From Halorubrum sp. F4 (lineage in GTDB: Archaea > Halobacteriota > Halobacteria > Halobacteriales > Haloferacaceae): a stretch of 64,000 nt of DNA. The notes beneath the pieces are model-generated. The model ran no database searches and was not told where the DNA came from. It saw only the letters and a list, made by a program, of their open reading frames with translations. Shown one piece after another: positions 1 to 64,000 of this stretch; position 1 is the first letter of the stretch; each line of letters opens with the position of its first letter. The translations under genes were made by a program, and so were the position numbers. The DNA lies in NCBI RefSeq assembly GCF_027257195.1, contig NZ_JAPDFS010000001.1:20002-84001 (forward strand), written 5' to 3'.

Positions 1-1320
1 ATCGACGGGCGGACCCGCTGGGGCGGCGAGCAGATGGACAACATCGCGTTCCCCTCGGTGATGGCGTGGCAGCTGTACGAACACGGGGTGACGCTCTCGG
101 ACGCCGACTACGACTACGAGCAGATCCGCCGGTCGGTCGCGTACGTCGCACGGAACGGCCCGCAGACCGCCCAGGAGCGCTGGGAGGAGGAGGCGGGCTA
201 CTCGCCGTCGAGCATCGCCGCCGAGATCGCGGGGCTGACATGTGCGGCCGCGCTCGCGCTCGCCGAGGCCGACCGGATCGAGGGGGTGGAGGGGGACGCG
301 GCGGCCGACTCGACGCCGGCGGAACTCCGTGCGGACGCGCTCGCCTGGCTCGCGCTCGCGGACGACTGGACCGACCGCGTCGAGGAGTGGTGTGCGACCG
401 ACACCGGAACCGACCGCCACGACGAGACGCCCTACTACATCCGGATCACCGCCGACGGCGACCCGAACGCCGGTCGGCCGCGGACGATCGCCAACGACGG
501 GCCGACCTACGACGAGCGCGAGATCGTCGACGGCGGCTTCCTCGAGCTCGTCCGACTCGGCGTGAAACCCGCCGACGACCCGGTCGTCCGAAACTCCGTC
601 GAGGTCGTCGACGACTCGATCCGCGTCGACACCCCGCACGGCCCCGCCTGGTACCGCTACATCGGCGACGCCTACGGCGAGCTCGGCTACGGCGATCCCG
701 GCGGCCCGTGGGCGGGCACCGGCGACGGGAAGGGGCGGCTCTGGCCGATATTCACCGGCGAGCGCGGCGAGTACGAGCTTCGCGCACGCGCCGACGGGTC
801 CGACGCCTTCGGCGGCACCGCCGAGGACGCGCTCGAGCCGGCGTCGTTGCTCGACACGATGGCCGGATTCGGCAACGACGGTGGGATGCTTCCCGAACAG
901 GTGTGGGACCGCGAGCACCCGACCGAGTACGGCTGGGAGTTCGGCGAGGGGACCGGAGGGGCGACGCCGCTTGCCTGGTCGATGGCGGGGTTCATCCGGC
1001 TGGCACACGGCGTCGACGCCGGCGAGCCCGTCGAGACGCCAACCGTCGTCCGCGACCGCTTCGTCGAGCGCGACCGCCCCGCACCCCCGGAGCTGACGGC
1101 GACCGCCGAGTACGCCGACGACACGGTCGTCGTCACCGGCGAGACGGACGGGGCGTGCGTCGCGGCGTTCACCGCCGCCGGCTCCGCGATCGCGACCGCG
1201 GCGAACGGCGAGTTCGAGGTCCGACTCGCTGACGAGGACGCCAGAACGGTCGTGGTCGCGGCCGCCACCGACGAGGACTTCGAGACCGCGGGCACGGCCG
1301 TCGAGCGGATCCGGCTGTAG
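1..1320 (+). CDS. Glycoside hydrolase family 15 glucoamylase-like protein, C-terminal part (5' truncated by window edge)
   Basis: The reading frame is open from base 1, so the N-terminus lies outside the window; the first ATG at 34 is internal. The 439 visible residues match the C-terminal half of the GH15 alpha/alpha barrel (glucoamylase, trehalase or dextranase types), which releases glucose from alpha-glucans by inversion. The motif LPEQVWD carries the expected catalytic base Glu at 895-897, followed by the usual GGATPLAWSMAGFIRL helix. About 75 residues after the barrel form a short beta-rich tail (TATAEYADDTVVVTGETDG) of the kind seen on haloarchaeal GH15 proteins. Neither signal sequence nor substrate preference can be judged from this fragment. 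The family is secure; exact specificity is not. Confidence 0.9.
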   Translation: MDGRTRWGGEQMDNIAFPSVMAWQLYEHGVTLSDADYDYEQIRRSVAYVARNGPQTAQERWEEEAGYSPSSIAAEIAGLTCAAALALAEADRIEGVEGDAAADSTPAELRADALAWLALADDWTDRVEEWCATDTGTDRHDETPYYIRITADGDPNAGRPRTIANDGPTYDEREIVDGGFLELVRLGVKPADDPVVRNSVEVVDDSIRVDTPHGPAWYRYIGDAYGELGYGDPGGPWAGTGDGKGRLWPIFTGERGEYELRARADGSDAFGGTAEDALEPASLLDTMAGFGNDGGMLPEQVWDREHPTEYGWEFGEGTGGATPLAWSMAGFIRLAHGVDAGEPVETPTVVRDRFVERDRPAPPELTATAEYADDTVVVTGETDGACVAAFTAAGSAIATAANGEFEVRLADEDARTVVVAAATDEDFETAGTAVERIRL

Positions 1321-1438
1321 ACGGGCCGGCCGCCCGTCGGTCCGTGGCGCTCAACCCCACGGACGAAGCGTCCGACGCGCGAGCGTAGCCGGCCCACACC
1401 GAACGGTTATCATCGACTCCCGTCTACACGGCACAACG

Positions 1439-2509
1439 ATGGATATTCCCCCATTCGAACTCGAACGGTGGCTCGACGAGTACGAACCGGACGCCGACCT
1501 GATGCTCGCCGAGAGCGGCGTGCGAAGCCTCCCGGCGGACCGGTTCGACCTCGACGTGGGCGAGCTCGGATACGTCATTCCCACCGACGGGGAGCCGGCG
1601 TTTCGAGCGGAGATCGCCGAGCGATACGGTCGTGACGCGGAGGAGGTCGTCCTCACCTGTGGCACGCAGGAGGCGGACTTCCTCGCGTTCATGTCGCTTC
1701 TGGACGAGGGGGACCACAGCGTCGTCGTCTCGCCGACCTATCAGTCGCTCGCGAGCGTGCCCGAGTCGATCGGGGAGGTGAGCCGGGTCCGAACGGAGCC
1801 GCCGGAGTGGGAGCTCTCCGTCGACGCGGTCGCGGAGGCGATGCGTCCCGACACCCGCCTCGTCGTCCTCACGAACCCGAGCAACCCGACGGGGAAGTAC
1901 CTCGGACCCGAGACGATGCGGGCGCTGTACGACCTCGTCGAGGAGCAAGACGCGTACCTCCTCGTCGACGAGGTGTACCGGATGCTCGCCGACGACCCCC
2001 ACCCGCCGGCGGCCGCGCTCGGACCGAGGGCGATCTCTGCCGCCGGCGTCTCGAAGTCCTACGGACTCGCCGGCGCGCGTCTCGGGTGGATCGTCGCCGA
2101 CCCGGAGGTCGCGGACGCGGTACGGAAGTGGAAGGACTACACGACCATCTCGCCGCCGCTCGTCGGAGCCCACGTCGCGCGGCAGGCGCTCGGCGACCAG
2201 GAGGCCGACATCCTCGAGGCGAACCGCGCGCACGCGAGGGCGAACCGCGACCGCGTCGCCGACTTCGTCGACCGACACGGCCTCGAGTGGTTCGAGCCGA
2301 CCGGCGTGAACGGCTTCGTGACCGTCCCCGACGGATTCGAGAACGGCAAGGAGTTCTGTCGGTCGCTGTTCGAAGCGGAGAGCGTCGTCCTCGCGCCCGG
2401 GGAGGTGTTCGGGTATCCCGACAGGTTCCGGATCGGCTTCGGCCTCCACACCGAGGAACTCGAGGAGGGGCTCGAGCGGATCGCCCGCCACATCGAGAAC
2501 GGTCGCTGA
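1439..2509 (+). CDS. PLP-dependent aminotransferase, class I/II fold
   Basis: This 356-residue protein has the fold-type I aminotransferase signatures: an NPSNPTG motif near residue 145, a DEVYR stretch that binds the pyridine nitrogen, and SKSYGLAGARLGW with Lys206 as the probable Schiff-base lysine. It would transfer an amino group between an amino acid and a 2-oxo acid in the cytoplasm. At 356 residues it is shorter than typical AspC-like enzymes and resembles the small class I/II group often annotated only as aminotransferase. The ATG at 1439 is preceded by a weak TATA-like GGTTATC about 31 nt upstream. The gene stands alone between a glucoamylase and oppositely oriented genes. The substrate cannot be assigned. 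Confidence 0.88.
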   Translation: MDIPPFELERWLDEYEPDADLMLAESGVRSLPADRFDLDVGELGYVIPTDGEPAFRAEIAERYGRDAEEVVLTCGTQEADFLAFMSLLDEGDHSVVVSPTYQSLASVPESIGEVSRVRTEPPEWELSVDAVAEAMRPDTRLVVLTNPSNPTGKYLGPETMRALYDLVEEQDAYLLVDEVYRMLADDPHPPAAALGPRAISAAGVSKSYGLAGARLGWIVADPEVADAVRKWKDYTTISPPLVGAHVARQALGDQEADILEANRAHARANRDRVADFVDRHGLEWFEPTGVNGFVTVPDGFENGKEFCRSLFEAESVVLAPGEVFGYPDRFRIGFGLHTEELEEGLERIARHIENGR

Positions 2510-2544
2510 CGCCGCACTGATGTCGCGCTGACGGCTCCGTTCGG

Positions 2545-3105
2545 TCACCCGAGCGCGACCACGTCGACCTCGTGGGTCCGCCTCCCGTCCGGTTCGTCCC
2601 CGGACCCGTCCTCCCCGTCGGCGTCGCCCCTGGATCCGCGCTCTCTCCCGACCGGTACCTCGACGGTTCCGCCGACCGCCCCGCGGACCGTCTCCCGCCA
2701 GGACTCGACGGCCTCGGCGTGTCGATCGCGGCGGGTTTCGACGTCGGCGTCGGGGTACTCGGCGGCCGTCTCGTCGACTTCGGGGTACGGGGGCGGGTCC
2801 ACGACGAGGTCGGTGGGGTCGACGTGGATCGATCCGCCGGACGCGTCGGCGTCGTTCCCGGAGGACGGAGGCCCGGATCGCCTCGCTTCCGACGTCCCCT
2901 CCGATGTCCCGTCCGGCATCCCCTCGTCCACGCTGTGGATCCGAGCGCGCATCCGGCCGGAGTAGAGCGGCGTTACCCGGAGGACCACCCGCCGGTCCGT
3001 CCGTAGCGTCGCCTCGAGGGCGTTCGCGACGTCCTCGCGGTGGACCGCGATCGACCGGATGCGCCTCGGGTCCGTTCCTTCCTCGGGGCGTTCGGGGCCA
3101 GCCAT
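2545..3105 (-). CDS. Uncharacterised haloarchaeal protein next to the MutS-like gene
   Basis: A 186-residue acidic protein. Residues 15-60 look folded (HREDVANALEATLRTDRRVV, then a basic-aromatic strand with SGRMRARIH). The remainder is low-complexity, rich in Gly, Ser, Asp and Pro, with one amphipathic stretch (RHAEAVESWRETVRGAV). It begins 6 nt after the MutS-like gene ends and shares its strand, so the two are probably co-transcribed. I do not recognise a named domain. The N-terminal basic strands and the neighbour allow a guess at an accessory role for the MutS-like protein, but nothing in the sequence proves it. Confidence 0.7.
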   Translation of the reverse strand: MAGPERPEEGTDPRRIRSIAVHREDVANALEATLRTDRRVVLRVTPLYSGRMRARIHSVDEGMPDGTSEGTSEARRSGPPSSGNDADASGGSIHVDPTDLVVDPPPYPEVDETAAEYPDADVETRRDRHAEAVESWRETVRGAVGGTVEVPVGRERGSRGDADGEDGSGDEPDGRRTHEVDVVALG

Positions 3106-3111
3106 TCCCGA

Positions 3112-4893
3112 TCAGTCGCCCTCCGGCGTCCAGCGCGCGTCCGACAGGGTTCGTTGGACGGCCTCCTCGCCCACCGCGGCCGCCAGGTGTTCGAACCCGC
3201 CGCGGACCGCCCGGTCGCTCGCGTTGGCGACGAGCCGCGAGACGATGAACTCCGGCGTCGACTTGCCGATCGTGCCGAACCGCGGCTGGTAGTCCACACG
3301 CAACTCGAGGTCGTTCGTGAGGCCCTCCGCGAATATCCCGTCGATCCGGGCGGGCTCCGGCAGCGGGCTGAGGTCGTCGGCGAGGTGGGTGACGTACACG
3401 CCGAGCGCGCCGCGGTCGACGGTGAGGTCGACGAGCCCGTTGAGGAGGTCGGCCGCGCGTCCGGGTTCCGTGATCGCCTCGAACTCGTCGACGAGCATCA
3501 GGGTTCGACCCTCCTCGACCAGCGGCGGCACGACGGAGCGCAGCGTCGACTCCAACACGCCGGCGTTGAACGAGGCGTGCCGACGATGGAAGACGATCCG
3601 GTCGAACGTCCCGACCTCCGCCTCCTCGGCGGGCACCGGGAGGCCCATCGACGCCAGAAGCGTCACCGCACACAGCGTCTCCAGGAGCGTCGTCTTCCCG
3701 CCGGAGTTCGCGCCCGTGAGGACGCTCACCCGGTCGCCGGTCGGCGGCGACTCGGCGTTCGGGACGCCCGCCCCGCTCGAAAGGGAGTGGTCCCCGACCG
3801 CGTACGACACCGGCTGAACGGGGTCGCCGACGAAGGGACTTCGGGCGTTCCGGACCGCGAGGCCGTCCTCGACGAGCCGCGGGCGGACCAGGTCGTACTC
3901 GGCGGCGAACCGGCCGAGCGAGAGGTCGACGGCGACGTCGGAGACGACCTCGACCGCGAGCGCGACGTCGCCGTCGGCGTCGCCGATCCGGTCGCGGAGG
4001 TCGGCCGCGACCGTCGCCTCGCGCTCGTCGACCGCGTCGGCCAGTTCGTCGACGAGCCCGCGGAGGGTGGCCGAGACGAAGTCCGCCGCGTCGAGCGCGT
4101 CGTCGGGTGCGGCCGCCCGAACCGTCGCGGGGTCGACGCCCGTCTCCGTCGCCACGTGGTCGACGGTCCCGGCCTCGAGCGCCTCGAAGTCCCGGAGCGA
4201 GCCGTCCCGAACCCGCTCGAGCACGTCGAACGCCGAGTCCGCGAGCTCCTCGGCCGCCGCGAGCCGCTCGCGGAGCCGGTCGAGCTCGTCGTCCGCGCCG
4301 GAGGCAACCCCGACGTCGTCATCGCCGAGCGAGCCGCGCACGTCCCCGAGCGCCTCGGCGGCCTCCCGGAGCGCGTCGTCGTCGAGCTCGGCGAGCGCGT
4401 CGAAGGTCTCGCCCGTCAGTCCGACCTCGCGGAGCGCGATCGCGGTCTCGACGGCCGCCCGGTCGGTGCCGCCCGCCTCGTCGTAGGCCGCGAACGCGTC
4501 GATCACGCGGTCGCGGTCCTCGTCGTCGAGGGCGGCCCAGGCGTCCCGGGCGGCAACGACTCCCTCGAGTCTCGTTTCGACCGTCTCCCGGTCGAGCGAG
4601 GGCGTGAGGACGCGGATCCGGTCGGCGGCGTGTTCGGTGAGGGCGTAGCCGGCCGCGAGCGTGAGGAGGTCGTCGTACACGTCGCGCGTGTCGCCCGTCG
4701 CGAGGACCTCCATTCCGGCCTCCCCGTTCGCCCGGCGGAGGATCCGCGTGGCGCGCCCGCGGTGGAGTCCGGCGTCGACGAGCGCGCGAACGTCGGCCGA
4801 CTCGATCGCCTCGACGGCCCGCTCGGTCCCGAGCTCGGCGGTCAACAGCTCGCTCGTCTTCGGGCCGATCCCCCAGTAGTCCTCGAGTCGCAT
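3112..4893 (-). CDS. MutS-family ATPase with N-terminal helix-hairpin-helix (MutS5-like)
   Basis: This 593-residue protein starts with a helix-hairpin-helix DNA-binding segment (YWGIGPKTSELLTAELG, residues 6-22), continues through a long acidic helical clamp-like middle and ends in a MutS ATPase domain. Walker A is GANSGGKTT with Lys400; Walker B is LMLVDEFE with Asp469 and Glu470; a THLADDL switch follows. It lacks the mismatch-recognition domain with the F-x-E motif, as expected of MutS paralogues rather than canonical MutS. Such proteins are thought to act on branched or recombination DNA, but the haloarchaeal role is not established. The downstream gene follows after 6 nt. The ATG is preceded by a weak TATA-like GAAAACACC. 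Confidence 0.88.
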   Translation of the reverse strand: MRLEDYWGIGPKTSELLTAELGTERAVEAIESADVRALVDAGLHRGRATRILRRANGEAGMEVLATGDTRDVYDDLLTLAAGYALTEHAADRIRVLTPSLDRETVETRLEGVVAARDAWAALDDEDRDRVIDAFAAYDEAGGTDRAAVETAIALREVGLTGETFDALAELDDDALREAAEALGDVRGSLGDDDVGVASGADDELDRLRERLAAAEELADSAFDVLERVRDGSLRDFEALEAGTVDHVATETGVDPATVRAAAPDDALDAADFVSATLRGLVDELADAVDEREATVAADLRDRIGDADGDVALAVEVVSDVAVDLSLGRFAAEYDLVRPRLVEDGLAVRNARSPFVGDPVQPVSYAVGDHSLSSGAGVPNAESPPTGDRVSVLTGANSGGKTTLLETLCAVTLLASMGLPVPAEEAEVGTFDRIVFHRRHASFNAGVLESTLRSVVPPLVEEGRTLMLVDEFEAITEPGRAADLLNGLVDLTVDRGALGVYVTHLADDLSPLPEPARIDGIFAEGLTNDLELRVDYQPRFGTIGKSTPEFIVSRLVANASDRAVRGGFEHLAAAVGEEAVQRTLSDARWTPEGD

Positions 4894-4998
4894 GGGTGGA
4901 CGTCTCGGCGCGGCCGCTTGGTGTTTTCGTCCCGACGGGCGGAGAACCCGGAATCGGCAGGCCGACGGTTCGGCGGTGAGGTCGACGAGGCCGACTCC

Positions 4999-6147
4999 TC
5001 ACCGGGACTGCCGGTAGATGAGGTTCCGCTGGATGTCGTTCGCGCCCTCGTATATCACCGGGATCCGCGCGTCGCGGTAGACGCGGGCGATCCGCCGGTC
5101 CGTGAGGATCGAGCGGCCGCCGTGGAGTTTCATGCCCTTCTCGGCGCAGTCGACCGCGACTTCCGTTGACTTCGTCTTCGCCAGCGCGGCCCAGTAGCCG
5201 GCGTCCTCGCCGTTCGCGACCTTTTCGCATGCGCGCCAATTGAGCGCGCGGGCGGACTCGAAGCCGATCCGCATGTCGGAGAGGGTGTGTTGGACGGCCT
5301 GGAACTCGTTGACGGTTCGGCCGAAGGCGTTGCGGCCGTGGACGAACTCCTCGGCCTCCTCGATGGCGGCGGCGGCGAGCCCGAGCCCGTGGCCGCCGAC
5401 GACCACCCGACCGTGGTTGAAGAAGTCCGCGAGCACGTAGAAGCCGCCGCCCTCGCTGCCGACGACGTTCTCCTCGGGGACGAAACAGTCGTCGAGGACG
5501 ATGTGACCCTGCTTGGACGCGCGCATCCCCATCTTCTCCGGGATGTGCTCGGCCTCGTACCCCTCGGAGTCCGTCTCGACGACGAAGAGCGTGTAGTTCG
5601 AGTAGCGGTCGTCGCCGTCGCCGGTCCTCGCGTAGACGGTGAGCCAGTCGGCCTCCACCGCGTTGCCGACCCAGTACTTCTCGCCGGTGATCTCGTAGCC
5701 GCCCTCCACCTTCTCCGCCTCCGTGGTCATCCCCGCGAGGTCGGAGCCGGTCTCCGGCTCCGAGACCGCGAGCCCCGATATCTGATCGTTCTCCGCGACC
5801 GGGCGGAGGTACTCCTCCTTCTGTGCGTCCGTCCCGTACTGCTCGAGCATCTCGCAGCCGAAGCTGGCGAGCTGGAGGGTGAGGGCGATGCCGGCGTCGG
5901 CACGGTAGAACTCCTCGGCGATCGCGAGCACCTGCGCGAGGTCGAACCCCTTCCCGCCGTACTCCTCGCCGATGTCCTGCGCGACGAGCCCGGCGTCCAT
6001 TCCCGCCTCGAGCACGTCCCAGGGATACTCGCCCGACTCGTAGTAGGCTTCGGCGCTCGGCGCGATGTGTTCGTCCGCGAACTCGCGCGCCTCGCGTTTG
6101 ACGTCCCGTGCGCGCTCCGGCACGATACTCTCGTCGAGTAGGTCCAT
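4999..6147 (-). CDS. Acyl-CoA dehydrogenase
   Basis: A 382-residue flavoenzyme that would oxidise acyl-CoA to enoyl-CoA and pass electrons to electron-transfer flavoprotein. It shows the three standard regions: N-terminal helices, a middle beta domain with LAVSEPETGSDLAGM and the KYWVGNA strand, and a C-terminal helical bundle ending VIYEGANDIQRNLIY, where Glu367 sits at the usual catalytic-base position. The frame is open to 6225, but I place the start at 6147 because the extra 26 residues do not resemble the family and a TATA-like GGTTTTG lies 27 nt before this ATG. Chain-length specificity cannot be read. It has no operon partner here. Confidence 0.9.
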   Translation of the reverse strand: MDLLDESIVPERARDVKREAREFADEHIAPSAEAYYESGEYPWDVLEAGMDAGLVAQDIGEEYGGKGFDLAQVLAIAEEFYRADAGIALTLQLASFGCEMLEQYGTDAQKEEYLRPVAENDQISGLAVSEPETGSDLAGMTTEAEKVEGGYEITGEKYWVGNAVEADWLTVYARTGDGDDRYSNYTLFVVETDSEGYEAEHIPEKMGMRASKQGHIVLDDCFVPEENVVGSEGGGFYVLADFFNHGRVVVGGHGLGLAAAAIEEAEEFVHGRNAFGRTVNEFQAVQHTLSDMRIGFESARALNWRACEKVANGEDAGYWAALAKTKSTEVAVDCAEKGMKLHGGRSILTDRRIARVYRDARIPVIYEGANDIQRNLIYRQSR

Positions 6148-6170
6148 GTCCGGACTCCACCCCGCCGGGG

Positions 6171-6177
6171 CAAAACC
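6171..6177 (-). promoter_or_regulatory. TATA-like box of the acyl-CoA dehydrogenase gene
   Basis: GGTTTTG on the minus strand is centred 27 nt before the ATG at 6147. This spacing fits a leaderless haloarchaeal transcript and supports that ATG over the longer open frame. Confidence 0.5.
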
Positions 6178-6246
6178 TTCGTGGAACAACGAAAAACCCG
6201 TGCTTCGTTTATTCGTCCGATCCACACCGGTACGCGCCGGTCTCGT

Positions 6247-7608
6247 CTACGCGTCGCTCTCCTCGAACGGGTTCGCCAGCTCGATCGTCTCCTCGCGGTC
6301 CGGGCCGACGCCGACCGCGTACACCGCCGCGTCCATCTCGTCGGCGACGAACTCCACGTAGGTTCGCGTCGCCTCGGGGAGCGCCTCGTAGCCCTCCTCC
6401 GCGACGGCAGCCCAGTCGACGGACGACCAGGTGTCGAACTCGCGGTAGACGGGTTCACACCGCTCCCACCGACGGGTCGTCGTCGGCACGGTGTCGATCC
6501 GCTCCCCGTCGAGCTCGTAGCCCACACAGACCTGCAGCTCCTCGAGGTCGGCGAGCACGTCGACGTGGTTGATCGCGACGCCCGTGAACCCCGAGACGCG
6601 CGAGGCGTGCCGGAGCATCGGGAGGTCGAGCCAGCCGATCCGGCGCGGTCGGCCGGTGACCGTCCCGAACTCCCCGCCCTTCTCGCGGATCTCGTCGGCA
6701 AGCGTCTCCTCGCGGTCGTCCCCGTCGAGTTCCGTCGGCATCGGTCCCGACCCGACTCGCGAGAGGTACGCCTTCACGATCCCGACGACCTCGCCCGCGC
6801 CGACGGTCGTGATCCCGAGTCCGGATCCGACGGCCGCGCCCCCGGCGGTCGGGTTCGAGGAGGTGACGAACGGGTAGTTCCCGTGGTCGATGTCGATCGA
6901 CGTCCCCTGTGCACCCTCGAAGAGGATCCGGTCGCCCGCCTCCCGGCGACGATGGAGGAAGTCGCTGCAGTTGACGGTCATCCCGTCGTCGGCCAGGCGC
7001 TCGCCGACCTCGACGAACTCCTCGTGGAGCGCGTCGACGTCGAAGGCGTCCGCGTGCTCGGAGTCCGCCACGTCGAGCCCGTAGACGTCCTCGGCGATCG
7101 CCCGATTGTGCGAGACGGCGTACTCGAGCCGTTCGCGGAGCGTCTCCGGGTCGAGGAGGTCACCGATCCGGATCCCGCGGCGGCCCGCCTTGTCCTCGTA
7201 GGTGGGCCCGATCCCGCGGCCGGTCGTGCCGACCTCGTCGCCGGCGTCGTCGTCGGCCTTGACCTCCTCCTCGATCCCGTCGAGGACGCGGTGGTACGGG
7301 AGGATGACGTGGGCCCGGCGTGCGACCCGAACGTCCGGATCGAGCCCGCGCTCGCGGAGCCCGTCGATCTCCGAGAAGAGCGTCCGCGGGTTGACCACGC
7401 AGCCGTTGCCCAACACGCCGACCGTGCCGCGGACGGCCCCGCTCGGCACCAGCGATAGCTTGTACTCCTCGCCGCCTTCGACGACGGTGTGGCCGGCGTT
7501 GTCGCCGCCCTGATAACGGACTACGACGTCCGCGTCCCCTCCCCACCGGTCGACGAGCGCGCCCTTGCCCTCGTCCCCGAGTTGGGAGCCGACGATGGTG
7601 ACTGTCAT
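6247..7608 (-). CDS. purA: Adenylosuccinate synthetase
   Basis: A 453-residue GTP-dependent enzyme that joins IMP and aspartate to form adenylosuccinate, the first step from IMP to AMP. The N-terminus reads VGSQLGDEGKG (Asp12 and the GTP loop), followed by GGDNAGHTV with His40, the other expected catalytic residue. TTGRGIGPTYEDK, GAQGTSIDIDHGNYPFVTSSNP and the C-terminal TGRPRRIGWLD are all intact. The open frame extends 21 residues further, but the ATG at 7608 puts the first beta strand at the start of the protein, and a TTTTACC box lies about 28 nt before it. Other purine genes of the window (purS, purQ) are about 45 kb away. Confidence 0.97.
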   Translation of the reverse strand: MTVTIVGSQLGDEGKGALVDRWGGDADVVVRYQGGDNAGHTVVEGGEEYKLSLVPSGAVRGTVGVLGNGCVVNPRTLFSEIDGLRERGLDPDVRVARRAHVILPYHRVLDGIEEEVKADDDAGDEVGTTGRGIGPTYEDKAGRRGIRIGDLLDPETLRERLEYAVSHNRAIAEDVYGLDVADSEHADAFDVDALHEEFVEVGERLADDGMTVNCSDFLHRRREAGDRILFEGAQGTSIDIDHGNYPFVTSSNPTAGGAAVGSGLGITTVGAGEVVGIVKAYLSRVGSGPMPTELDGDDREETLADEIREKGGEFGTVTGRPRRIGWLDLPMLRHASRVSGFTGVAINHVDVLADLEELQVCVGYELDGERIDTVPTTTRRWERCEPVYREFDTWSSVDWAAVAEEGYEALPEATRTYVEFVADEMDAAVYAVGVGPDREETIELANPFEESDA

Positions 7609-7835
7609 ACCGCTACCCCCTTCCGACCGGGGGGTAAAACAGATTACGGTCCGTCGTCGAGATAACCTCACAAACGTGGATCGTTCTCGAATCGTGACCG
7701 GAGAGATGTCGCCGTTCGTGCGTTTCTCCGGCGACCTTCCCCGGGCGGGTCCCGATCGACTCCGAGATCCGAACCGTTAACTACTCCCATGTCAAACCGT
7801 GAGCCGGAATTCGTCCTCCGCGGTTCGACAACAAC

Positions 7836-7843
7836 TTTTAAAA
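7836..7843 (+). promoter_or_regulatory. TATA box of the winged-helix regulator gene
   Basis: TTTTAAAA is centred 30 nt before the ATG at 7870. The spacing predicts a leaderless mRNA beginning at or next to this ATG, which decides against the longer open frame beginning at 7789. Confidence 0.7.
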
Positions 7844-7869
7844 GGGGGCATGACGAGTTAACATATGGC

Positions 7870-8175
7870 ATGATAGATCGACTCGAAAAGGAGGTAGATA
7901 TGCTGGAGCGGCACCTTCAGGTGCTGCGAATGGTCATCGAGAACGAACCGATCGGGATCGTGAAGATGTCCAACGAGACGGGCTACCCCCACCACAAGGT
8001 CCGGTACTCGCTTCGCGTCCTCGAGGAGGAGAACCTCATCGAGCCCTCCAGTCAGGGCGCGATCACGACCGAGCGCACCCACGAGTTCGTCGACGAACTC
8101 GACGAGAAGCTCGACGACACGGTCGAGAAGCTCGGATCGATGCGGATCGACGACGCCGCCGAACTCGAGAACTGA
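7870..8175 (+). CDS. Small winged-helix DNA-binding protein
   Basis: A 101-residue protein beginning MIDRLEKEVDMLERHLQVLR, a helix that probably dimerises, followed by a winged helix-turn-helix: GIVKMSNETGYPHHKVRYSL is the helix-turn-recognition-helix and LEEENLIEPSSQGAITT the wing. A final helix (EFVDELDEKLDDTVEKLG) could also mediate dimerisation. This is a common haloarchaeal small-regulator architecture. No ligand-binding domain or metal site is visible, so the signal is unknown. A TATA box 30 nt upstream fixes the start. It is transcribed alone, divergent from purA. Confidence 0.85.
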   Translation: MIDRLEKEVDMLERHLQVLRMVIENEPIGIVKMSNETGYPHHKVRYSLRVLEEENLIEPSSQGAITTERTHEFVDELDEKLDDTVEKLGSMRIDDAAELEN

Positions 8176-8265
8176 TCGAGGAGCTCGGATCCGTTTCCGC
8201 GTATCGCCCGGTCGCCCCGACTACCCGCCGACTGACCGCTTTCCCGCCGACGAGACTCCTCTCCG

Positions 8266-10776
8266 CTACAGGTCCGGGACCGTCAGGTGGAACCCGCCCT
8301 CGCGAGACTCCACGAGACACAGGTGATAGCCGCGCTTGCGCGAGAGCTTCACGAAGCTCTTGCGCTTCGAGCGGTTGAACAATCCCCCGCCGACCGCGTC
8401 GCTTGCGGCCTCCAACGCGTCGGGCTCGAAGAAGCTCGCGGTCACCGCGAACGCCGCGGCGAACGCCTCGTTCGACTCTCCTATCACCCCGCCGTTCGCC
8501 ACGAGCGACTCCAGGGTCCCGCCCGCGGTCGGCGCGCGCGAGTTGTTGAGCTCGGCGACGAAAAGCGGGTTGCCCATGCGGTCGCGCAATACCAGATCGA
8601 ACGAGCGCTGCTCGCGCGTCTCCTCGCCGTTCTCCCGGATCACGACGGAGACGGAGCCGCCGATCTCGGCGCGGTCGACCTCGGGGAGCGCGTCGTAGAG
8701 GTCACGGAGCGCGCTCCCGTTGCTCGTCTCGCCGATCTCGAAGGGGAGCTCCTCGACGAGCCACCGGGTGAAGCCGTACTCCATCGTCTCCCGAAGGAAC
8801 GACTCGAACGGCTCGCCGTCGACGAGGAGTCCCTCCGTCTCGAAGCTCGTGTGGTGTTCGATCCGGAGGTTCTGCCGGAGGTCATCCCGGGTGACCGCCC
8901 CGTCGTGAGCGTCCTCGAGCGTCGCGCCGCTCTTCGAGTCGTATCTGATGAACAGGTTGGTCCCGTCGCGCGCCTCGGCGGCCGACAGGCTCCGGTCGCC
9001 GTCGGGGAGGCGTGACTCCGCCCGATCGAGCTGCTCGCGGAGTCGATCCACCTCCGTGCGGAGCCGATCGAGTTCCTCCTCGAGTCGGTCGCGCTCCGCC
9101 TCGATCTCGTCGCGCTCGCTCGTCACCTCGTCGAGCTCCTCGCGAAGTTCGTCGCGTTCAGTCTCGAGTCGGTCCCGTTCGGTCGCCACCTCCTCCCGGG
9201 CGGATTCGGCCGTCGAGAGCGCCGATTCCAGCTCCTCGACCCGTTCGCGGACCTCGTCCGGAACTCGCCCCGAGACGGCAGCTCGCCCCGATCCGGACCG
9301 AGCCGTCGAGCGCGGGTTCGGCGACGACCCCGCTTCCGACCCCCGTTCCGGCGTTGACTCCTCCGTGGTGGTCCCGTCGGGTCGTGACCGGCCCGAGGAC
9401 CCCGTCGATCGACCGCCTCGGTTCGACGAAGTGCCCGGTTTCCGGTTCGTACGCGCCGACGATCCCGCCGCCGGGTTCTCGCCGCGCTCGCTGGTCTCGG
9501 ACGGATCGAGCGCCGGGATCGACTTGGTCTCGCGCCACTGTGCCTCCTCGGAGAAGACGTCGTCGTCGTCCGATGGACCGTTCGATCCGGTAGAGTCGGT
9601 AGACTCGGTAGATCCGGTAGACCTGGTAGACTCGGTAGAGCCGGTAGGCCTGGCCGGCGCATCCGGTCGTCGATCGGTTGGCGTCTCCGGCTCCTCCGCG
9701 GTCGGTTGCTCCGTGACGTCCTTCCGCTCGCTTTCGGCGTCTTCCGTCTTTCCGGACGAACGGGGTCCCTCACTCCGCTCGTCGGCCACGGATTCGCCGT
9801 CGCGTCGGCGTTCCCCGTCAGGCTGCCGCTGGTCGTCCCGTCGTTCTCGAGCGGTGTACTGCGGTTCGTCGGAGCCGTCGGGGCCGTCGGGGCCGTCGGA
9901 GCCCCTCGTGGCCGATGCCGACGTCGATTCCGATGTCGACGTCGATCCCGAAGTCGGCGGGTTCTCGTCTCGATCGGTCGTCTCGACCCGGTTTTGATCC
10001 GTTTCCGCGGCCGACCCGTCCGTGTTCGACGCGGCCGGAGTCTCTCTCGGGTCCCGCGATCGATCCGTGGCGTCGGCGCGGTCATCGCTCGGGTGATCGT
10101 CCCGCTGGCGGTCGGGACCGTGCTCTGACGTCGGGTCGTCTTCGCTCTCTCCGGGACCCCCGTCGTCGTCCGCACGTTCGGTCCCGTCGCCGGAGTCCTC
10201 CCCTCCGGCTGCGCCCGCGCCGCCGGTGGCTCCGTCGGCCTCCGGGATCTCCTTGACATCGAGGTCGACCTCGTAGACGGTGTAGATCCCGATCTCGTCG
10301 TTCGCGAGCTCGAAGGCGTCCTCGCCGGTCTCGAGCCGGCGCGCGTTCCCGACGAAGGCGGCGGCCATCGACTCGCCGCCGGTGTAGGTGACGTAGTAGT
10401 CGCCGGAGAGCACGTTCTCGGAGAGCTCGACGTAGCCGGTGAACCCTCCCTGCGAGAGCTTGTCGTCCGCCTCCGAGAGCGGCGTGTCCTTCGTGTAGTA
10501 CTGCGCGCGCTTTTCGCCGCCCCGTTCCTGCATCGCGAAAAGCACTGGAAGCGCCTGGTGGGGTGCCTCGTAGATAGTTCCGGAGGCGTCCGCGAACGCG
10601 TCGAGGTCCGCGTCGACGGTCCCGACGACGCGGCCGTCGAGCATGAACAACCACCCGGTGCCGTCGGTCGCCGCGCCCGTGAAACCGCGGTCCGCGAACC
10701 GGCGGAGCCCGTCGAACCCGCCGTCGAACTCCCGGGCGTCCCACCCGGTGATCTCCTTCCTTCGCTGTGCGTCCAT
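8266..10776 (-). CDS. Large haloarchaeal protein: repeated N-terminal domain, disordered linker, coiled coil and PD-(D/E)XK-like C-terminus
   Basis: An 836-residue protein of uncharacterised function. Residues 1-180 hold two related segments (GFTGAATDGTGWLFMLDGRV and GFTGYVELSENVLSGDYYVT), possibly a duplicated PATAN/DUF4388-like fold. Residues about 185-490 are an acidic Ser/Thr/Asp/Pro linker with STGSTEST repeats. Residues about 505-592 are a strong coiled coil with Glu/Arg heptads. The C-terminal 230 residues contain a strand with Asp727, a strand ending AELN (Glu742, Asn744), then AAAFAVTASFFEPDALEAA and YHLCLVES, which resembles the Mrr-type nuclease core. The start is the ATG at 10776 rather than 10797, because the family-like sequence begins there. 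It may act in DNA or signalling complexes, but this is inference. Confidence 0.82.
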   Translation of the reverse strand: MDAQRRKEITGWDAREFDGGFDGLRRFADRGFTGAATDGTGWLFMLDGRVVGTVDADLDAFADASGTIYEAPHQALPVLFAMQERGGEKRAQYYTKDTPLSEADDKLSQGGFTGYVELSENVLSGDYYVTYTGGESMAAAFVGNARRLETGEDAFELANDEIGIYTVYEVDLDVKEIPEADGATGGAGAAGGEDSGDGTERADDDGGPGESEDDPTSEHGPDRQRDDHPSDDRADATDRSRDPRETPAASNTDGSAAETDQNRVETTDRDENPPTSGSTSTSESTSASATRGSDGPDGPDGSDEPQYTARERRDDQRQPDGERRRDGESVADERSEGPRSSGKTEDAESERKDVTEQPTAEEPETPTDRRPDAPARPTGSTESTRSTGSTESTDSTGSNGPSDDDDVFSEEAQWRETKSIPALDPSETSERGENPAAGSSARTNRKPGTSSNRGGRSTGSSGRSRPDGTTTEESTPERGSEAGSSPNPRSTARSGSGRAAVSGRVPDEVRERVEELESALSTAESAREEVATERDRLETERDELREELDEVTSERDEIEAERDRLEEELDRLRTEVDRLREQLDRAESRLPDGDRSLSAAEARDGTNLFIRYDSKSGATLEDAHDGAVTRDDLRQNLRIEHHTSFETEGLLVDGEPFESFLRETMEYGFTRWLVEELPFEIGETSNGSALRDLYDALPEVDRAEIGGSVSVVIRENGEETREQRSFDLVLRDRMGNPLFVAELNNSRAPTAGGTLESLVANGGVIGESNEAFAAAFAVTASFFEPDALEAASDAVGGGLFNRSKRKSFVKLSRKRGYHLCLVESREGGFHLTVPDL
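9585..9662 (-). repeat. In-frame low-complexity repeat coding for a Ser-Thr linker
   Basis: Imperfect copies of a 9-base unit related to TCGGTAGAC/TCCGGTAGA follow each other and encode ST-rich tripeptides (STG, STE, STR, STD) in the linker of the large coiled-coil protein. Copy number is likely to vary between strains. Confidence 0.8.
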
Positions 10777-10935
10777 CTTACCGGTATTCCCCGGCACCGA
10801 CCCAAATACTTTCCGGACCGTCAGACGCCGGATCGGCCGGATCGGGCGGATCCGGACGCGTCACCGCCGACACTGCCGCTGCCTCGACACCGTCCCGCCG
10901 CCCCGACGCCGGCGACGTCGACGCCGCGTTCGGAC

Positions 10936-11412
10936 TTACTCCCTGCCGGCTACGGTCGCTATCGCCTCACGGCCCAGCGCGACCACGTCGGCGTCGAACT
11001 CGCCCGCCCGAAGCTCCTCGGGAGTGTACCACGACCACTCGTCGGCGGCCGCCTCGTCGTCGCCGACGGGATCTATCCGGCGGTTCGGGACCCGCGCGTA
11101 ATACAGGTGGTCGATGTGCTGGTGGCTCACCGACCCGTCCGGATGGACGTCGATGTCGTGAAGCATCTGATGGGCCGGCTCCGGCAGCGGCCGGCCGTTC
11201 GGAGTCTCCACGTCGGCACGGTCGGCGACGAGTTCGGCCTCGAGTCCGGTCTCCTCGCGCACTTCCCGTAGCGCCGCCTCGTGGGGCAGTTCGTCGCGGT
11301 CGATGTGCCCACCCGGCGGGAGATGGATACCCAGCCGGTCGTGCTCGTGAAGTGCCGTCGCGCCGTCGTTGACGACGTAGGTGGTCGCCGTGAAGTGGCG
11401 GGTCGTCTCCAT
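10936..11412 (-). CDS. Nudix hydrolase
   Basis: A 158-residue protein with a full Nudix box: GHIDRDELPHEAALREVREE followed by TGLE, matching G-x5-E-x7-R-E-U-x-E-E-x-G-U. These enzymes hydrolyse nucleoside diphosphates linked to another group, using Mg bound by the REVREE glutamates. The N-terminal strand FTATTYVVNDGATALHEH and the C-terminal WSWYTPEEL fit the MutT-like subgroup with a broad or unknown substrate. It is divergent from the inositol-monophosphatase-family gene. The ATG at 11412 is the natural start; the promoter is weak to the eye. Confidence 0.88.
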   Translation of the reverse strand: METTRHFTATTYVVNDGATALHEHDRLGIHLPPGGHIDRDELPHEAALREVREETGLEAELVADRADVETPNGRPLPEPAHQMLHDIDVHPDGSVSHQHIDHLYYARVPNRRIDPVGDDEAAADEWSWYTPEELRAGEFDADVVALGREAIATVAGRE

Positions 11413-11525
11413 ATCGGTCCTCTCGACCCGACACGATTTGTGCGTTCGGGACTCGGTCGAAGCGGCGACGATCCCGACGACGCGTTCCGTCGGGTTCTTT
11501 GACCGCGGTGGTCGAACGCCCGGCC

Positions 11526-12299
11526 ATGACTGACCTCGACGACGTCGAAGCCGTCGCCCGTGCGGCGGTGCTGGCCGGCGGCGCGGAGTTGCGTGAGCGA
11601 TACCGGAACGGCGACGCCGACGGCGAGTACGGTGCGACCGACGTGAAGGCGGCCGCCGACGAGGCGGCCGAGGCGCGGATGCTCCCGGTGGTGCGGCGTG
11701 CGTTCCCCGATCATCCCGTCTTCGCCGAGGAGGCCGGTCGGTTCGACGGGAGCGGTCCCTACCGCTGGGTGATCGATCCGCTGGACGGCACGAACGACTT
11801 CACCGCGGGGCTGCCGACCTTCGCCGCGTCGGTCGCGGTTCTCGAGGACGACGAGCCGACGCTCGCGGCCGTCAGACAGCCGGCGACCGAGGAGACGTAT
11901 CTCGCGCGAGGGGACGCTGGCGTGATCTACGAAGGAACGCGAGTGACGGCCGACAGTGACGTCCCGCTCTCGGCGAGCACGGTCGCGACGATCGTCGGAC
12001 GCGACGTCCCGCGGGACCCCGGCCTCTCCCGGCGGGCCGACGCGATCCGTGAGGCGCTCTCCGACGAAGTCAAACGCGTGATCGACAGCTGGGCTCCGAC
12101 GGTCCACTCCGGACTCTTCGCTCGCGGGCGAATCCAGGGACTCGTCCAGTTCCATCCCGACGAGGAGGAGCGGGCGGTCACGGAGCTGTTCGCCTCGGAG
12201 GCCGGCGCGGCGATCCGCCGCGAGGGGCCGCTGTACGTCGCGGCGTCCGACGAGGACCGGTTGGCCGCGCTGTGGAAGGCGATCGACGCGTCACGGTGA
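11526..12299 (+). CDS. Inositol monophosphatase / FBPase-family phosphatase
   Basis: A 257-residue Li-sensitive-phosphatase-fold protein. It has the metal-binding motif WVIDPLDGTNDF (the DPxDGxxxF signature), the upstream EEAGR stretch that supplies a metal-binding Glu, and a C-terminal region with SWAPTVHSGLFARGR. Archaeal members hydrolyse inositol-1-phosphate and often fructose-1,6-bisphosphate, so the physiological substrate is open. The usual second signature near the C-terminus (WDxxAG) is not obvious; a shorter SWAPTVHSG stands in its place, which makes this a divergent member. The ATG at 11526 was chosen because the nine residues upstream of it are not family-like. Confidence 0.83.
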   Translation: MTDLDDVEAVARAAVLAGGAELRERYRNGDADGEYGATDVKAAADEAAEARMLPVVRRAFPDHPVFAEEAGRFDGSGPYRWVIDPLDGTNDFTAGLPTFAASVAVLEDDEPTLAAVRQPATEETYLARGDAGVIYEGTRVTADSDVPLSASTVATIVGRDVPRDPGLSRRADAIREALSDEVKRVIDSWAPTVHSGLFARGRIQGLVQFHPDEEERAVTELFASEAGAAIRREGPLYVAASDEDRLAALWKAIDASR

Positions 12300-12327
12300 G
12301 AGACAGGGACGGACGGCGGCGGAAGCG

Positions 12328-13302
12328 TCAGTTCATCGCGATGCCGTCCTCGGCCTCAAGCAGCTCGTGGTAGCGATTGCGGATGGTGACCTCGGAGATG
12401 TTCGCGACCTCGCTCACCTCGCTCTGGGTCACCTTCTCGTTGGTGAGGAGGGCGGCGGCGTAGACGGCGGCGGCCGCGAGTCCGACCGGCGACTTCCCCG
12501 AGTGGATGCCCTGCGACTTCGCGGTGTCGAGGAGCCCTCGCGCGCGACGCTCCGACTCGTCCGAGAGGCCGAGGTCGGAGGCGAACCGCGGGACGTAGCT
12601 CTCCGGGTCCGCGGGCTGGATCTCCAACTTGAGCTCGCGGACGACGTAGCGGTACGTCCGGGCGATCTCGTCCTTGCCGACGCGCGAAACGCCCGCGATC
12701 TCGTCGAGGCTCCGGGGCGTTCCGGCCTGTCTGGCGGCCGCGTACAGCGAGGCGGTCGAGACGCCCTCGATGGATCGGCCGGGGAGGAGGTCCTCGTCGA
12801 GCGCGCGGCGGTAGATGACCGAGGCGGTCTCGCGGACGTTGTCCGGGAGCCCGAGCGCCGAGGCCATCCGGTCGATCTCGCCGAGCGCCTGCTTCAGGTT
12901 CCGCTCCTTCGAGTCGCGCGTGCGGAACCGCTCGTTCCAGGTACGGAGTCGCTGCATCTTCTCGCGCTGTCGGCTCGAGAGCGACTTGCCGTAGGCGTCC
13001 TTGTCCTGCCAGCCGATGTTGGTCGACAGGCCCTTGTCGTGCATCATGTTCGTCGTGGGCGCGCCCACGCGGGACTTCTCGTCCTTCTCGCGCGAGTCGA
13101 ACGCGCGCCACTCCGGCCCACGGTCGATCTCGTCCTCCTCGACGACGAGCCCGCAGTCCGCACACACCGTCTCGCCGTGCTCGGTGTCCGTCGCGAGCTG
13201 GCCGCCGCACTCGGGGCAGTGTAGCTCCTCGTCCGCCTCCGACTCGCTCTCCTGTTCGTCGTCCGCGTGCTCCGTCGTGTAGGTTCGAACGTTGTCGCTC
13301 AT
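12328..13302 (-). CDS. tfb: Transcription initiation factor IIB (TFB)
   Basis: A 324-residue general transcription factor that bridges TBP on the TATA box and RNA polymerase. The N-terminal zinc ribbon has Cys29, Cys32, Cys47 and Cys50 (CPECG and CADCG). The B-finger/linker follows with EWRAFDSREKDEKSRVGAP, and then two cyclin-like repeats (about residues 125-215 and 220-315). The second ends with an HTH (TQSEVSEVANISEVTIRNRY) that reads the BRE element. Haloarchaea usually carry several tfb paralogues with partly specialised promoters, so the number suffix cannot be assigned. A strong TATA sequence lies about 90 nt upstream, predicting a leader of about 60 nt, unlike most genes here. Confidence 0.97.
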   Translation of the reverse strand: MSDNVRTYTTEHADDEQESESEADEELHCPECGGQLATDTEHGETVCADCGLVVEEDEIDRGPEWRAFDSREKDEKSRVGAPTTNMMHDKGLSTNIGWQDKDAYGKSLSSRQREKMQRLRTWNERFRTRDSKERNLKQALGEIDRMASALGLPDNVRETASVIYRRALDEDLLPGRSIEGVSTASLYAAARQAGTPRSLDEIAGVSRVGKDEIARTYRYVVRELKLEIQPADPESYVPRFASDLGLSDESERRARGLLDTAKSQGIHSGKSPVGLAAAAVYAAALLTNEKVTQSEVSEVANISEVTIRNRYHELLEAEDGIAMN

Positions 13303-13388
13303 TGTGTTTGATTCGGGTGGAGGGCACCGTGGGACCGAAAGATGGATCTACGTTTCTGGTTCCTCACCCCGAGGTAGGGCTTGGAAAC

Positions 13389-13396
13389 ATATAAAT
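13389..13396 (-). promoter_or_regulatory. TATA box of tfb
   Basis: ATTTATAT on the minus strand is a near-ideal archaeal TATA box. Initiation about 27 nt downstream would give an untranslated leader of about 60 nt before the tfb ATG at 13302. Confidence 0.6.
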
Positions 13397-13564
13397 CCTC
13401 GTCCCGATATCGGACCTGAAAAAACGACGTACTTGGCGGAATGATACGGTTGAGATCGGATTTTCCGACCGAATATCGATCCTGATCTTCCGTGAGCGCT
13501 CGTTCGGATTCGACGTACGACACGGATATATATCGGTTTCGTACGACGATCCCTTCTCTCGCTC

Positions 13565-13616
13565 CTCCTTCCACCTCCCTCTCCTGTCCCCTCCTTCCAC
13601 CTTCCTCTCGCCCCTT
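13565..13616 (+). repeat. Two-copy 26-bp pyrimidine-rich tandem repeat
   Basis: CTCCTTCCACCTCCCTCTC at 13565 recurs at 13591 with one change in 19 bases, giving a 26-bp period. Nearly every base is C or T on this strand. Confidence 0.75.
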
Positions 13617-13744
13617 GATTCGGTCCTGGCGGTCGCCGATCCGCGTCCGAGTGGATCCCTACTTAGTTGGATTCTCACCCGAACGGATCCCCGTGGCCCG
13701 TTCGTGAGGGCAACCGATTTACCCGTTCGCCCGACACGGTCGTC

Positions 13745-14965
13745 ATGAACCGGACGCGGCTCGATCGCCTTCTCGGCGGGATCGACACCGACGGATATCT
13801 GCTCGACGCCTCACAGGACGACGCGAACCAGTTGTACCTCTCCGGCTTCACCGGACCCGACCCGTTCCTCACGCTGTACGCCGACGGCGAGGTACACCTG
13901 CTCGTCTCCGGGCTCGAGTACGGCCGTGCCCGATCGGAGGCCGCCGCCGACACGGTCGAGCGCCACGCCGACTACGACTACGAGTACGGCGGACACGAGG
14001 AGCGGTACGACATGTTCGCGCGGTTCGTCCGCGAGAAGGGCGTGGAGTCGGTCTCCGTGCCGCCACGTGGTCCCGTCGGGACGGTCGACGCGCTCCGCGA
14101 ACGCGGGATCGACGTCGACGTCGACGGCGAGGACGTCCTCGGGGAGGTCCGGGCGGTCAAGACCGACGACGAGATCGAGGCGATCCGGGAGGCACAGCGC
14201 GCGAACGAGGCGGCGATGCGTGCCGCCGAGGCGTTGCTCGCCGAGGCCGAGATCGCCGGAGACGTGGACGCGTCCGCAGCCGTCACCGACGACGGCGACG
14301 TCGATGCCGACGGTGACGCGGTCGAACCGACGCTCCTCTACGAGGGAGAACCGCTCACCAGCGAGCGGGTCGCCGAGGAGATCGAGGTCGCGCTGTTGCG
14401 ACGCGGCTGCGCGCTCGACGAGACGATCGTCGCCGGCGGCGCGCAGGCGGCGGACCCGCACGACCGCGGATCCGGTCCGCTCCGCGCGAACGAGCCGATA
14501 ATCGTCGACGTGTTTCCCCGGTCGAAGGCGACGAAGTACCACGCCGACATGACTCGGACGTTCTGCGTCGGCGAACCCGACCCCGCGGCCCGCGAGTGGT
14601 ACGACCTCACGGAGCGGGCGCTCGACGCCGCCCTCGAGGCGGTCGAGCCGGGGGCGACCGGCGAGGACGTCCACGCCGCCGCCTGCGAGGTGTACGAGGC
14701 GGCGGGCGAACCCACGTTCCGGACCGATCCCGAGACGGAGACGGGGTTCATCCACTCGACGGGCCACGGGATCGGCCTCGACGTCCACGAGTCGCCCCGG
14801 CTCGCGAGCGGCGCCGGCGAACTGGAACCCGGCCACGTCGTCACCGTCGAACCCGGTCTCTACGACCCCGACGTGGGAGGCGTCCGGCTGGAGGACCTCG
14901 TCGTCGTCACGGAGGACGGCCACGAGAACCTCACCGAGTATCCGCTCGAGTTCGTCGTCGACTGA
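13745..14965 (+). CDS. M24-family metallopeptidase (Xaa-Pro peptidase-like)
   Basis: A 406-residue protein with a creatinase-type N-terminal domain (about residues 1-140) and a C-terminal pita-bread fold. The dimetal ligands are visible as VDVFPRS and HADMTRTF (two Asp), STGHGIGLDVHE (His), VTVEPGLY (Glu) and GVRLEDL (Glu). It would cleave the bond before proline in short peptides, as prolidase or aminopeptidase P does. An acidic insert of about 25 residues (DVDASAAVTDDGDVDADGDA) sits just inside the catalytic domain and is probably a haloadaptive loop. The ATG at 13745 lies 27 nt after a TTTACCC box; the upstream in-frame extension is not family-like. Confidence 0.9.
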   Translation: MNRTRLDRLLGGIDTDGYLLDASQDDANQLYLSGFTGPDPFLTLYADGEVHLLVSGLEYGRARSEAAADTVERHADYDYEYGGHEERYDMFARFVREKGVESVSVPPRGPVGTVDALRERGIDVDVDGEDVLGEVRAVKTDDEIEAIREAQRANEAAMRAAEALLAEAEIAGDVDASAAVTDDGDVDADGDAVEPTLLYEGEPLTSERVAEEIEVALLRRGCALDETIVAGGAQAADPHDRGSGPLRANEPIIVDVFPRSKATKYHADMTRTFCVGEPDPAAREWYDLTERALDAALEAVEPGATGEDVHAAACEVYEAAGEPTFRTDPETETGFIHSTGHGIGLDVHESPRLASGAGELEPGHVVTVEPGLYDPDVGGVRLEDLVVVTEDGHENLTEYPLEFVVD

Positions 14966-15046
14966 CGGCGTACGCCGAGGACGGTCGGCAGGGCGAAGTC
15001 ACGCCGCCGACGTCTGGTGCTTACGCCGCCGATCTCGGGAGTCTCG

Positions 15047-15078
15047 CCATCGAAGAATCACACCATCGAAGAGTCACG
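15047..15078 (+). repeat. 16-bp tandem duplication between convergent genes
   Basis: CCATCGAAGAATCACA is followed directly by CCATCGAAGAGTCACG. The second copy covers the stop codon of the minus-strand membrane protein gene. Confidence 0.7.
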
Positions 15079-15844
15079 CCATGGGCGTGGGACCGGGATC
15101 GGCCACGTCGTCCTCGTCGGACGCAGCCGTCCGGTCGCGCTCCTCACGGAGGCGCTCGAACGCCTCCGCGAGCACGCCGAGGATGGCGACGCTGAACGCC
15201 ATCGAGATCCCGACGGTGACGAGCGTCGCCGCGGTCGACGACGGGCCGATCGCGAGCGCCAGCGCCGTCGACAGCACGCCGATCACGACGGTGAACGGGA
15301 CGGTCACGATCAGCATCAGCGCGAACAGTCGGAGCCAGCTTCCCCGGGTGAGCCGCCAGCTGTCGGCCATCGCGGCGACGAAGTTCTCGTCGTCGACGGC
15401 GACGAAGACGGCCATGAAGAGCAGGGCGACGTAGACGATGATACCCGGAATCACGAGCAGGAGGGTTCCGAGCATCATCAACACGCTGAGAACCACGCCG
15501 CCGACGAGGAGGTTCGCCACCACCCAGCCGATCCGACGAGTGACGAACTCGCGCGGGATGCGGTCGGTCTCGCCCGCGACGAAGGTCCGGATAGCGACGA
15601 CCGAGACGACCGGTAACACGAGGAAGGACGCGACCGTGAAGGCCACGAGAACCGGAAGCGGCGCGTCGATGACCGGCGCGAGCTGCCCGGTGAACTCGGG
15701 CGGGAGCGACGCGGCGACGGCGCTGTTGAACGCGACCTGCCAGGCAGTCCCGAGGACGACGGACGCGAGGACCAGGAGCAGGCCGTTCCGATTCGCGACG
15801 CGGCCGATGCCGTTCGCTATCGTCGAACCGATCTGGAGGGACAT
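15074..15844 (-). CDS. Uncharacterised multi-pass membrane protein
   Basis: A 256-residue integral membrane protein with about six hydrophobic helices, for example NGLLLVLASVVLGTAWQVAF, VLVAFTVASFLVLPVVSVVA, LGTLLLVIPGIIVYVALLF and LRLFALMLIVTVPFTVVIGV. The segment FMAVFVAVDDENFVAAMADS followed by WRLTRGSW is typical of the widespread glycerophosphodiester-phosphodiesterase-membrane-domain / DUF7847-type proteins, where a helix pair flanks a conserved amphipathic turn. The C-terminus is charged and cytosolic-looking. The start at 15844 is preceded by a TTTTAGG box at 28 nt. Function is unknown, and neighbours give no clue. Confidence 0.82.
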   Translation of the reverse strand: MSLQIGSTIANGIGRVANRNGLLLVLASVVLGTAWQVAFNSAVAASLPPEFTGQLAPVIDAPLPVLVAFTVASFLVLPVVSVVAIRTFVAGETDRIPREFVTRRIGWVVANLLVGGVVLSVLMMLGTLLLVIPGIIVYVALLFMAVFVAVDDENFVAAMADSWRLTRGSWLRLFALMLIVTVPFTVVIGVLSTALALAIGPSSTAATLVTVGISMAFSVAILGVLAEAFERLREERDRTAASDEDDVADPGPTPMA

Positions 15845-15962
15845 GTGAGGGGCGGTTCGTCCGGTCGTCACCTAAAACTAGTGAAACGAGTCCCGGTCCT
15901 CCGTCGATCGGGCGACTCGCCGGGATCGGAACCCGCTTTTTCGCCCGGACGAAACGCCGACC

Positions 15963-17147
15963 GTGAACTGGCGGTACGCACAAACGGCGCTCGGACTCTG
16001 CACCCTCGCGTTCACCGCGACGATGGTCGCGCGGCTGGCCATCAGCCCGCTCGTCCCCGAGATCACCGAGGCCTTCGGCGTCACGAACGCGACGGTCGGG
16101 CTCGCGCTCTCTGGGATGTGGGTCGCGTACGCGCTCTCGCAGTTCCCCTCCGGGATCCTCGGCGACCGCTACGGCGAGCGGACCGTGATCCTCGTCGCCG
16201 TCGGCTCGACCGCGGTCGCATCGCTGCTCATCGCCGCCTCCCCGTCGACCCTCGCGTTCATGCTGTTCACTGTCGTTCTAGGGGCCGGTGCGGGCCTCCA
16301 CTACACCGTCGCGACCACCTTCCTGACCCGACAGTTCGACGACATCGGACGCGCGATCGGGGTCCACGTCGCCGGCGGTCCGATCGCCGGACTGGTCGCC
16401 CCGCCGGCGGCGGCGCTCGTCGGCGCGCGCTACGGCTGGCGGGCGGGGATCCTGCTCGGAACCGCCGTCGCGATCCCCGTGTTCACGCTGTTCGCCTGGA
16501 GGATCCGACCGACCGAGCCGCGTCGCCCCGACCAGCCGATCCGCGAGCGGTTCGCGCTCGGGCCGCTCGTCGAACTCCTCTCGCGGCCGTCGATCGGCTA
16601 TACGACCGGTCTGGCGACGCTCAACGCGTTCACCTGGCAGGCGACCGCCTCCTTTCTGCCCACGTTCCTCGAGGTCGGCGGCGGGCTCTCCGCTGCGCTG
16701 TCCGCGCTTCTGTTCTCGCTGTACTTCCTCGTCCACGGCGGGACCCAGCCCGTGACGGGGTCGCTCTCCGACCGGATCGGTCGGGACGAGACGGTGATCC
16801 TCACGATGGCGTCGGGCGTCGTCGGGTACGCGCTCCTCGTCGTCGCGACCCGCGACGGAACCGGGCTCGGGCCGGTCGTCCTCGGCGTCCTCCTCGTCGG
16901 GCTGGCGATGTCGTGGGGAGCTCCCCTCCAGTCGCGGTTCATGGATCTGCTCTCGGACGCGGAGCGCGGGGCCGGCTTCGGACTCGTGCGCACCGTCTAC
17001 ATGGTGTTCGGCGCGTCCGGCAGCGTCGTCGTCGGGGCCGTCTCCGACGCGGCGGGATGGGCCGCCGCGTTCGGTCTGCTCGCGGCGGTGATGGCGGTCG
17101 GACTGCTCACGCTCTCGGCGAACCGCGCGCTCGGCCTGGGGTACTGA
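15963..17147 (+). CDS. Major facilitator superfamily transporter
   Basis: A 394-residue carrier with twelve predicted helices in two halves. The MFS signature between helices 2 and 3 reads GILGDRYGERTV, and a related GSLSDRIGRDETV follows in the second half. It probably exports or imports a small solute with proton or sodium coupling; no substrate can be inferred. Translation begins at GTG 15963. There is no suitable ATG nearby, and a CTTTTTCG box 26-28 nt upstream suggests a leaderless transcript. It is divergent from the membrane protein at 15074-15844. Confidence 0.88.
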   Translation: MNWRYAQTALGLCTLAFTATMVARLAISPLVPEITEAFGVTNATVGLALSGMWVAYALSQFPSGILGDRYGERTVILVAVGSTAVASLLIAASPSTLAFMLFTVVLGAGAGLHYTVATTFLTRQFDDIGRAIGVHVAGGPIAGLVAPPAAALVGARYGWRAGILLGTAVAIPVFTLFAWRIRPTEPRRPDQPIRERFALGPLVELLSRPSIGYTTGLATLNAFTWQATASFLPTFLEVGGGLSAALSALLFSLYFLVHGGTQPVTGSLSDRIGRDETVILTMASGVVGYALLVVATRDGTGLGPVVLGVLLVGLAMSWGAPLQSRFMDLLSDAERGAGFGLVRTVYMVFGASGSVVVGAVSDAAGWAAAFGLLAAVMAVGLLTLSANRALGLGY

Positions 17148-17210
17148 CTCTGACTGGGGTACAGACTCGGACTGAGATTCTGAAAAACGCTGGTCGCGGA
17201 GCGGGAGCGA

Positions 17211-17447
17211 CTACAACCGGTCGTCCTCGAGACTGCCCGGGTCCTGTGCGGTGTCGAACATGTTGTTCTCCGCGCCGTCGAGCATCTCGTCGCGGGGGTC
17301 GTCGTCGACGACGCTGACGTTGTAGGCCTCGATCCCGGACGCGATCAGTTCCTCTGCGGCCTGTTCTTCGGTGACGAACTCGGAGTCCGCGAGTTGCTGG
17401 AAGTCGGCGTACACGTCGTCCGAGAGGTTCAGTTCGAAGGTCGGCAT
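17211..17447 (-). CDS. Small haloarchaeal protein (CopG/DUF7120-like)
   Basis: A 78-residue acidic protein starting MPTFELNLSDDVYADFQQLA. A short beta strand followed by a helix, as in ribbon-helix-helix proteins, is plausible, then EEQAAEELIASGIEAYNV and an acidic tail. The tail is not basic, so DNA binding is doubtful. A TATA box (TTTAAAAA) sits 27 nt before the ATG, which supports a real gene. I recall the pattern as a conserved haloarchaeal family but cannot verify the family number. Confidence 0.75.
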   Translation of the reverse strand: MPTFELNLSDDVYADFQQLADSEFVTEEQAAEELIASGIEAYNVSVVDDDPRDEMLDGAENNMFDTAQDPGSLEDDRL

Positions 17448-17469
17448 GACTCATCCTTTCGGCCGGACG

Positions 17470-17477
17470 TTTTTAAA
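17470..17477 (-). promoter_or_regulatory. TATA box of the small CopG-like gene
   Basis: TTTAAAAA on the minus strand is centred 27 nt before the ATG at 17447, fitting a leaderless transcript. Confidence 0.7.
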
Positions 17478-17558
17478 CTCCCGGACCGCCCCCGCCGCTT
17501 GCGGGGGCGGCTACGCCGACCCCCCGAGTATTACTGCGTCGCCATCGGACCTCCTCTC

Positions 17559-18041
17559 ATGACCGACGTCACCAAGGTCGCGGTCGAGGAACTCCCGGAC
17601 GCGCCGAACCCCACCCGCCACAAGAAGGAGGTCGACGAGGCGCTCGGCGTCACCGAGTTCGGATTCAACTACTACGTCGCCGATCCCGGCGAGCGGCTCC
17701 CGTGGGGAACCCACCGGCACCCGGACCACGAGGAACTGTTCTACGTCCTCGAGGGAACGCTCGAGGTCGAACTGGCTGACGACGTTCTCGTCGTGAACGC
17801 CGGGGAGGCGGTCTTCGTGCCGCCCGACACAACGAACCTGGCACGGGCGACCGGCGAGGAGCCGACCCGCGCCGTCGCCGTCGGCGCGCCAAAGGAGACT
17901 GACGGGGCGATCATCGCGGAGGAGTGTCCCTCCTGCGGCGAGGAGAGCGACCGGAGCTACGAGGTCGACGGCGACGACTACGTCCTCACGTGTGCGGCCT
18001 GCGGGGAAGTCGTCGATCGGCTCACGCCCGGGCCGGCGTAG
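17559..18041 (+). CDS. Cupin-domain protein with C-terminal zinc ribbon
   Basis: A 160-residue protein. Residues about 30-105 form a cupin barrel: GTHRHPDHEELFYVLEGTLE supplies the His-His-Glu metal ligands, and AGEAVFVPPDTTN is the second cupin motif. The C-terminal 40 residues carry CPSCG and CAACG, a four-cysteine zinc ribbon. The pairing suggests a metal-binding sensor or a small enzyme on a phosphorylated or sugar substrate, but cupins are too diverse to assign one. The start at ATG 17559 is 28 nt after GTATTAC, and the longer open frame upstream is not cupin-like. Confidence 0.87.
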   Translation: MTDVTKVAVEELPDAPNPTRHKKEVDEALGVTEFGFNYYVADPGERLPWGTHRHPDHEELFYVLEGTLEVELADDVLVVNAGEAVFVPPDTTNLARATGEEPTRAVAVGAPKETDGAIIAEECPSCGEESDRSYEVDGDDYVLTCAACGEVVDRLTPGPA

Positions 18042-18074
18042 TTCGCGTGCGCGCTGCGGCGGGATCGACGACCG

Positions 18075-18677
18075 TCACAGGTCCCGCCACGCGCCGAGGA
18101 ACCGCTGGAGTGCGGTCAGGTGACCGACGGCGGCGAAGAGGGCGAGCAGCAGGCCGACGACGTTCACTCCGGCGAGGATCGGGTCGGGGTAGACCGCGGC
18201 GACGACGCCGACGATCCCCATCAGCGCGAGCCGGTCAGCGCGTCCGAGCAGCCCGCCGTACTCGCGACCGATCCCGACCGCCTGGATCTGCGTCCCCATG
18301 TACGACGTCATCAGCACGCCGGTCACCGCGAGAAAGCCCAGCGCGTACGCGTCGATCCCGGCAGTGAAACCCGCGATGACGGCGATGTCGGCGTAGCGAT
18401 CGAGGACGTGGTCCAGGAGGTCGCCCCCGTCCGAGGCGATCTCCTGTTCGCGGGCGAGCGCGCCGTCGACGAGGTCGAGCCACCCGTTGAGCAACACGAG
18501 AAGCGATCCGAGCACGTAGAACGCGGGGTCCGCGACCGCGAACGCCCCGGCGGCGAGGAGGGCCGCACCGAACGCGAGCACACTCACCTGGTCGGGCGAG
18601 AGTCCGAGCCTGTCGGCGGCGCTCACCCACGGCCCGAGCAGGCGGTCGGCGACCGACCGGAACTGATCCAGCGTCAC
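18075..18677 (-). CDS. CDP-alcohol phosphatidyltransferase family protein (probable archaeal phospholipid synthase)
   Basis: A 200-residue integral membrane enzyme. The family motif D-x2-D-G-x2-A-R-x8-G-x3-D-x3-D is complete: Asp68, Asp71, Asp89 and Asp93 within DLVDGALAREQEIASDGG. It transfers a phosphoalcohol to or from CDP-archaeol during polar lipid synthesis; inositol-phosphate or glycerol-phosphate forms are both possible. About six membrane helices are visible. Translation starts at GTG 18677, because the ATG at 18698 opens a different frame that stops at once. It lies downstream of the NTPase and hisC genes on the same strand. Confidence 0.9.
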   Translation of the reverse strand: MTLDQFRSVADRLLGPWVSAADRLGLSPDQVSVLAFGAALLAAGAFAVADPAFYVLGSLLVLLNGWLDLVDGALAREQEIASDGGDLLDHVLDRYADIAVIAGFTAGIDAYALGFLAVTGVLMTSYMGTQIQAVGIGREYGGLLGRADRLALMGIVGVVAAVYPDPILAGVNVVGLLLALFAAVGHLTALQRFLGAWRDL

Positions 18678-18729
18678 GCGAGGATCCCCTCCGAAGCCAT
18701 CGTTCGTCCGTCCGGAACTCCCGCTCGAC

Positions 18730-19290
18730 TCATAAACGATCTCCTACGTAGTCGGTGAAGTCGACCGTTCCGGCGCTCGGCTCGACGTTCCCCTCGATCG
18801 CCTCTCGGACCGCCTCGGCGACGGATTCTGGCGTTCGGTCCGTCGTGTCGACCTCGTAGACGTTCTCCATTCCGTGTGTCGAGACGGCCTCCGAGAGGAT
18901 CACGTCGAGCGCCTCCGACTCGGCGTTCTCCGCCGCGGTCGCGGCCGATTCTCCCCGCTCGCGGAGCCGCTTTTCGACCGTTTCGGGGTGACATCGGAGG
19001 ACGACGACGCGGTCGACCGCGAAGTGGTGTGCGAGGTGCGAGTCGAGCACGCCGGTCCAGCCGCCGAGGTGATCGGCGACGGCGTCGAGGTCGGCCACGA
19101 GGGTGTCGCGGTCCGCGTCGCGCTCGGTCCAGAGGTCCTCATTTCCCTTGATCCGGTCGTTGAGATGGATCACGTCGTACTCACCTTCGAGCAGGGCGGT
19201 CGCCGTCGACTTGCCGGTTCCGGGCGTGCCGGTGACGGCGACGCGAGCGGGAACGTCCCCGTTCGACGGGTCGTGACGGTCCTCGGTCAC
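18730..19290 (-). CDS. Adenylate kinase-like P-loop NTPase
   Basis: A 186-residue protein beginning with a Walker A loop, VTGTPGTGKST (residues 19-29), followed by HLNDRIKGNEDLWTERDADR and a lid-like segment RCHPETVEKRLRERG. This matches the archaeal AK6/Fap7-like family, which has adenylate kinase or ATPase activity and takes part in small-subunit ribosome maturation in other organisms. The GTG start at 19290 overlaps the hisC stop codon in GTGA, so translation is likely coupled. The linkage hisC - NTPase - CDP-alcohol transferase looks like one transcription unit. Confidence 0.87.
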   Translation of the reverse strand: MTEDRHDPSNGDVPARVAVTGTPGTGKSTATALLEGEYDVIHLNDRIKGNEDLWTERDADRDTLVADLDAVADHLGGWTGVLDSHLAHHFAVDRVVVLRCHPETVEKRLRERGESAATAAENAESEALDVILSEAVSTHGMENVYEVDTTDRTPESVAEAVREAIEGNVEPSAGTVDFTDYVGDRL

Positions 19291-20381
19291 GCTTTGGCAC
19301 CGAGTTCGAGGTCCGCGAGCACACCGTTGAGCCGGTCGACGGCCTCCCTCGTGTCCTCGCGGGTTCCGGTGGATATCCGCACGCACTCCGGCAATCCGAA
19401 GGAGGTACAGTCCCTGATGATGACGCCCCGTTCCTGAGCGGCCTCGGCGACCGCGGTTCCGTCGCCGACCCGCGCGAGCACGAAGTTGCCCGCGGAGTCG
19501 AACGTCTCGGCGTCGAGCTCCCTCGCGATGTAATCGCGGGCCCATCGCGCTGTCTCGACGGACTCCTCGACGTGGTCCGGGTCATCGAGCGCGGCGAGTG
19601 CGGCCCGACACGCCAGCTCGCTCGCCGCGAACGGCGTGTTGACCCTGGCGTACGCCTCGCCCCACTCCTCGGGGACGACGCTATAGCCGATCCGAAGCCC
19701 GGCGAGACCGTACGCCTTCGAGAACGTCCGGAGGACGGCGACGTCGTCCCGGTCGTTCACGAGCGGGATCGCGCTGTCGACGTCGGCGAACTCCCCGTAG
19801 GCCTCGTCGACGACGACGAGCGTCTCCTCGGCGATCGCGTCCGCGATCGTCTCGACCTCCTCGAGGGGGATCACGGACCCGGAGGGATTGTGCGGCGAGG
19901 TGAGGTAGACGATCCGTTCGCCGCCGTACGCGCTCAGCACGCGTTCCGCGGTCTGAGCGAACCCGTCGTCGATCGAGAGGGGGTACGTCTCGACGCCGGC
20001 GTGGTGGTATCGCGCCGACATCGCGTAGTACGCGAAGCCGGGGTCGGGGACCAACACCCGGTCGTCCGGCTCCAGTGCGGCCCGCGAGAGGTAGTCGATC
20101 GAGCCGTCGGCTCCCGGTGAGACCCACACCTGTTCGGTCGTCACGTCCCACTCCTCGGCGATCCGTTCGGTGAGGTCCGCGTGTGAGGACTTGGGGTAGA
20201 CGTTCACCCTGTCCGCGTGCTCGCGGATCGCCTCGACGGCCGCGGGGCTCGGCCCGTGGGGGTTCTCGTTCGAGGAGAGTTTGATCAGCTCCGAGCGGTC
20301 GATCCCGAGCTCGCGGGCGACCTCCTCGACGCCCCTGCCGGGCACGTACGGGGAGTGATCCGAGAGGTCCCGTGGTTGCAT
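19287..20381 (-). CDS. hisC: Histidinol-phosphate aminotransferase
   Basis: A 364-residue PLP enzyme that converts imidazole-acetol phosphate and glutamate to histidinol phosphate. Diagnostic segments are KLSSNENPHGPSP near the N-terminus, SPGADGSIDYL, LTSPHNPSGSVIP, VVDEAYGEFAD and RTFSKAYGLAGLRIGY, with Lys222 as the Schiff-base lysine. The C-terminal arginine that binds the phosphate/carboxylate is in CVRISTGTRE. It starts the transcription unit; a CCTTAA box lies 27 nt before the ATG, giving a leaderless mRNA. No other his genes are present in the window. Confidence 0.94.
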   Translation of the reverse strand: MQPRDLSDHSPYVPGRGVEEVARELGIDRSELIKLSSNENPHGPSPAAVEAIREHADRVNVYPKSSHADLTERIAEEWDVTTEQVWVSPGADGSIDYLSRAALEPDDRVLVPDPGFAYYAMSARYHHAGVETYPLSIDDGFAQTAERVLSAYGGERIVYLTSPHNPSGSVIPLEEVETIADAIAEETLVVVDEAYGEFADVDSAIPLVNDRDDVAVLRTFSKAYGLAGLRIGYSVVPEEWGEAYARVNTPFAASELACRAALAALDDPDHVEESVETARWARDYIARELDAETFDSAGNFVLARVGDGTAVAEAAQERGVIIRDCTSFGLPECVRISTGTREDTREAVDRLNGVLADLELGAKA

Positions 20382-20403
20382 GCCCGTGGATCGGCGGCGG
20401 CCG

Positions 20404-20412
20404 GCCTTAAGG
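20404..20412 (-). promoter_or_regulatory. TATA-like box of hisC
   Basis: CCTTAAGGC is centred about 27 nt before the hisC ATG at 20381 and is the only AT-rich element in this GC-rich gap. Confidence 0.55.
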
Positions 20413-20560
20413 GTGACCGAACCGGCGTGTCGGGCTCGAGAGCGGTGAGGGTCGCCGTGCGGAGAGACGTTCGATTCACCGGAAACGTGGTGTGCGATCG
20501 GTCCGCACTCCGGATCTTATACGCCCGGACCTATCCCGGGGATCCCCGGATGTGCCCGGT

Positions 20561-21304
20561 TCAGGGGATTCGAACGTCGTGTTCGAGCGTTCCGACGCCC
20601 TCGACGGTCACCTCGACCGTGTCGCCGTCCGAGAGCGGCCCGACGCCGTCCGGTGTACCCGTGGCGATCACGTCGCCCTCCTCCAGGGTCAGGTACGTCG
20701 TTATCTCCTCGATCAGCGTCGGTACGTCGAAGATCAGCTGGCCGAGATGGCCGTCCTGTTTCTGCTCGCCGTTCACGTGGAGCTCGACGCTCGCCTCGTC
20801 GGGCACCTCGTCGGGCGTCGCGACGACCGGGCCGAGCGGGGCGGAGTTGTCGAACGCCTTCCCGCGCACCCAGTTCTGCTCGCGGTTCTGGTCGTCCCGG
20901 TTCGAGACGTCGTTCATACAGGTGAACCCCTCGACGACGTCCATCGCGTCCTCCGCGGCGACGTCCTTGCACGACTCGCCGATCACGACGACGAACTCCG
21001 CCTCCCAGTCGATCCGGTCTTTCCCCTCGGGGGCGGTGACGGTGTCGCCGTGGCCCGCGAGTGCGTTCGGTCCCTTCAAGAAGAGCAGCGGTCGGTCCGG
21101 AACGTCGTTCCCGAGCTCGGCGGCGTGTTCGGCGTAGTTGCGGCCGATACAGACGATCTTCGAGGGATCGACCGGCGGCAGTACGTCGATCTCGGAGTCG
21201 TCGAAGTCGTACACGTCGTCGCCGAACGCGACCGTCTCGGTCTCGGGGTCGTAGCGTCCTTTGCGGATCGAACCGGCCGGGTCGCGGAACCGTGCGTAGT
21301 GCAT
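20561..21304 (-). CDS. Fumarylacetoacetate hydrolase-family protein
   Basis: A 247-residue protein of the FAH superfamily. IVCIGRNYAEHAAELGN, the metal-binding DWEAEFVVVIG stretch with its acidic residues, CMNDVSNRDDQ and GDVIATGTPDGVGPLSDGD are characteristic. Members catalyse hydrolysis, decarboxylation or tautomerisation of oxo-acids (for example acylpyruvate hydrolase or oxaloacetate tautomerase). The short form here resembles the archaeal/bacterial YcgM-like group more than tyrosine-pathway FAH. A TTTTACC box lies 26 nt before the start. It is transcribed alone. Confidence 0.88.
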   Translation of the reverse strand: MHYARFRDPAGSIRKGRYDPETETVAFGDDVYDFDDSEIDVLPPVDPSKIVCIGRNYAEHAAELGNDVPDRPLLFLKGPNALAGHGDTVTAPEGKDRIDWEAEFVVVIGESCKDVAAEDAMDVVEGFTCMNDVSNRDDQNREQNWVRGKAFDNSAPLGPVVATPDEVPDEASVELHVNGEQKQDGHLGQLIFDVPTLIEEITTYLTLEEGDVIATGTPDGVGPLSDGDTVEVTVEGVGTLEHDVRIP

Positions 21305-21479
21305 ACCGATCCATCGATTGTGATAGGTAAAACCCTCCTGAATGGCCCCGTTGTTGCCGACGGAACCGGATCCATCGGACGAACCGGCCGTTCCGTTCCT
21401 TCCCGGACCGGCATCTCCGTGGTCCCTCGGCTCACCTCGGAGCGTCGTCGACCGCGGAAGACGGATCCGCGGCGTCGTG

Positions 21480-21487
21480 TTTTATTA
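21480..21487 (+). promoter_or_regulatory. TATA box of the MBL-fold hydrolase gene
   Basis: TTTTATTA is centred 30 nt before the ATG at 21514. Confidence 0.6.
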
Positions 21488-21513
21488 CGGCTCGCCGAGA
21501 CGTATCGACCGCA

Positions 21514-22239
21514 ATGGAGCTCACTTGGCACGGCCACTCGACGTGGCACGTCGTCGTCGACGAGACCGAACTACTGATCGATCCGTTCTTCGACAACCCG
21601 AAGACGGACGTCGACCCCGAGGAGCTCGATCCGGACTACCTCCTCCTGACGCACGGCCACGCCGACCACATCGCCGACGTCGACCGATACGAGGGCGCGA
21701 CGGTGGTCGCGACCCCCGAGCTGACGGGCTACGTCCAGGACACCTTCGGCCACGAGGACGCCGTCGGCGGCATGGGAATGAACATCGGCGGCACCGTCGA
21801 GTGCGGCGACGCGTGGGTGACGATGGTCCGTGCGGACCACTCGAACGGGATCGACACCGGCTACGGGACCTCCGCGGGGATGCCGGCCGGGTTCGTGATC
21901 GGCGACAAGAAGCCGACCCAGGAGTCGGACCCCGACTGTACCACGTTCTACCACGCCGGCGACACCGGCCTCATGTCCGAGATGGTCGACGTGATCGCGC
22001 CGTACCTCGAGCCCGACGCGGCCGCGTTACCGGCCGGCGACCACTTCACGATGGGCCCCGCGGGTGCGGGTATCGCCGCCGACTGGGTGGGTGCCGACGT
22101 GGTGTTCCCGATGCACTACGACACGTTCCCGCCGATCGAGATCGACACTCGGGAGTTCGTCAACGAGGTGAAGGCGGCCGGGGCCGCCGCGGAACCCGTC
22201 ATCCTGGAGGGCGACGAGACGTACACGCTCGAGTCCTGA
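21514..22239 (+). CDS. Metallo-beta-lactamase-fold metal-dependent hydrolase (UPF0173-like)
   Basis: A 241-residue protein with an intact metallo-beta-lactamase site: THGHADH (HxHxDH), [24 protein letters not shown] and FPMHYDTFP supply the two-zinc ligands. The opening [11 protein letters not shown] is diagnostic of the UlaG/UPF0173 branch. Substrate is unknown for most archaeal members; hydrolysis of a phosphoester or lactone is the usual expectation. This intact MBL site contrasts with the degenerate one in the gene at 24353. An OsmC-family gene follows on the same strand after 75 nt. Confidence 0.9.
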
Positions 22240-22314
22240 GACGGGGCGGACCCGCCCCTCGAAACGGCCCGTATAGGAAGCTTTAGGCCCGCGGGAGTCC
22301 ACCTCGGAGACGAC

Positions 22315-22713
22315 ATGTCCGACATCGAGACCACCACCGTCTGTGAGGAGGGTTACGCGTGTACGAGCCAGGTCGGCGACTTCGACCTCCAGATCGACGC
22401 GACCGACGAGACCGGCCCGAACCCGAACGCCGCGCTCGTCGCGACGTACGCCTCCTGTTACATCCCCGCCTTCCGCGTCGGCGGCGGCCAGCGCGGCGAG
22501 GACGACCTCGGAAAGATCCAGATCGACGCGAGCGCCGGGCTCGACGATGACGACGACCTCGAGTCGATCGTCTTCGACCTCCACGTCGAGGCCGACCTCG
22601 ACGACGAGACCGCGGACGAGATCGTCGCCCGCGGGGAGGACATCTGTCACGTCCACTCGGCGCTCCGTGAGGAGCTCCGCGCCGAGATCAACGTCCACTC
22701 GGACGCGTTCTGA
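22315..22713 (+). CDS. OsmC-family protein
   Basis: A 132-residue protein of the OsmC/Ohr fold. Two conserved cysteines at the expected places, Cys48 in VATYASCYIPAF and Cys111 in GEDICHVHS, would form the peroxide-reactive thiol pair that reduces organic hydroperoxides. The beta-rich N-terminus (GDFDLQIDATDETG) and the helix between the cysteines fit. In haloarchaea such proteins are annotated only as OsmC family and some may lack peroxidase activity. A GCTTTAGG box precedes the start by about 30 nt. Confidence 0.83.
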   Translation: MSDIETTTVCEEGYACTSQVGDFDLQIDATDETGPNPNAALVATYASCYIPAFRVGGGQRGEDDLGKIQIDASAGLDDDDDLESIVFDLHVEADLDDETADEIVARGEDICHVHSALREELRAEINVHSDAF

Positions 22714-22749
22714 GACGGACCGACTTCGCGGACGTCCCCGCCGATCGTT

Positions 22750-22950
22750 TCATGAGCCGTTCGTCCCGCTCGACGCGTAGTCGACGAGGACGCTCGAGGC
22801 GACGTAGCCGATAGCCCCAAGCACCACCGCGGCGATGACGGCGACGCCGGGCTCGCGGGCGACGACGTACGCCGCGAGGAACCCACCCATCCCGATCGTG
22901 TTCGCACACAGGAGCCGCAGGACCCGGTAGCTCGGCTCGACGTTCGACAT
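22750..22950 (-). CDS. Small two-helix membrane protein
   Basis: A 66-residue hydrophobic protein with two transmembrane helices (LCANTIGMGGFLAAYVVA and GVAVIAAVVLGAIGYVASSV) separated by a short polar turn, and a polar C-terminus. No family is recognised. The minus-strand frame remains open far upstream, but only this segment from the ATG at 22950 looks like protein with membrane helices. It is convergent with the OsmC gene and divergent from the gene at 23155. Confidence 0.65.
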   Translation of the reverse strand: MSNVEPSYRVLRLLCANTIGMGGFLAAYVVAREPGVAVIAAVVLGAIGYVASSVLVDYASSGTNGS

Positions 22951-23048
22951 GTCGAGGGAAACGCCCGACTGCGGCATAAATCCCGCAGCGACGCCGGTCG
23001 CGACCGCCGGAAACGTCGGCGAAGAGCCGTCGTACCGCCTCCTGAGAG

Positions 23049-23124
23049 CTCGTGCGTTTTCCGAGGTCGTCCGAAGTCGTGCGTCTTCCGGGATCGTCCG
23101 CAGTCGTGCGTCTTCCGGCGTACG
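23049..23124 (+). repeat. 27-bp tandem repeat upstream of a TATA box
   Basis: Three copies with a 27-bp period begin at 23049, 23076 and 23103; the unit is close to GTCGTGCGTCTTCCGG followed by ATCGTCCGCA. The third copy is truncated and runs into the TATA box of the gene at 23155. Confidence 0.85.
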
Positions 23125-23132
23125 TTTATATA
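23125..23132 (+). promoter_or_regulatory. TATA box of the membrane protein gene at 23155
   Basis: TTTATATA is centred 27 nt before the ATG at 23155, predicting a leaderless mRNA. Confidence 0.75.
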
Positions 23133-23154
23133 CGATATCGCGGCCACCGGACGT

Positions 23155-23643
23155 ATGACGTCGAACGGATACGGTCCGGGGTCTCGAAGGGGAAGCGACG
23201 AGGAGAAACGGCCCGAGCGCGACGGATCCGGCGGACCACCGGCGGGCTCCGTCACCGACGTGGCCGGCTCGGTCGACCCGGTCGGCCCGGTCGATCCGTT
23301 CGGCGTCTCCGATCCGGACGGGAACGTTCGGGACGGCACTCACGGCCGTTCGGGCCTCGGAGCGTACGGCTCCGACCGCTGGGCACGGATCCTCTCGGCG
23401 GTTACGCCGGCGGCGATGGTCGCGGCCGTCGGGATCCGGATCGGATCGGTCGGCGATCGACTCGCCACGGACGTGGCCGCGCGTCTCGATCCGCTCCCGG
23501 TCGGCGTCGACGCCGCGGCTCTCTCGGCGGTCGCGGGAGTCGTTCACTACCTCTCCGTCCTCCTCGCCGTCGGCGTCGCCTGTGCGGTCGGATGGCTCGT
23601 TCTGTCGGCGAGCGTCCGTCTCGTCGCGAACGCGGCGCGATAA
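23155..23643 (+). CDS. Uncharacterised membrane protein with disordered N-terminus
   Basis: A 162-residue protein. The first 80 residues are charged and low-complexity, with GSVDPVGPVDPFGVSDPDG repeats of the VDP type. The last 80 hold two probable membrane helices (ILSAVTPAAMVAAVGIRIG and YLSVLLAVGVACAVGWLVLS) and a short basic end. I recognise no family. The strong TATA box and upstream tandem repeat show a real promoter, so the gene is probably expressed although its function is unknown. Confidence 0.7.
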   Translation: MTSNGYGPGSRRGSDEEKRPERDGSGGPPAGSVTDVAGSVDPVGPVDPFGVSDPDGNVRDGTHGRSGLGAYGSDRWARILSAVTPAAMVAAVGIRIGSVGDRLATDVAARLDPLPVGVDAAALSAVAGVVHYLSVLLAVGVACAVGWLVLSASVRLVANAAR

Positions 23644-23691
23644 ACGGGAATGCCCGGAACGACTTTGCATCCGGCGAAGCTACGGTCGCAC

Positions 23692-24252
23692 ATGGTCGCG
23701 ATGGAATCCGACTCCGAACTCGAACGCGGCGACGTGGCGCCCGACTTCGAGCTACCCGGAACCGACGACGAGACGCACGCGCTGGACGACTTCGAGACGG
23801 ACGCCCTGCTCGTGGTGTTCACCTGTAACCACTGTCCGTACGCGAAGGCGAAGTTCGACCTGCTCAACGACCTCGCCGCCGAGTACGACGACCTCGCGGT
23901 GGTCGGGATCAACCCGAACGACGCCGGGGAGTACCCCGACGACTCCTTCGAGGCCATGCGCGAGCGGGTCGCGGACGGGACGATCGCCTACGACGCGTAC
24001 CTCCGCGACGAGACCGCCGAGGTCGCCGCGGCCTACGGCGCGGTGTGTACCCCCGATCCGTTCCTGTTCGGCCGCGAGGACGGCGAGTGGCGGCTCCGCT
24101 ATCACGGCCGGCTCGACGACGCGTTGAACCCCGACGACGAGCCGACGGAGTTCTACGTTCGGGACGCGGTCGAGGCGGTGCTCGCGGGCGAGGAGGTCCC
24201 GCACCCGGACCGGCCGTCGCGTGGCTGTTCGATCAAGTGGCCCGACGAGTGA
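23692..24252 (+). CDS. Thioredoxin-fold redoxin (AhpC/TSA-like)
   Basis: A 186-residue protein with the thioredoxin-like fold of the redoxin family. DVAPDFELPGTDDE is the usual peroxiredoxin-like opening, and VVFTCNHCPYAKA holds Cys45 and Cys48 as a CxxC pair in the active-site loop. TPDPFLFGREDGEWRLRYHG is the conserved cis-Pro region and following strand. It probably reduces disulfides or peroxides; the CNHCPY type is common in archaea and bacteria, with no settled partner. The start could be 23692 or the ATG at 23701; the longer frame from 23650 adds residues unlike the family. Confidence 0.85.
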   Translation: MVAMESDSELERGDVAPDFELPGTDDETHALDDFETDALLVVFTCNHCPYAKAKFDLLNDLAAEYDDLAVVGINPNDAGEYPDDSFEAMRERVADGTIAYDAYLRDETAEVAAAYGAVCTPDPFLFGREDGEWRLRYHGRLDDALNPDDEPTEFYVRDAVEAVLAGEEVPHPDRPSRGCSIKWPDE

Positions 24253-24352
24253 GCACGGACCGTCCGCCCGGAAGCGCCACGATCGCGCCGATCCATGGGC
24301 CTGTCGGATCCGCCGGAGACGGGTTGAAATGGCTCCCGCCCGAAGGGATCCC

Positions 24353-25048
24353 ATGGGAATGAAGGAGGTCGGCGAGCCGGAACTCCACGAGATCGATCGC
24401 TTCGACCGCGGCGTGGGCTGGATCGCCTATCCGGAAGAGTCGATGGAACGTGCGAGCCACGCGCTCGCGGTGCCGAACGAGGAGGGCGACGACGACGTGT
24501 GGGTGATCGACCCGGTCGACGCGCCGGGCGTCGACGACCTGCTCGCGGAGTTCGGATCGGTCGCGGGCGTCGTGATCGGGTTGGACCGGCACGAACGCGA
24601 CGCCGCCACGCTGGCGGACCGCCACGACGTCCCCGTCTACGTCCCCGAGTGGATGACCGGCGTCGCCGACGGCGTCGACGGCCAGGTGCGCCGGTTCGGT
24701 CGCCGGCTTGCGGACTCCGGTTTCGAGTCGATCCGGATCCGGGATTCTACGATACCGCCCTGGCAGGAGGTCGGCCTCTTCGACGGAGAGACGCTCGTGG
24801 TCCCCGAGTCGCTCGGCTCGGCGTCGTACTTCCGGGGGGATCGCGAGCGGCTCGGCGTCCACCCGATGCTCCGGTTGACGCCGCCGCGGACGGTCCTCTC
24901 CGGCCTCGCTCCCGACCGCGTTCTCGTCGGTCACGGCGCGGGCGTCCTTGACGACGCCGGCGCGGCGGTCGAGGGCGCGCTCGCGGGGTCCCGGCGGAAG
25001 GCTCCCGGACTCTACGCGAAGACGCTCCGGTCCGCGCTCGGTATCTGA
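24353..25048 (+). CDS. Metallo-beta-lactamase-like protein with degenerate metal site
   Basis: A 231-residue protein. Its layout follows the MBL fold: WVIDPVDAPGVDDLL (where active members have a strand ending in the Asp-Pro turn), VAGVVIGLDRHERDAATLAD, VPVYVPEWM and a C-terminal LVGHGAGVLDDAGAAVEGAL. In active relatives the segment after the second strand reads THGHxDH; here residues 76-84 are GLDRHERDA, so most metal ligands are absent. It is therefore either a non-catalytic derivative or binds something else. The downstream gene begins 8 nt after the stop and has the same kind of degeneration. The start may be 24353 or 24359. Confidence 0.72.
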   Translation: MGMKEVGEPELHEIDRFDRGVGWIAYPEESMERASHALAVPNEEGDDDVWVIDPVDAPGVDDLLAEFGSVAGVVIGLDRHERDAATLADRHDVPVYVPEWMTGVADGVDGQVRRFGRRLADSGFESIRIRDSTIPPWQEVGLFDGETLVVPESLGSASYFRGDRERLGVHPMLRLTPPRTVLSGLAPDRVLVGHGAGVLDDAGAAVEGALAGSRRKAPGLYAKTLRSALGI

Positions 25049-25055
25049 TCGTCCC

Positions 25056-25472
25056 GTGATCCACGTCACTCGGGACCTGCTGACGGTGCTTCTCGACCAC
25101 GCCGCCGAGCGCGACCCGACCGCGGTGAACCTTCGCCTATCCGCCACCCGTGCGGGAGCGTTCGACGCGGACCTCGGATTGGATCCGGAGACGCCCGTCC
25201 TGACGCACTTCACGCTCGAGGGCGTCGGCGGCCCGGTGAACGCGGTGTTCGGCGTCGATCTCGGGACGCCTGCCGGTCGGGGCGGCGCACGGTTCCTCTC
25301 ACATCCGACCGGCCGGCTCGAACTGTCGAAGACCGACGACCTCGCGGCGGTGGTTCTCGTCGCGGTCCCGCCGTACGACGCCGACGGCGTCGCCGCCTTC
25401 GACCGCGCCGGCGACGGGATCGAGCTGGTCGTCCTCGACGCGACTCCGCCGGAGGAGTCGATTCCGGAGTGA
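25056..25472 (+). CDS. JAMM/MPN (JAB)-like protein with incomplete metal site
   Basis: A 138-residue protein starting at GTG 25056. The pattern fits a short JAB/MPN domain: a helix VTRDLLTVLLDHAAERDP, strands, then FLSHPTGRLELSKTDDLA (residues 80-97), whose spacing equals the JAMM consensus H-x-H-P-x6-S-x2-D. His83, Ser91 and Asp94 are kept, but the first His is replaced by Leu81, and the N-terminal catalytic Glu is not seen. Active JAMM proteases remove ubiquitin-like SAMP modifiers in haloarchaea. This one is probably inactive or altered. It follows the degenerate MBL gene by 7 nt, so the two likely form an operon. Confidence 0.68.
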   Translation: MIHVTRDLLTVLLDHAAERDPTAVNLRLSATRAGAFDADLGLDPETPVLTHFTLEGVGGPVNAVFGVDLGTPAGRGGARFLSHPTGRLELSKTDDLAAVVLVAVPPYDADGVAAFDRAGDGIELVVLDATPPEESIPE

Positions 25473-25534
25473 TTCCGACCCTTCTCGTCCCGCAAACCCG
25501 AGTTTAAAGGCGACCGAGCGGCTACGAGACGGCG

Positions 25535-25861
25535 ATGGCAGCACGCCCACCAGGCGGCGGCGGGTCCGCGGAACCGGAGGCGATCGAGTTCGGCATCGCC
25601 GCGCTCGACGCCCGGATCGAGGAATCGGACCTCTCGTTTCCCGCGACGAGTCGGGAGATCGTCCGCGCGCTCGATCACCCGGAGATCCCCTACGACTCGA
25701 AGGGACGAACGATCGACCTGGCGACGGCACTGGAGGAGGTCCCGAAGTCGAAGTTCGAGAACGAGACTGAACTGCTCGACTCGCTGTATCCCGTCTTCGA
25801 CGAGGCACGCCGGGGCGGCCGCGGATTCCTCGACGGGCTCCGAAACGCGCTTCCCTTCTGA
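25535..25861 (+). CDS. Conserved haloarchaeal hypothetical protein (DUF5789-like)
   Basis: A 108-residue acidic protein with the pattern IEFGIAALDARIEES - LSFPATSREIVRALDHPEIP - YDSKGRTIDLATALEEVPKS - FENETELLDSLYPVFDEARR. The helices, a central glycine turn and a hydrophobic C-terminus (LDGLRNALPF) suggest a small folded domain. The resemblance to DUF5789 is from memory and not verified. A GAGTTTAAAGG box lies about 29 nt upstream, so it has its own promoter although it follows the JAMM-like gene on the same strand. Confidence 0.75.
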   Translation: MAARPPGGGGSAEPEAIEFGIAALDARIEESDLSFPATSREIVRALDHPEIPYDSKGRTIDLATALEEVPKSKFENETELLDSLYPVFDEARRGGRGFLDGLRNALPF

Positions 25862-25884
25862 GCCGGGACTCGAGAGGTCTCGGT

Positions 25885-26190
25885 CTAGGTCGCCTGCTTT
25901 TCGGTCTCGACTTCGGGCTCGTCGGTTCCGGTCTCGAGCCGCTCGATGATGTCGTTGATGAGCACCACGTCGCCGACCGCGCGGACCCAGCGGTAGGGGA
26001 CGATCACGCCGGTGTTGTCGTCGACGCGCCCGGCGAAGAGCTCGTGATTGAGTTCGGCCAGTGCCAGTCCGGTCACCGACTGTGTGTCGAGATCGAGGCG
26101 GACGTCCTCCACCTCGCCGACGAAGACGCCGTTGTTCGAGTACACCTCTCTGCCGACAAGGGACGTGATCTCCTCGGGAGCAGCGTTCAT
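25885..26190 (-). CDS. PRC-barrel domain protein
   Basis: A 101-residue protein whose core is the beta-barrel of the PRC family: SLVGREVYSNNGVFVGEVED, LDTQSVTGLALAELN, and GVIVPYRWVRAVGDVVLIND. PRC barrels bind RNA or protein partners in ribosome assembly, cell division (CdpB-type proteins in haloarchaea) and photosynthetic complexes. The role here is not shown by the sequence. The ATG at 26190 was preferred over the GTG at 26205 because TTAATA lies 27 nt before it. Confidence 0.88.
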   Translation of the reverse strand: MNAAPEEITSLVGREVYSNNGVFVGEVEDVRLDLDTQSVTGLALAELNHELFAGRVDDNTGVIVPYRWVRAVGDVVLINDIIERLETGTDEPEVETEKQAT

Positions 26191-26214
26191 GTCCGATACG
26201 GTCACGAGCGCGCC

Positions 26215-26220
26215 TATTAA
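26215..26220 (-). promoter_or_regulatory. TATA box of the PRC-barrel gene
   Basis: TTAATA on the minus strand is centred 27 nt before the ATG at 26190. Confidence 0.6.
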
Positions 26221-26275
26221 GCGTTCGTTGTCGAACGACGCCCGTCTGACGCGGACGTTCCTCGTCCTTCCGGTG

Positions 26276-27385
26276 TCAGGCCGGGAGGATCCCCGTCACG
26301 CCGGCCGCCTCGGCGACGACCCACGCCACGAAGAGTCCATACGTGACGAGCAGGGCGTACGCCTCGAGGGTCGACAGGGCCAGATCCGTCCGGAGGGTCG
26401 CGAAGAGCAGGACCGTCGCGAGCGTGAGGACGGCGAACATCGGTACCGCAGTCGAGAAGTTCACCGGAACCGCTCCCACGATGAGCACTCCGACGGGGAT
26501 GACCACGAGCAGATCGAAGGTGTTCGATCCCAGGACGTTGCCCAGACTCGTCGCGCTGTTGTCGTCGCGGGCGGACCGCACGCTGACGAGCGTGTCGGGG
26601 AGGCTCGTCGCCGCCGCGATGATCGTCATTCCGGCGAGGAACTCGGGGATCCCGAACGTGTGCCCGAGCGACTCGATGGCCGACACCATCGCCTCGACGC
26701 TCACGAGAATGAGGAGGAGGCCGGCGGCCAGCTTCCCCCACTCGCGGAACAGGGCGACGTTCGTCTCCCCGGTATCGGCCTCGTAGTCGCCGGTGTCCTG
26801 CCACTGGATGAACAGGTAGAGTACGTAGACGAAGAGCGGGACCACCGCGAGCGGACGGGTGATCGAGCCGGTCAGGCTTCCTCCGTCCGTCCCGCCCGTT
26901 CCGACCGTCCCGCCCGTACCGGCCACGACTGGCTCGTAGATGACCGCGAGCGCGAAGGTGATGACGAGCACGGAGACCGCGAGCATGTAGAACTGCGCCT
27001 CCTTGTACACGATCGTCCGACTCGAGTCGAGGTCGTCCTCCGTCGCGAGTCCCGAGAGCGCGGGGACGACGAGAACGTTGAAGATCGCGGACCCGACGAT
27101 CGCGCCGACTCCCATGTCGAAGACGCCGGCGAGCGCGGTGACGACGACGCTCGCGAACTCGGGGAAGCTCGATCCGACCGCGACGACGACCGTCCCCTGG
27201 ACGACCGGCGGCAGGCCGTAGTGCGTCGAGAGTCCCTCCGCGGCCTCCTCGAGCCATCCGCTGCCGAGCCAGATCAGCCCGCTCGCGGCGACGACCACGA
27301 GGACGTTCACGGCCGTGGTGTCGGGGAGGACGCCTCCGAGGACCATCACTTGGTCGAGGATCGACGAGTGCGCCGATGAAACCAT
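26276..27385 (-). CDS. Sodium/calcium exchanger family protein
   Basis: A 369-residue antiporter of the CaCA superfamily with two homologous halves. The alpha-1 repeat reads VAVGSSFPEFASVVVTALAG with GAIVGSAIFN after it; the alpha-2 repeat reads IAAATSLPDTLVSVRSARDD with NVLGSNTFDLL. These glutamate/aspartate-serine motifs bind Ca and Na. About ten membrane helices are visible, and a Gly/Thr-rich loop (GTGGTVGTGGTDGGS) joins the halves. It would expel Ca (or another divalent ion) using the Na gradient. The ATG at 27385 abuts a tandem repeat shared with the divergent oxidoreductase gene. Confidence 0.92.
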   Translation of the reverse strand: MVSSAHSSILDQVMVLGGVLPDTTAVNVLVVVAASGLIWLGSGWLEEAAEGLSTHYGLPPVVQGTVVVAVGSSFPEFASVVVTALAGVFDMGVGAIVGSAIFNVLVVPALSGLATEDDLDSSRTIVYKEAQFYMLAVSVLVITFALAVIYEPVVAGTGGTVGTGGTDGGSLTGSITRPLAVVPLFVYVLYLFIQWQDTGDYEADTGETNVALFREWGKLAAGLLLILVSVEAMVSAIESLGHTFGIPEFLAGMTIIAAATSLPDTLVSVRSARDDNSATSLGNVLGSNTFDLLVVIPVGVLIVGAVPVNFSTAVPMFAVLTLATVLLFATLRTDLALSTLEAYALLVTYGLFVAWVVAEAAGVTGILPA

Positions 27386-27387
27386 CG

Positions 27388-27491
27388 GTGTCGTCCGTCC
27401 GATCGCCCCGTCGATGTCGTCCGTCCGGTCATCCTGGCGATGTCAGCCGTCCGGTCATCCTGGCGATGTCAGCCGTCCAGTCACCCGATCG
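27388..27491 (+). repeat. Four-copy 26-bp tandem repeat in a divergent promoter region
   Basis: Copies begin at 27388, 27414, 27440 and 27466. The best-preserved unit is ATGTCAGCCGTCCGGTCATC plus CTGGCG; copies 2 and 3 differ at two positions, copies 1 and 4 are more diverged. The array starts 3 bp from the exchanger ATG and ends about 30 bp before the TATA-like element of the oxidoreductase gene. Confidence 0.9.
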
Positions 27492-27552
27492 TCAGGTCGA
27501 GACGCTCGCCGACCCCGGGGGACTTTTGTCGATCCGAACGCGAGGGAGTCGC

Positions 27553-30500
27553 ATGGCAACACACTCTGGCGGGTCGGAACTCGACCCGCGGGACGGGGGA
27601 AACTTCGAGTACACCGGCGGGGAGGTCGAACGTCCCGACCTCATCGACGCGCTCGACCGACGCGTCGAGGGAGACGTGCGGTTCGACGACTACTCGCGCC
27701 GGCTGTACGCGACCGACGCCTCCGCCTACGAGGTGACGCCGATCGGCGTCGTTTTCCCGGAGTCGACCGCGGACGTGGCCGCCGTTCAGGAGTACTGCTT
27801 CGAGGAGGGGATCCCCGTTCTGCCTCGGGGCGGCGGCACCTCGCTCGCCGGACAGACCGTGAACGAGGCGGTCGTCCTCGACTTCTCCAAGGCGATGGAC
27901 TCGGTGCTCGACGCCGATCCCGAGGCACGAACCGCCCGCGTTGAGGCCGGCGCGTACGTCGGCGACCTCAACGCGGCGGTCGAATCACACGGCCTGAAGT
28001 TCGCGCCCGACCCCGCCTGGCGCGACAAGTCCGCGGTCGGCGGCGCGATCGGCAACAACTCCACCGGTTCACACTCGCTGAAGTACGGCAAGACGGACCA
28101 CTACGTCGAGGAGCTCGAGGTCGTGCTCGCGGACGGGACCGTCACGACCTTCGGGGAGGTCGCGGTCGACGACCTCCGCGAGTCCGCCGACCCCGAGAGC
28201 GACGACCTGCTCCCGCGGATCCACGCCGAGATCGTCCGGGTCATCGACGAGGAGGCGGACGCCGTCGACGACCGGTTCCCGGAGATGAAACGCAACGTCT
28301 CCGGCTACAACCTCGACCGGCTTCTCGCGGAGTACCGCGGCGAGTACGGCGAGGCGGGCGTCGTCAACCTCGGTCGGCTGCTCGCCGGCAGCGAGGGCAC
28401 GCTCGCGACGGTGACGGAGGCGACCGTCTCGCTCGTCGAGATCCCCGAGACGAAGGCGGTCGCGCTTCTCACCTACGACGACCTCCTCGACGCGATGGAG
28501 GACGTCGCGCCGGTCCTCGAACACGACCCCGCCGCCGTCGAGGTGATGGACGACGTGCTGTTGGGACTGGCGGCCGACACGCCGGAGTTCGCGGAGGTCG
28601 TCGGCATGCTTCCGGACGGAACCGACTCCGTCCTCCTCGTCGAGTTCTACGCCGAGGACGACGCGGCCGGACGGCGGAAGGTGGCGGACCTCGTCGCTGA
28701 CCGCGTCGACGGCGCGGAGACCGTCGCCGACCCGAGCCCGGGTGCCGCGGAGGCGACCGCCCAGCCCAAGCGGGCCCTCCACGCCATGGAGGCACACGAC
28801 GACGAGGAGCGCGCTCGCTTCTGGAAGATGCGCAAGTCCGGGCTGCCGATCCTGCTGTCGCGGACCTCCGACGCCAAGCACATCTCCTTCATCGAGGACT
28901 GTGCGATCCCGCCCGAACACCTCCCCGAGTACACCCGGGAGTTCCAGGAGATCCTCGAGGACACGGGCACGTTCGCGACGTTCTACGCGCACGCCGGTCC
29001 GGGCGTGCTCCACGTCAGGCCGCTGATCGACACGAAGAACGTCGAGGAGGTGGACACCATGGTCGAGATCGCCGACCGCGTGACCGACGCGGTCGTCCGG
29101 CTCGGCGGCTCCGTCTCGGGCGAACACGGGGACGGCCGCGCGCGGACCCAGTGGAACCGGAAGCTGTACGGCGAGGACCTCTGGGAGGCGTTCCGCGAGT
29201 TGAAGACCGCCTTCGATCCCGACTGGCTTCTCAACCCCGGCAACGTCTGTGGCGACTTCGACATGCGCGAGAACCTCCGGTTCGACCCCGATTACGAGTT
29301 CGACGCCGGCTTCGATCCCGCGATGCAGTGGGACACGGAGAACGGGATGCAGGGCATGGTCGAACTCTGTCACGGCTGCGGCGGCTGTCGCGGCCCCCAG
29401 GAGACGACGGGCGGCGTGATGTGTCCGACCTTCCGCGCCGCGGAGGAGGAGATCCAGTCGACGCGGGGCCGCGCCAACATGCTCCGCGGCGCGATGAACG
29501 GCGAGCTGCCCGACGATCCCACCGAGGACGAGTTCGTCACCGAGGTGATGGACCTCTGTGTGGGCTGTAAGGGATGTAAGGTCGACTGCCCCAGCGGCGT
29601 CGACATGGCGAAGCTGAAAGCCGAGGTCGAACACGCCCACCACGAGGAGCACGGCGCGAGCCTGCGGACGCGGCTGCTCGGGAAGTTCGAGGACCTCGCG
29701 CCGCTGGGCTCGAGGTTCGCCCCGCTGTCGAACCTCCCCGGAAAGCTTCCGGGAGCAGGGCTCGTCCTCGAGAAGACGCTCGGCATCGCACGCGAGCGGG
29801 ACCTGCCGACGTTCCGTTCGGAGAGCCTGATCGACTGGTTCGAGGCCCGCGGCGGCGCGGGCGTCCCCCGCGAGGCGGCCGACCGCGAGGTGCTTCTCTT
29901 CCCCGACGTGTACACCACCTACACGAACCCGGGAGCGGGCAAGGCCGCGGTGCGGGTGCTCGAGGCCGCGAACTGTCACGTGAGGATCCCGGACGTGAAG
30001 GGAAGCGGGCGGCCGCCCCACTCGAAGGGCCTGATAGACGAGTCCCGCGCGACCGCCCGCGACACCGTCGAGACGCTCGCGCCCGACGTCGAGGCCGGCT
30101 GGGACGTGGTCGTCGTCGAGCCGACCGACGCGGTCATGCTCCAGTCCGACTACGCCGACCTGCTCGGCGGCGACGCCAGCGACGTGCCCGACGCCGACGT
30201 CGCGGCGCTGTCCGAGGCCACCTTCGGCGTCATGGAGTACGTCGACGCCCTCCGGATCGACGACGGACTCTCATTCGAGGCCCCCGGCGAGCGGCTCGCC
30301 TATCACGGCCACTGTCACCAGAAGGCCACGAAGAAGGACCACCACGCCGTGGGCGTGCTCCGGCGGGCGGGCTACGGCGTCGAGCCGCTCGACACCACCT
30401 GCTGTGGGATGGCCGGCTCGTTCGGCTACGAGGCCGAACACTACTCGATGAGCAAGGCGATCGGCGAGGGGCTCTTCGAGCAGGTCGACGGGAGCGACGC

Positions 30501-30612
30501 CGACGCCGTCGTCGCGCCCGGCGCGTCCTGCAGCACGCAGCTGAAGGAGCGGGACGACGCGGCCGAGGAGCCGCCACACCCGGTCGAGAAGCTGGCGGCG
30601 GCGCTGGCGTAG
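27553..30612 (+). CDS. FAD-binding and Fe-S oxidoreductase (D-lactate dehydrogenase / glycolate oxidase type)
   Basis: A 1019-residue fusion. Residues about 35-270 form the PCMH-type FAD-binding domain (GIPVLPRGGGTSLAGQTV, AVGGAIGNNSTGSHSL), followed by the FAD-oxidase C-terminal domain to about residue 560 (VSGEHGDGRARTQWN). Fe-S motifs follow: CHGCGGCRGPQETTGGVMCP and CVGCKGCKVDCPSG. The final domain has the CCG signatures HCHQKATKKD, TTCCGMAGSFGYE and GASCSTQL. Such proteins oxidise 2-hydroxyacids such as D-lactate or glycolate and pass electrons through the Fe-S clusters to the membrane. The open frame reaches back to 27376 through the tandem repeat, but the ATG at 27553 begins the conserved protein and has an ACTTTTG box 28 nt before it. 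Confidence 0.93.
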   Translation: MATHSGGSELDPRDGGNFEYTGGEVERPDLIDALDRRVEGDVRFDDYSRRLYATDASAYEVTPIGVVFPESTADVAAVQEYCFEEGIPVLPRGGGTSLAGQTVNEAVVLDFSKAMDSVLDADPEARTARVEAGAYVGDLNAAVESHGLKFAPDPAWRDKSAVGGAIGNNSTGSHSLKYGKTDHYVEELEVVLADGTVTTFGEVAVDDLRESADPESDDLLPRIHAEIVRVIDEEADAVDDRFPEMKRNVSGYNLDRLLAEYRGEYGEAGVVNLGRLLAGSEGTLATVTEATVSLVEIPETKAVALLTYDDLLDAMEDVAPVLEHDPAAVEVMDDVLLGLAADTPEFAEVVGMLPDGTDSVLLVEFYAEDDAAGRRKVADLVADRVDGAETVADPSPGAAEATAQPKRALHAMEAHDDEERARFWKMRKSGLPILLSRTSDAKHISFIEDCAIPPEHLPEYTREFQEILEDTGTFATFYAHAGPGVLHVRPLIDTKNVEEVDTMVEIADRVTDAVVRLGGSVSGEHGDGRARTQWNRKLYGEDLWEAFRELKTAFDPDWLLNPGNVCGDFDMRENLRFDPDYEFDAGFDPAMQWDTENGMQGMVELCHGCGGCRGPQETTGGVMCPTFRAAEEEIQSTRGRANMLRGAMNGELPDDPTEDEFVTEVMDLCVGCKGCKVDCPSGVDMAKLKAEVEHAHHEEHGASLRTRLLGKFEDLAPLGSRFAPLSNLPGKLPGAGLVLEKTLGIARERDLPTFRSESLIDWFEARGGAGVPREAADREVLLFPDVYTTYTNPGAGKAAVRVLEAANCHVRIPDVKGSGRPPHSKGLIDESRATARDTVETLAPDVEAGWDVVVVEPTDAVMLQSDYADLLGGDASDVPDADVAALSEATFGVMEYVDALRIDDGLSFEAPGERLAYHGHCHQKATKKDHHAVGVLRRAGYGVEPLDTTCCGMAGSFGYEAEHYSMSKAIGEGLFEQVDGSDADAVVAPGASCSTQLKERDDAAEEPPHPVEKLAAALA

Positions 30613-30654
30613 TCGGGTGCGGGCGGACTCGAGTGAGCACCGTCGGACCCGGCC

Positions 30655-31683
30655 TCAGGACCCGTCCGAACCGGGAATCACGCGGTCGCGGATCCGCTCG
30701 CGACGCCGTTCCAACAACCCCCGTACGCCCTTCCCCGGGCCGCCCTCGATCGGCCACCCCTTCGTCCGCCACGCCGGCGGCTCCGGCGAGAACTCCGGAC
30801 ACGAGCCCGAACACTCGCGCGCGGTGGGACATCGACCTTTCGCCGCACAGTGGGGGACGAGCGCCCGTCCGGCACGCCGGAGTTCGAAGTGCCGGCAGTC
30901 CGGACGCATCGTGTCGTGATAGGAGCGCCAGCCCTTGCCATAGGCCCGCTCCGCGATCTCCAGCCGACGGGTGACCGTCTCGGAATCACGGCCCTCCGGC
31001 TCGCTCGGTGCGAGGTCGCTCGGCAGCCAGTCGACGGTCGCGGCGGCCGCGTCGACGGCGAACCCGTCCGCGCCGGATCCCTCGCCGCCGAACCCCGTGG
31101 TCAGGATGCCCGCCTCGACCGGCATCGACCGGAGCAGTGCGGGCTCGACTCGATGGCCGGTCGCTTCCGTCGCGAGCCACACCTCGTCGGCGAGGGCGGT
31201 CTCGACGTCGTGGGCGAGCTGGTCGGCGAGCGCGTCCGCCGCCGACCGGTCGAGGTCGGGCTTGTTCTCGATCGCGACGATCCGTTCGACCCAGTCCGGG
31301 TACGGCCCGATCCGACGGATCTCGATCCGATTCCCTCGGCGTCGTTTCTCGATCAGGTCCCGTCCCGCGGCGCGGTGGACCGCCTGCCGGACGTAGCGCC
31401 ACGAATACCCCGGATCGGGGAGCGCGTCGCGGTACCACTCCCACCCTTCCGGCGCGTCCCGGACGACGTGGAGGAGGTCCGAGTCGAGGCTCCGATCGCC
31501 GAAGGCTCGCCGCGCGGCGAACGCTTCCGGGTCGACCTCGATCACGACGGTGTCCCAGCGTCGCCGCTGCGTTCCGAGCTGTCGGGAGACTATCGCCGGG
31601 CGGGGGTCCGCGTCCGGATACCACGACAACTCGGCGTACCGACAGACGAGCAGCTCGTATCCGAACTCGGAGTCCGGGATCAC
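30655..31683 (-). CDS. Haloarchaeal DUF5787-type protein
   Basis: A 342-residue protein beginning FGYELLVCRYAELSWYPDA after the GTG start. The centre (IVAIENKPDLDRSAADALAD then TALADEVWLATEATG) resembles a restriction-endonuclease-like fold with E-N-K as the E-x-K of PD-(D/E)XK. A cysteine cluster near the C-terminus (Cys-rich HCAAKGRCPTARECSGSCPE) may bind metal. I recall the family as DUF5787. A DNA-related role is possible from the E-x-K and cysteines, but unproven. It lies downstream of the Nudix gene on the same strand after 84 nt. Confidence 0.72.
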   Translation of the reverse strand: MIPDSEFGYELLVCRYAELSWYPDADPRPAIVSRQLGTQRRRWDTVVIEVDPEAFAARRAFGDRSLDSDLLHVVRDAPEGWEWYRDALPDPGYSWRYVRQAVHRAAGRDLIEKRRRGNRIEIRRIGPYPDWVERIVAIENKPDLDRSAADALADQLAHDVETALADEVWLATEATGHRVEPALLRSMPVEAGILTTGFGGEGSGADGFAVDAAAATVDWLPSDLAPSEPEGRDSETVTRRLEIAERAYGKGWRSYHDTMRPDCRHFELRRAGRALVPHCAAKGRCPTARECSGSCPEFSPEPPAWRTKGWPIEGGPGKGVRGLLERRRERIRDRVIPGSDGS

Positions 31684-31767
31684 GGGCGTCGCCGTCGTCG
31701 TCGTCGCGGTCGACGATGCGGACGTCCCAGGCGAGTCGATGCCGTCGTCACCACTGTCACCGCCGCC

Positions 31768-32214
31768 TCAGACGTAACCGTCGTCGGCCTCCTCCTGTAG
31801 CTCGTCGAGATACTCGTGGGCCTCCTCGAGGATGTCCCGCGGGCCGTCCTGGGTGATCGTGTTGATCGCCTGCTCGTAATCGCGCCACTGGAGGTCGCGG
31901 TGCTCCTTCGAGAGCTCCGCGCTCGCCTCGAAGGAGCGTGCGATGAACAGGTGGACCGTCTTGTGGATCGTCTCCCCACCGGCCTCGAACACGTAGTCGT
32001 ACTCCCGACGGAAGCCGTCGATGAGGCGGAAATCGTCGATCCCGGCCTCCTCGGACACCTCCCGTATCGCCGTCTGCTGGAGCTCCTCGTCGCCTTCGAT
32101 CCCGCCTTTGGGGAACTCCCAGTCCCCCGGTCGGCTCTTCAGGAGCAAGTACTCCCGTTCGCCGCGGGTATCGCGGAAGAGGATGGCTCCGGAACTGGTC
32201 GCTTCGACCGTCAT
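31768..32214 (-). CDS. Nudix hydrolase, bis(5'-nucleosyl)-tetraphosphatase-like
   Basis: A 148-residue protein starting MTVEATSSGAILFRD. The Nudix box is GGIEGDEELQQTAIREVSEE then AGID, complete for metal binding. The preceding SRPGDWEFPKGG and following YDYVFEAGGETIHKTVHLF are typical of the asymmetric Ap4A hydrolase branch, which splits diadenosine tetraphosphate to ATP and AMP and limits alarmone build-up. The ATG at 32214 has a CTTTACC box about 28 nt before it; the seven residues upstream are not conserved-looking. Confidence 0.9.
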   Translation of the reverse strand: MTVEATSSGAILFRDTRGEREYLLLKSRPGDWEFPKGGIEGDEELQQTAIREVSEEAGIDDFRLIDGFRREYDYVFEAGGETIHKTVHLFIARSFEASAELSKEHRDLQWRDYEQAINTITQDGPRDILEEAHEYLDELQEEADDGYV

Positions 32215-32418
32215 TAGCCTCAGGTAAGCAACCACCGGTAAAGAGGGTGTCGGAATTGCCGGTTCCGAGACCCTTTCGAGCGCTCTCGGCGGATCTGCGC
32301 GTTCCGTCGGAACGGGCGGCTCGATGACGCGGTCGTCGTCACTCGGGAGGGACGAGCGTCACCGTCCAGTAGATGTGTTTTTACGCCTCGGGGAACCATT
32401 CATCCACGACCCCCAGCC

Positions 32419-32751
32419 ATGACCTTCGTCACGAAACTCTCCTTCGCCTCCGGCGACCGCGACGTGCTCGCCGAGACCGTCCAGGACCTCAAAGACACCC
32501 TCGAACGGAAGGGCGCGGAGTGTAAGGGCCCGCACGCCTCCCCGCCCGAGACCGTCAGCGTCCCCCAGTACAAACGCCTCCGTGCCGGCGACGAGTTCTC
32601 GCCGTGGCGGTACGACGTGTACACGCGGTCGATGGAGATCCACGGCGCGGACGACGTCGCCCGCGACGTCGTCGGCCGCGACTTCCCGGACTCGATCCAC
32701 GTCGAGGTCGAGGTCGACCGGAAGAAGCCGCTCGGACATCGGCGCGATTGA
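32419..32751 (+). CDS. Ribosomal protein uS10-like paralogue
   Basis: A 110-residue protein of the S10/uS10-mL48 fold: FVTKLSFASGDRDVLAETVQ, GPHASPPETVSVPQYKRL and SIHVEVEVDRKKP. It differs from the standard haloarchaeal S10, which is encoded near elongation factor 1-alpha and lacks this RLRAGDEFSPWRYDVYTRSM segment. It may be an alternative S10 or an S10-like factor in transcription (NusE-type) or RNA binding. The loop that S10 uses to reach into the 30S is shorter here. A GTTTTTACG box is about 40 nt upstream. Expression and incorporation into ribosomes cannot be told from the sequence. Confidence 0.8.
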   Translation: MTFVTKLSFASGDRDVLAETVQDLKDTLERKGAECKGPHASPPETVSVPQYKRLRAGDEFSPWRYDVYTRSMEIHGADDVARDVVGRDFPDSIHVEVEVDRKKPLGHRRD

Positions 32752-32790
32752 ATCGCCGGTGTCGCGACCGAACCCCGGACGCTTCCCCTG

Positions 32791-32842
32791 CCGAAGGAGG
32801 CGACGTCGATCACCGGCCGAAGGGGGCGACGCCGACCGCCAC
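32791..32842 (+). repeat. Two-copy 26-bp tandem repeat upstream of the M20 peptidase gene
   Basis: CCGAAGGAGGCGACGTCGAT plus CACCGG at 32791 is followed at 32817 by a copy matching 20 of 26 positions. The array ends 6 bp before the TATA box of the next gene. Confidence 0.7.
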
Positions 32843-32848
32843 TCGACC

Positions 32849-32854
32849 TTTTAA
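32849..32854 (+). promoter_or_regulatory. TATA box of the AbgA-like peptidase gene
   Basis: TTTTAA is centred 27 nt before the ATG at 32879. Confidence 0.65.
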
Positions 32855-32878
32855 GACGTCCGGCGGTCATCGGAACGC

Positions 32879-34159
32879 ATGAGCGTCCAAACCGACGACG
32901 AGTACAGCGAGTTCCGACGCGACCTCCATCGACACCCCGAGCCCGCGTGGTGTGAGTTCTACACCACCGCCCGGATCGTCGAGGCGCTCCGCGAGCGCGA
33001 CCTCGACGCGATCCACGTCGGGCCCGACGCGCTCGAGGAGGAGTCCCGACGGAACGTCCCCGACGACGAGGAGCTCGCGAAGTGGACCGACCGCGCCCGC
33101 GAGGCCGGCGCGGATCCCGATATCCTCGATCAGCTCGAGGGAGGATACACCGGCTGCGTCGCGGTCGCGGAGCGCGGCGACGGCCCGGTCGTCGGTCTCA
33201 GAGTCGACATCGACGGATTGCCGATCCTCGAGTCGGACGACGACGACCACGCGCCGGTCGCGGAGGGCTTCCGCTCGGAGAACGAGGGGTACATGCACGC
33301 CTGCGGACACGACTCGCACGCGACCATCGGCCTCGGCGTGCTCGACGCGGTCCTCGACTCCGACTTCTCGGGCACGCTCAAGGTGTTCTTCCAGCCCGGC
33401 GAGGAGAAGATCGTGGGCGGGAAGCCGATGGCCGAATCCGGTCTCCTCGACGACGTCGACTACTTCTATGCGGTCCACATCGGGCTCGACCATCCGTCGG
33501 GCGAGGTCGTGAGCGGGATCGACGGCTTCCTCGCGGTGAGACACTTCCTCGCGGAGTTCGAGGGCGAGCCGTCCCACGCGGGCGCGCGCCCCGAGCAGGG
33601 TCGGAACACGGTTCAGGCGATGGCGGCGGCGATACAGAACCTCTACTCGATCCCGCGGCACGCCGACGGCGCGACGCGGGTGAACGCCGGGCTCGTCGGC
33701 GGCGGCACGGCGACGAACATCATTCCCGAGGAGTCCCACATCGAGGGCGAGGTCCGCGGCGAGAGCACGGAACTCGCGGACTACATGTTCGACCACGCGG
33801 AGCGGATCCTCCACTCGGCGGCGGAGATGCACGACTGCTCGGTCGACGTGGCCACGATGGGCGGCGCGCCGAGCGCGACGAGCGACGGCGCCCTCTCGGA
33901 CGTCATCGGCGAGGTCGCCCGCGACGTCGACGGCGTGACGGGCATCGTCGAGAGCGCGGACCTCGGCGGGAGCGAGGACGCGACCTTCATGATGGACCGC
34001 GTCCAGGAGCGCGGCGGACTCGCCTGCTACGTCGGCGTCGGCACCGACCACCCCGGCGGCCACCACACCTCGACGTTCGACGTCGTCGAAGACGACATCG
34101 GGATCGGGATCGACGTGCTCTCGGCGGCGATCCGGAAGGTCGCCGAGACGCGACCCTGA
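32879..34159 (+). CDS. M20-family amidohydrolase (AbgA-like)
   Basis: A 426-residue peptidase of the M20D branch. HRHPEPAWCEFYTTARI at the N-terminus, GYMHACGHDSHATIGLG, FQPGEEKIVGGKPM and the C-terminal DHPGGHHTSTFDV carry the metal ligands and catalytic Glu. Residues 220-330 are the dimerisation lid (EGEPSHAGARPEQGRNTVQA). Relatives cleave p-aminobenzoyl-glutamate, N-acyl amino acids or hippurate-like substrates. An insert of about 45 residues between the first motif and the metal site (EEESRRNVPDDEELAKWTDR) is characteristic of the AbgA group. Confidence 0.9.
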   Translation: MSVQTDDEYSEFRRDLHRHPEPAWCEFYTTARIVEALRERDLDAIHVGPDALEEESRRNVPDDEELAKWTDRAREAGADPDILDQLEGGYTGCVAVAERGDGPVVGLRVDIDGLPILESDDDDHAPVAEGFRSENEGYMHACGHDSHATIGLGVLDAVLDSDFSGTLKVFFQPGEEKIVGGKPMAESGLLDDVDYFYAVHIGLDHPSGEVVSGIDGFLAVRHFLAEFEGEPSHAGARPEQGRNTVQAMAAAIQNLYSIPRHADGATRVNAGLVGGGTATNIIPEESHIEGEVRGESTELADYMFDHAERILHSAAEMHDCSVDVATMGGAPSATSDGALSDVIGEVARDVDGVTGIVESADLGGSEDATFMMDRVQERGGLACYVGVGTDHPGGHHTSTFDVVEDDIGIGIDVLSAAIRKVAETRP

Positions 34160-34253
34160 AGCGGGCGAGCGTACCGACTTCGACCCGCCGAGCGCGCCGG
34201 CAGGGACTTCGCCCGACGGTAGGTTTAGGCGGCCGCAGCCCGTGATCTGGGGC

Positions 34254-34532
34254 ATGGAGGCCGTCCTCTGGTACGTCCTCACCGGGACCCGAGGCGGCCC
34301 GAATCGGGTCCGAATCCTGCGGGCGATAGACGAGCGTCCGCGAAACGCCAATCAGCTGGCCGAGCGGCTCGATCTGGACTACACGACGGTCCGTCACCAC
34401 CTCGACGTGTTGCGCGACCACGACGTGGTCGAACGCACCGGCGACGGCTACGGGACGGTGTACTACCCGACCGAGGGGACCAGAAACCACTGGGAGGTCG
34501 TCGAGGAGATCGCGGACGCCTCCCCGGCGTGA
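34254..34532 (+). CDS. Winged-helix transcriptional regulator (ArsR-like)
   Basis: A 92-residue protein. The helix-turn-helix is RPRNANQLAERLDLDYTTVR with recognition helix YTTVRHHLDVLRDHDVVE and a wing GDGYGTVYYP. The N-terminus MEAVLWYVLTGTRGGPNRVR is common to a group of small haloarchaeal ArsR-like repressors. No metal-binding cysteines are present, so it is unlikely to sense heavy metals. The ATG at 34254 lies 28 nt after a GTTTAGG box, which argues against the GTG at 34242. Confidence 0.85.
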   Translation: MEAVLWYVLTGTRGGPNRVRILRAIDERPRNANQLAERLDLDYTTVRHHLDVLRDHDVVERTGDGYGTVYYPTEGTRNHWEVVEEIADASPA

Positions 34533-34602
34533 CCCGGCGGGCAGCGCACGGGACGTGGCGGGGCGGGACTCGGATACGAACCAGGGAGGACCGGAGACCG
34601 GA

Positions 34603-35505
34603 CTACGGCGCGGGCACGGGGGAATCGTTGTCTCCCGCGCGCTCGCGCAGTTCGGCCCGTTCCTCCTCGGTCATCGGTTCGTAGTTCCGTGCCGCCTCCA
34701 GGATCGCGGGCAGGAGTTCGGGGTCGCCCGCGCTCGGAATGGAGGTCATGCCGTGTGACAGGGCGAACCGGAGACATTCTTCGAGCTCGGTCGCCGTGTC
34801 GTAGGGCTCGTACCACGTGTCGTAGGGCCGCTCTTCGGCCGGCAGGTCCTCGGGCCACGGCTGCTTCGCGAAGCCCTTGATACACAGCGTCCCGAGCCCC
34901 TCCTCCTCGGCGAGGTCGAGGACGGACCCGTAGTCGTACTCCGGCCCGTCCTTCGCTGCCAGCGTGTAGTTGAACGGGAACATCACGGTTTCCAGTTCGT
35001 CGATGCGCTTTATCGCGGTACGGATGAGGCTCGGATCGCCGTGGCTGGTCAGCCCGATGTGGTCGATGAGGCCCTCCTCTTTCGCCTCGACGAACGCCCG
35101 TAACGCACCCGGATCGTGGTCCCCCTGTGCCATCTCCGGAGAATAGTCGCCCGTGATGGCGTCGAGTTCGTCGTATCGGGTGACCGCGTGGAACTGGTAG
35201 AGGTCGATCTCGTCGACGCCCAACCGGTCGAGCGACCTGTGGAGTTCCCCCCAGGCGCCGTAGTAGGTCCGTTCCTGTGTTTTACAGCCGAGGAAGACCT
35301 CGTCCCGGTGTTCGTTCAACTTGGGGGCGAGTTTCACCTCGGCGTCGCCGTAGGTCGGGGCGACGTCGAAGTGGTTGACGCCGGTGTCGACGGCCTCCTC
35401 GACCATCGCGTCGGCCCGCTCCTGTTCGACGTAATTCAACGCGATGGTACCGTACGTCAGGACGCTGCTCTCGTGGCCAGTGTCGCCGAGTGGACGGGTC
35501 TCCAT
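34603..35505 (-). CDS. Aldo/keto reductase
   Basis: A 300-residue TIM-barrel oxidoreductase that reduces aldehydes or ketones with NADPH. Catalytic-site segments are FDVAPTYGDAEVKL (Asp and Tyr), FLGCKTQERTYYGAW (Lys) and YQFHAVTRYDEL (His). The C-terminal TSIPSAGDPELLPAILEAAR is the cofactor-binding strand. The closest architecture is the short archaeal AKR group with an acidic C-terminal tail (EEERAELRERAGDND). A GATTAAGG box is 27 nt before the ATG. The physiological substrate is unknown. Confidence 0.9.
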   Translation of the reverse strand: METRPLGDTGHESSVLTYGTIALNYVEQERADAMVEEAVDTGVNHFDVAPTYGDAEVKLAPKLNEHRDEVFLGCKTQERTYYGAWGELHRSLDRLGVDEIDLYQFHAVTRYDELDAITGDYSPEMAQGDHDPGALRAFVEAKEEGLIDHIGLTSHGDPSLIRTAIKRIDELETVMFPFNYTLAAKDGPEYDYGSVLDLAEEEGLGTLCIKGFAKQPWPEDLPAEERPYDTWYEPYDTATELEECLRFALSHGMTSIPSAGDPELLPAILEAARNYEPMTEEERAELRERAGDNDSPVPAP

Positions 35506-35571
35506 ACGGTACCAGTGACGCGTTCCGCCTTAATCCCCAGCCACGGTCCAGACCGGCGAGGACGGCCTGGC

Positions 35572-36942
35572 TCAGTACTTCGGCTCCGCGCCGGTCGTCT
35601 CGTAGATCCGGTCCATGATCGCGTCGCGCTCGCGGGTCCAGTTGGCCATCGCGGCGGGGCTCGTCGGATACGACTCGTAGTGGGAGAGCAGCTCGTCCGC
35701 CAGCGACTTGGTCTGATAGAAGTTCCGGATGGTCCCCCAGTAGCCGAAGCTCTTGACCGCGGCCTTCAGCTTCAGGCCGAACGACATCGACGTCGACCCC
35801 TCGTAGAGCGCCTCCGCGAGGTTCTCGCCCGGCAGCGACGCGAGGAGCCCCATCAGGTCGTCGACGTCGACGGCGGTCGAGAGGACGTTGTACACGTCGA
35901 GGCCGGCATACCGACCGCCGAAGTGGTCCATCACGCGCGTGTTGTACCGCCAGAGGTTCTCCTCGCTCACGTCGCCGTCGGAGACGGCCTTGACCGCCTG
36001 CTCGCCCGCGTACTTCCCGGCGTAGGCCGCGCCGGCGATCCCGCCGCCCGTCGTCGGGTTCACGTGACCCGCGGCGTCGCCGACGGCCAGGTATCCGGGC
36101 GCGACCGCGGAGTCGTACGGTCGCCGCGTCGGCAGCGCGGCCCCGAGCTTGTCGCGCACCTCCGCCCCCTCGAACTCCGGCCGGTTCCGGAGGTCGCGTT
36201 TCAGCGCCTCGACCAGCTTCATCGGCTCCTCGTTCATCTGGAAGCCGAGCCCGGCGTTGATCTCCGTCGCCGTCCGCGGGAAGTACCAGAGGTATCCCGC
36301 GGCGCGGTCGGTCGGCTTGAACACGAGCGCGTCGTCCCACTCGACGGGCTCCGGCACCTCGACGATCTCGCGGTAGGCCGAACAGAACTGCGAGTACCGC
36401 ACGTTCGTGTCGAAGGTGGTTCCCTCGAAGTCCGCCTTGTCCTGGAGCAGCGATAGCGAGCCCGCCCCGTCGATGACGAGGTCGGCCTCGTAGGTCACTC
36501 GGTCGCCACGACGCGCCGCGTCGAGTCCGGTCACGCGGCCGTCCTCGGCCTGTCGTACGTCGTTGACGACGGTGTCGTAGTGGAAGTCGACGCCCGCGTC
36601 GGCGGTCGCCTCGATGATCCGCCGGCCGTACTCCCAGCGGTCGATGACGGCGAGCTCGCCGGGAACCGGGATGTCGAGGACGGTGTCCTCCTTCGGGATC
36701 TCGAACCGTCCGTGGTCGACGCCGGTGTTCGTAAAGGCCGGCTCCAGCCGCTCTTTGGGGATCGCCTCCGGGAACTCGTCGGCTCCCTTCAAGGCGTCGC
36801 CACAGGCGATGTGGCCCGCCTCCTCCTCGTCCTTCCGCTCGAGGACGGCGACGTCGAGCCCCTCGTTCGCGATCGTCGTGGCGGCGTAACAGCCGGCGGT
36901 ACCCGCGCCCGCCACGACGACGTCGTACTCGTCGATGCTCAT
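35572..36942 (-). CDS. Geranylgeranyl reductase-family flavoprotein
   Basis: A 456-residue FAD enzyme. The N-terminal dinucleotide motif is VVAGAGTAGCYAATTIA; the second FAD motif is APGYLAVGDAAGHVNPTTGG. ACGDALKGADEF is typical of archaeal geranylgeranyl reductases, whose cysteine is redox-active. It probably saturates isoprenoid chains, either the archaeol core of membrane lipids or menaquinone/other prenyl groups; haloarchaea carry several paralogues. Start at 36942, because the extra 25 residues of the open frame precede the first strand and are not conserved-looking. A GAGTTTTG box lies about 28 nt upstream. Confidence 0.9.
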   Translation of the reverse strand: MSIDEYDVVVAGAGTAGCYAATTIANEGLDVAVLERKDEEEAGHIACGDALKGADEFPEAIPKERLEPAFTNTGVDHGRFEIPKEDTVLDIPVPGELAVIDRWEYGRRIIEATADAGVDFHYDTVVNDVRQAEDGRVTGLDAARRGDRVTYEADLVIDGAGSLSLLQDKADFEGTTFDTNVRYSQFCSAYREIVEVPEPVEWDDALVFKPTDRAAGYLWYFPRTATEINAGLGFQMNEEPMKLVEALKRDLRNRPEFEGAEVRDKLGAALPTRRPYDSAVAPGYLAVGDAAGHVNPTTGGGIAGAAYAGKYAGEQAVKAVSDGDVSEENLWRYNTRVMDHFGGRYAGLDVYNVLSTAVDVDDLMGLLASLPGENLAEALYEGSTSMSFGLKLKAAVKSFGYWGTIRNFYQTKSLADELLSHYESYPTSPAAMANWTRERDAIMDRIYETTGAEPKY

Positions 36943-37057
36943 TACCGTGTCGTGTCCCGCCGCCGGCAAAACTCTTTGTTCCCGTTTCGGTCGCGACGAC
37001 GGCGACGGAATCATCACGAAGCGAGGATCAGCAGCGACGACGGAACGGCCGGAACGG

Positions 37058-38110
37058 CTACTCCTCCGTCTCGTAGTGGTCGCCGGCGGCCGCGGGGAGT
37101 CGGGTTCGCCCGACCAGCGCGAGGACGACGATCACGACCACGTACGGGATCGTCTGAACCAGCGTGTCGGGGACCGCGTAGCCGAGTTGCTGGAGCCGGA
37201 TCTGGATCGCGTCGAGCCCCGCGAACAGCACGCCGGCCCCCAGCGTCCCGAGCGGGTTGTAGTTGCCGAACAGGTACGCCACGATGGCGATGAAGCCCTT
37301 CCCCTGGACCATCGTCTCGCCGGAGCCGACGAACTGGCCGATCGAGAGCGCGAGCGCCGACCCCCCCACCCCGGAGAGCACGCCCGACAGCAACACCCCG
37401 GCGTACCGGACCCGCGAGACCGAGACGCCGACCGTGTCGAGCGCCTTCGGATTCTCGCCGGACGCTTCGAGGTGTTTCCCGAAGGCCGTGCGATTGAGCG
37501 CCCACCACGACGCGACCGTCGCGACGACGACCATGACGGCGGAGTACCGCCATCCGACGTTCGCACCGAGGTTCGGCGTGTTGACGCCGCCGAAGAAGAC
37601 CGTCGACATGAACGGCGCGAGCCCCAAGGCGATCAGCCACACCGCCAGTCCGGCGATGATCTGGTCCGCCTTGAACTCGATACAGACGACGCCGAAGACT
37701 CCGGCGAGAAGCGTCGAAGCGGCTATCCCCGCCATGAACCCGATCCAGATGGCGGGGATCCCGAGAACCGCGTTCCCGATCCCGACGACGGACGCGACGT
37801 AGACGGAGGCGAACGCCGAGATGATCAACAGCCCCTCCAGACCGATGTTGATCACGCCGCTCTTCTCGGCGAATATCCCGCCGAGCCCGGCGAGGACGAT
37901 CGGCGCGGCGAGCCGCGCCGTCGACGCGGCCGTGCTCGTCGAGAAGACGATGCCCGCGAGGTCGCCGGCGACCGATCCCGGGAACAGCAGGCCGAACAGC
38001 CCCAGAAGCCCGAGGGTTCCGACGACGCCGACGACGAGCGAGCGCACGTACTCGTCGTCGATGAGGTCGTCGAGGAGCGGGACGGGAACGTCCGCGAGCG
38101 GGTTACGCAT
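37058..38110 (-). CDS. ABC transporter permease, BMP/nucleoside-type importer (second permease)
   Basis: A 350-residue membrane protein with about nine helices and the permease fold of branched-chain/nucleoside importers. GIFAEKSGVINIGLEGLLII is diagnostic of the BmpA/NupQ branch, and ENPKALDTVGVSVSRVRY resembles the EAA-type cytoplasmic loop that contacts the ATPase. Together with the upstream permease and ATPase it forms a complete translocation unit. The start overlaps the end of the preceding permease by 8 nt in ATGCGTAA, so translation is likely coupled. The likely cargo, nucleosides or a related lipoprotein ligand, is inferred from the family. Confidence 0.92.
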   Translation of the reverse strand: MRNPLADVPVPLLDDLIDDEYVRSLVVGVVGTLGLLGLFGLLFPGSVAGDLAGIVFSTSTAASTARLAAPIVLAGLGGIFAEKSGVINIGLEGLLIISAFASVYVASVVGIGNAVLGIPAIWIGFMAGIAASTLLAGVFGVVCIEFKADQIIAGLAVWLIALGLAPFMSTVFFGGVNTPNLGANVGWRYSAVMVVVATVASWWALNRTAFGKHLEASGENPKALDTVGVSVSRVRYAGVLLSGVLSGVGGSALALSIGQFVGSGETMVQGKGFIAIVAYLFGNYNPLGTLGAGVLFAGLDAIQIRLQQLGYAVPDTLVQTIPYVVVIVVLALVGRTRLPAAAGDHYETEE

Positions 38111-39458
38111 CGGCCTCACCTCCGCCGACCGCGGCTGCATCGCTTCCGCTTCCGGCCGCGTCGCCGCTCGCCTCGCTCTCGCCGTCCTCGCCCCCCGTCC
38201 CGGAGGTTCCCGGTCCCCCCGGTCCGTCCGACCCCAGCCCGGCGTACCGCCCGGCCATCCGGAAGAACTCCGGCATGGCCACGAAGAGGATGATCAGCCC
38301 GCGCAACACGCCGACGAGCTCCGTCGGCACGTCGGTTCGGAACCCGATCTCGAGGGCGCCGCCCTTCAGGAGACCGAACAGGAACGCGGCCGGGAGCACG
38401 CCGAGCGGGTTGTTCCCCGCCAGGATCGAGACGGTGATCCCGTCGAAGCCGAGGTCGGGAACCGACTCGATCCACCGTCCCTCCGACATCAGCACCCACA
38501 CCGCGCCGCCGACGCCCCCGAGCGCCCCGGAGAGCGTCATCGCACGCACGGTCGTCAGCTTCGCGTTCACGCCGCCGTACTCCGCGGCGGCCGCCTGAAC
38601 TCCGCTCGTGCGAAGGTCGTAGCCGAACGGCGTGTGCTCGACGGCGTAGTAGAGCCCGCCGATGAAGCCGACGGCGACGAGAAGCGCGAGCAGCGCGAAG
38701 TCGCTGGAGTTCGGGAACAGCCAGGGTCGGAACTGCGCGTACTCGGGGACGTACCGGGTCGCGACGACGGACGAGCCCTCCGCACGGAACACCTCCAACA
38801 CCAGCACGTACGCGACGTTCGCGGCGACGAAGTTGAGCATTATCGTGGTGATGACCTCGTTGGCGTCGGCGTACGCCTTCAACGCGCCGGGTATCGCCCC
38901 CCAGAGGCCGCCGCCGACCGCGCCGGCCAGGGTGCCGACGGCGACGACGACGACGCCGGCGATCGGTCCGGCCGGGAGCAGCGGCGCGATGGCGAGCACC
39001 GTCAACGCGGTCGCGAGCGCGCCGACGACGAGCTGTCCCTGCGTCCCGATGTTGAAGAGCCCGGCACGGAACGCCACCGCCACCGAGAGCCCGGTGAAGA
39101 CCAGGAGCGTCGTCTCCGAGAGCGTGAGCCCGAACGAGAGGTTGAACGGCGTCCACGCGGCGTTGAAGATCCCCGGCTCGCCGACCGCGAACGGGTAGCC
39201 GAGCGCACCGTTGAACAACACGACGTACACCTCGATGGGGTCGTAACAGAACCCGAGCCCGGTGACGGGCATCGTCCAGGCGGCGGTGCTACACTGCGCG
39301 ATCCGTCCCGAGACGAGCACGATGGCGAACCCGACGCCGATCGACAACAGGATCGCCGCGAGGCTGATGAGGACTCGCTCGGCGACGCTCCGGTCGACGA
39401 ACGGTTCGAGTACGCGGCGGACGATCGCCGGGAGCCGCCCGCCGTCGCGTCCGCTCAC
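38103..39458 (-). CDS. ABC transporter permease, BMP/nucleoside-type importer (first permease)
   Basis: A 451-residue membrane protein, longer than the usual 350, because it starts with an additional helix pair and a 45-residue loop and ends with a Gly/Ser/Asp-rich tail (DGPGGPGTSGTGGEDGESEA). The core AFRAGLFNIGTQGQLVVGAL is the signature of NupP-type permeases, and NPLGVLPAAFLFGLLKGGA the C-terminal motif. The GTG start at 39458 overlaps the ATPase stop codon in GTGA. The tail is not needed for transport in relatives and looks disordered. Confidence 0.92.
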   Translation of the reverse strand: MSGRDGGRLPAIVRRVLEPFVDRSVAERVLISLAAILLSIGVGFAIVLVSGRIAQCSTAAWTMPVTGLGFCYDPIEVYVVLFNGALGYPFAVGEPGIFNAAWTPFNLSFGLTLSETTLLVFTGLSVAVAFRAGLFNIGTQGQLVVGALATALTVLAIAPLLPAGPIAGVVVVAVGTLAGAVGGGLWGAIPGALKAYADANEVITTIMLNFVAANVAYVLVLEVFRAEGSSVVATRYVPEYAQFRPWLFPNSSDFALLALLVAVGFIGGLYYAVEHTPFGYDLRTSGVQAAAAEYGGVNAKLTTVRAMTLSGALGGVGGAVWVLMSEGRWIESVPDLGFDGITVSILAGNNPLGVLPAAFLFGLLKGGALEIGFRTDVPTELVGVLRGLIILFVAMPEFFRMAGRYAGLGSDGPGGPGTSGTGGEDGESEASGDAAGSGSDAAAVGGGEADA

Positions 39459-41119
39459 GCGCCCACCTCCTCGTCCGTAGCGGTCTCACGGTCCGACCCG
39501 CCGGCGTCGTCGGGGTCGCCGGTTCCGTCCGCGCCGTCGGCACCGCTCCCGTCCAGACCGTCGTCGACCGCGTCGTGTATCGCCGCCCCCGAGACGGTCT
39601 CGTCGTCGAGCGTTTCCCCGGCCATCAACAGCCCGATCTCCTCCTCGGTCACCGTGGCTGGATCGACGACGCCGGAGAACTCGCCCTCGTGGATCACGGC
39701 GAGCCGGTCCGAGAGACCCTGGACCTCGTCGAGCTTCGAGGAGACGAGGAGCACCGCCTTCCCCTCGGCGCGCAGTTCGAGCAGGCGGTCGTGGAGGAAC
39801 TCCGTGGAGCCGATGTCGACGCCGCGGGTCGGGTGGGCGGCGACGACGAGGTCCGGATCGCGCTCGAACTCGCGGCCGACGATGAACTTCTGTTGGTTCC
39901 CCCCCGAGAAGTCCTCCGCGTCCGCGTCGGGGTTCGGCGGCCGCACGTCGTACGCCTCGATCACCGACTCGGCGTGTTCCGTCGACGCGTTCCAGTCGAT
40001 CCGGCCGCCCGAGGCGAACGGGGGGTCGTGTTGGCTCCCGAGGATGCCGTTCTGTACGAGGTCGTACGACATCACTAGCCCCCGCTCGTGGCGGTCCTCC
40101 GGAACGAACGCCATCCCGCGGTCGATGTGTTCCCGGCGACTCACGCCCGCCATCGGTTCGCCGAAGTAATCGACGGAGCCGGACGCCGGCTCCCGCATCC
40201 CCGTGATCGCCTCGGCGAGCTGCGACTGCCCGTTTCCGTCGACGCCCGCGATCCCGAGCACCTCGCCCTCGCGGAGCTCGAAGGATATCCCCGAGACCGC
40301 CTCGACGCCGCGGTCGTCCTCGACGTGGAGGTCGGTCACTTCGAGCACGCGCTCGCCGGGCTCCCTGGGCGTCGTCGCCGGCTCCATCAGCACCTCGCGG
40401 CCGACCATCATCTCCGCGAGCTCCTCGCGGGTCACGTCCGCCGACGCGACCGTCCCGACCTTGACGCCGTCGCGGAGGACGGTGATCTCGTCCGCCGCCG
40501 AGAGCGCCTCGCCGAGCTTGTGCGAGATGAAGATTATCGTCTTCCCCTGGTCCGTCAGCTCCTCGAAGACGTCGTACAGCTCCTCGACCTCCTGGGGAGT
40601 TAACACCGCGGTCGGCTCGTCCATGATGAGGACGTCCGCGCCGCGGTACAGCGCCTTCAAGATCTCGACGCGCTGTTGGACCCCCACGGAGACGTCCGCG
40701 ATCCGGGCGTCGGGGTCGACGTCGAAGCCGTAGCGCTCGCTCAGCTCCACCACCGCCTCGCGGGCGGTCGCCTCGTCGACGCGGAGTCCGCCCCACGTCC
40801 GCGGCTCGTTGCCTAAGACGACGTTCTCCCACACCGTCATCGGATCGACGAGCATGAAGTGCTGGTGGATCATGCCGATCCCGGCGTCGATCGCGTCGCG
40901 CGGTGACGCGAACGATCGGGGTTCGCCGTCGACGACGACCGTTCCCTCGGTCGGCCGGTAGAGCCCGTACAGCACGTTCATCAGCGTCGTCTTGCCGGCC
41001 CCGTTCTCGCCGAGCAGGGCGTGGACGCTGCCTCGCTCTATCTCGAGGTCCACGTCGTCGTTGGCGACGACCCCGGGGAACCGCTTCGTGATACCGTCCA
41101 GGTGGACCGCCGGGTTCAT
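39455..41119 (-). CDS. ABC transporter ATP-binding protein with two nucleotide-binding domains
   Basis: A 554-residue cytoplasmic ATPase with two fused NBDs. The first has GENGAGKTT (Lys43), VSVGVQQRVEI in place of a LSGGQ-type signature, IMDEPTAVLTP and ISHKL. The second is degenerate at Walker A (GVDGNGQSQ) but keeps FSGGNQQKFIVG and AHPTRGVDIGS. This asymmetric form is normal for the RbsA/NupO-type ATPases that power BMP importers. It heads the operon; a CTTTTTGCC box lies 26 nt before the ATG. The C-terminus carries an acidic tail of about 45 residues. Confidence 0.95.
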   Translation of the reverse strand: MNPAVHLDGITKRFPGVVANDDVDLEIERGSVHALLGENGAGKTTLMNVLYGLYRPTEGTVVVDGEPRSFASPRDAIDAGIGMIHQHFMLVDPMTVWENVVLGNEPRTWGGLRVDEATAREAVVELSERYGFDVDPDARIADVSVGVQQRVEILKALYRGADVLIMDEPTAVLTPQEVEELYDVFEELTDQGKTIIFISHKLGEALSAADEITVLRDGVKVGTVASADVTREELAEMMVGREVLMEPATTPREPGERVLEVTDLHVEDDRGVEAVSGISFELREGEVLGIAGVDGNGQSQLAEAITGMREPASGSVDYFGEPMAGVSRREHIDRGMAFVPEDRHERGLVMSYDLVQNGILGSQHDPPFASGGRIDWNASTEHAESVIEAYDVRPPNPDADAEDFSGGNQQKFIVGREFERDPDLVVAAHPTRGVDIGSTEFLHDRLLELRAEGKAVLLVSSKLDEVQGLSDRLAVIHEGEFSGVVDPATVTEEEIGLLMAGETLDDETVSGAAIHDAVDDGLDGSGADGADGTGDPDDAGGSDRETATDEEVGA

Positions 41120-41192
41120 TCGTCCGTATCTCCGTGTGCGAGGCAAAAAGACCGCGGGTTCGTCGTCGTCGAACCGGCGTCGCCTCGTGGGT

Positions 41193-41268
41193 CTCGCCGT
41201 CCCCTCCGGTCCGTCTCGTCGTCCCCCTCCGGTCCGTCTCGTCGTCCCCCTCCGGTCCGCCTCGCCGT
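41193..41268 (+). repeat. 22/23-bp tandem repeat upstream of an MFS gene
   Basis: Three copies of CTCGTCGTCCCCCTCCGGTC plus CGT begin at 41193 (22 bp), 41215 (23 bp) and 41238 (23 bp), with a partial fourth to 41268. It lies between the ABC ATPase and the MFS gene, ending about 8 bp before the TATA-like element of the latter. Confidence 0.9.
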
Positions 41269-41307
41269 CACGCGTACCGTTATCTCCCCGGCATCCGTGA
41301 TGACGGT

Positions 41308-42474
41308 ATGGTCTCGCGGTTCTGGCGGATCGTGACCGCCGTGACGGTCTGGCACGTCGCCGCCAGCGTCTGTTACTACACCGTCTACGCCGGGACCCCG
41401 CTCTTTCGGAACGCGTTCGACCTGACGGGGTTGGAGGTCGGGATCGTGATCGCCGCGTTGACGCTCGGCTACGCCGTCTCGCTGCTCCCGTTCGGAGTCG
41501 CGACCGACAGATACGGCGAGAAACGCACGCTCACCGTCGGCCTCGTCGGGCTCTCGGTCGGGGTCTTCGGGGTCGCGATCGCCCCGACCTATCCGTTGCT
41601 CTTGATCGCCGCCTTCCTCCTCGGATCGATGTACGGGAGCGCGACACCGGGGACGAACAAGGCGATCTTCGACCGGATCGAGCCGGGGAGACAGCACCGC
41701 GCGATCGGGATCAAACAGGTCGGTCCGACGGTGGGGAGCGCGGTCGGCGCGCTCCTGGTCACGGGAACCGCCGGAGCCCTCTTCTGGCAGTTCGGGTTCC
41801 TCGCCGCCGCGGCGGTCGGGATCGTGACCGCGGTCGTCTTCTTCGGCGTGTATCATCGTGCGAGCCCGGGCGAAGCGACGTCTCCCGACTTCCGCGCGCT
41901 GTCGTCGAACCGGACGTACCTCGTCCTGTTGCTCTCGGGCGTGTGCCTGGGGGCCGCGTTCTACACGACGACCGGCTACGTCACGCTCTTCGTCGGCGAC
42001 TCGGTCGGTACCTCGGTCGCGGTCGCCGGGGCGGTCCTGGCGTCCACGCAGGTCGCGGGCAGCGTCGGAAAGGTCGTCGTCGGGACGCTCGCGGACGTCC
42101 TCCCCGGACCGGCACGGACGAGAACCGGCGGGATCCTCGCCGTCCAGGCGGCCGGCGGCGGGGTCCTCTACTTCGTCCTCCCCGCGACGGAGACCGCCCT
42201 CTCCGCCGGCGTCGTCTTCGCCGGGATCGGCGTGCTCGTGCTCGCCTCGACCGGCCTCTACTACTCGTGTCTCTCGACGCTCGTCGAGAAGGATAAACTG
42301 GGGGCCGCCTCGGCCGCCGGACAGTTGGCGGTCACCGTGAGCGGACTGTTCGCGCCCCCGGCGTTCGGCTACCTCGTCGACGTCAGCGGATACGCGGCCG
42401 CCTGGTCCTTCCTCGGCGTTCTCTCCCTGGCGGGCGCGGGCTTCGCGTTCCTCGTCGTCGCCGACGTCATATAA
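41308..42474 (+). CDS. Major facilitator superfamily transporter
   Basis: A 388-residue carrier with twelve helices. The loop after helix 2 is GVATDRYGEKRTLTVG (MFS signature A) and the start of the second half carries GKVVVGTLADVLPG. GIKQVGPTVGSAVGALL after helix 4 is common in nitrate/organic-acid-like and drug-type MFS proteins. No substrate can be deduced. The gene is opposite in direction to the ABC importer genes on both sides and separates the ATPase gene from the binding-protein gene, which makes it look inserted. A GTTATC box lies about 28 nt before the ATG. Confidence 0.88.
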   Translation: MVSRFWRIVTAVTVWHVAASVCYYTVYAGTPLFRNAFDLTGLEVGIVIAALTLGYAVSLLPFGVATDRYGEKRTLTVGLVGLSVGVFGVAIAPTYPLLLIAAFLLGSMYGSATPGTNKAIFDRIEPGRQHRAIGIKQVGPTVGSAVGALLVTGTAGALFWQFGFLAAAAVGIVTAVVFFGVYHRASPGEATSPDFRALSSNRTYLVLLLSGVCLGAAFYTTTGYVTLFVGDSVGTSVAVAGAVLASTQVAGSVGKVVVGTLADVLPGPARTRTGGILAVQAAGGGVLYFVLPATETALSAGVVFAGIGVLVLASTGLYYSCLSTLVEKDKLGAASAAGQLAVTVSGLFAPPAFGYLVDVSGYAAAWSFLGVLSLAGAGFAFLVVADVI

Positions 42475-42513
42475 GCGCGACCGTCCACGGTCGTAGGGCG
42501 TTCGTGGGGCCGC

Positions 42514-43605
42514 TCAGGTGTCGCCCGTCTCGGTGGGCACGTCGATGTCGCCGGCGATGATCGCGTCGCGGGCGTCCGAGACCGCGGTCACGATGTCGTC
42601 GGGGACCTCGCCGCCGATCTCGTCGCCGTAGACGCACTCGACGCCGTTCGACTCGAGGCCGAGCGCGACCGACTCGCCGCCCTGGTGGTTCCCGTCGATC
42701 ACGTTCGAGACGGACTCGTAGACGGCGGTGTCGACGCGTTTCACCATCGAGGCGAGGATCACGTCGGAGAACTCGGCCTCGGTGATCGACTGGTCGAGGT
42801 CGACGCCGAAGGCGAACCGCTCCTCCTCCTGGGCCGCCTGGAACACGCCGACGCCGGTCGCACCCGACGCGTGGTAGACGATGTCCGCGCCGCTCTGGTA
42901 CATCGAGAGCGCCGATTCCTGGCCGCCCGAGGGGTCGGCGTAACTGCCGACGTAGTTCGTGATGACGTCGACGTCGTCGGACGCGTAGTCGACGCCGGCC
43001 TCGAAGCCGGCCTGGAACCGCCGGATGACGGGACTGTCGACGCCGCCGACGAAGCCGACGTTCGTCGAGTCGGGGTCGGTCGAGCCCGCCCCGGCGGAGA
43101 ACTCGGTCTCCGTCAGTCGCGCGGCGAGCACGCCCATCAGGAACGAGCCCTCGTGCTCGCGGAAGACGTAGCTCGCGACGTTGTCCTCCTCGACGACCGA
43201 GTCGACGAGCATGAAGTCCTGGTCGGGGAACTCCGGCGCGTTCTCGGCGAGCGCGTCCGTCTGGTTGAACCCGATACACGAAACCAGGTCGTAGTCCGGA
43301 TCCGTCGAACTCGCGTACCGCTGCTGGAAGTCGCCGAACTCGCCGGTCCCCTCGGGCTGGGACTCGTCGTACGCGATGCCGAACTCCTCTTCGGCCTGGA
43401 TGAGCCCCTGCTGAGCCGCGTCGTTGAACGAGTTATCGCCGAGCCCGCCGTCGGAGTAGACGATACCCACGGTCGCCGGAACGTCGTCGGAGCCGTCGTC
43501 GCCCCCGGAGTCGCCGCCCGGTCCGCCGCTACAGCCAGCGAGACCGACGAGGCCGGCCGCGCTCGCCGCCTTCAGGAACCGCCGCCGTTCGATGTCGGAT
43601 GCCAT
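42514..43605 (-). CDS. BMP-family substrate-binding lipoprotein (ABC importer)
   Basis: A 363-residue binding protein. Residues 7-12 (RRRFLK) form a Tat-type signal and LAGC ends at Cys25, the predicted lipid-modified cysteine, so it is exported folded and anchored outside the membrane. The mature part has the type I periplasmic fold: TVGIVYSDGGLGDNSFNDAA, GFNQTDALAENAPEFPD, FVGGVDSPVIRRFQAGFEAG and IVYHASGATGVGVFQAAQEE. BMP/PnrA relatives bind purine nucleosides. The ATPase and permease genes lie downstream on the same strand but beyond an opposing MFS gene. A CGTTTATGC box is 28 nt before the start. Confidence 0.94.
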   Translation of the reverse strand: MASDIERRRFLKAASAAGLVGLAGCSGGPGGDSGGDDGSDDVPATVGIVYSDGGLGDNSFNDAAQQGLIQAEEEFGIAYDESQPEGTGEFGDFQQRYASSTDPDYDLVSCIGFNQTDALAENAPEFPDQDFMLVDSVVEEDNVASYVFREHEGSFLMGVLAARLTETEFSAGAGSTDPDSTNVGFVGGVDSPVIRRFQAGFEAGVDYASDDVDVITNYVGSYADPSGGQESALSMYQSGADIVYHASGATGVGVFQAAQEEERFAFGVDLDQSITEAEFSDVILASMVKRVDTAVYESVSNVIDGNHQGGESVALGLESNGVECVYGDEIGGEVPDDIVTAVSDARDAIIAGDIDVPTETGDT

Positions 43606-43673
43606 ATCACCTACATCCCCGGGCGAACGGGGCATAAACGCGTCGCTCTCCGGCTCGCGGCGGGTTCCCGGTC

Positions 43674-45182
43674 TCACGTCTCGATCCCGACGATCGCCGA
43701 CTCGACGACCGATTCGACCGCCGCGACCAGCTCGTCGACGTCGTCGCTCTCGGCGTACACCCTGACGTACGGCTCGGTCCCCGAGGGACGGACCAGCGTC
43801 CACGACGCGTCGGGGAACTCCAGGCGAACCCCGTGGTCCGTGTCCACCGTCGCCTCCGGAAACGCCTCGGGGAGACGGTCGCTCAGGCGATCCATCGTTT
43901 CCGCCTTCCGGTCGTCGGGGCAGTCGACGCTGACCTTCCGGTACGGACGCTCCGTGACCGGCTCTCGGAGCGACTCGAGTCCCTCCGCCGCAACCAATCG
44001 GGCCGTCACCGCCGCCGAGCAGACTCCGTCGATCCAGCCGCCGAAGGCGGTGTGGACGTGTTTCCACGGCTCCGCCGCGAAGACGACCCCGGTGTCCGTT
44101 CCCGCCGAACCGGCCTCCTCCCGAACCGCCGCGATCCCCTCGTGGAGCGCGCCGAGCCGAACGCGCTCGACGCGACCCCCCGCGGCGCGGACGCGTTCGT
44201 CGATCCGCCCGGAAGCGTTCGGGGTCGTCACCACGACGGGGTCGGCGACGTCGCTCGCTCGAACGTATCGCTCGGCGAGGATCGCGAGCACGGTGTCCTC
44301 GTGGACGACCTCGCCGTCGGCGTCGACGACGACGATCCGGTCGGCGTCGCCGTCGTGGCCGATCCCGAATGCGAACCCCTCGCCCTCGCGGCCGGGCGCG
44401 TCGATGCCCTCGTTGGCGTCGGCCACGAACGCCCGGAGGTCACGGAGCGTCTCCGGCGTCGGCTTGCTCCCGCGGCCGGGGAAGTGGCCGTCGACGTTCC
44501 CGTTGAGCGTGACGACCGTCGCGCCGAGCTCGCGGAGGACGGTCGGCGTCGCCGGCGCGGACATCCCGTTGCCGCAGTCGACCGCGATACGGAGCCCGTC
44601 GAGGTCGACTTCAACTCCCCCGTCGTCGGCTCCGGACACGCCGCCGTTCCCCTCGAACCCCGCCGCGTACTCGCGAACGTCCTCGAGGTATCTCCCCAGC
44701 GTGTCGATCCGATCGGCTCCCGTCCACGCGTCCCACGCTGCGGGCGGCTCCTCGGCCTCGACGCGCGCTTCGACGGCCAGCTCCAGCTCGCGGTCGAACT
44801 CGACGCCGTCGCGGAAGAGCTTGATCCCGTTGTCCGAAGGCGGGTTGTGCGAGGCGGTGAGCATCACCCCGTATCGTCCGCGCGAGGCGTGTGCCAGCGC
44901 CGGCGTCGGGAGCGTCCCCGCTCGGAGCACCTTCGCGCCGCCGGAGGCGAGCCCGGACTCCGTCGCGGCCGCGATCGCCGGGCCGCTCACCCGCCCGTCG
45001 CGGGCGAGGACGACCTCCGGCGGCTCCGACGAGTCGGCGGCCGTATCGTCGCTTCCGTCGACGGGCGACGGTCCCCGTTCCCGTGCTTCCGCCGCCACCG
45101 CACGACCGATCGCGAGCGCGAGTTCGGGCGTCACCCGCTCCTCGACGCGGCCGCGAACCCCCGCGGTTCCGAACAGTTCCAT
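43674..45182 (-). CDS. Alpha-D-phosphohexomutase family protein
   Basis: A 502-residue phosphosugar mutase. Ser111 in TASHNPPSDNG is the phospho-accepting serine, the Mg loop is DGDADR (residues 277-282) and the phosphate-binding loop is RPSGTEPYVRV. The sugar-specificity loop, usually GEESGH or GEQSGH, is AEPWKHVHTAFGG with Glu371-His375, so specificity is uncertain: phosphoglucosamine, phosphomannose, phosphoglucose or phosphopentose are all possible. The gene is next to the nucleoside-type binding protein, which would fit a pentose-phosphate substrate, but this is only a guess. Two acidic low-complexity inserts interrupt domain 1 and the junction to domain 2. Confidence 0.88.
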   Translation of the reverse strand: MELFGTAGVRGRVEERVTPELALAIGRAVAAEARERGPSPVDGSDDTAADSSEPPEVVLARDGRVSGPAIAAATESGLASGGAKVLRAGTLPTPALAHASRGRYGVMLTASHNPPSDNGIKLFRDGVEFDRELELAVEARVEAEEPPAAWDAWTGADRIDTLGRYLEDVREYAAGFEGNGGVSGADDGGVEVDLDGLRIAVDCGNGMSAPATPTVLRELGATVVTLNGNVDGHFPGRGSKPTPETLRDLRAFVADANEGIDAPGREGEGFAFGIGHDGDADRIVVVDADGEVVHEDTVLAILAERYVRASDVADPVVVTTPNASGRIDERVRAAGGRVERVRLGALHEGIAAVREEAGSAGTDTGVVFAAEPWKHVHTAFGGWIDGVCSAAVTARLVAAEGLESLREPVTERPYRKVSVDCPDDRKAETMDRLSDRLPEAFPEATVDTDHGVRLEFPDASWTLVRPSGTEPYVRVYAESDDVDELVAAVESVVESAIVGIET

Positions 45183-45238
45183 GTCGGTCCGATCGGTCGC
45201 CGGTCGTTAGTACCCGTCGGTCCGGTCCGTGCGGGTCG

Positions 45239-45976
45239 CTACGGGTCGAGGAGCTTCGCTTCGGCCTTCCGGAGATGCTCGAGCATCGTCGTCTTCGAGA
45301 CGTCCAGGTCGTCGGCGAGCTCGCGCGTGGAGGTCCCGCGGGGCCACTCGTAGTAGCCCTGTTCGCGGGCGTGTTCGTACACCTCCCGCTGTGTCGTCGT
45401 GAGCGTGTCGAGGCGGTGTTCGCGGGCGCTCCTCTGGCCGTTCCCCGACGCCGACATCGACTCGATGCTCACCTCGGCCCCGGTCGCCTCGCGGACCGCG
45501 TCGAGCGACTCGCGGATCCCGGAACGCTCGCCGACGAAACACACCTGCCACTCCTCGTGTCCGTCCTCGATACGGACCGGGGCGCTGTGGACGAACCCGT
45601 TCTCGAGCAGGGTCGGACACATCATGTCGGTCGGGTCGTACTCCACGAAGAACTCGCGGACCACGTTGCCCGGGGCGTCGCGAGCGCGACCGAACCGCTG
45701 TTGGAGCTCCAGGAGGTCTCCCGAGTGCTCGGAGGCGCGGATCGCGTCGAGCAGCGCCTCCACCTCCTCGTTCGTGTCCGCGAACGCGGTGAAGAGTCCG
45801 TTCACCGTGTTCGGCACGTCCCCGTCCGTCTTCGGGGAGTTGTAGATCGCGTGTGCGAGCACCCCGCCGTCGGTCCGGCTCGTCGCCTCGATGGCCCAGC
45901 AGTTCGGGTGCCACAGGTCGAGCGTCAGCCGGGTCCCCGACCACCCGTCGGCGTCGTTCGCGTCGAGCGCAGCCAT
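45239..45976 (-). CDS. Bat-type HTH transcriptional regulator
   Basis: A 245-residue regulator. The C-terminal HTH (about residues 190-243) reads TTTQREVYEHAREQGYYEWP followed by RELADDLDVSKTTMLEHLRK, the HTH_10 / bacterio-opsin activator signature of haloarchaea. Residues 1-165 form an N-terminal sensory domain (WHPNCWAIEATSRTDGGVLA, with WQVCFVGERSGIRESLDAV) without an obvious ligand. It is divergent from the aldehyde dehydrogenase gene, 89 bp apart, with an inverted repeat between them, and is probably its regulator. Confidence 0.9.
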   Translation of the reverse strand: MAALDANDADGWSGTRLTLDLWHPNCWAIEATSRTDGGVLAHAIYNSPKTDGDVPNTVNGLFTAFADTNEEVEALLDAIRASEHSGDLLELQQRFGRARDAPGNVVREFFVEYDPTDMMCPTLLENGFVHSAPVRIEDGHEEWQVCFVGERSGIRESLDAVREATGAEVSIESMSASGNGQRSAREHRLDTLTTTQREVYEHAREQGYYEWPRGTSTRELADDLDVSKTTMLEHLRKAEAKLLDP

Positions 45977-45992
45977 GATGGGTTCTCCTAGA

Positions 45993-46029
45993 CCCTCCCA
46001 CGGTAATGAATCTCCCGACCATGGTAGGG
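45993..46029. promoter_or_regulatory. Inverted repeat in the regulator / aldehyde dehydrogenase divergent region
   Basis: CCCTCCCACGGT (45993-46004) pairs with ACCATGGTAGGG (46018-46029): 10 of 12 positions are complementary, with a 13-bp spacer. The left arm overlaps the likely TATA element of the regulator, and the right arm ends 8 bp before the TTTG element of the dehydrogenase, so a bound protein could act on both. Confidence 0.6.
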
Positions 46030-46065
46030 TGGGGAGTTTGGCGTCCGCGGAGAGAAGGGTCTCTC

Positions 46066-47583
46066 ATGGCAGACGCCTACAACCACTACATCGACGGCGA
46101 GTGGGTCGACGGCGAGGGAACGGAAACCTTCGAGAGCGAGAACCCCGCGACGGGGGAGACGCTCGGCGAGTTCCGGAAGGGAACGCCGGCGGACGCCGAC
46201 CGCGCGGTCGCGGCCGCGGACGAGGCGTTCGAGGAGTGGCGCGAGCTCTCGCGGATCGACCGCGCGGAGTACCTCTGGGACGTCTACCACGAGCTCCGCG
46301 AGCGGACCGACGAGCTCGGAGCGATCGTCTCCAAGGAGTGCGGCAAGGAGATAAGCGAGGGGAAAGCGGACGTGGTCGAGGCCGCCCACATGGTCGAGTG
46401 GGCCGCCGGCGACGCCCGCCATCCCAAGGGCGACATCGTCCCCTCGGAGATCCCCGCGAAGGACGCCTACATGCGCCGGAAACCGCGCGGCGTCACCGGC
46501 TGTATCACGCCGTGGAACTTCCCCGTCGCCATCCCGTACTGGCACATGGCCATCGCGCTGGTCGAGGGGAACACCGTCGTGTTCAAGCCCGCGGAGCAGA
46601 CCCCGTGGTGTGCGCAGATCATCGCGGAGATGTTCGAGGACGCGGGCATCCCCGACGGCGTCTTCAACATGGTCCAGGGCTACGGCGACGCCGGCAACGC
46701 GATCGTCGAGAACGACGACGTCGACACCGTGATCTTCACGGGCTCGGCCGAGGTCGGACACCTGATCCAGGACAAGCTCGGCGGCGTCGCCGGCAAGCGC
46801 GCGGCCTGCGAGATGGGCGGCAAGAACGGCATCGTGATCACCGAGGAGGCCGACCTCGACGTCGCGGTCCACTCCGCAGTCATGTCCTCGTTTAAGACCA
46901 CCGGCCAGCGCTGCGTCTCCTCCGAGCGGCTGATCGTCCACACGGACGTCTACGACGAGTTCAAGGAGCGCTTCGTCGAGGTCGCCGAGAGCGTCTCGGT
47001 CGGCGACCCGCTCGACGAGAACACGTTCATGGGGCCGCTCATCGAGGAGGAACACCGCGAGAAGGTCACTCGGAACAACGAGCGCGCCCGCGAGGAGGCG
47101 GAGAACGTGCTCGTCGACCGGACCGAACTCGACGACGAGGAGATCCCGGACGGTCACGAGGACGGCTACTGGGTGGGTCCGTTCGTCTACGAGGCCGACC
47201 CCTACGCGGACATCGACTGCATCAAGGAGGAGGTCTTCGGTCCCCACGTCGCGCTCTTGGAGTACGACGGCGACATCGAGGAGGCCGTCGAGATCCACAA
47301 CGACACCGACTACGGGCTCGCCGGCGCGATCATCTCGGAGGACTACCGCCAGATCAACTACTTCCGTGACCGCGCCGAGATCGGCCTGGCGTACGGGAAC
47401 CTGCCGTGTATCGGCGCGGAGGTCCAGCTGCCCTTCGGCGGCGTCAAGAAGTCCGGCAACGGCTACCCCTCCGCACGCGAGGCCATCGAGGCCGTCACCG
47501 ACCGCACCGCCTGGACGCTGAACAACTCCAAGGAGATCGAGATGGCACAGGGCCTCTCGGCCGACATCAAGACGGACGACTGA
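46066..47583 (+). CDS. Aldehyde dehydrogenase
   Basis: A 505-residue NAD(P)-dependent enzyme that oxidises an aldehyde to the acid. NHYIDGEWVDGEGTETFESE opens the cofactor domain, ITPWNFP precedes the cofactor loop, the general base is Glu249 in CEMGGKNG, the nucleophile is Cys283 in TGQRCVSSER, and FGPHVALLEY plus LPFGGVKKSGNG close the active site. It resembles haloarchaeal oxoglutarate-semialdehyde or related sugar-acid dehydrogenases. An inverted repeat and a divergent bat-type regulator suggest induction by its substrate. The 20 upstream in-frame residues are not conserved-looking. Confidence 0.93.
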   Translation: MADAYNHYIDGEWVDGEGTETFESENPATGETLGEFRKGTPADADRAVAAADEAFEEWRELSRIDRAEYLWDVYHELRERTDELGAIVSKECGKEISEGKADVVEAAHMVEWAAGDARHPKGDIVPSEIPAKDAYMRRKPRGVTGCITPWNFPVAIPYWHMAIALVEGNTVVFKPAEQTPWCAQIIAEMFEDAGIPDGVFNMVQGYGDAGNAIVENDDVDTVIFTGSAEVGHLIQDKLGGVAGKRAACEMGGKNGIVITEEADLDVAVHSAVMSSFKTTGQRCVSSERLIVHTDVYDEFKERFVEVAESVSVGDPLDENTFMGPLIEEEHREKVTRNNERAREEAENVLVDRTELDDEEIPDGHEDGYWVGPFVYEADPYADIDCIKEEVFGPHVALLEYDGDIEEAVEIHNDTDYGLAGAIISEDYRQINYFRDRAEIGLAYGNLPCIGAEVQLPFGGVKKSGNGYPSAREAIEAVTDRTAWTLNNSKEIEMAQGLSADIKTDD

Positions 47584-47696
47584 GTGGCTCGGTACCTTCG
47601 ATCTCTCGGATCTCCGTCTCCGTCTAAGATCCCAGTGAGTGACGTTTTCGGACTCGGTGCCGCTCACAACGATGGAAGTGGGCGTTCGAAGGGAGA

Positions 47697-48440
47697 TCAC
47701 CGACGGAACAGCCAAACGACCGAGCCGTAGACGTAACCGATCACGGTGGCGGTTCCGCTTGCCACTACGATCGTCACGGGGCTGATCCCGACGTACATCT
47801 CGAGGTATGGCGTGAGGACGCCGAGCGCGACGAGTAGTGCTCCGCCGCCGACGAGAGCGGTGTATCCACGGCTACCCAAACCCGTCCATCGATCCGAAAG
47901 TCGAACGGCCGTGGCAGCCGCGATCGCCCCACCATGGAGAAGCATCAGACCACGAACGAAGAACACGACGAATCCTAGAAGGAAGTTCGGCCCCGACCCC
48001 TCTTCGACGCCAGTTCGAAGGAGATATCCGTTGCCGTCGTACTCAACGACCGAGTAACGGAACTCGTCACTCATTCCAGGACCGTATATGAATTCGGACG
48101 GCAGGTCCTGTTTGTAGTAGCCGTCACAGACGAGCACGTAGTTTTCACACACGTCGGGGACGTATTCCGACGAGTCAGCACGCAGAGTCCGATCAAACAA
48201 CTCCCGTGCCGTCGGGGACATCTCCTCGTACTCGTAGGTAATGTCTTCGAGATCCGTGTCATCTCCAAGCTCCAGTCCACCGGTGACGTCGTCGGCCGGT
48301 CCAGCTTCGATCTCGTGTTCGTAGTTATACGAGTTTGGCGAATACCCTGGACTGAACGTCCCGGCATAGAACGGAAGACCAACGAGTAGGAGAGCGACCA
48401 CGACTGCGAACGCCACGACTCCAGTGTTGTCAACGTCCAT
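47697..48440 (-). CDS. Uncharacterised membrane protein with extracellular loop
   Basis: A 247-residue protein. One helix near the N-terminus (VVAFAVVVALLLVGLPFYAG) is followed by a 120-residue acidic, tyrosine-rich loop (EYEEMSPTARELFDRTLRAD, then CENYVLVCDGYYKQD, a possible disulfide pair) and by three C-terminal helices. A similar loop is known in several haloarchaeal membrane proteins annotated only as DUFs. The gene is visibly less GC-rich than its neighbours. A GGATATACG box lies about 30 nt before the ATG at 48440. Confidence 0.75.
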   Translation of the reverse strand: MDVDNTGVVAFAVVVALLLVGLPFYAGTFSPGYSPNSYNYEHEIEAGPADDVTGGLELGDDTDLEDITYEYEEMSPTARELFDRTLRADSSEYVPDVCENYVLVCDGYYKQDLPSEFIYGPGMSDEFRYSVVEYDGNGYLLRTGVEEGSGPNFLLGFVVFFVRGLMLLHGGAIAAATAVRLSDRWTGLGSRGYTALVGGGALLVALGVLTPYLEMYVGISPVTIVVASGTATVIGYVYGSVVWLFRR

Positions 48441-48487
48441 TACACATGCCATCCGGATCCGTGAAATGGCGTATATCCCTTCCGGTC

Positions 48488-48510
48488 GGTGAGTGGGATT
48501 TCAACTCACC
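48488..48510. other. Short perfect inverted repeat in the 48.44-48.69 kb gap
   Basis: GGTGAGT (48488-48494) and ACTCACC (48504-48510) are perfectly complementary with a 9-base loop. It lies upstream of the membrane protein gene at 47697-48440. The 246-base gap around it has no other recognisable feature. Confidence 0.55.
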
Positions 48511-48686
48511 GTGGGATGTGGTTGATACCCAGCGCCCAACACGTGGTCTCCATCGAACATTCATTTCGTTTACTTCTCCTAGAAAATATGACTCGATGGG
48601 GTCGGATCCCCGTTTTCTCGCTTACCGACGAACCGATACCACCGTGGCGTTCCTCGACGTCCGCGACGAGGAGTTCACCCGAGTAT

Positions 48687-49037
48687 CTAGACGATGCTCG
48701 GCGTGTACGGGTACTCGTACACCTCGCCGTTGTTGGCTTTGACCGTTGCGATGAGCACCAACACCAGGTCGATGATCGCGAAAAGCGGGAGCAACAGCAG
48801 TCCGACGAGGACGACCGTCAGGATCCCGGAGACCACGAACGCGACGAACATCACGATCTGGAAGTTCAACGAGTTCTTCGCGTTCTGTTTCACCAGCTCG
48901 TCGTCGTCGTCCGCGAGTACGAGGAACAGGACCGGCCCGAGGATGGAGGCGACGAGCGCCGACGCGTGCGCCAGCGCCGCGAGGGTCGTGTCGCCCTCGG
49001 CCGTCCGAGGCTCGTCGTTGCTAGATTCGACTGACAT
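48687..49037 (-). CDS. DUF4870-type small membrane protein
   Basis: A 116-residue protein of the DUF4870 pattern. The first helix ALAHASALVASILGPVLFLV is followed by LADDDDELVKQNAKNSLNFQ, the conserved acidic-to-Asn turn of this family, and by two helices (VMFVAFVVSGILTVVLVGLL and LFAIIDLVLVLIATVKA). The C-terminus YEYPYTPSIV is typical. Function is unknown across the family. It is transcribed alone. The N-terminal 20 residues are acidic and probably cytosolic. Confidence 0.9.
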   Translation of the reverse strand: MSVESSNDEPRTAEGDTTLAALAHASALVASILGPVLFLVLADDDDELVKQNAKNSLNFQIVMFVAFVVSGILTVVLVGLLLLPLFAIIDLVLVLIATVKANNGEVYEYPYTPSIV

Positions 49038-49124
49038 GTCCTACCGATCAGCCACAGCCGTGAAAAGTATTGTGTCGATATCCTCCGAAACGAACGGATC
49101 CGTTCGAAACGGTGAAGCCGACTC

Positions 49125-49865
49125 TCAGGCCTCCTCCGGGGCCTCGATCATTCCGTTCTGCCACATCCAGCGGGCGATCAGGATCGTCCCGAAGACGGAC
49201 ACGATGATCACCACGTAGAGCGGGTATCCCGGCAGGAACCCGAGGAACCCCCCCTCCAGGAGCGTCGTCATCGCCAGCGCCAGCACGAATCCGACGCCGG
49301 CCACCTTCGGGTAGTCCCGGCCGAACTGCGCGAAGATCGCCCCGAACACGGCGGGCACGAGGTACGAACCGAGCGCGGTCCGCCACAGTTCCGGGAGCGC
49401 CTGGAACACGGAGACGAGTGCGAACGCGCCGACGCCGAGCAGCGTCGTGTTGACGCCGATCGAGGCGGCGATGGCGACCGTCGAGATGATGCTCCCCTCG
49501 GAGGTCCCGGTCTGTACGTCCGCGCTCTCCTGTGCCGCGGCGGCACACGGTAACCGGAGGTTCGAGATGTTCCCGGAGAGGAACGCCATGTACGTGCCCG
49601 GGATCCCCAACACGGGGTAGTACGAGATCGGTTCGATGAACCAGAAGATGCCGTACGTCGCCGCGACCGCGACGAACGCGCTCGTGATCGCCTCCGTCGG
49701 CGGGAGGATGTCGAACACCGTCAACAGGACGATCGCGGGCCCGAACGAGAGCGCCACCGCGAGGAGGTTCGTCCTGCGTCCCCAGGTGTTGATGTACGGG
49801 ACGAAGCTGTCCCGATAGACGTCCGTGCCGCCGTCCGTGGACGCGCGTGGATCGTTCCCCGACAT
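49125..49865 (-). CDS. Membrane protein, partner of the DUF5058-like protein
   Basis: A 246-residue integral membrane protein with about seven helices. A conserved-looking stretch GIPGTYMAFLSGNISNLRLP then CAAAAQE resembles a re-entrant loop of a transporter. The ATG at 49863-49865 shares its first base with the stop codon of the upstream gene (TAATG), so the two proteins are surely translated together and are probably subunits of one permease. Substrate is unknown. I do not recognise a named family. Confidence 0.75.
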   Translation of the reverse strand: MSGNDPRASTDGGTDVYRDSFVPYINTWGRRTNLLAVALSFGPAIVLLTVFDILPPTEAITSAFVAVAATYGIFWFIEPISYYPVLGIPGTYMAFLSGNISNLRLPCAAAAQESADVQTGTSEGSIISTVAIAASIGVNTTLLGVGAFALVSVFQALPELWRTALGSYLVPAVFGAIFAQFGRDYPKVAGVGFVLALAMTTLLEGGFLGFLPGYPLYVVIIVSVFGTILIARWMWQNGMIEAPEEA

Positions 49866-50605
49866 TACCACCAACTCCCCACCGTCACCTGAAGGGCCAC
49901 GCCGACGACGAGGCCGACGATCATCGCGGTTCCGAGCGCCCACTCCCGGATCCACTGCACGTCCCTCTCGTCCGCTATTCGTAACAGGATCAACATCACG
50001 ATCCCCCCGGCGGCCACAGATCCCGTCTCGGGCGTTCCCGCCGCGACCTCTCCCGTCAGAAAGTACGCGAACGCGCCGAGCATCGCCGCGGAGCTGATGA
50101 CGGGGATGAGCTTCTCGCGACCGTTCCCCATCTTCTGTCTCAGTTTCTCCATGTGAGGGGTTCCGAAGGCGGAAAACAGCAACCAGCCGGTTCCACCCAG
50201 GGTCATCGTCCAGACGGCCGTCGCGTACGCGACCTCGGAGATGTCGTCGTCTCCCAGGCTGTATCCGAACTGGCTCACGCCCAACTCGGCCGCCGGCAGT
50301 TCGAACGCGACCGAACCGATCACGGAGAGGCGCATCCACGAGACGGGGCCGCCGACGGTGGCGATCAGCGCCAACATCCCGACCAGAACGGCGATGGCGG
50401 GTCCGATCGCCGATATCACGCCGGTTTTGAATCCGGACTTCAACTGCGCTTCCGAGAGCCCCATCTCCTTCCCGTCGCTCCACGCCCGCCGGAGGAAGAT
50501 CGATGCCTGCAAAAGCACGACGAGGACGACCGGCAACGTCGACAGCCACAACCATCGACTGTTAGCGACGTCGAGATACGCCGAAACACTTGCCAACGAT
50601 AACAT
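49865..50605 (-). CDS. DUF5058-like membrane protein
   Basis: A 246-residue protein with about six helices. YLDVANSRWLWLSTLPVVLV, the LRRAWSDGKEMGLSEAQLKS loop, and MRLSVIGSVAFELPAAELG match what I remember of DUF5058, a two-gene membrane system found in bacteria and archaea. The start is taken at 50605, because TTTTATATG lies 30 nt before it and the further 45 in-frame residues are not family-like. The system probably forms a secondary transporter with the gene at 49125, by analogy with other split two-gene permeases. Confidence 0.78.
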   Translation of the reverse strand: MLSLASVSAYLDVANSRWLWLSTLPVVLVVLLQASIFLRRAWSDGKEMGLSEAQLKSGFKTGVISAIGPAIAVLVGMLALIATVGGPVSWMRLSVIGSVAFELPAAELGVSQFGYSLGDDDISEVAYATAVWTMTLGGTGWLLFSAFGTPHMEKLRQKMGNGREKLIPVISSAAMLGAFAYFLTGEVAAGTPETGSVAAGGIVMLILLRIADERDVQWIREWALGTAMIVGLVVGVALQVTVGSWW

Positions 50606-50630
50606 GAACGTTCCTGCCACTTTCACACCT

Positions 50631-50640
50631 TCATATAAAA
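50631..50640 (-). promoter_or_regulatory. TATA box of the DUF5058-like gene
   Basis: TTTTATATGA on the minus strand, centred 30 nt before the ATG at 50605, supports that start over the longer open frame. Confidence 0.65.
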
Positions 50641-50779
50641 TCAACGAGAACTGCGGCGTTCGCGTGGGATCGGAGGAGCCGCTGGGTGTCAGCTCCTTCT
50701 CGAAGACGAACGGCCCCACCGGCGAGGACGTACCACCCACCGTCGTCTTTACCGGTCCCCGGATCGAACGCTGCGGCGT

Positions 50780-51058
50780 ATGTCGTCACGAACGCGAGCA
50801 CACGTGTACGTCTCCGGGCGCGTTCAGGGCGTCTTCTACCGCGCGTCGACGCGGGACGCCGCCCGCGAGCGCGGCGTCGACGGATGGGTTCGAAACCTCG
50901 ACGACGGACGCGTCGAGGCCGTCTTCGAGGGTACCGAAGCCGCCGTCGATGGGATGGTCGAATGGTGTCGCACGGGAAGCCCGGCCGCCGAGGTCGACGA
51001 CGTCGACGCGACCTACGAGAACCCGGAGGGGATCGACGGCTTCGAAGTCCGCAGATGA
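50780..51058 (+). CDS. Acylphosphatase
   Basis: A 92-residue protein matching the acylphosphatase fold along its full length. GRVQGVFYRASTRDAA holds the phosphate-binding loop with catalytic Arg21, and GWVRNLDDGRVEAVFEG holds Asn39, which positions the water. It hydrolyses carboxyl-phosphate bonds such as 1,3-bisphosphoglycerate or carbamoyl phosphate. A CTTTACC box precedes the ATG by about 31 nt. The next gene downstream, a VOC protein, is in the opposite direction. Confidence 0.95.
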   Translation: MSSRTRAHVYVSGRVQGVFYRASTRDAARERGVDGWVRNLDDGRVEAVFEGTEAAVDGMVEWCRTGSPAAEVDDVDATYENPEGIDGFEVRR

Positions 51059-51074
51059 GGCCACTCGACCCCCC

Positions 51075-51467
51075 TTAGACGCGCTCTTTCAGTTCGATCC
51101 GGTAGCCGAACGGGTCGCGAACGTACACCGCGCCCGCCTCGCCGGTCGCGCCGAGCGGCGACTCCAGCGTCTCCTCGACGTCGACGCCGGCCGCGTCGAG
51201 TTCGCTCTCTATCGCCTCGACTGACTCCTCGACGACGACCGCGACGTGGTCGTAGTTCGTCGCCGTCGGCGGCTCGAACTCCGCGGTCGGCCAGAGGTGG
51301 ATCACCGCGGTTGCGGAGAGCCGCACGTCGAGGAAGGGCTTCTCTCCCGCCTCGTACCGGGCGTCCTCGATGCCGAAGCCGAGCCGGTCACGGTAGAACT
51401 CGCGGGCGTCGTCGACGCCGTCATCCGGGATCCGGAGGTTGACGTGGTCGATGTGGCGTGCCTTCAC
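51075..51467 (-). CDS. VOC-family (glyoxalase/dioxygenase-like) protein
   Basis: A 130-residue protein with two beta-alpha-beta-beta-beta modules of the vicinal-oxygen-chelate fold. RHIDHVNLRIPDDG, AVIHLWPTAEF, NYDHVAVVVEE and VRDPFGYRIELKE supply the usual His/Glu metal ligands. Relatives are glyoxalases, ring-cleaving dioxygenases or resistance proteins, and the substrate cannot be chosen. Translation starts at GTG 51467, because the protein begins with the first strand (VKARHIDHVNLR) at that codon. It is divergent from the SHOCT protein gene. Confidence 0.88.
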   Translation of the reverse strand: MKARHIDHVNLRIPDDGVDDAREFYRDRLGFGIEDARYEAGEKPFLDVRLSATAVIHLWPTAEFEPPTATNYDHVAVVVEESVEAIESELDAAGVDVEETLESPLGATGEAGAVYVRDPFGYRIELKERV

Positions 51468-51560
51468 GGAGCGGGCGTTCGGGTGCGATCGGCAAAAACG
51501 TGTGGCGGCCGACCTCGCGTTCCCGTTCGAATTCCACGACCGCGGGATCGGACGCGATCG

Positions 51561-51567
51561 TATATAT
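51561..51567 (+). promoter_or_regulatory. TATA box of the SHOCT-domain gene
   Basis: TATATAT is centred 27 nt before the ATG at 51591. Confidence 0.7.
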
Positions 51568-51590
51568 CCGATGCCGGCGGACCTCCACAC

Positions 51591-52055
51591 ATGGGCACGA
51601 TCGACCGACCCGCACGCGTCGCGGTCCTCGTCGTCGTCGTCGCGCTCGCTGGGTTCCTGCTCTCGTCGCTACTGGTCGGGATCCCGGCGTCGAGCACCGT
51701 CGGCGGGATGGGCGGCATGGGTGCGGGGAGAACGGCCGGTAGCATGGGAATGATGGGTGGAATGGGACTCGCGTTCCTCCCGTTCCTCCTGTTCCCGCTC
51801 GTGGCAGTCCTCGCGTTGGGCTACGTCGGCATGCGCGCGCTTGCGGACGACGACGAACACGAACCGGCGGACGGCTCGGCCGACACGCCGGACCGAACCG
51901 ACCCGATCGCCCGGATACAGCGCCGGTACACGGCGGGCGAGCTCACCGAGGCGGAGTTCGAGCGGGCGCTGGAGCGGGAACTCGAGGAGGAGTCCGTCGA
52001 CGGGATGGTGGATCGATCGACGGTTGAGGCGTCCGAAACGACCGAATCGCGGTGA
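51591..52055 (+). CDS. SHOCT-domain membrane protein
   Basis: A 154-residue protein. An N-terminal helix (VAVLVVVVALAGFLLSSLL) and a second helix (GLAFLPFLLFPLVAVLALGY) flank a Gly/Met-rich segment (GGMGGMGAGRTAGSMGMMGG). The cytosolic C-terminus has the SHOCT motif, IARIQRRYTAGELTEAEFER then ALERE, a short helix pair found at the ends of many oligomeric proteins. The methionine-rich stretch could bind copper or line the membrane surface, though this is speculation. Confidence 0.85.
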   Translation: MGTIDRPARVAVLVVVVALAGFLLSSLLVGIPASSTVGGMGGMGAGRTAGSMGMMGGMGLAFLPFLLFPLVAVLALGYVGMRALADDDEHEPADGSADTPDRTDPIARIQRRYTAGELTEAEFERALERELEEESVDGMVDRSTVEASETTESR

Positions 52056-52092
52056 GCGTGTAGACCTCGAGTCGGCGACTGCCGGGCGACCG

Positions 52093-52770
52093 CTACGAGA
52101 ACGCCTCGAGGACCCCCGCGCCGTCGGTGCTCGTCGCCACGTCGGGCAGCGTCGCGCGCTCCGGGTGGGGCATCAACACCGCGACCGTCTCGTGCTCGCC
52201 GAGGACGCCGGCGACGTTGTCGGTCGAACCGTTCGGGTTCGCCTCGTCGGTGGCGTTGCCGGCCTCGTCGCAGTACCGGAAGAGGACGCGGTCGTCGGCG
52301 ACGAGCTCCTCGTGGGCGTCCGCCTCGATCTCGAAGCGTCCCTCGCCGTGGGCGATCGGGACCTCGATGACGTCGCCCTCGTCGTAGGCGGCGGTCCAGG
52401 GCGTGTCCGCGCGCTCGACGCGGAGGTGGACGGGTTCACACTGGAACCGCGCGGAGGCGTTGGTCGTGAACGCGCCGGGGGTGAGCCCGGATTCGGAGCC
52501 GATCTGTGCGCCGTTACAGACGCCGAGGACGGGAATCCCCGCCTCGGCCGCCTCGCGGACCTCCGCCATGATCGGTGCGCGAGCGGCCATCGCGCCCGCT
52601 CGAAGGTAGTCGCCGTACGAGAAGCCACCCGGGAGGACGATCCCGTCGGGATCCGCCGGGAGGCCGTCCTCGTGCCACCGGCGCTCGGCGTCGATCCCGA
52701 GGTGTCGGAGGGCGCGGACCGCGTCGCGGTCGCAGTTCGAGCCGCCGAACTGGACGACTGAAACCGTCAT
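52093..52770 (-). CDS. purQ: Phosphoribosylformylglycinamidine synthase, glutaminase subunit
   Basis: A 225-residue class I glutamine amidotransferase. Cys85 in LGVCNGAQIG is the nucleophile, His202 in MPHPERA the base, and the opening VVQFGGSNCDRDAVRAL with GGFSYGDYLRAGAM is specific to PurQ. It delivers ammonia to PurL for conversion of FGAR to FGAM in purine synthesis. It overlaps purS by four bases (ATGA), so translation is coupled. PurL itself is not in this window. Confidence 0.96.
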   Translation of the reverse strand: MTVSVVQFGGSNCDRDAVRALRHLGIDAERRWHEDGLPADPDGIVLPGGFSYGDYLRAGAMAARAPIMAEVREAAEAGIPVLGVCNGAQIGSESGLTPGAFTTNASARFQCEPVHLRVERADTPWTAAYDEGDVIEVPIAHGEGRFEIEADAHEELVADDRVLFRYCDEAGNATDEANPNGSTDNVAGVLGEHETVAVLMPHPERATLPDVATSTDGAGVLEAFS

Positions 52771-53018
52771 CGCTCCGCGACCGCGACGTCGTAGTCGTGG
52801 ATCGTGGGGTTCGCGAGCAGCCGCTCGGCCATCTCGTCGGCGCGCGTCTCGGCCTCCTCGGCGTCGGCGGCCTCGAGGTCGAGCTCGAACCGGTCCGCCG
52901 AGCGGAGCGCGGAGAGCTCGAACCCGAGACGTTCGAGCGCCTTTTTCGTCGTCTCGGCCTCCGGGTCGAGCACCCCCCGCTTCAGCCGGACCGTCACGGT
53001 CGCGGTGAATTCGGTCAT
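52767..53018 (-). CDS. purS: Phosphoribosylformylglycinamidine synthase, PurS subunit
   Basis: An 83-residue protein starting MTEFTATVTVRLKRGVLDPE with the PurS fold, which binds PurL and PurQ and holds the complex together. The last residues HDYDVAVAER follow the second strand. The frame is open for 19 more residues upstream, but the family begins at this ATG, and a GTTTTTACAC box lies about 26 nt before it. It is divergent from the PurU/PurN-like gene, so both sides of the promoter serve purine metabolism. Confidence 0.94.
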   Translation of the reverse strand: MTEFTATVTVRLKRGVLDPEAETTKKALERLGFELSALRSADRFELDLEAADAEEAETRADEMAERLLANPTIHDYDVAVAER

Positions 53019-53198
53019 CGTCCGAAGGTGCGGGTTCGTGTGTAAAAACCGTTTTGGAACGACTCGTCTATACACGTACGTGGATCTATTTCGGTCGATC
53101 GTCGGGGATCACGGACGGAACGGAACGAAAGGGGCAAAGCCCTCCGGGGTCTGGTGGAGGTGTATGCCATCGTTCGAACCGGCGGAGGTGATCGGCGC

Positions 53199-54179
53199 AT
53201 GACCCGCGAACTGACCGAGATCACGGTCGTCGGAGGAGACGAGACGGGACTCATCGCCCGGGTCACCTCCCTGCTGTTCGAGCGGGGGATCAACATCGAG
53301 GGGCTCGACCAGGCGGTCCGCGACGGCGTCTTCCGGATGACCACGCGGGTCGACACCGCGGAGATGACGACCTCCCGCGGCGAGCTCCGGCGCGCGCTCG
53401 CCGAGCTCGGCCGCGACCTCGACGTCGACATCCAGGTGCGGTTCCCGAGCGACCGGGGCGCGAGGCGGGTCGCGCTGCTCGTCACGAAGGAGACCCACGT
53501 CCCCGAGGCGATGCTGGAGGCGGAGGCGAACGGCGAACTCGCCGAGGACGGCGAGGCCGAGATCCCGGTCGTGATCGGCAACCGCGGCGACCTTCGATCG
53601 CTTGCCGAGCGCTACGACAAGCCCTTCTACGACGTCGGCGACGGGAGCGGCAACACCGACGAGGGGCGACTGCTCGATCTCCTGGCCGAGTACGACGTGG
53701 ACCTGATCGCGTTGGCCCGCTACATGCGGATCCTCTCGCCGGAGGTCGTCTTCCGCTACGAGGGCCGGATAATCAACGTCCACCCCTCCCTCCTGCCCGC
53801 CTTCCCCGGCGCGGAGGCGTATCGGCAGGCGAAGGACGCCGGCGTTCGGATCGCGGGCGTCACCTCCCACTACGTGACGACCGACCTCGACCAGGGTCCG
53901 GTCATCGCCCAGCGCGCCTTCGACGTGCCCGACGGCGCGAGCGTCGAGGAGATCAAACGCCGGGGGCAACCCCTCGAGGCCGAGGTGTTGCTGGAGGCGG
54001 TCCGGCTTCACCTGGCGGACGCGATCGCGGTCCACCGCGGTACCGTCCACGTGCGAGAGGGAACGGAGGCGGACCCGGATCTCGGCCTCCCCGCGGCCGC
54101 GAGCGAGGCGAACCCGGACGAGCCGGTCGACGGCGAGCCGCTGACACGCCCGGACCCGCCGACGCCCGGGTCCGACTAA
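53199..54179 (+). CDS. Formyltetrahydrofolate deformylase / formyltransferase-like protein (PurU/PurN family)
   Basis: A 326-residue protein. Residues 5-85 are an ACT-like domain (TEITVVGGDETGLIARVTSL), and residues about 90-270 a formyltransferase domain with IINVHPSLLPAFPGAEAYRQ (catalytic Asn and His) and TSHYVTTDLDQGPVIAQRAF (Asp). ACT plus formyltransferase is the PurU layout, which releases formate from 10-formyl-THF. In haloarchaea, whose purine genes are near, it might instead supply GAR formylation. The C-terminal 55 residues are acidic and probably disordered. The start at 53199 gives the ACT domain a normal beginning. Confidence 0.85.
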   Translation: MTRELTEITVVGGDETGLIARVTSLLFERGINIEGLDQAVRDGVFRMTTRVDTAEMTTSRGELRRALAELGRDLDVDIQVRFPSDRGARRVALLVTKETHVPEAMLEAEANGELAEDGEAEIPVVIGNRGDLRSLAERYDKPFYDVGDGSGNTDEGRLLDLLAEYDVDLIALARYMRILSPEVVFRYEGRIINVHPSLLPAFPGAEAYRQAKDAGVRIAGVTSHYVTTDLDQGPVIAQRAFDVPDGASVEEIKRRGQPLEAEVLLEAVRLHLADAIAVHRGTVHVREGTEADPDLGLPAAASEANPDEPVDGEPLTRPDPPTPGSD

Positions 54180-54215
54180 GCGGCGGCGTCCGGCCCCGAT
54201 CGAGCGACCACGACG

Positions 54216-54224
54216 TTTTTATCC
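54216..54224 (+). promoter_or_regulatory. TATA box of the small membrane protein gene
   Basis: TTTTTATCC is centred 28 nt before the ATG at 54248 and supports a real gene. Confidence 0.6.
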
Positions 54225-54247
54225 GAACTCGCGCCTAGAGCCACCGA

Positions 54248-54433
54248 ATGTGCGGACGTGACGACCGACCGATCGGGGCCGACGCCCGGGCAACCATCCG
54301 GAGCGACGACCGCGTGATCGTGGTCTTCCTGCTGCTCCTGTCGATGGTCGTACTCGCCGTCCTGGTCTACTACTCCGTGACGATCCTGGAGGGGCTTCCG
54401 GACGTCCTGCCCGACCTCGTCCGACCCGCGTGA
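54248..54433 (+). CDS. Small single-helix membrane protein
   Basis: A 61-residue protein with one membrane helix (VIVVFLLLLSMVVLAVLVYY) preceded by a charged segment and followed by a short tail. The well-placed TATA box suggests it is expressed. I do not recognise a family. It follows the PurU-like gene on the same strand after 68 nt, but has its own promoter. Confidence 0.65.
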   Translation: MCGRDDRPIGADARATIRSDDRVIVVFLLLLSMVVLAVLVYYSVTILEGLPDVLPDLVRPA

Positions 54434-54515
54434 ACGGCGCTCCGTCCGGCCTCGCCATCGATCAGTCCTCGAACCTTTCGGCGTCGTCGAGGTCGTACCG
54501 TCAACGTCGCTTCCG

Positions 54516-57398
54516 CTACCGAACGTCGCTTCGGTCACCATCGTTCCCGTCAACGCTACTCCCGTCGATCGCCTCCGTCACGTGGGCGTGGTACTCCCGG
54601 AGCGCCGTCGACTCGTCGTCCGCGATCACCAAGTCGGAGTCGACGAGCGTCGCCAGTCCGAACGAGAGCGGCGTCGGCGACTCCGTCGTGTGGTGGACGA
54701 CCCGGATCCGCCCGCCGTCGATCCCCTCGAGGACCTCGCGGATCCCCGCCGCATCGAGGTCGTCCTCGAGGAGCTCGCGATAGGTCTCCTCGAGGACGGC
54801 GAACCCCTCGAGACCGGTCACGAACGGCAGCAGCATCTCCGCCGACAGCTGCTGTTGGGCGGCCGTCTTCTCGCGGCCCTTGTAGCGTTTCAGCACCATG
54901 AGTGCCCGACCGGCGACGATCCGGAAGGTCCGTTTCAGGCGGTCGGTCCCCTCGAGCGCGTCGCGGAGGTCCTCACGAACGGTCTCCGGATCGAGCCCGC
55001 GGAGGACGCCCGCCACGTCGACCTTGCGGTTCAGCGGGACGGCGAGGCTGAAACCGTCGTCGTCGACCGCGCGGACGACGTCGGCGTCGGTCCGACTCGA
55101 ACACTCGGCGGCGACCAGCCGGGACAGGCCGTCGTTGAACCGCCGCCCGTACAGCGTGTGGACGTAGAACCGGCGCTTGTACGCCTCCCGGTCGAGTTCC
55201 TCCTCGACGACGATCCGCGAGGGCGTCGAGACGCTCTCGACGCCGGCGTACCGGACCTGTTCGTCGTAGGTCCGCGCGATCGCTCGGATCGCGTTCTCGT
55301 CGAGGGAGTGGTCGCGCAGCCACGTGCGAACCGCCGGCGGGCCGCCGTCCTCCAGTCGATCGAGGAGCTCCGCTCGGAACGTGAGCACCTCGCGGGAGAG
55401 GTCGGACGACAGCGGAAGCCGCTCGGCGTACCAGGTGGGGACCGTCGCCCGCTCCGTCGTCCGGTCGACGTACACCTTCGACCCGCGGCGGTAGCGGAAC
55501 GCGAACCGCTCGCCGCCGAGCGCGAACACGTCGCCGGGCCCGATCGTGTCGAGGTACGTCTCGTCGAGGGTCCCGACCCGCTCGTCCTCGCGGGTGTACA
55601 CGGCACAGCTGAACGAGTCGGGAATGGTCCCGACGTTGGTCATGTAGATGACTCGAGCGAGCCGGCCGCGCTTGCCGACGAGCGTCTCGCCGACCGGGTG
55701 CCCCTCGTGGTGGTGTTCGCCGTCTGGCGGATCGTTCGCGTCCCGCCACACCTTCGGGTAGACGTTCCGCTCCGTCAGCCCCTCGTAGTCGGCGGTGAGG
55801 TACCGCAAAAGCGACTCGTAGCGGTCCGCGTCGAAGTCGCGGTACGGCCACGCTCGACGGAGGATCTCCCGAACCTCCCGGTCCGGCCGGATCCGGTTTA
55901 TCGCCATCCCGTACACGTGTTGGGCGGCGACGTCCGCGGCGTTCTCGGGAACGGTTATCCGGTCGACGAAACCCGACTCCGCGCGGGCGACCGTGGCCGC
56001 ACACTCCACCAGCTCGTCGCGGTCGAGCGCGAACACTCGCCCCTCGACGGTCTCGCCCGGGCTGTGACCCGCCCGGCCGACCCGCTGGAGGAGGGCGGCG
56101 ACCGACTTCGGCGACCCGACCTGGACGACGAGATCGAGGTGGGGCATGTCGATGCCGAGTTCGAGGCTCGTCGAGGTGGTGACCACGTCGAGGTCGCCCG
56201 ACTTCAACCCCTCCTCGATCCGGACCCGCTGGGCTCCCCCGATGCTCCCGTGATGGCAGCCGGAGTTCGACTCGTCGTACTCGAACCGTTCCCTGAGCTC
56301 CTTGAGAACCCGCTCCGCGCCGGACCGGGAGTTCGTGAACACCAGCGTGTTCTCGTGACCCTCGATCAGCTCGCGGAGGTCCCCGTAGAACCGGTCGGTG
56401 ACGACCGACCGCGGCGTGTGGACGAGGTCCGCGCTCGGGGTTCGAAGCTCGAGGTCGAACTCCCTGCCGAACCGCGCGTCGACGACCTCGTACTCGCGGG
56501 GAACGAACCCGTCGGGATCGCCGACCTCGCCGGCGACCCGCTCGCGCCCGACCAGGAACTCCGCGATCCCCTCCAGCGGGTCCACCGTCGCCGAACAGCC
56601 GATCCGGGTCGGCGAGCCGTCGGCGAGCTCCTCCAGGCGTTCGAGCGAAAGGGAGAGGTGGGTCCCGCGTTTGTTCCCCGCCAGCGAGTGGATCTCGTCG
56701 ACGATCACGTACTCGACGGTCCGCAGCTTCTCCTTGAACTTCGGCGAGTTGAGCAGGATCGCCAGCGTCTCGGGCGTCGTGTTGAGGACGTGAGGCGTCT
56801 CCTCGAGCATCGACCGCCGGTCCGCCTCGTCGGTGTCGCCGTGGCGGATCGCCTGGCGGACGTTCGGATCGCCGTGGCGGTCGGCGTCGCCGTCGAAGTC
56901 GCCGGAGTCGCCGGAGTCGCCGCGGTCGTCGCTCGCTGCGACCCGTTCCGTCAGCTCCGCGAGGGGCGTCTCGAGGTTTCGCTCGATGTCGTTCGCGAGC
57001 GACTTGAGCGGCGAGACGTACAGACAGTACACCGAGTTCTCCAGGTCGCTGGCACGGTCACGCGCGAAGAGGTCGTCGAGGACGGCGGTGAACGCTGCCA
57101 GCGTCTTCCCGCTGCCCGTCGGCGCGGCCACGAGACAGTTCCGCCCGGCGGCGACGTGCGGGATCCCCCCGCGCTGTGGCGGCGTGAAGAGGCCGCCGTT
57201 CTCAGCGACGTACTCGCCGAACGTCTCGACCCACCACCGGCTGACTACCGGCGAGAGGTGTTCGAGGACGGCCGCGTCGCGGATCGGGACCGTCTCGGGA
57301 TCGAACGACCAGTCGCGGTCGGCCCCGACCTCACGAAGGAGCCGCCTCGCCCGCGCCTCGGCGGCGGCTCCGGTCGTCCCGTCCGCGCTGTCGGTCAC
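54516..57398 (-). CDS. lhr: ATP-dependent helicase of the Lhr family
   Basis: A 960-residue superfamily 2 helicase. Residues about 55-230 form RecA domain 1 with APTGSGKT (motif I), VDEIHSL (DEIH, motif II) and SATVDP (motif III). Domain 2 has VFTNSRSG, TSTSLELGIDM and QRVGRAGHSPGE (motif VI). The following winged helix and the Lhr-core domain (about 500-830) include the conserved tryptophan region SRIVVEEELDREAYKRRFYV. Lhr unwinds DNA or DNA-RNA hybrids 3' to 5' and is linked to stalled forks and repair. Translation begins at GTG 57398; the TTG at 57425 is less likely. The upstream gene follows the same strand with a 67-nt gap. Confidence 0.95.
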   Translation of the reverse strand: MTDSADGTTGAAAEARARRLLREVGADRDWSFDPETVPIRDAAVLEHLSPVVSRWWVETFGEYVAENGGLFTPPQRGGIPHVAAGRNCLVAAPTGSGKTLAAFTAVLDDLFARDRASDLENSVYCLYVSPLKSLANDIERNLETPLAELTERVAASDDRGDSGDSGDFDGDADRHGDPNVRQAIRHGDTDEADRRSMLEETPHVLNTTPETLAILLNSPKFKEKLRTVEYVIVDEIHSLAGNKRGTHLSLSLERLEELADGSPTRIGCSATVDPLEGIAEFLVGRERVAGEVGDPDGFVPREYEVVDARFGREFDLELRTPSADLVHTPRSVVTDRFYGDLRELIEGHENTLVFTNSRSGAERVLKELRERFEYDESNSGCHHGSIGGAQRVRIEEGLKSGDLDVVTTSTSLELGIDMPHLDLVVQVGSPKSVAALLQRVGRAGHSPGETVEGRVFALDRDELVECAATVARAESGFVDRITVPENAADVAAQHVYGMAINRIRPDREVREILRRAWPYRDFDADRYESLLRYLTADYEGLTERNVYPKVWRDANDPPDGEHHHEGHPVGETLVGKRGRLARVIYMTNVGTIPDSFSCAVYTREDERVGTLDETYLDTIGPGDVFALGGERFAFRYRRGSKVYVDRTTERATVPTWYAERLPLSSDLSREVLTFRAELLDRLEDGGPPAVRTWLRDHSLDENAIRAIARTYDEQVRYAGVESVSTPSRIVVEEELDREAYKRRFYVHTLYGRRFNDGLSRLVAAECSSRTDADVVRAVDDDGFSLAVPLNRKVDVAGVLRGLDPETVREDLRDALEGTDRLKRTFRIVAGRALMVLKRYKGREKTAAQQQLSAEMLLPFVTGLEGFAVLEETYRELLEDDLDAAGIREVLEGIDGGRIRVVHHTTESPTPLSFGLATLVDSDLVIADDESTALREYHAHVTEAIDGSSVDGNDGDRSDVR

Positions 57399-57465
57399 GA
57401 ACCGAACGTGGGGCCACGGAGCCAAAGCGGTTGTGACGGGCTCGGTTCGGATCCCTCCCGCGGAC

Positions 57466-58323
57466 CTACCCCGAGAAGTCGGTCAGGGACCCGTCCGAAC
57501 CCTCGTCGGCATCGCCGTCGGTCGACTCTCCGTCCCCGTTACCGTCGCCGATCTCCTCGGGCTCCGTCCACGGATCGTCTCGATCCACCGGCGCGACGGC
57601 GTGATCAAGCTCTTCCGCCGAGTAGACGACGTCGTCGTCGAGCGCCATCGCGAGCCGCTGCCAGCGGGCGCTCGTCTCGTCTTCACCCTCGGGGCCGACC
57701 CGCGCGCCGCGAAGCTTGAAAAACCGCGTCCCGCGGTCGCGTTTGGCCCCCTCGCCGGTGTGGCCGTCGAGGGCGACGTCGAACTCGCCGCCGGCCTCGA
57801 GGTCGCCGGCGGGGAAGTCGTGATCGGGCTTTTCGCCGCGTTCGAAGGCCTCGGCCCGCTCCTCGGCGACCGCGGAGAAGTAGGCGTCGGCGTTCGACGA
57901 CTCGCGGGTCGATCGGGCGCGGGCGGCCGCGAGCGCCGCGTGGACGGCACACAGCCGGCCGCGCCACGCGTCGGGTTCCCAGCGCTCGGTGGCGAGTTCC
58001 TCGTAGCGCTCGACGAGCAGGGCGACGTCGCTTCCGGCGCGGAGGTCCTCGACGACGTAGAGGTTCAGCCGGTCCCAGAGGTTCCAGGCGTATCCCGAGC
58101 GGGCGAGCTCCCAGGCAGCCCAGGCCGCGACCTCCTCGTCCGAGCGGCGGACCGCCTTCTGGAGGAGGCTGGAGACGGCGTACCGGCTGTATCCCCCGTC
58201 GGTCTCGTTTTCGGCCTTCCGCTCGCCGAAGTCGTTCTCGCCGGTGGCCTCCGGCGTGGTGTCGGTCTCGAGGCTGCCGTCGGTTCCGAACGTGGCCTGT
58301 CGCTCCGGTCCCTCGTCGCTCAT
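57466..58323 (-). CDS. Standalone protein resembling the RarA/MgsA C-terminal domain
   Basis: A 285-residue acidic protein. Residues about 45-120 (YSRYAVSSLLQKAVRRSDEE - VAAWAAWELARSGYAWNLWD - RLNLYVVEDL) match the helical clamp-loader-type C-terminal domain of RarA/MgsA (WRNIP1), which has the pattern K-S-x-R-G-S-D-x-x-A-x-Y-W and a later VEDIG-like motif. The AAA ATPase domain is absent, so this is not a full RarA. The second half is acidic, with a WEPDAWRGRLCAVHAALAAA helix and a disordered tail. It lies immediately upstream of lhr on the same strand, which suggests a function at stalled replication forks; this is inference. Confidence 0.62.
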   Translation of the reverse strand: MSDEGPERQATFGTDGSLETDTTPEATGENDFGERKAENETDGGYSRYAVSSLLQKAVRRSDEEVAAWAAWELARSGYAWNLWDRLNLYVVEDLRAGSDVALLVERYEELATERWEPDAWRGRLCAVHAALAAARARSTRESSNADAYFSAVAEERAEAFERGEKPDHDFPAGDLEAGGEFDVALDGHTGEGAKRDRGTRFFKLRGARVGPEGEDETSARWQRLAMALDDDVVYSAEELDHAVAPVDRDDPWTEPEEIGDGNGDGESTDGDADEGSDGSLTDFSG

Positions 58324-58432
58324 ACGTACCGCTCCCGCCGCGACCGACTTAACGACGGCGCGCCGTGGTCGACGTCCCTCTGGTGGTTCAGGTGTGCCAT
58401 TCCCCGGACCGTATCGGCATCGAAAGGGAACC

Positions 58433-58438
58433 CTTAAG
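58433..58438 (+). promoter_or_regulatory. Box A of the tRNA-Tyr gene
   Basis: CTTAAG is centred about 30 nt before the first base of the tRNA, at the usual distance for an archaeal Pol promoter. Confidence 0.6.
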
Positions 58439-58465
58439 TCGGATCCAGCGGGTAGAATTCAGTGA

Positions 58466-58539
58466 CCGCCCTTAGCTCAGCCTGGTAGAGCAGCCGACTG
58501 TAGATCGGCTTGTCCCCCGTTCAATTCGGGGAGGGCGGA
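58466..58539 (+). tRNA. tRNA-Tyr (anticodon GUA)
   Basis: A 74-base cloverleaf. The acceptor stem CCGCCCT pairs with AGGGCGG and is followed by discriminator A; the D arm is GCTC-AGCCTGGTA-GAGC; the anticodon arm GCCGA-CTGTAGA-TCGGC presents GTA; the T arm is CCCCG-TTCAATT-CGGGG. C1-G72, as here, is the archaeal/eukaryal tyrosine identity pair. No intron is present and CCA is not encoded, as expected in many archaea. Confidence 0.96.
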
Positions 58540-58561
58540 CTTCCTTTCAAGCCGATTCGTA

Positions 58562-58667
58562 GTCGACGGTAGATCGGCTTGTCCCCCGTCTCCGCGAGCG
58601 TAGCGAGTGGGGAACAGTGAGACGACCGGAGGGAGTCTCACGCGTTTCAATTCAGGGATAGCGGACT
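58562..58667 (+). pseudogene. Broken partial copy of tRNA-Tyr, interrupted by 56 bp
   Basis: Bases 58562-58589 repeat the anticodon-arm half of the tRNA (26 of 28 matches), and 58646-58667 repeat the T-loop to 3' end (19 of 22 matches). They are separated by 56 bases (58590-58645) that begin in the T-stem and include GAGCGTAGCGAG and a GTGAGAC/GTCTCAC inverted repeat. No folded tRNA is possible. Confidence 0.82.
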
Positions 58668-58679
58668 GAAATTCACCGT

Positions 58680-58704
58680 TGATTCCGGATACACTCCGGA
58701 ATCA
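58680..58704. repeat. Perfect 10-bp inverted repeat downstream of the broken tRNA
   Basis: TGATTCCGGA and TCCGGAATCA are complementary over all ten bases with a 5-base loop (TACAC). There is no T-run, so a standard terminator is doubtful. Confidence 0.75.
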
Positions 58705-58898
58705 GTGATCTGAGGCTTCAGAAGACCTGGTCTGGTAGGCTGGGTTTTCAGAAAACGGGCGAGAAAACCGGAGTGGAACGGCAGTGCCAACGACCTCTTC
58801 GTAGTCGGGCGATCGGATGCTCAACGTCGAGGAGGGAAGTACGAACGCGGCGGCCGGGTGCGCGATCAGTAATGGTCAGTTCCGTCCACCGGCGGAAA

Positions 58899-58905
58899 TT
58901 TATAA
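58899..58905 (+). promoter_or_regulatory. TATA box of a putative small gene
   Basis: TTTATAA is centred 27 nt before an ATG at 58929, exactly as for the leaderless genes in this window. Confidence 0.6.
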
Positions 58906-58928
58906 CACCACCAGACCTACCGAGGGCT

Positions 58929-59141
58929 ATGACGGGTTCGGAGTGGCGCTCCGAGGAGGACGACCGGCCCTCGGCGGACCTGAAGTTCGGCGAAGCGCTC
59001 GCCGAACTCGCCGTCGAGGAGGCGGTGGGGAGCAGGATTCGAATGCGGAACGAGCGAAGCGAGTTCACGTTTTTCCATCGACCTTTTTCCGAGAGCGGTT
59101 GCGAGCGAAGCGAGCGATCCGACTCGGAAAAGTCGGAGTGA
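58929..59141 (+). CDS. Putative small protein, possibly truncated by a repeat element
   Basis: A 70-residue reading frame starting MTGSEWRSEEDDRPSADLKF. The first 35 residues look like a normal acidic haloarchaeal protein with a helix (FGEALAELAVEEAVG). Thereafter it enters repeat DNA containing GAGCGAAGCGAG, and the composition changes to Arg/Ser-rich. A good TATA box precedes it. I think the N-terminus is a real or recently real gene whose 3' end was replaced; the family is not recognised. Confidence 0.4.
   Translation: MTGSEWRSEEDDRPSADLKFGEALAELAVEEAVGSRIRMRNERSEFTFFHRPFSESGCERSERSDSEKSE
59045..59140. repeat. Small palindromic element (MITE-like)
   Basis: Two copies of GAGCGAAGCGAG (near 59051 and 59103) lie in a segment that also has TTTTCCGAG (59085-59093) and its complement CTCGGAAAA (59123-59131). 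The arms enclose a 29-base loop with the second GAGCGAAGCGAG. No transposase or target-site duplication is visible. Confidence 0.55.
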
Positions 59142-59201
59142 GGAGATCGAGTACCCTCGCCGAGCCGGACAGTTAAGTGCGCGTTCCCGGTTGTTGAACC
59201 C

Positions 59202-60518
59202 ATGACTGACCGCGGAACACGAGAGGCCGTGTGTGAGCACATCGCCGAGAACCGCGACGAGACGCTCGCGTTCCTCTCCGAGCTGGTCGCCGCCCGATCG
59301 CTTCCGGGCGAGGAGGGGCCGGCGCAGGCCGTGATGGTCGAGACGTTCGAGGCGTTCGGGCTCGACGTGGACACCTGGGAGCCGGACGCCGAGGCGCTCC
59401 GGAGTCATCCGGCCTTCTTCGAGACGACGCCGTTCGAGGAGTACGGCTACGAGGGACGCGAGAACGTCGCCGCGACCGACCCCGGGTCCGGAGACGGCCG
59501 ATCGCTCGCGCTCAGCGGACACGTCGACGTCGTGCCGCCGGACCCGGTCGACGCCTGGGAACACGATCCCTGGGAGACGCACCTCGAGAACGGGCGGCTG
59601 TACGGCCGCGGCACGTTCGACATGAAGGGCGGGATCGCCGCGTTCGTGGCCGCCTACGACGCGCTTCGGGAACTCGGCGTCGAACTGCGCGGCGACTTGA
59701 CCCTCCAGACGACGATCGAGGAGGAGGCCGGCGGCGTCGGCGGCGTGCTCTCGGCGCTCGAGCGAGGATACCGGCCCGACGCCGCGATCATCCCGGAGCC
59801 GTCGGGCGTCCCCACGGTCGGCGTCGCGAGCGCGGGCGTGTTGTACTTCCGCGTGACCGTCCCCGGGAAGCCAGCCCACACCGCGTACAAGTTCCTCGGA
59901 GTCGACGCCGTCGGGAAGGGATACGAGATCTACCGGGCGCTCGAGGCGCTCCACGAGGAGCGGAACGAGCGGATCGACGACTACGGGCCGTCGATCAACC
60001 AGTACGCCGAAGCCGAGGGGAGCACCACGAACCTGAGCCTGACCGACATCCACGTCCCCGGGTCGTGGACCTCGACCGTCCCCGGGGAGGTCGTGATGGA
60101 GTATCGCATCGGCTGGCCGCCGAGCGCGGGACAGACGCGTGAGGACGTGCGGGCGGAGGTGACGGAGACGATCCGACGGGTCGCCGAGAACGACGACTGG
60201 CTCGCGGAACACCCGCCGGAGATCGAGTGGTTCGGCTGGAGCACGGACCCCCACGAGATCGACTACGACAGCGACTTCTTCGGACTCGTGTGCGAGGAGA
60301 CGGAGCGGGTCACGGGCGGCGAGGTGGAGTACCGCGGCGGGTTGGGCGGGAACGACGAGCGGTTCTACAACCGCTACTACGACGTTCCCTGTCCGAGCGT
60401 CGGTCCGAGCGGCGGGAACGGCCACGGGACCGACGAGTACGTCGACGTCGACTCGCTCGTCGACACCGCACAGGTCCTCGCGCTGACGACGATGGAGTGG
60501 TGCGGCGTCGAGGAGTAG
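59202..60518 (+). CDS. M20-family peptidase (ArgE/DapE-like)
   Basis: A 438-residue zinc peptidase. ALSGHVDVVPP (metal His/Asp), GRGTFDMKGGIAAFV (bridging Asp), TIEEEAGGVGG (catalytic Glu pair) and IIPEPSG (Glu/Asp ligand) are intact, and the C-terminal GGNGHGTDEYVDV has the final His. The lid reads TVPGKPAHTAYKFLGVDAVG. ArgE and DapE relatives remove acyl groups from ornithine or diaminopimelate intermediates, but the length and the long acidic N-terminus fit the broader haloarchaeal M20 group. It is convergent with another M20 gene, seven bases apart. Confidence 0.9.
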   Translation: MTDRGTREAVCEHIAENRDETLAFLSELVAARSLPGEEGPAQAVMVETFEAFGLDVDTWEPDAEALRSHPAFFETTPFEEYGYEGRENVAATDPGSGDGRSLALSGHVDVVPPDPVDAWEHDPWETHLENGRLYGRGTFDMKGGIAAFVAAYDALRELGVELRGDLTLQTTIEEEAGGVGGVLSALERGYRPDAAIIPEPSGVPTVGVASAGVLYFRVTVPGKPAHTAYKFLGVDAVGKGYEIYRALEALHEERNERIDDYGPSINQYAEAEGSTTNLSLTDIHVPGSWTSTVPGEVVMEYRIGWPPSAGQTREDVRAEVTETIRRVAENDDWLAEHPPEIEWFGWSTDPHEIDYDSDFFGLVCEETERVTGGEVEYRGGLGGNDERFYNRYYDVPCPSVGPSGGNGHGTDEYVDVDSLVDTAQVLALTTMEWCGVEE

Positions 60519-60525
60519 CGACCGC

Positions 60526-61761
60526 TCACCTCCCCTCGCGCGCGATGTCCCGAACGCTCGCGGCGACGACGACCGCGGCGTCGCGCAGTTGGTCGAGCGC
60601 GAGGTTCTCGTCCGGTCCGTGGACGTTCGAGTCTCGACCGCCGGGCCCGAACTTGACGGCCTTCGTCCCGCCGGCGTGGAAGTGTCCGGCGTCGGAGCCG
60701 CCCCGGGTGCCGCGGACGGGTACGTCGCCTATCACCCCGTTCGCGTTCGCTGCGACCGCGCGGACGTGCGGGTCCTCGGCGTCCGATCGAAACGCCTTCG
60801 TCCGGCTCGTCGCCGTCACCGTCGCCGACGTTCCCGCCGGGAGGTCCGTCCCGGCGACGACCTCGCGGACCTCCCGTTCCGCGGCCGCGGCGTCGTGATC
60901 CGGCGGCACCCGACGGTCGACCGTGAACGAGCAGGCCGGCGGGACGACGTTGGTCTCGACCCCACCCTCGATCGTCGAGGGCGTACAGGTGGCGCTCCCG
61001 ACGCCGGGGACCTCGCTCTCCCGGTCCGCGAGGTCGTCGCCGTGTGCGTCGAGCGACTCGACGAGCCGTGCGGCCGCGACCACCGCGTTGGCGCCCTCCT
61101 CGGGTTCGAGCCCGGCGTGCGCCGACGCCCCCTCGACGTCGACCCGGAGCGTGAGCACGCCGGAGGAGGCGTACTCGACCGCGTAGGTGCTTCCCTCGAC
61201 GATCGCGTAATCGGCCTCGAGCGCGCCGCTCTCGACCAGGTGGCCCGCGCCGGCCTCCCCGCCGGTCTCCTCGTCGGCCGTCAGCGCGAGTACGACCGTG
61301 GCGTCCTCGGGGAGCAGCCCGCTCTGCTCCAGCGCGCGCGTCGCCAGCGTGTAGGCGGCGATCCGACCCTTCGAGTCGCGCGCGCCGCGGCCGTAGATCC
61401 GACCGTCCTCGACCGTGGCGCCGAAGGGATCGTACGTCCAGTTGGACGCCTCGACGGGGACCGTGTCGATGTGGGCGTTGAGCGCGATCGTCGGGCCGGT
61501 CCCGCGGGTCGCGTACGCGAGGACGTTCGGCCGCGGGTGCGGGAGGTCGAGCTCGTCCACGAGCGCCGCGGGTGCCCGCTCGATATCGACGTCCCAGCCG
61601 TACCCCTCGTACTCGGTCGTCAGGAGGTCGACGATCGCGGCGTAGTCGCCGGGCGGGTTCACGCTCGGCGTTCGGACCATCGCCTCGAGGAACGCGACCG
61701 CGTCGTCGGCGAGGTCGTCCACCGCGTCGCCCAGCGTCTCGAGTTCCGCGTCGGAAGCCAT
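60526..61761 (-). CDS. M20-family peptidase (second)
   Basis: A 411-residue zinc peptidase. IALNAHIDTVPVE, GRGARDSKGRIAAYT, TADEETGGEAGAGHLV and IVEGST supply the metal ligands and catalytic Glu, and the C-terminal NVHGPDENLAL the last His. Residues about 200-310 are the dimerisation lid (DVEGASAHAGLEPEEGANAV). Close to succinyl-diaminopimelate desuccinylase-like and carboxypeptidase-type members; substrate not assignable. It follows the HAD gene on the same strand after one base, so both are likely on one mRNA. Confidence 0.9.
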   Translation of the reverse strand: MASDAELETLGDAVDDLADDAVAFLEAMVRTPSVNPPGDYAAIVDLLTTEYEGYGWDVDIERAPAALVDELDLPHPRPNVLAYATRGTGPTIALNAHIDTVPVEASNWTYDPFGATVEDGRIYGRGARDSKGRIAAYTLATRALEQSGLLPEDATVVLALTADEETGGEAGAGHLVESGALEADYAIVEGSTYAVEYASSGVLTLRVDVEGASAHAGLEPEEGANAVVAAARLVESLDAHGDDLADRESEVPGVGSATCTPSTIEGGVETNVVPPACSFTVDRRVPPDHDAAAAEREVREVVAGTDLPAGTSATVTATSRTKAFRSDAEDPHVRAVAANANGVIGDVPVRGTRGGSDAGHFHAGGTKAVKFGPGGRDSNVHGPDENLALDQLRDAAVVVAASVRDIAREGR

Positions 61762-61762
61762 C

Positions 61763-62446
61763 TCACACCCCCAGCTCGTCAGCGAACTCGTCGAACGTCC
61801 CGACCTCGAGGTCCGGCTCGCGGAGGAAGTCCTCCCACTCGGTGCCGGCTCGGTTCATCCAGGCTCCCTGCATCCCGGTGTGGAGTGCCCCCTGGATGTC
61901 GTACCACGACGCGGTGACGTGGACGATCTCGGAGACGGCCGTGTCGGCCCGGCTCGCGGCGTGTCGGTAGAGCTTCCGGTCCGGCTTACACGCGCCGGCG
62001 TCGGCGGCGCTCACCGTGTCGACGAGCAGATCGTCGATCCCCGCGTGCGCGACCAACTCGTCCAGCATGTCCGGGTCCCCGTTCGAGAGCAGGTAGACCT
62101 CGTACCCGGCCTCCCGCAGGCGCTCGAGCCCGCCGCGGACGTCGTCGTACACCTCCAACTCGCCCACGGTGTCGAGGATCGCCTCCCGCTCGTCGGGAGT
62201 GACGTCCGCGTCCGCCACCTGTAACGCGTAATCCAACGACGTCTCGTAGCGTTCCCACGTCGGCCTGAAGTCGTCCAACACCGCCGAAGTGAGACCGTAC
62301 AGGCTTCCTCGGAGGTCCCAGATCCGCGCGATCGCCTCGGGGTTGTCGGTGTGTTCTCGGAGCGCCCGCTCGGTCGACAGCTCGTCGACGAGCGTGCTGT
62401 AGGAGTCGACGAAGACGGTCTCGACGCGGTCCGTGTCCAGAGTCAT
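61763..62446 (-). CDS. HAD-superfamily hydrolase (haloacid dehalogenase type II-like)
   Basis: A 227-residue protein with the HAD motifs: VFVDSYSTLVDE (motif I, nucleophile Asp), VYLLSNGDPDMLDELVAHAG (motif II, Ser/Asn), GACKPDRKLYRHA (motif III, Lys) and HVTASWYDIQGALHTGMQGA (motif IV region). The helical cap follows motif I. L-2-haloacid dehalogenases share this pattern but many relatives are phosphatases or unknown. Start at ATG 62446; the GTG three bases upstream is also possible. A GTTTTATG box lies about 28 nt before it. Confidence 0.86.
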   Translation of the reverse strand: MTLDTDRVETVFVDSYSTLVDELSTERALREHTDNPEAIARIWDLRGSLYGLTSAVLDDFRPTWERYETSLDYALQVADADVTPDEREAILDTVGELEVYDDVRGGLERLREAGYEVYLLSNGDPDMLDELVAHAGIDDLLVDTVSAADAGACKPDRKLYRHAASRADTAVSEIVHVTASWYDIQGALHTGMQGAWMNRAGTEWEDFLREPDLEVGTFDEFADELGV

Positions 62447-62496
62447 CACTGTACGGTCGGGTCACAGACGGGCATAAAACCACGTCCGCCGCGGCG

Positions 62497-62536
62497 GAAA
62501 GGGCCGAGGGAGGTCGAGAGGGGCCGAGGGCATCGC
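62497..62536 (-). repeat. 20-bp near-duplicate upstream of the HAD gene promoter
   Basis: GGGCCGAGGG occurs at 62501 and again at 62521 within similar sequence, a 20-bp period. The array is just upstream of the TATA element of the HAD gene. Confidence 0.5.
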
Positions 62537-62552
62537 CGAACCCGTGGCAGCC

Positions 62553-63689
62553 TCAGATCCGCCCCTCCACCCGGAACTTCCCGATCGGAACGTCGGTGTC
62601 CCCGGTCGTCGTGAGGTCGGCGAGCGACTCGCCGATCACGCTACAGAACTTGAATCCCGACCCCGAGAAGCCGGCCGCGATCGAGACCTGCGGGTAGTCG
62701 GGGTGGGTGTCGACGTAGAAGTGACCGTCGACCGACTCCGTGACGATACACGAGGACATCCCCATGGTCGGTCCGTTTCCGGTCGGCAGGTGGTTCTCCG
62801 GCAACCGTCTGAGGAACTCGTCGTCCTGGAGGGTCGGCTCCGTGCGCCAGTCGTCCGGGTCGATCGCCTCGGGCGTCTCGGGCTCCCGTCCGAACTTGTA
62901 CCCCGGTCGCTCGTAGGTCGGGAACCCGTAGTAGGACCCCTCGGGCACCCGTATCGTGAATCCCGGGAACGCCTCCGGCGTGAAGTGCTCCTCCCGCTCC
63001 GGCTGGACCCAGATCATCACCCGTCGTTCGGGGTTCAGGCTCCCGGAGAGCACGTCCAGGTGTTTCGCGGCCCACGCGCCCGACGAGACGACGAGGTGGT
63101 CGGCGGCGTAGGTTCCCCGGTCGGTCCGCACGCGCACGCCGTCGCCGACGGCCTCCCAGTCGAGCACGCGTTCGCGGGCGTGGACCGTCCCGCCGTGTGC
63201 CTGTGCGCGGCGGACGTGTGCCGTGACCGCCCGTTCGCTCGCGAGGAAGCCGCCGTCGTCCTGGTAGATCCCCACGTAGTCCTCCGGGAGGTCGTACGCC
63301 GGGAACCGCTCCTCGATCTCGGCGGCCGACAGCGTCTCGTATTCGACGTCGTGGCGGTCACACGCCGCGGTCGCGTCGGCGATCTTCTCGCCGTCTGGCG
63401 GCCCGATCCCGATCGTTCCGGTCTCGACGAACAGCTCCCATCCGATCTCGTCCTCCAGCTCGAGCCAGCGGTCCCGTGCCCGCTTCACGAGCGGCACGTA
63501 CTCGTGGCCCTTGGTCTGTGGCAGTCGCAGGAGTCGGGACTCGCCGTGGGAGGAGCCGTGGGCGTGTGGCACGTCGTACCGCTCGATCCCGAGGACGTCG
63601 ACGCCGCGTTTCGCGAGGTGGTAGGTGGCGGCGCTGCCCATCCCGCCCACGCCGACGACGATCACCTCGTAGGTCTCGTCCGGTGTCAT
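62553..63689 (-). CDS. FAD-dependent oxidoreductase of the sarcosine oxidase family (SolA-like)
   Basis: A 378-residue monomeric flavoprotein. The FAD loop is VGVGGMGSAATYHLAKRG, followed by YDVPHAHGSSHGESRLLRLP, typical of monomeric sarcosine/N-methyltryptophan oxidases. A second FAD segment is GFSGSGFKFCSVIGESLADL. Cys in SSCIVTESVDGHFYVDTHP occupies the position of the covalent-flavin cysteine of sarcosine oxidase, so the FAD may be bound covalently. It would oxidise an N-methyl amine or an imino acid, releasing peroxide. Transcribed alone at the right edge. Confidence 0.9.
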   Translation of the reverse strand: MTPDETYEVIVVGVGGMGSAATYHLAKRGVDVLGIERYDVPHAHGSSHGESRLLRLPQTKGHEYVPLVKRARDRWLELEDEIGWELFVETGTIGIGPPDGEKIADATAACDRHDVEYETLSAAEIEERFPAYDLPEDYVGIYQDDGGFLASERAVTAHVRRAQAHGGTVHARERVLDWEAVGDGVRVRTDRGTYAADHLVVSSGAWAAKHLDVLSGSLNPERRVMIWVQPEREEHFTPEAFPGFTIRVPEGSYYGFPTYERPGYKFGREPETPEAIDPDDWRTEPTLQDDEFLRRLPENHLPTGNGPTMGMSSCIVTESVDGHFYVDTHPDYPQVSIAAGFSGSGFKFCSVIGESLADLTTTGDTDVPIGKFRVEGRI

Positions 63690-64000
63690 CGGCTCACGTT
63701 TCGGAGACCGCGAGGAAAACGCTTCGGCGACTCGTCCCGTTCGATCGGTTCACGTCGATTCACATCGATACTGCTGTCGGCGCGTGCCCGTGAGCGCCCG
63801 CCGGGGCGCGAACCGGCCCGCGCGAGGGAGTCGCGAGTGAAACGAGCGACGAGGCTGGGGAGGCGTGAGGTGCGGGGCTGTGCGGGGCGGTTGCGGTTGG
63901 GTGGGGCTCAAAGGGGCAGTCGTGAGGGCGACGCTCGGCGACGTAAGCACCGCAGAGAGTGAGCGTAGCGAACGACTGAGGAGCACAACGAGTCGCACGA
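63690..64000. other. Gene-poor right edge with repeat-like sequence
   Basis: No credible gene is found in these 311 bases. The last 170 carry GTGAGCGTAGCGAACGACTG and GAGTCGCGAGTGAAACGAGC, variants of the GAGCG(T/A)AGCGA motif also seen near the tRNA debris at 58.6 and 59.1 kb. It may be the start of a repeat element that continues outside the window. Confidence 0.5.

Follow-up and report, generated by a model that had tools for sequence, protein, structure and literature searches.

Within a 64,000-nt stretch of a Halobacteria genome (hereafter the window), two neighboring genes encode relatives of metal-dependent hydrolases, a metallo-beta-lactamase (MBL) and a JAMM/MPN protein, and each departs from the canonical metal site of its family. 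This raises the question of whether the pair represents dead enzymes or proteins that have taken on other roles. Gene 1 (24353..25048, + strand; ATG at 24353, stop ending at 25048) encodes 231 aa, and gene 2 (25056..25472, + strand; GTG at 25056, stop ending at 25472) encodes 138 aa. The two are co-directional, with a gap of 7 nt from the stop of gene 1 to the start of gene 2 (25049..25055, + strand), and this spacing suggests that they are probably co-transcribed. The coordinates, the gap and the motifs were all found at the positions and residues that a first-pass annotation of this DNA had named. The closest gene 1 matches were in Halorubrum species and in a strain that carries the name Halobellus captivus (92% identity).

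Both reading frames are kept throughout Halobacteria. Comparisons with four close relatives gave dN/dS values of 0.155-0.190 for gene 1 and 0.113-0.174 for gene 2, establishing purifying selection on both, and therefore neither gene is decaying. Together with the family-wide absence of the canonical ligands described below, the conserved frames and the purifying selection place the pair beyond chance. We favor, with a probability of roughly 0.55, the reading that it constitutes a haloarchaeal two-gene module, in which gene 2 would be a non-catalytic MPN-minus binding or scaffold subunit and gene 1 an MBL relative with a rebuilt pocket. Neither gene family was named in the titles and opening lines of abstracts that our literature search covered.

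Homology and metal site of gene 2

As a single sequence, gene 2 had no Pfam or NCBIfam match up to E 10 and retrieved only four PDB chains (E 0.1-1.8). PADLOC gave no match for it, and Pfam searches with 43 members of the family returned three unrelated families, one member each (E 0.09-0.16). Its homology was established by sequence profiles, for which 43 of 50 gene 2 proteins and 49 of 56 gene 1 proteins were aligned; seven were left out of each alignment as near-duplicates, truncated or oddly started, and the window row stands for locus L001. A search of PDB sequences with the 43-member profile returned the entries 1oi0 and 1r5x of AfJAMM (AF2198), at E values of about 1e-7, and nothing besides these up to E 5. 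Furthermore, hhalign aligned gene 2 with 30 haloarchaeal JAMM2 proteins over 128 columns (E 4e-9, probability 96), compared with E values of 0.085-0.54 for four mismatched pairings, all hhalign E values being those of single comparisons. In the genome of the window, the gene 2 profile found JAMM2 at E 3.6e-7 on another contig, and it did not match the JAMM1-like gene that was found there by Prok-JAB. We assign the names JAMM1 and JAMM2 in this genome by similarity, and the gene that JAMM2 adjoins looks like ribL. Gene 2 thus resembles AfJAMM and JAMM2 in its near full-length profile alignment, in the HP and Asp positions and in the C-terminal region, and the earlier assignment of gene 2 as a JAMM homologue was upheld. 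A corresponding MPN fold would be expected for the protein.

The alignment with AfJAMM spans the whole domain, placing H83-P84 and D94 of gene 2 on the HP and Asp of AfJAMM and matching L81 to the first His of HSH. Residues 80-94 of gene 2, FLSHPTGRLELSKTD (25293..25337, + strand), read F80-L81-S82-H83-P84-x6-S91-x2-D94, such that the JAMM spacing HP-x6-S-x2-D is retained and Leu81 replaces the first His. Ala23 (25122..25124, + strand) occupies the position of the AfJAMM catalytic Glu in the register of the AfJAMM alignment. These features, including the missing N-terminal Glu, are as the first reading of the sequence described them.

The substitutions extend across the family (residue counts here and below were made on unique sequences). 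Position 81 was Val in 54 of 87 sequences, Leu in 21, Ile in 10, Asn in 1 and Thr in 1, i.e. Val, Leu or Ile in 85/87 and His in 0/87, and an HxHP motif was found in 0/87, so that no aligned orthologue kept a full HxH. His83 was present in 87/87 sequences, and Asp94 in all 86 that have a letter at this position. Position 91 was Ser in 28 and Thr in 52 (n=87). At position 23, which is Ala in the window, Glu occurred in only 14/87. In contrast, JAMM2 kept HPxE, H[ST]HP, the Ser and the Asp in 30/30 rows from the 30 best-scoring of 116 genomes, the JAMM2 set being 30 fetched loci that were chosen by HSHP, a motif present in all 30. Because JAMM2 keeps the full set, the loss of the first metal His and of the catalytic Glu is specific to gene 2. 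These residue patterns establish that the incomplete metal site is fixed family-wide, and with HxHP in 0/87 sequences, gene 2 is by sequence an MPN-minus protein.

In mechanistic terms, gene 2 would be a diverged relative of JAMM2 and AfJAMM that is short of one of three zinc ligands and of the catalytic Glu, and its most likely role is that of a binding or scaffold subunit with no catalytic activity. In view of the invariant H83 and D94, it could still bind metal. Occurring in 374 of 392 genomes, this haloarchaeal MPN-minus gene is a concrete candidate for an inactive partner of the kind that eukaryotic deubiquitinases have.

Gene 1 and its remodelled site

The relationship of gene 1 to MBLs was harder to detect. 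The single window protein had no Pfam or NCBIfam match up to E 10, including to Lactamase_B_5 and DUF4336, and nothing usable was found in the PDB. Searches with the 49 aligned members gave weak matches to Lactamase_B_5 (PF14597) in 4/49 (best E 0.11) and to DUF4336 (PF14234) in 2/49 (best E 0.029), and no member passed the Pfam score for membership in either family. The gene 1 profile had its best match among PDB sequences, at E 0.062, to 2p97, the Lactamase_B_5 structure, which like gene 1 lacks HxHxDH in the aligned stretch. The commonest Pfam match, ribosomal S5 (5/49 members, best E 7e-4), was set aside as local, since the PDB S5 match spans only positions 183-215 of the gene 1 profile. 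We also rejected DUF4336 as a haloarchaeal sister family of gene 1, with matches in 2/59 genomes; among the matches listed for the gene 1 profile there was one DUF4336 protein, at E 0.31 vs 0.0023 for the best own MBL. NCBIfam searches with the 49 members returned nine weak and unrelated families (best E 0.013), and PADLOC gave one weak match, to a 4TM effector model (E 0.047).

Profile comparison gave a clearer result. An hhalign of gene 1 with 23 canonical archaeal MBLs, i.e. those of 29 fetched loci with an HxHxD[HAT] motif and fewer than 320 aa, was colinear over 169 columns (E 2e-4, probability 47). After 20 rows, some of them paralogues, were added from further haloarchaeal loci, the score was 35.0, whereas the best of 100 column shuffles scored 24.2 and a reversed profile 16.8; across these comparisons the alignment covered 169-175 columns with a probability of 45-47. 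With moderate confidence, gene 1 therefore appears to be a distant, colinear MBL homologue, less securely placed than gene 2 is among JAMM proteins, and an MBL fold would follow from this. The suggestion that it keeps the MBL layout was confirmed to that extent, as sequence homology. Like the canonical MBL hydrolases (PF00753), gene 1 aligns along about 170 profile columns and has GHG at motif 5; unlike them, it has LDRHxRD for HxHxDH, Glu or Asp in the motif 4 region and, at motif 3, a W.E region.

Residues 77-83, LDRHERD (24581..24601, + strand), stand in place of HxHxDH, as had been noted for the slightly longer GLDRHERDA at residues 76-84, although the exact register of LDRHxRD on HxHxDH is ambiguous by a few residues. 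H80, R82 and D83 in this segment were identical in 114/114 full-length unique gene 1 sequences (4 of 118 were dropped as short), as were D53 and H194, the latter aligned to the MBL GH motif within residues 193-195, GHG (24929..24937, + strand), at motif 5. Near motif 3 (His), residues 137-139, WQE (24761..24769, + strand), contribute W137 and E139, each present in 113/114. Glu152 (24806..24808, + strand), in the region of motif 4 (Asp), was Glu or Asp in 114/114. A further conserved block, residues 165-174, ERLGVHPMLR (24845..24874, + strand), has no MBL motif aligned to it; E165 was Glu in 113/114, and outside this block H36 was His in 113/113 sequences with a letter. HxHxDH was found in 0/114, so no orthologue in the alignment keeps the full canonical motif.

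Among the 114 sequences, 104 have H170 as the window gene does, and the other 10 are diverged paralogues; counts for H170 are circular because the split was made on this residue. R79 is altered in 10/10 paralogues and P171 in 9/10. The ten paralogues (L199-L202 and L204-L209) mostly have a YHxRD-type motif, and VPD replaces VPE.

That polar residues have been retained through duplication where the MBL motifs lie suggests a functional pocket, in which H80, R82, D83, E/D152 and H194 may meet in space. We propose that these five, plus W137, E139, E165 and R174, replace the dinuclear site. Because the canonical site has given way to another invariant polar set, gene 1 most likely keeps a functional pocket, which might be a rearranged metal site or might accommodate a charged small ligand. 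The statement that both proteins had lost key ligands thus holds in that the canonical ligands are gone family-wide; for gene 1 it is an understatement, the replacements being as invariant as an active site. For the same reason, the new active site that the first-pass annotation offered as an alternative fits gene 1 better than a dead one. Gene 1 would then illustrate cleanly how an MBL relative can exchange its set of metal ligands for another that stays invariant. A canonical MBL with HGHADH is encoded at 21514-22239 of the window, about 2 kb upstream of gene 1, and offers a natural contrast to it.

Distribution, adjacency and alternative readings

Of the 33 genomes in its order, 32 carry gene 1; it was found in none of the 163 others of a phylum sample, 144 of which were not listed individually. 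Gene 2 was present in 374/392 class genomes, as read from profile rows with a best E below 1e-20 and at most 10 candidates scored per genome. A second search of the other 18 genomes, with all candidates scored, gave a best E of 1.9e-9, and no match was found in G098 or in G262, the assembly of which is in 720 pieces. Gene 1 was kept in 15 of these 18 genomes, and at four loci without gene 2 (L211-L214) its motif was intact. Dependence of gene 1 on gene 2 was therefore rejected, and the two are not obligate partners. A diverged gene 2 copy at the six gene 1 loci without gene 2 was likewise rejected, as the profile had no match in 6/6 (L034 and L049 contain runs of N).

Synteny established that the neighborhood is conserved. 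With flanks of up to 6 kb, gene 2 was present at 49/55 gene 1 loci, on the same strand and downstream in 49/49. Measured between profile matches rather than codons, the gap in these 49 loci was at most 199 nt in 39, 406 and 468 nt in 2, and 2.3-2.6 kb in 8. With 1.5-kb flanks, the neighbor was seen at 26/30 gene 2 loci and 19/29 gene 1 loci; among the misses it lay farther off in G142 and G172 (about 2.5-2.7 kb), G024 (2.5 kb) and G031 (6.6 kb). At 42 divergent loci, where gene 1 was less than 70% identical, gene 2 was found in 36 and a DUF5789 gene in 30, whereas each of eight other window neighbors occurred at 0-2 loci: an FAH-like gene at 2, UPF0173-like MBL, OsmC-like and LDH-like genes at 1 each, and four others at 0 (labels assigned by eye). 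Loci recur in part among the three adjacency sets, which are therefore dependent on one another, and the sequence sets come from a single class dominated by a few families. Within that scope, the adjacency proposed from the window was conserved across Halobacteria. Flanks of about 3 kb (shorter for L205) showed no gene 2 beside any of the ten diverged gene 1 paralogues.

The persistence of gene 1 in genomes without gene 2 and the separation of 2.3-2.6 kb in 8/49 loci indicate that the two need not act together. A simple paired loss, as originally worded, is consequently not supported: gene 1 has a different invariant polar set, and the genes are not obligate partners. In the two-gene module that we favor, gene 2 would regulate or present gene 1 or a partner shared by both, with co-transcription being probable and any physical contact conjectural. 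The single link to a role with SAMP-type conjugates would be the closeness of gene 2 to JAMM2 and AfJAMM.

That closeness raises another possibility: JAMM2 may have gene 2 as its MPN-minus partner, in the way that Rpn11 has Rpn8. Gene 2 would dimerize with JAMM2 and either activate it or position it so that SAMPs are removed, with gene 1 as a separate protein in the same operon. The profile of gene 2 matches both JAMM2 and AfJAMM and passes over the JAMM1-like gene, and JAMM2 was present in 116/116 class genomes searched. Previously, JAMM1 of Haloferax was described as acting alone, and HvJAMM2 made in E. coli was reported not to be functional, with the authors speculating that it needs partners (PMC4895103). 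A 2018 article stated that archaea were not known to pair a deubiquitinase with an inactive JAMM homologue in the manner of the eukaryotic proteasome lid (PMC6043591). If gene 2 pairs with JAMM2, this would fit both the inactivity of HvJAMM2 by itself and the archaeal gap. However, gene 2 adjoins gene 1, whereas JAMM2 is on another contig, and JAMM2 was kept in 7/7 genomes without gene 2 among the 116 (G017, G021, G042, G061, G074, G090 and G098). On both counts, we consider partnership with JAMM2 unlikely.

Gene 2 could be an archaeal equivalent of the catalytically inactive subunits that partner eukaryotic ubiquitin-removing enzymes. By analogy, it may be compared with the eukaryotic MPN-minus proteins Rpn8, CSN6 and eIF3f as a JAMM homologue with a broken site in a host that also has an intact JAMM of the nearest type. 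This likeness would concern how the proteins work; the PDB sequence search returned only AfJAMM, and an MPN-plus partner of gene 2 would be hypothetical.

Alternatively, gene 1 might be enzymatically active through a metal site of an unusual MBL type, in which case gene 2 would be an accessory of unrelated function and the pairing would reflect shared expression only. The residues that are invariant in orthologues and paralogues, the persistence of gene 1 without gene 2 and the synteny of the DUF5789 gene as well are all consistent with this, but two remodelled metallohydrolase relatives would then adjoin by coincidence, and we give such an arrangement a low probability.

A broader proposal, which we regard as very unlikely, would have gene 2 pair with JAMM2 in the SAMP-proteasome system on the principle of an archaeal Rpn11-Rpn8, explaining the inactivity of JAMM2 by itself, with gene 1 supplying a linked, rebuilt MBL-type activity or a sensor. 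Finally, a stable hetero-complex in which His83 and Asp94 of gene 2 combine with gene 1 residues to complete a site for a metal or ligand would fit the constant order and strand at all 49 loci with both genes and the invariance of H83 and D94 despite loss of the third ligand, but appears very unlikely given the genomes that keep gene 1, with its motif intact in L211-L214, in the absence of gene 2, and the 0/10 diverged paralogues with gene 2 beside them.

Neighboring and inserted genes

The DUF5789-like gene of the window (25535..25861, + strand) matched its Pfam family at E 0.0019, under the cut-off of that family, and its counterparts are those syntenic with the pair in 30/42 divergent loci. 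It may have its own promoter, to judge from a TTTAAA box near 25503-25508. Next to the start of the DUF5789 gene, or overlapping it, L017 (7295-7798, - strand) and L034 (9578-10153, - strand) carry an opposite-strand ORF that by eye resembles a ribbon-helix-helix protein; the L017 ORF had no Pfam match up to 0.01.

Furthermore, at five loci examined in detail, from several haloarchaeal lineages, a roughly 700-aa protein that bears HYIGH...NAC motifs is encoded between the two genes and in the same direction: L046 (6746-8842), L014 (6785-8836), L029 (6614-8776), L218 (1435-3516) and L216 (2165-4240, - strand). The same HYIGH/NAC protein is also present at L034, where gene 2 is absent. It gave one PDB match (E 0.36) and weak matches to Pfam CHAT in 3/6 members (best E 0.012, the sole score shown below cut-off), and we tentatively regard this inserted protein as CHAT-like.
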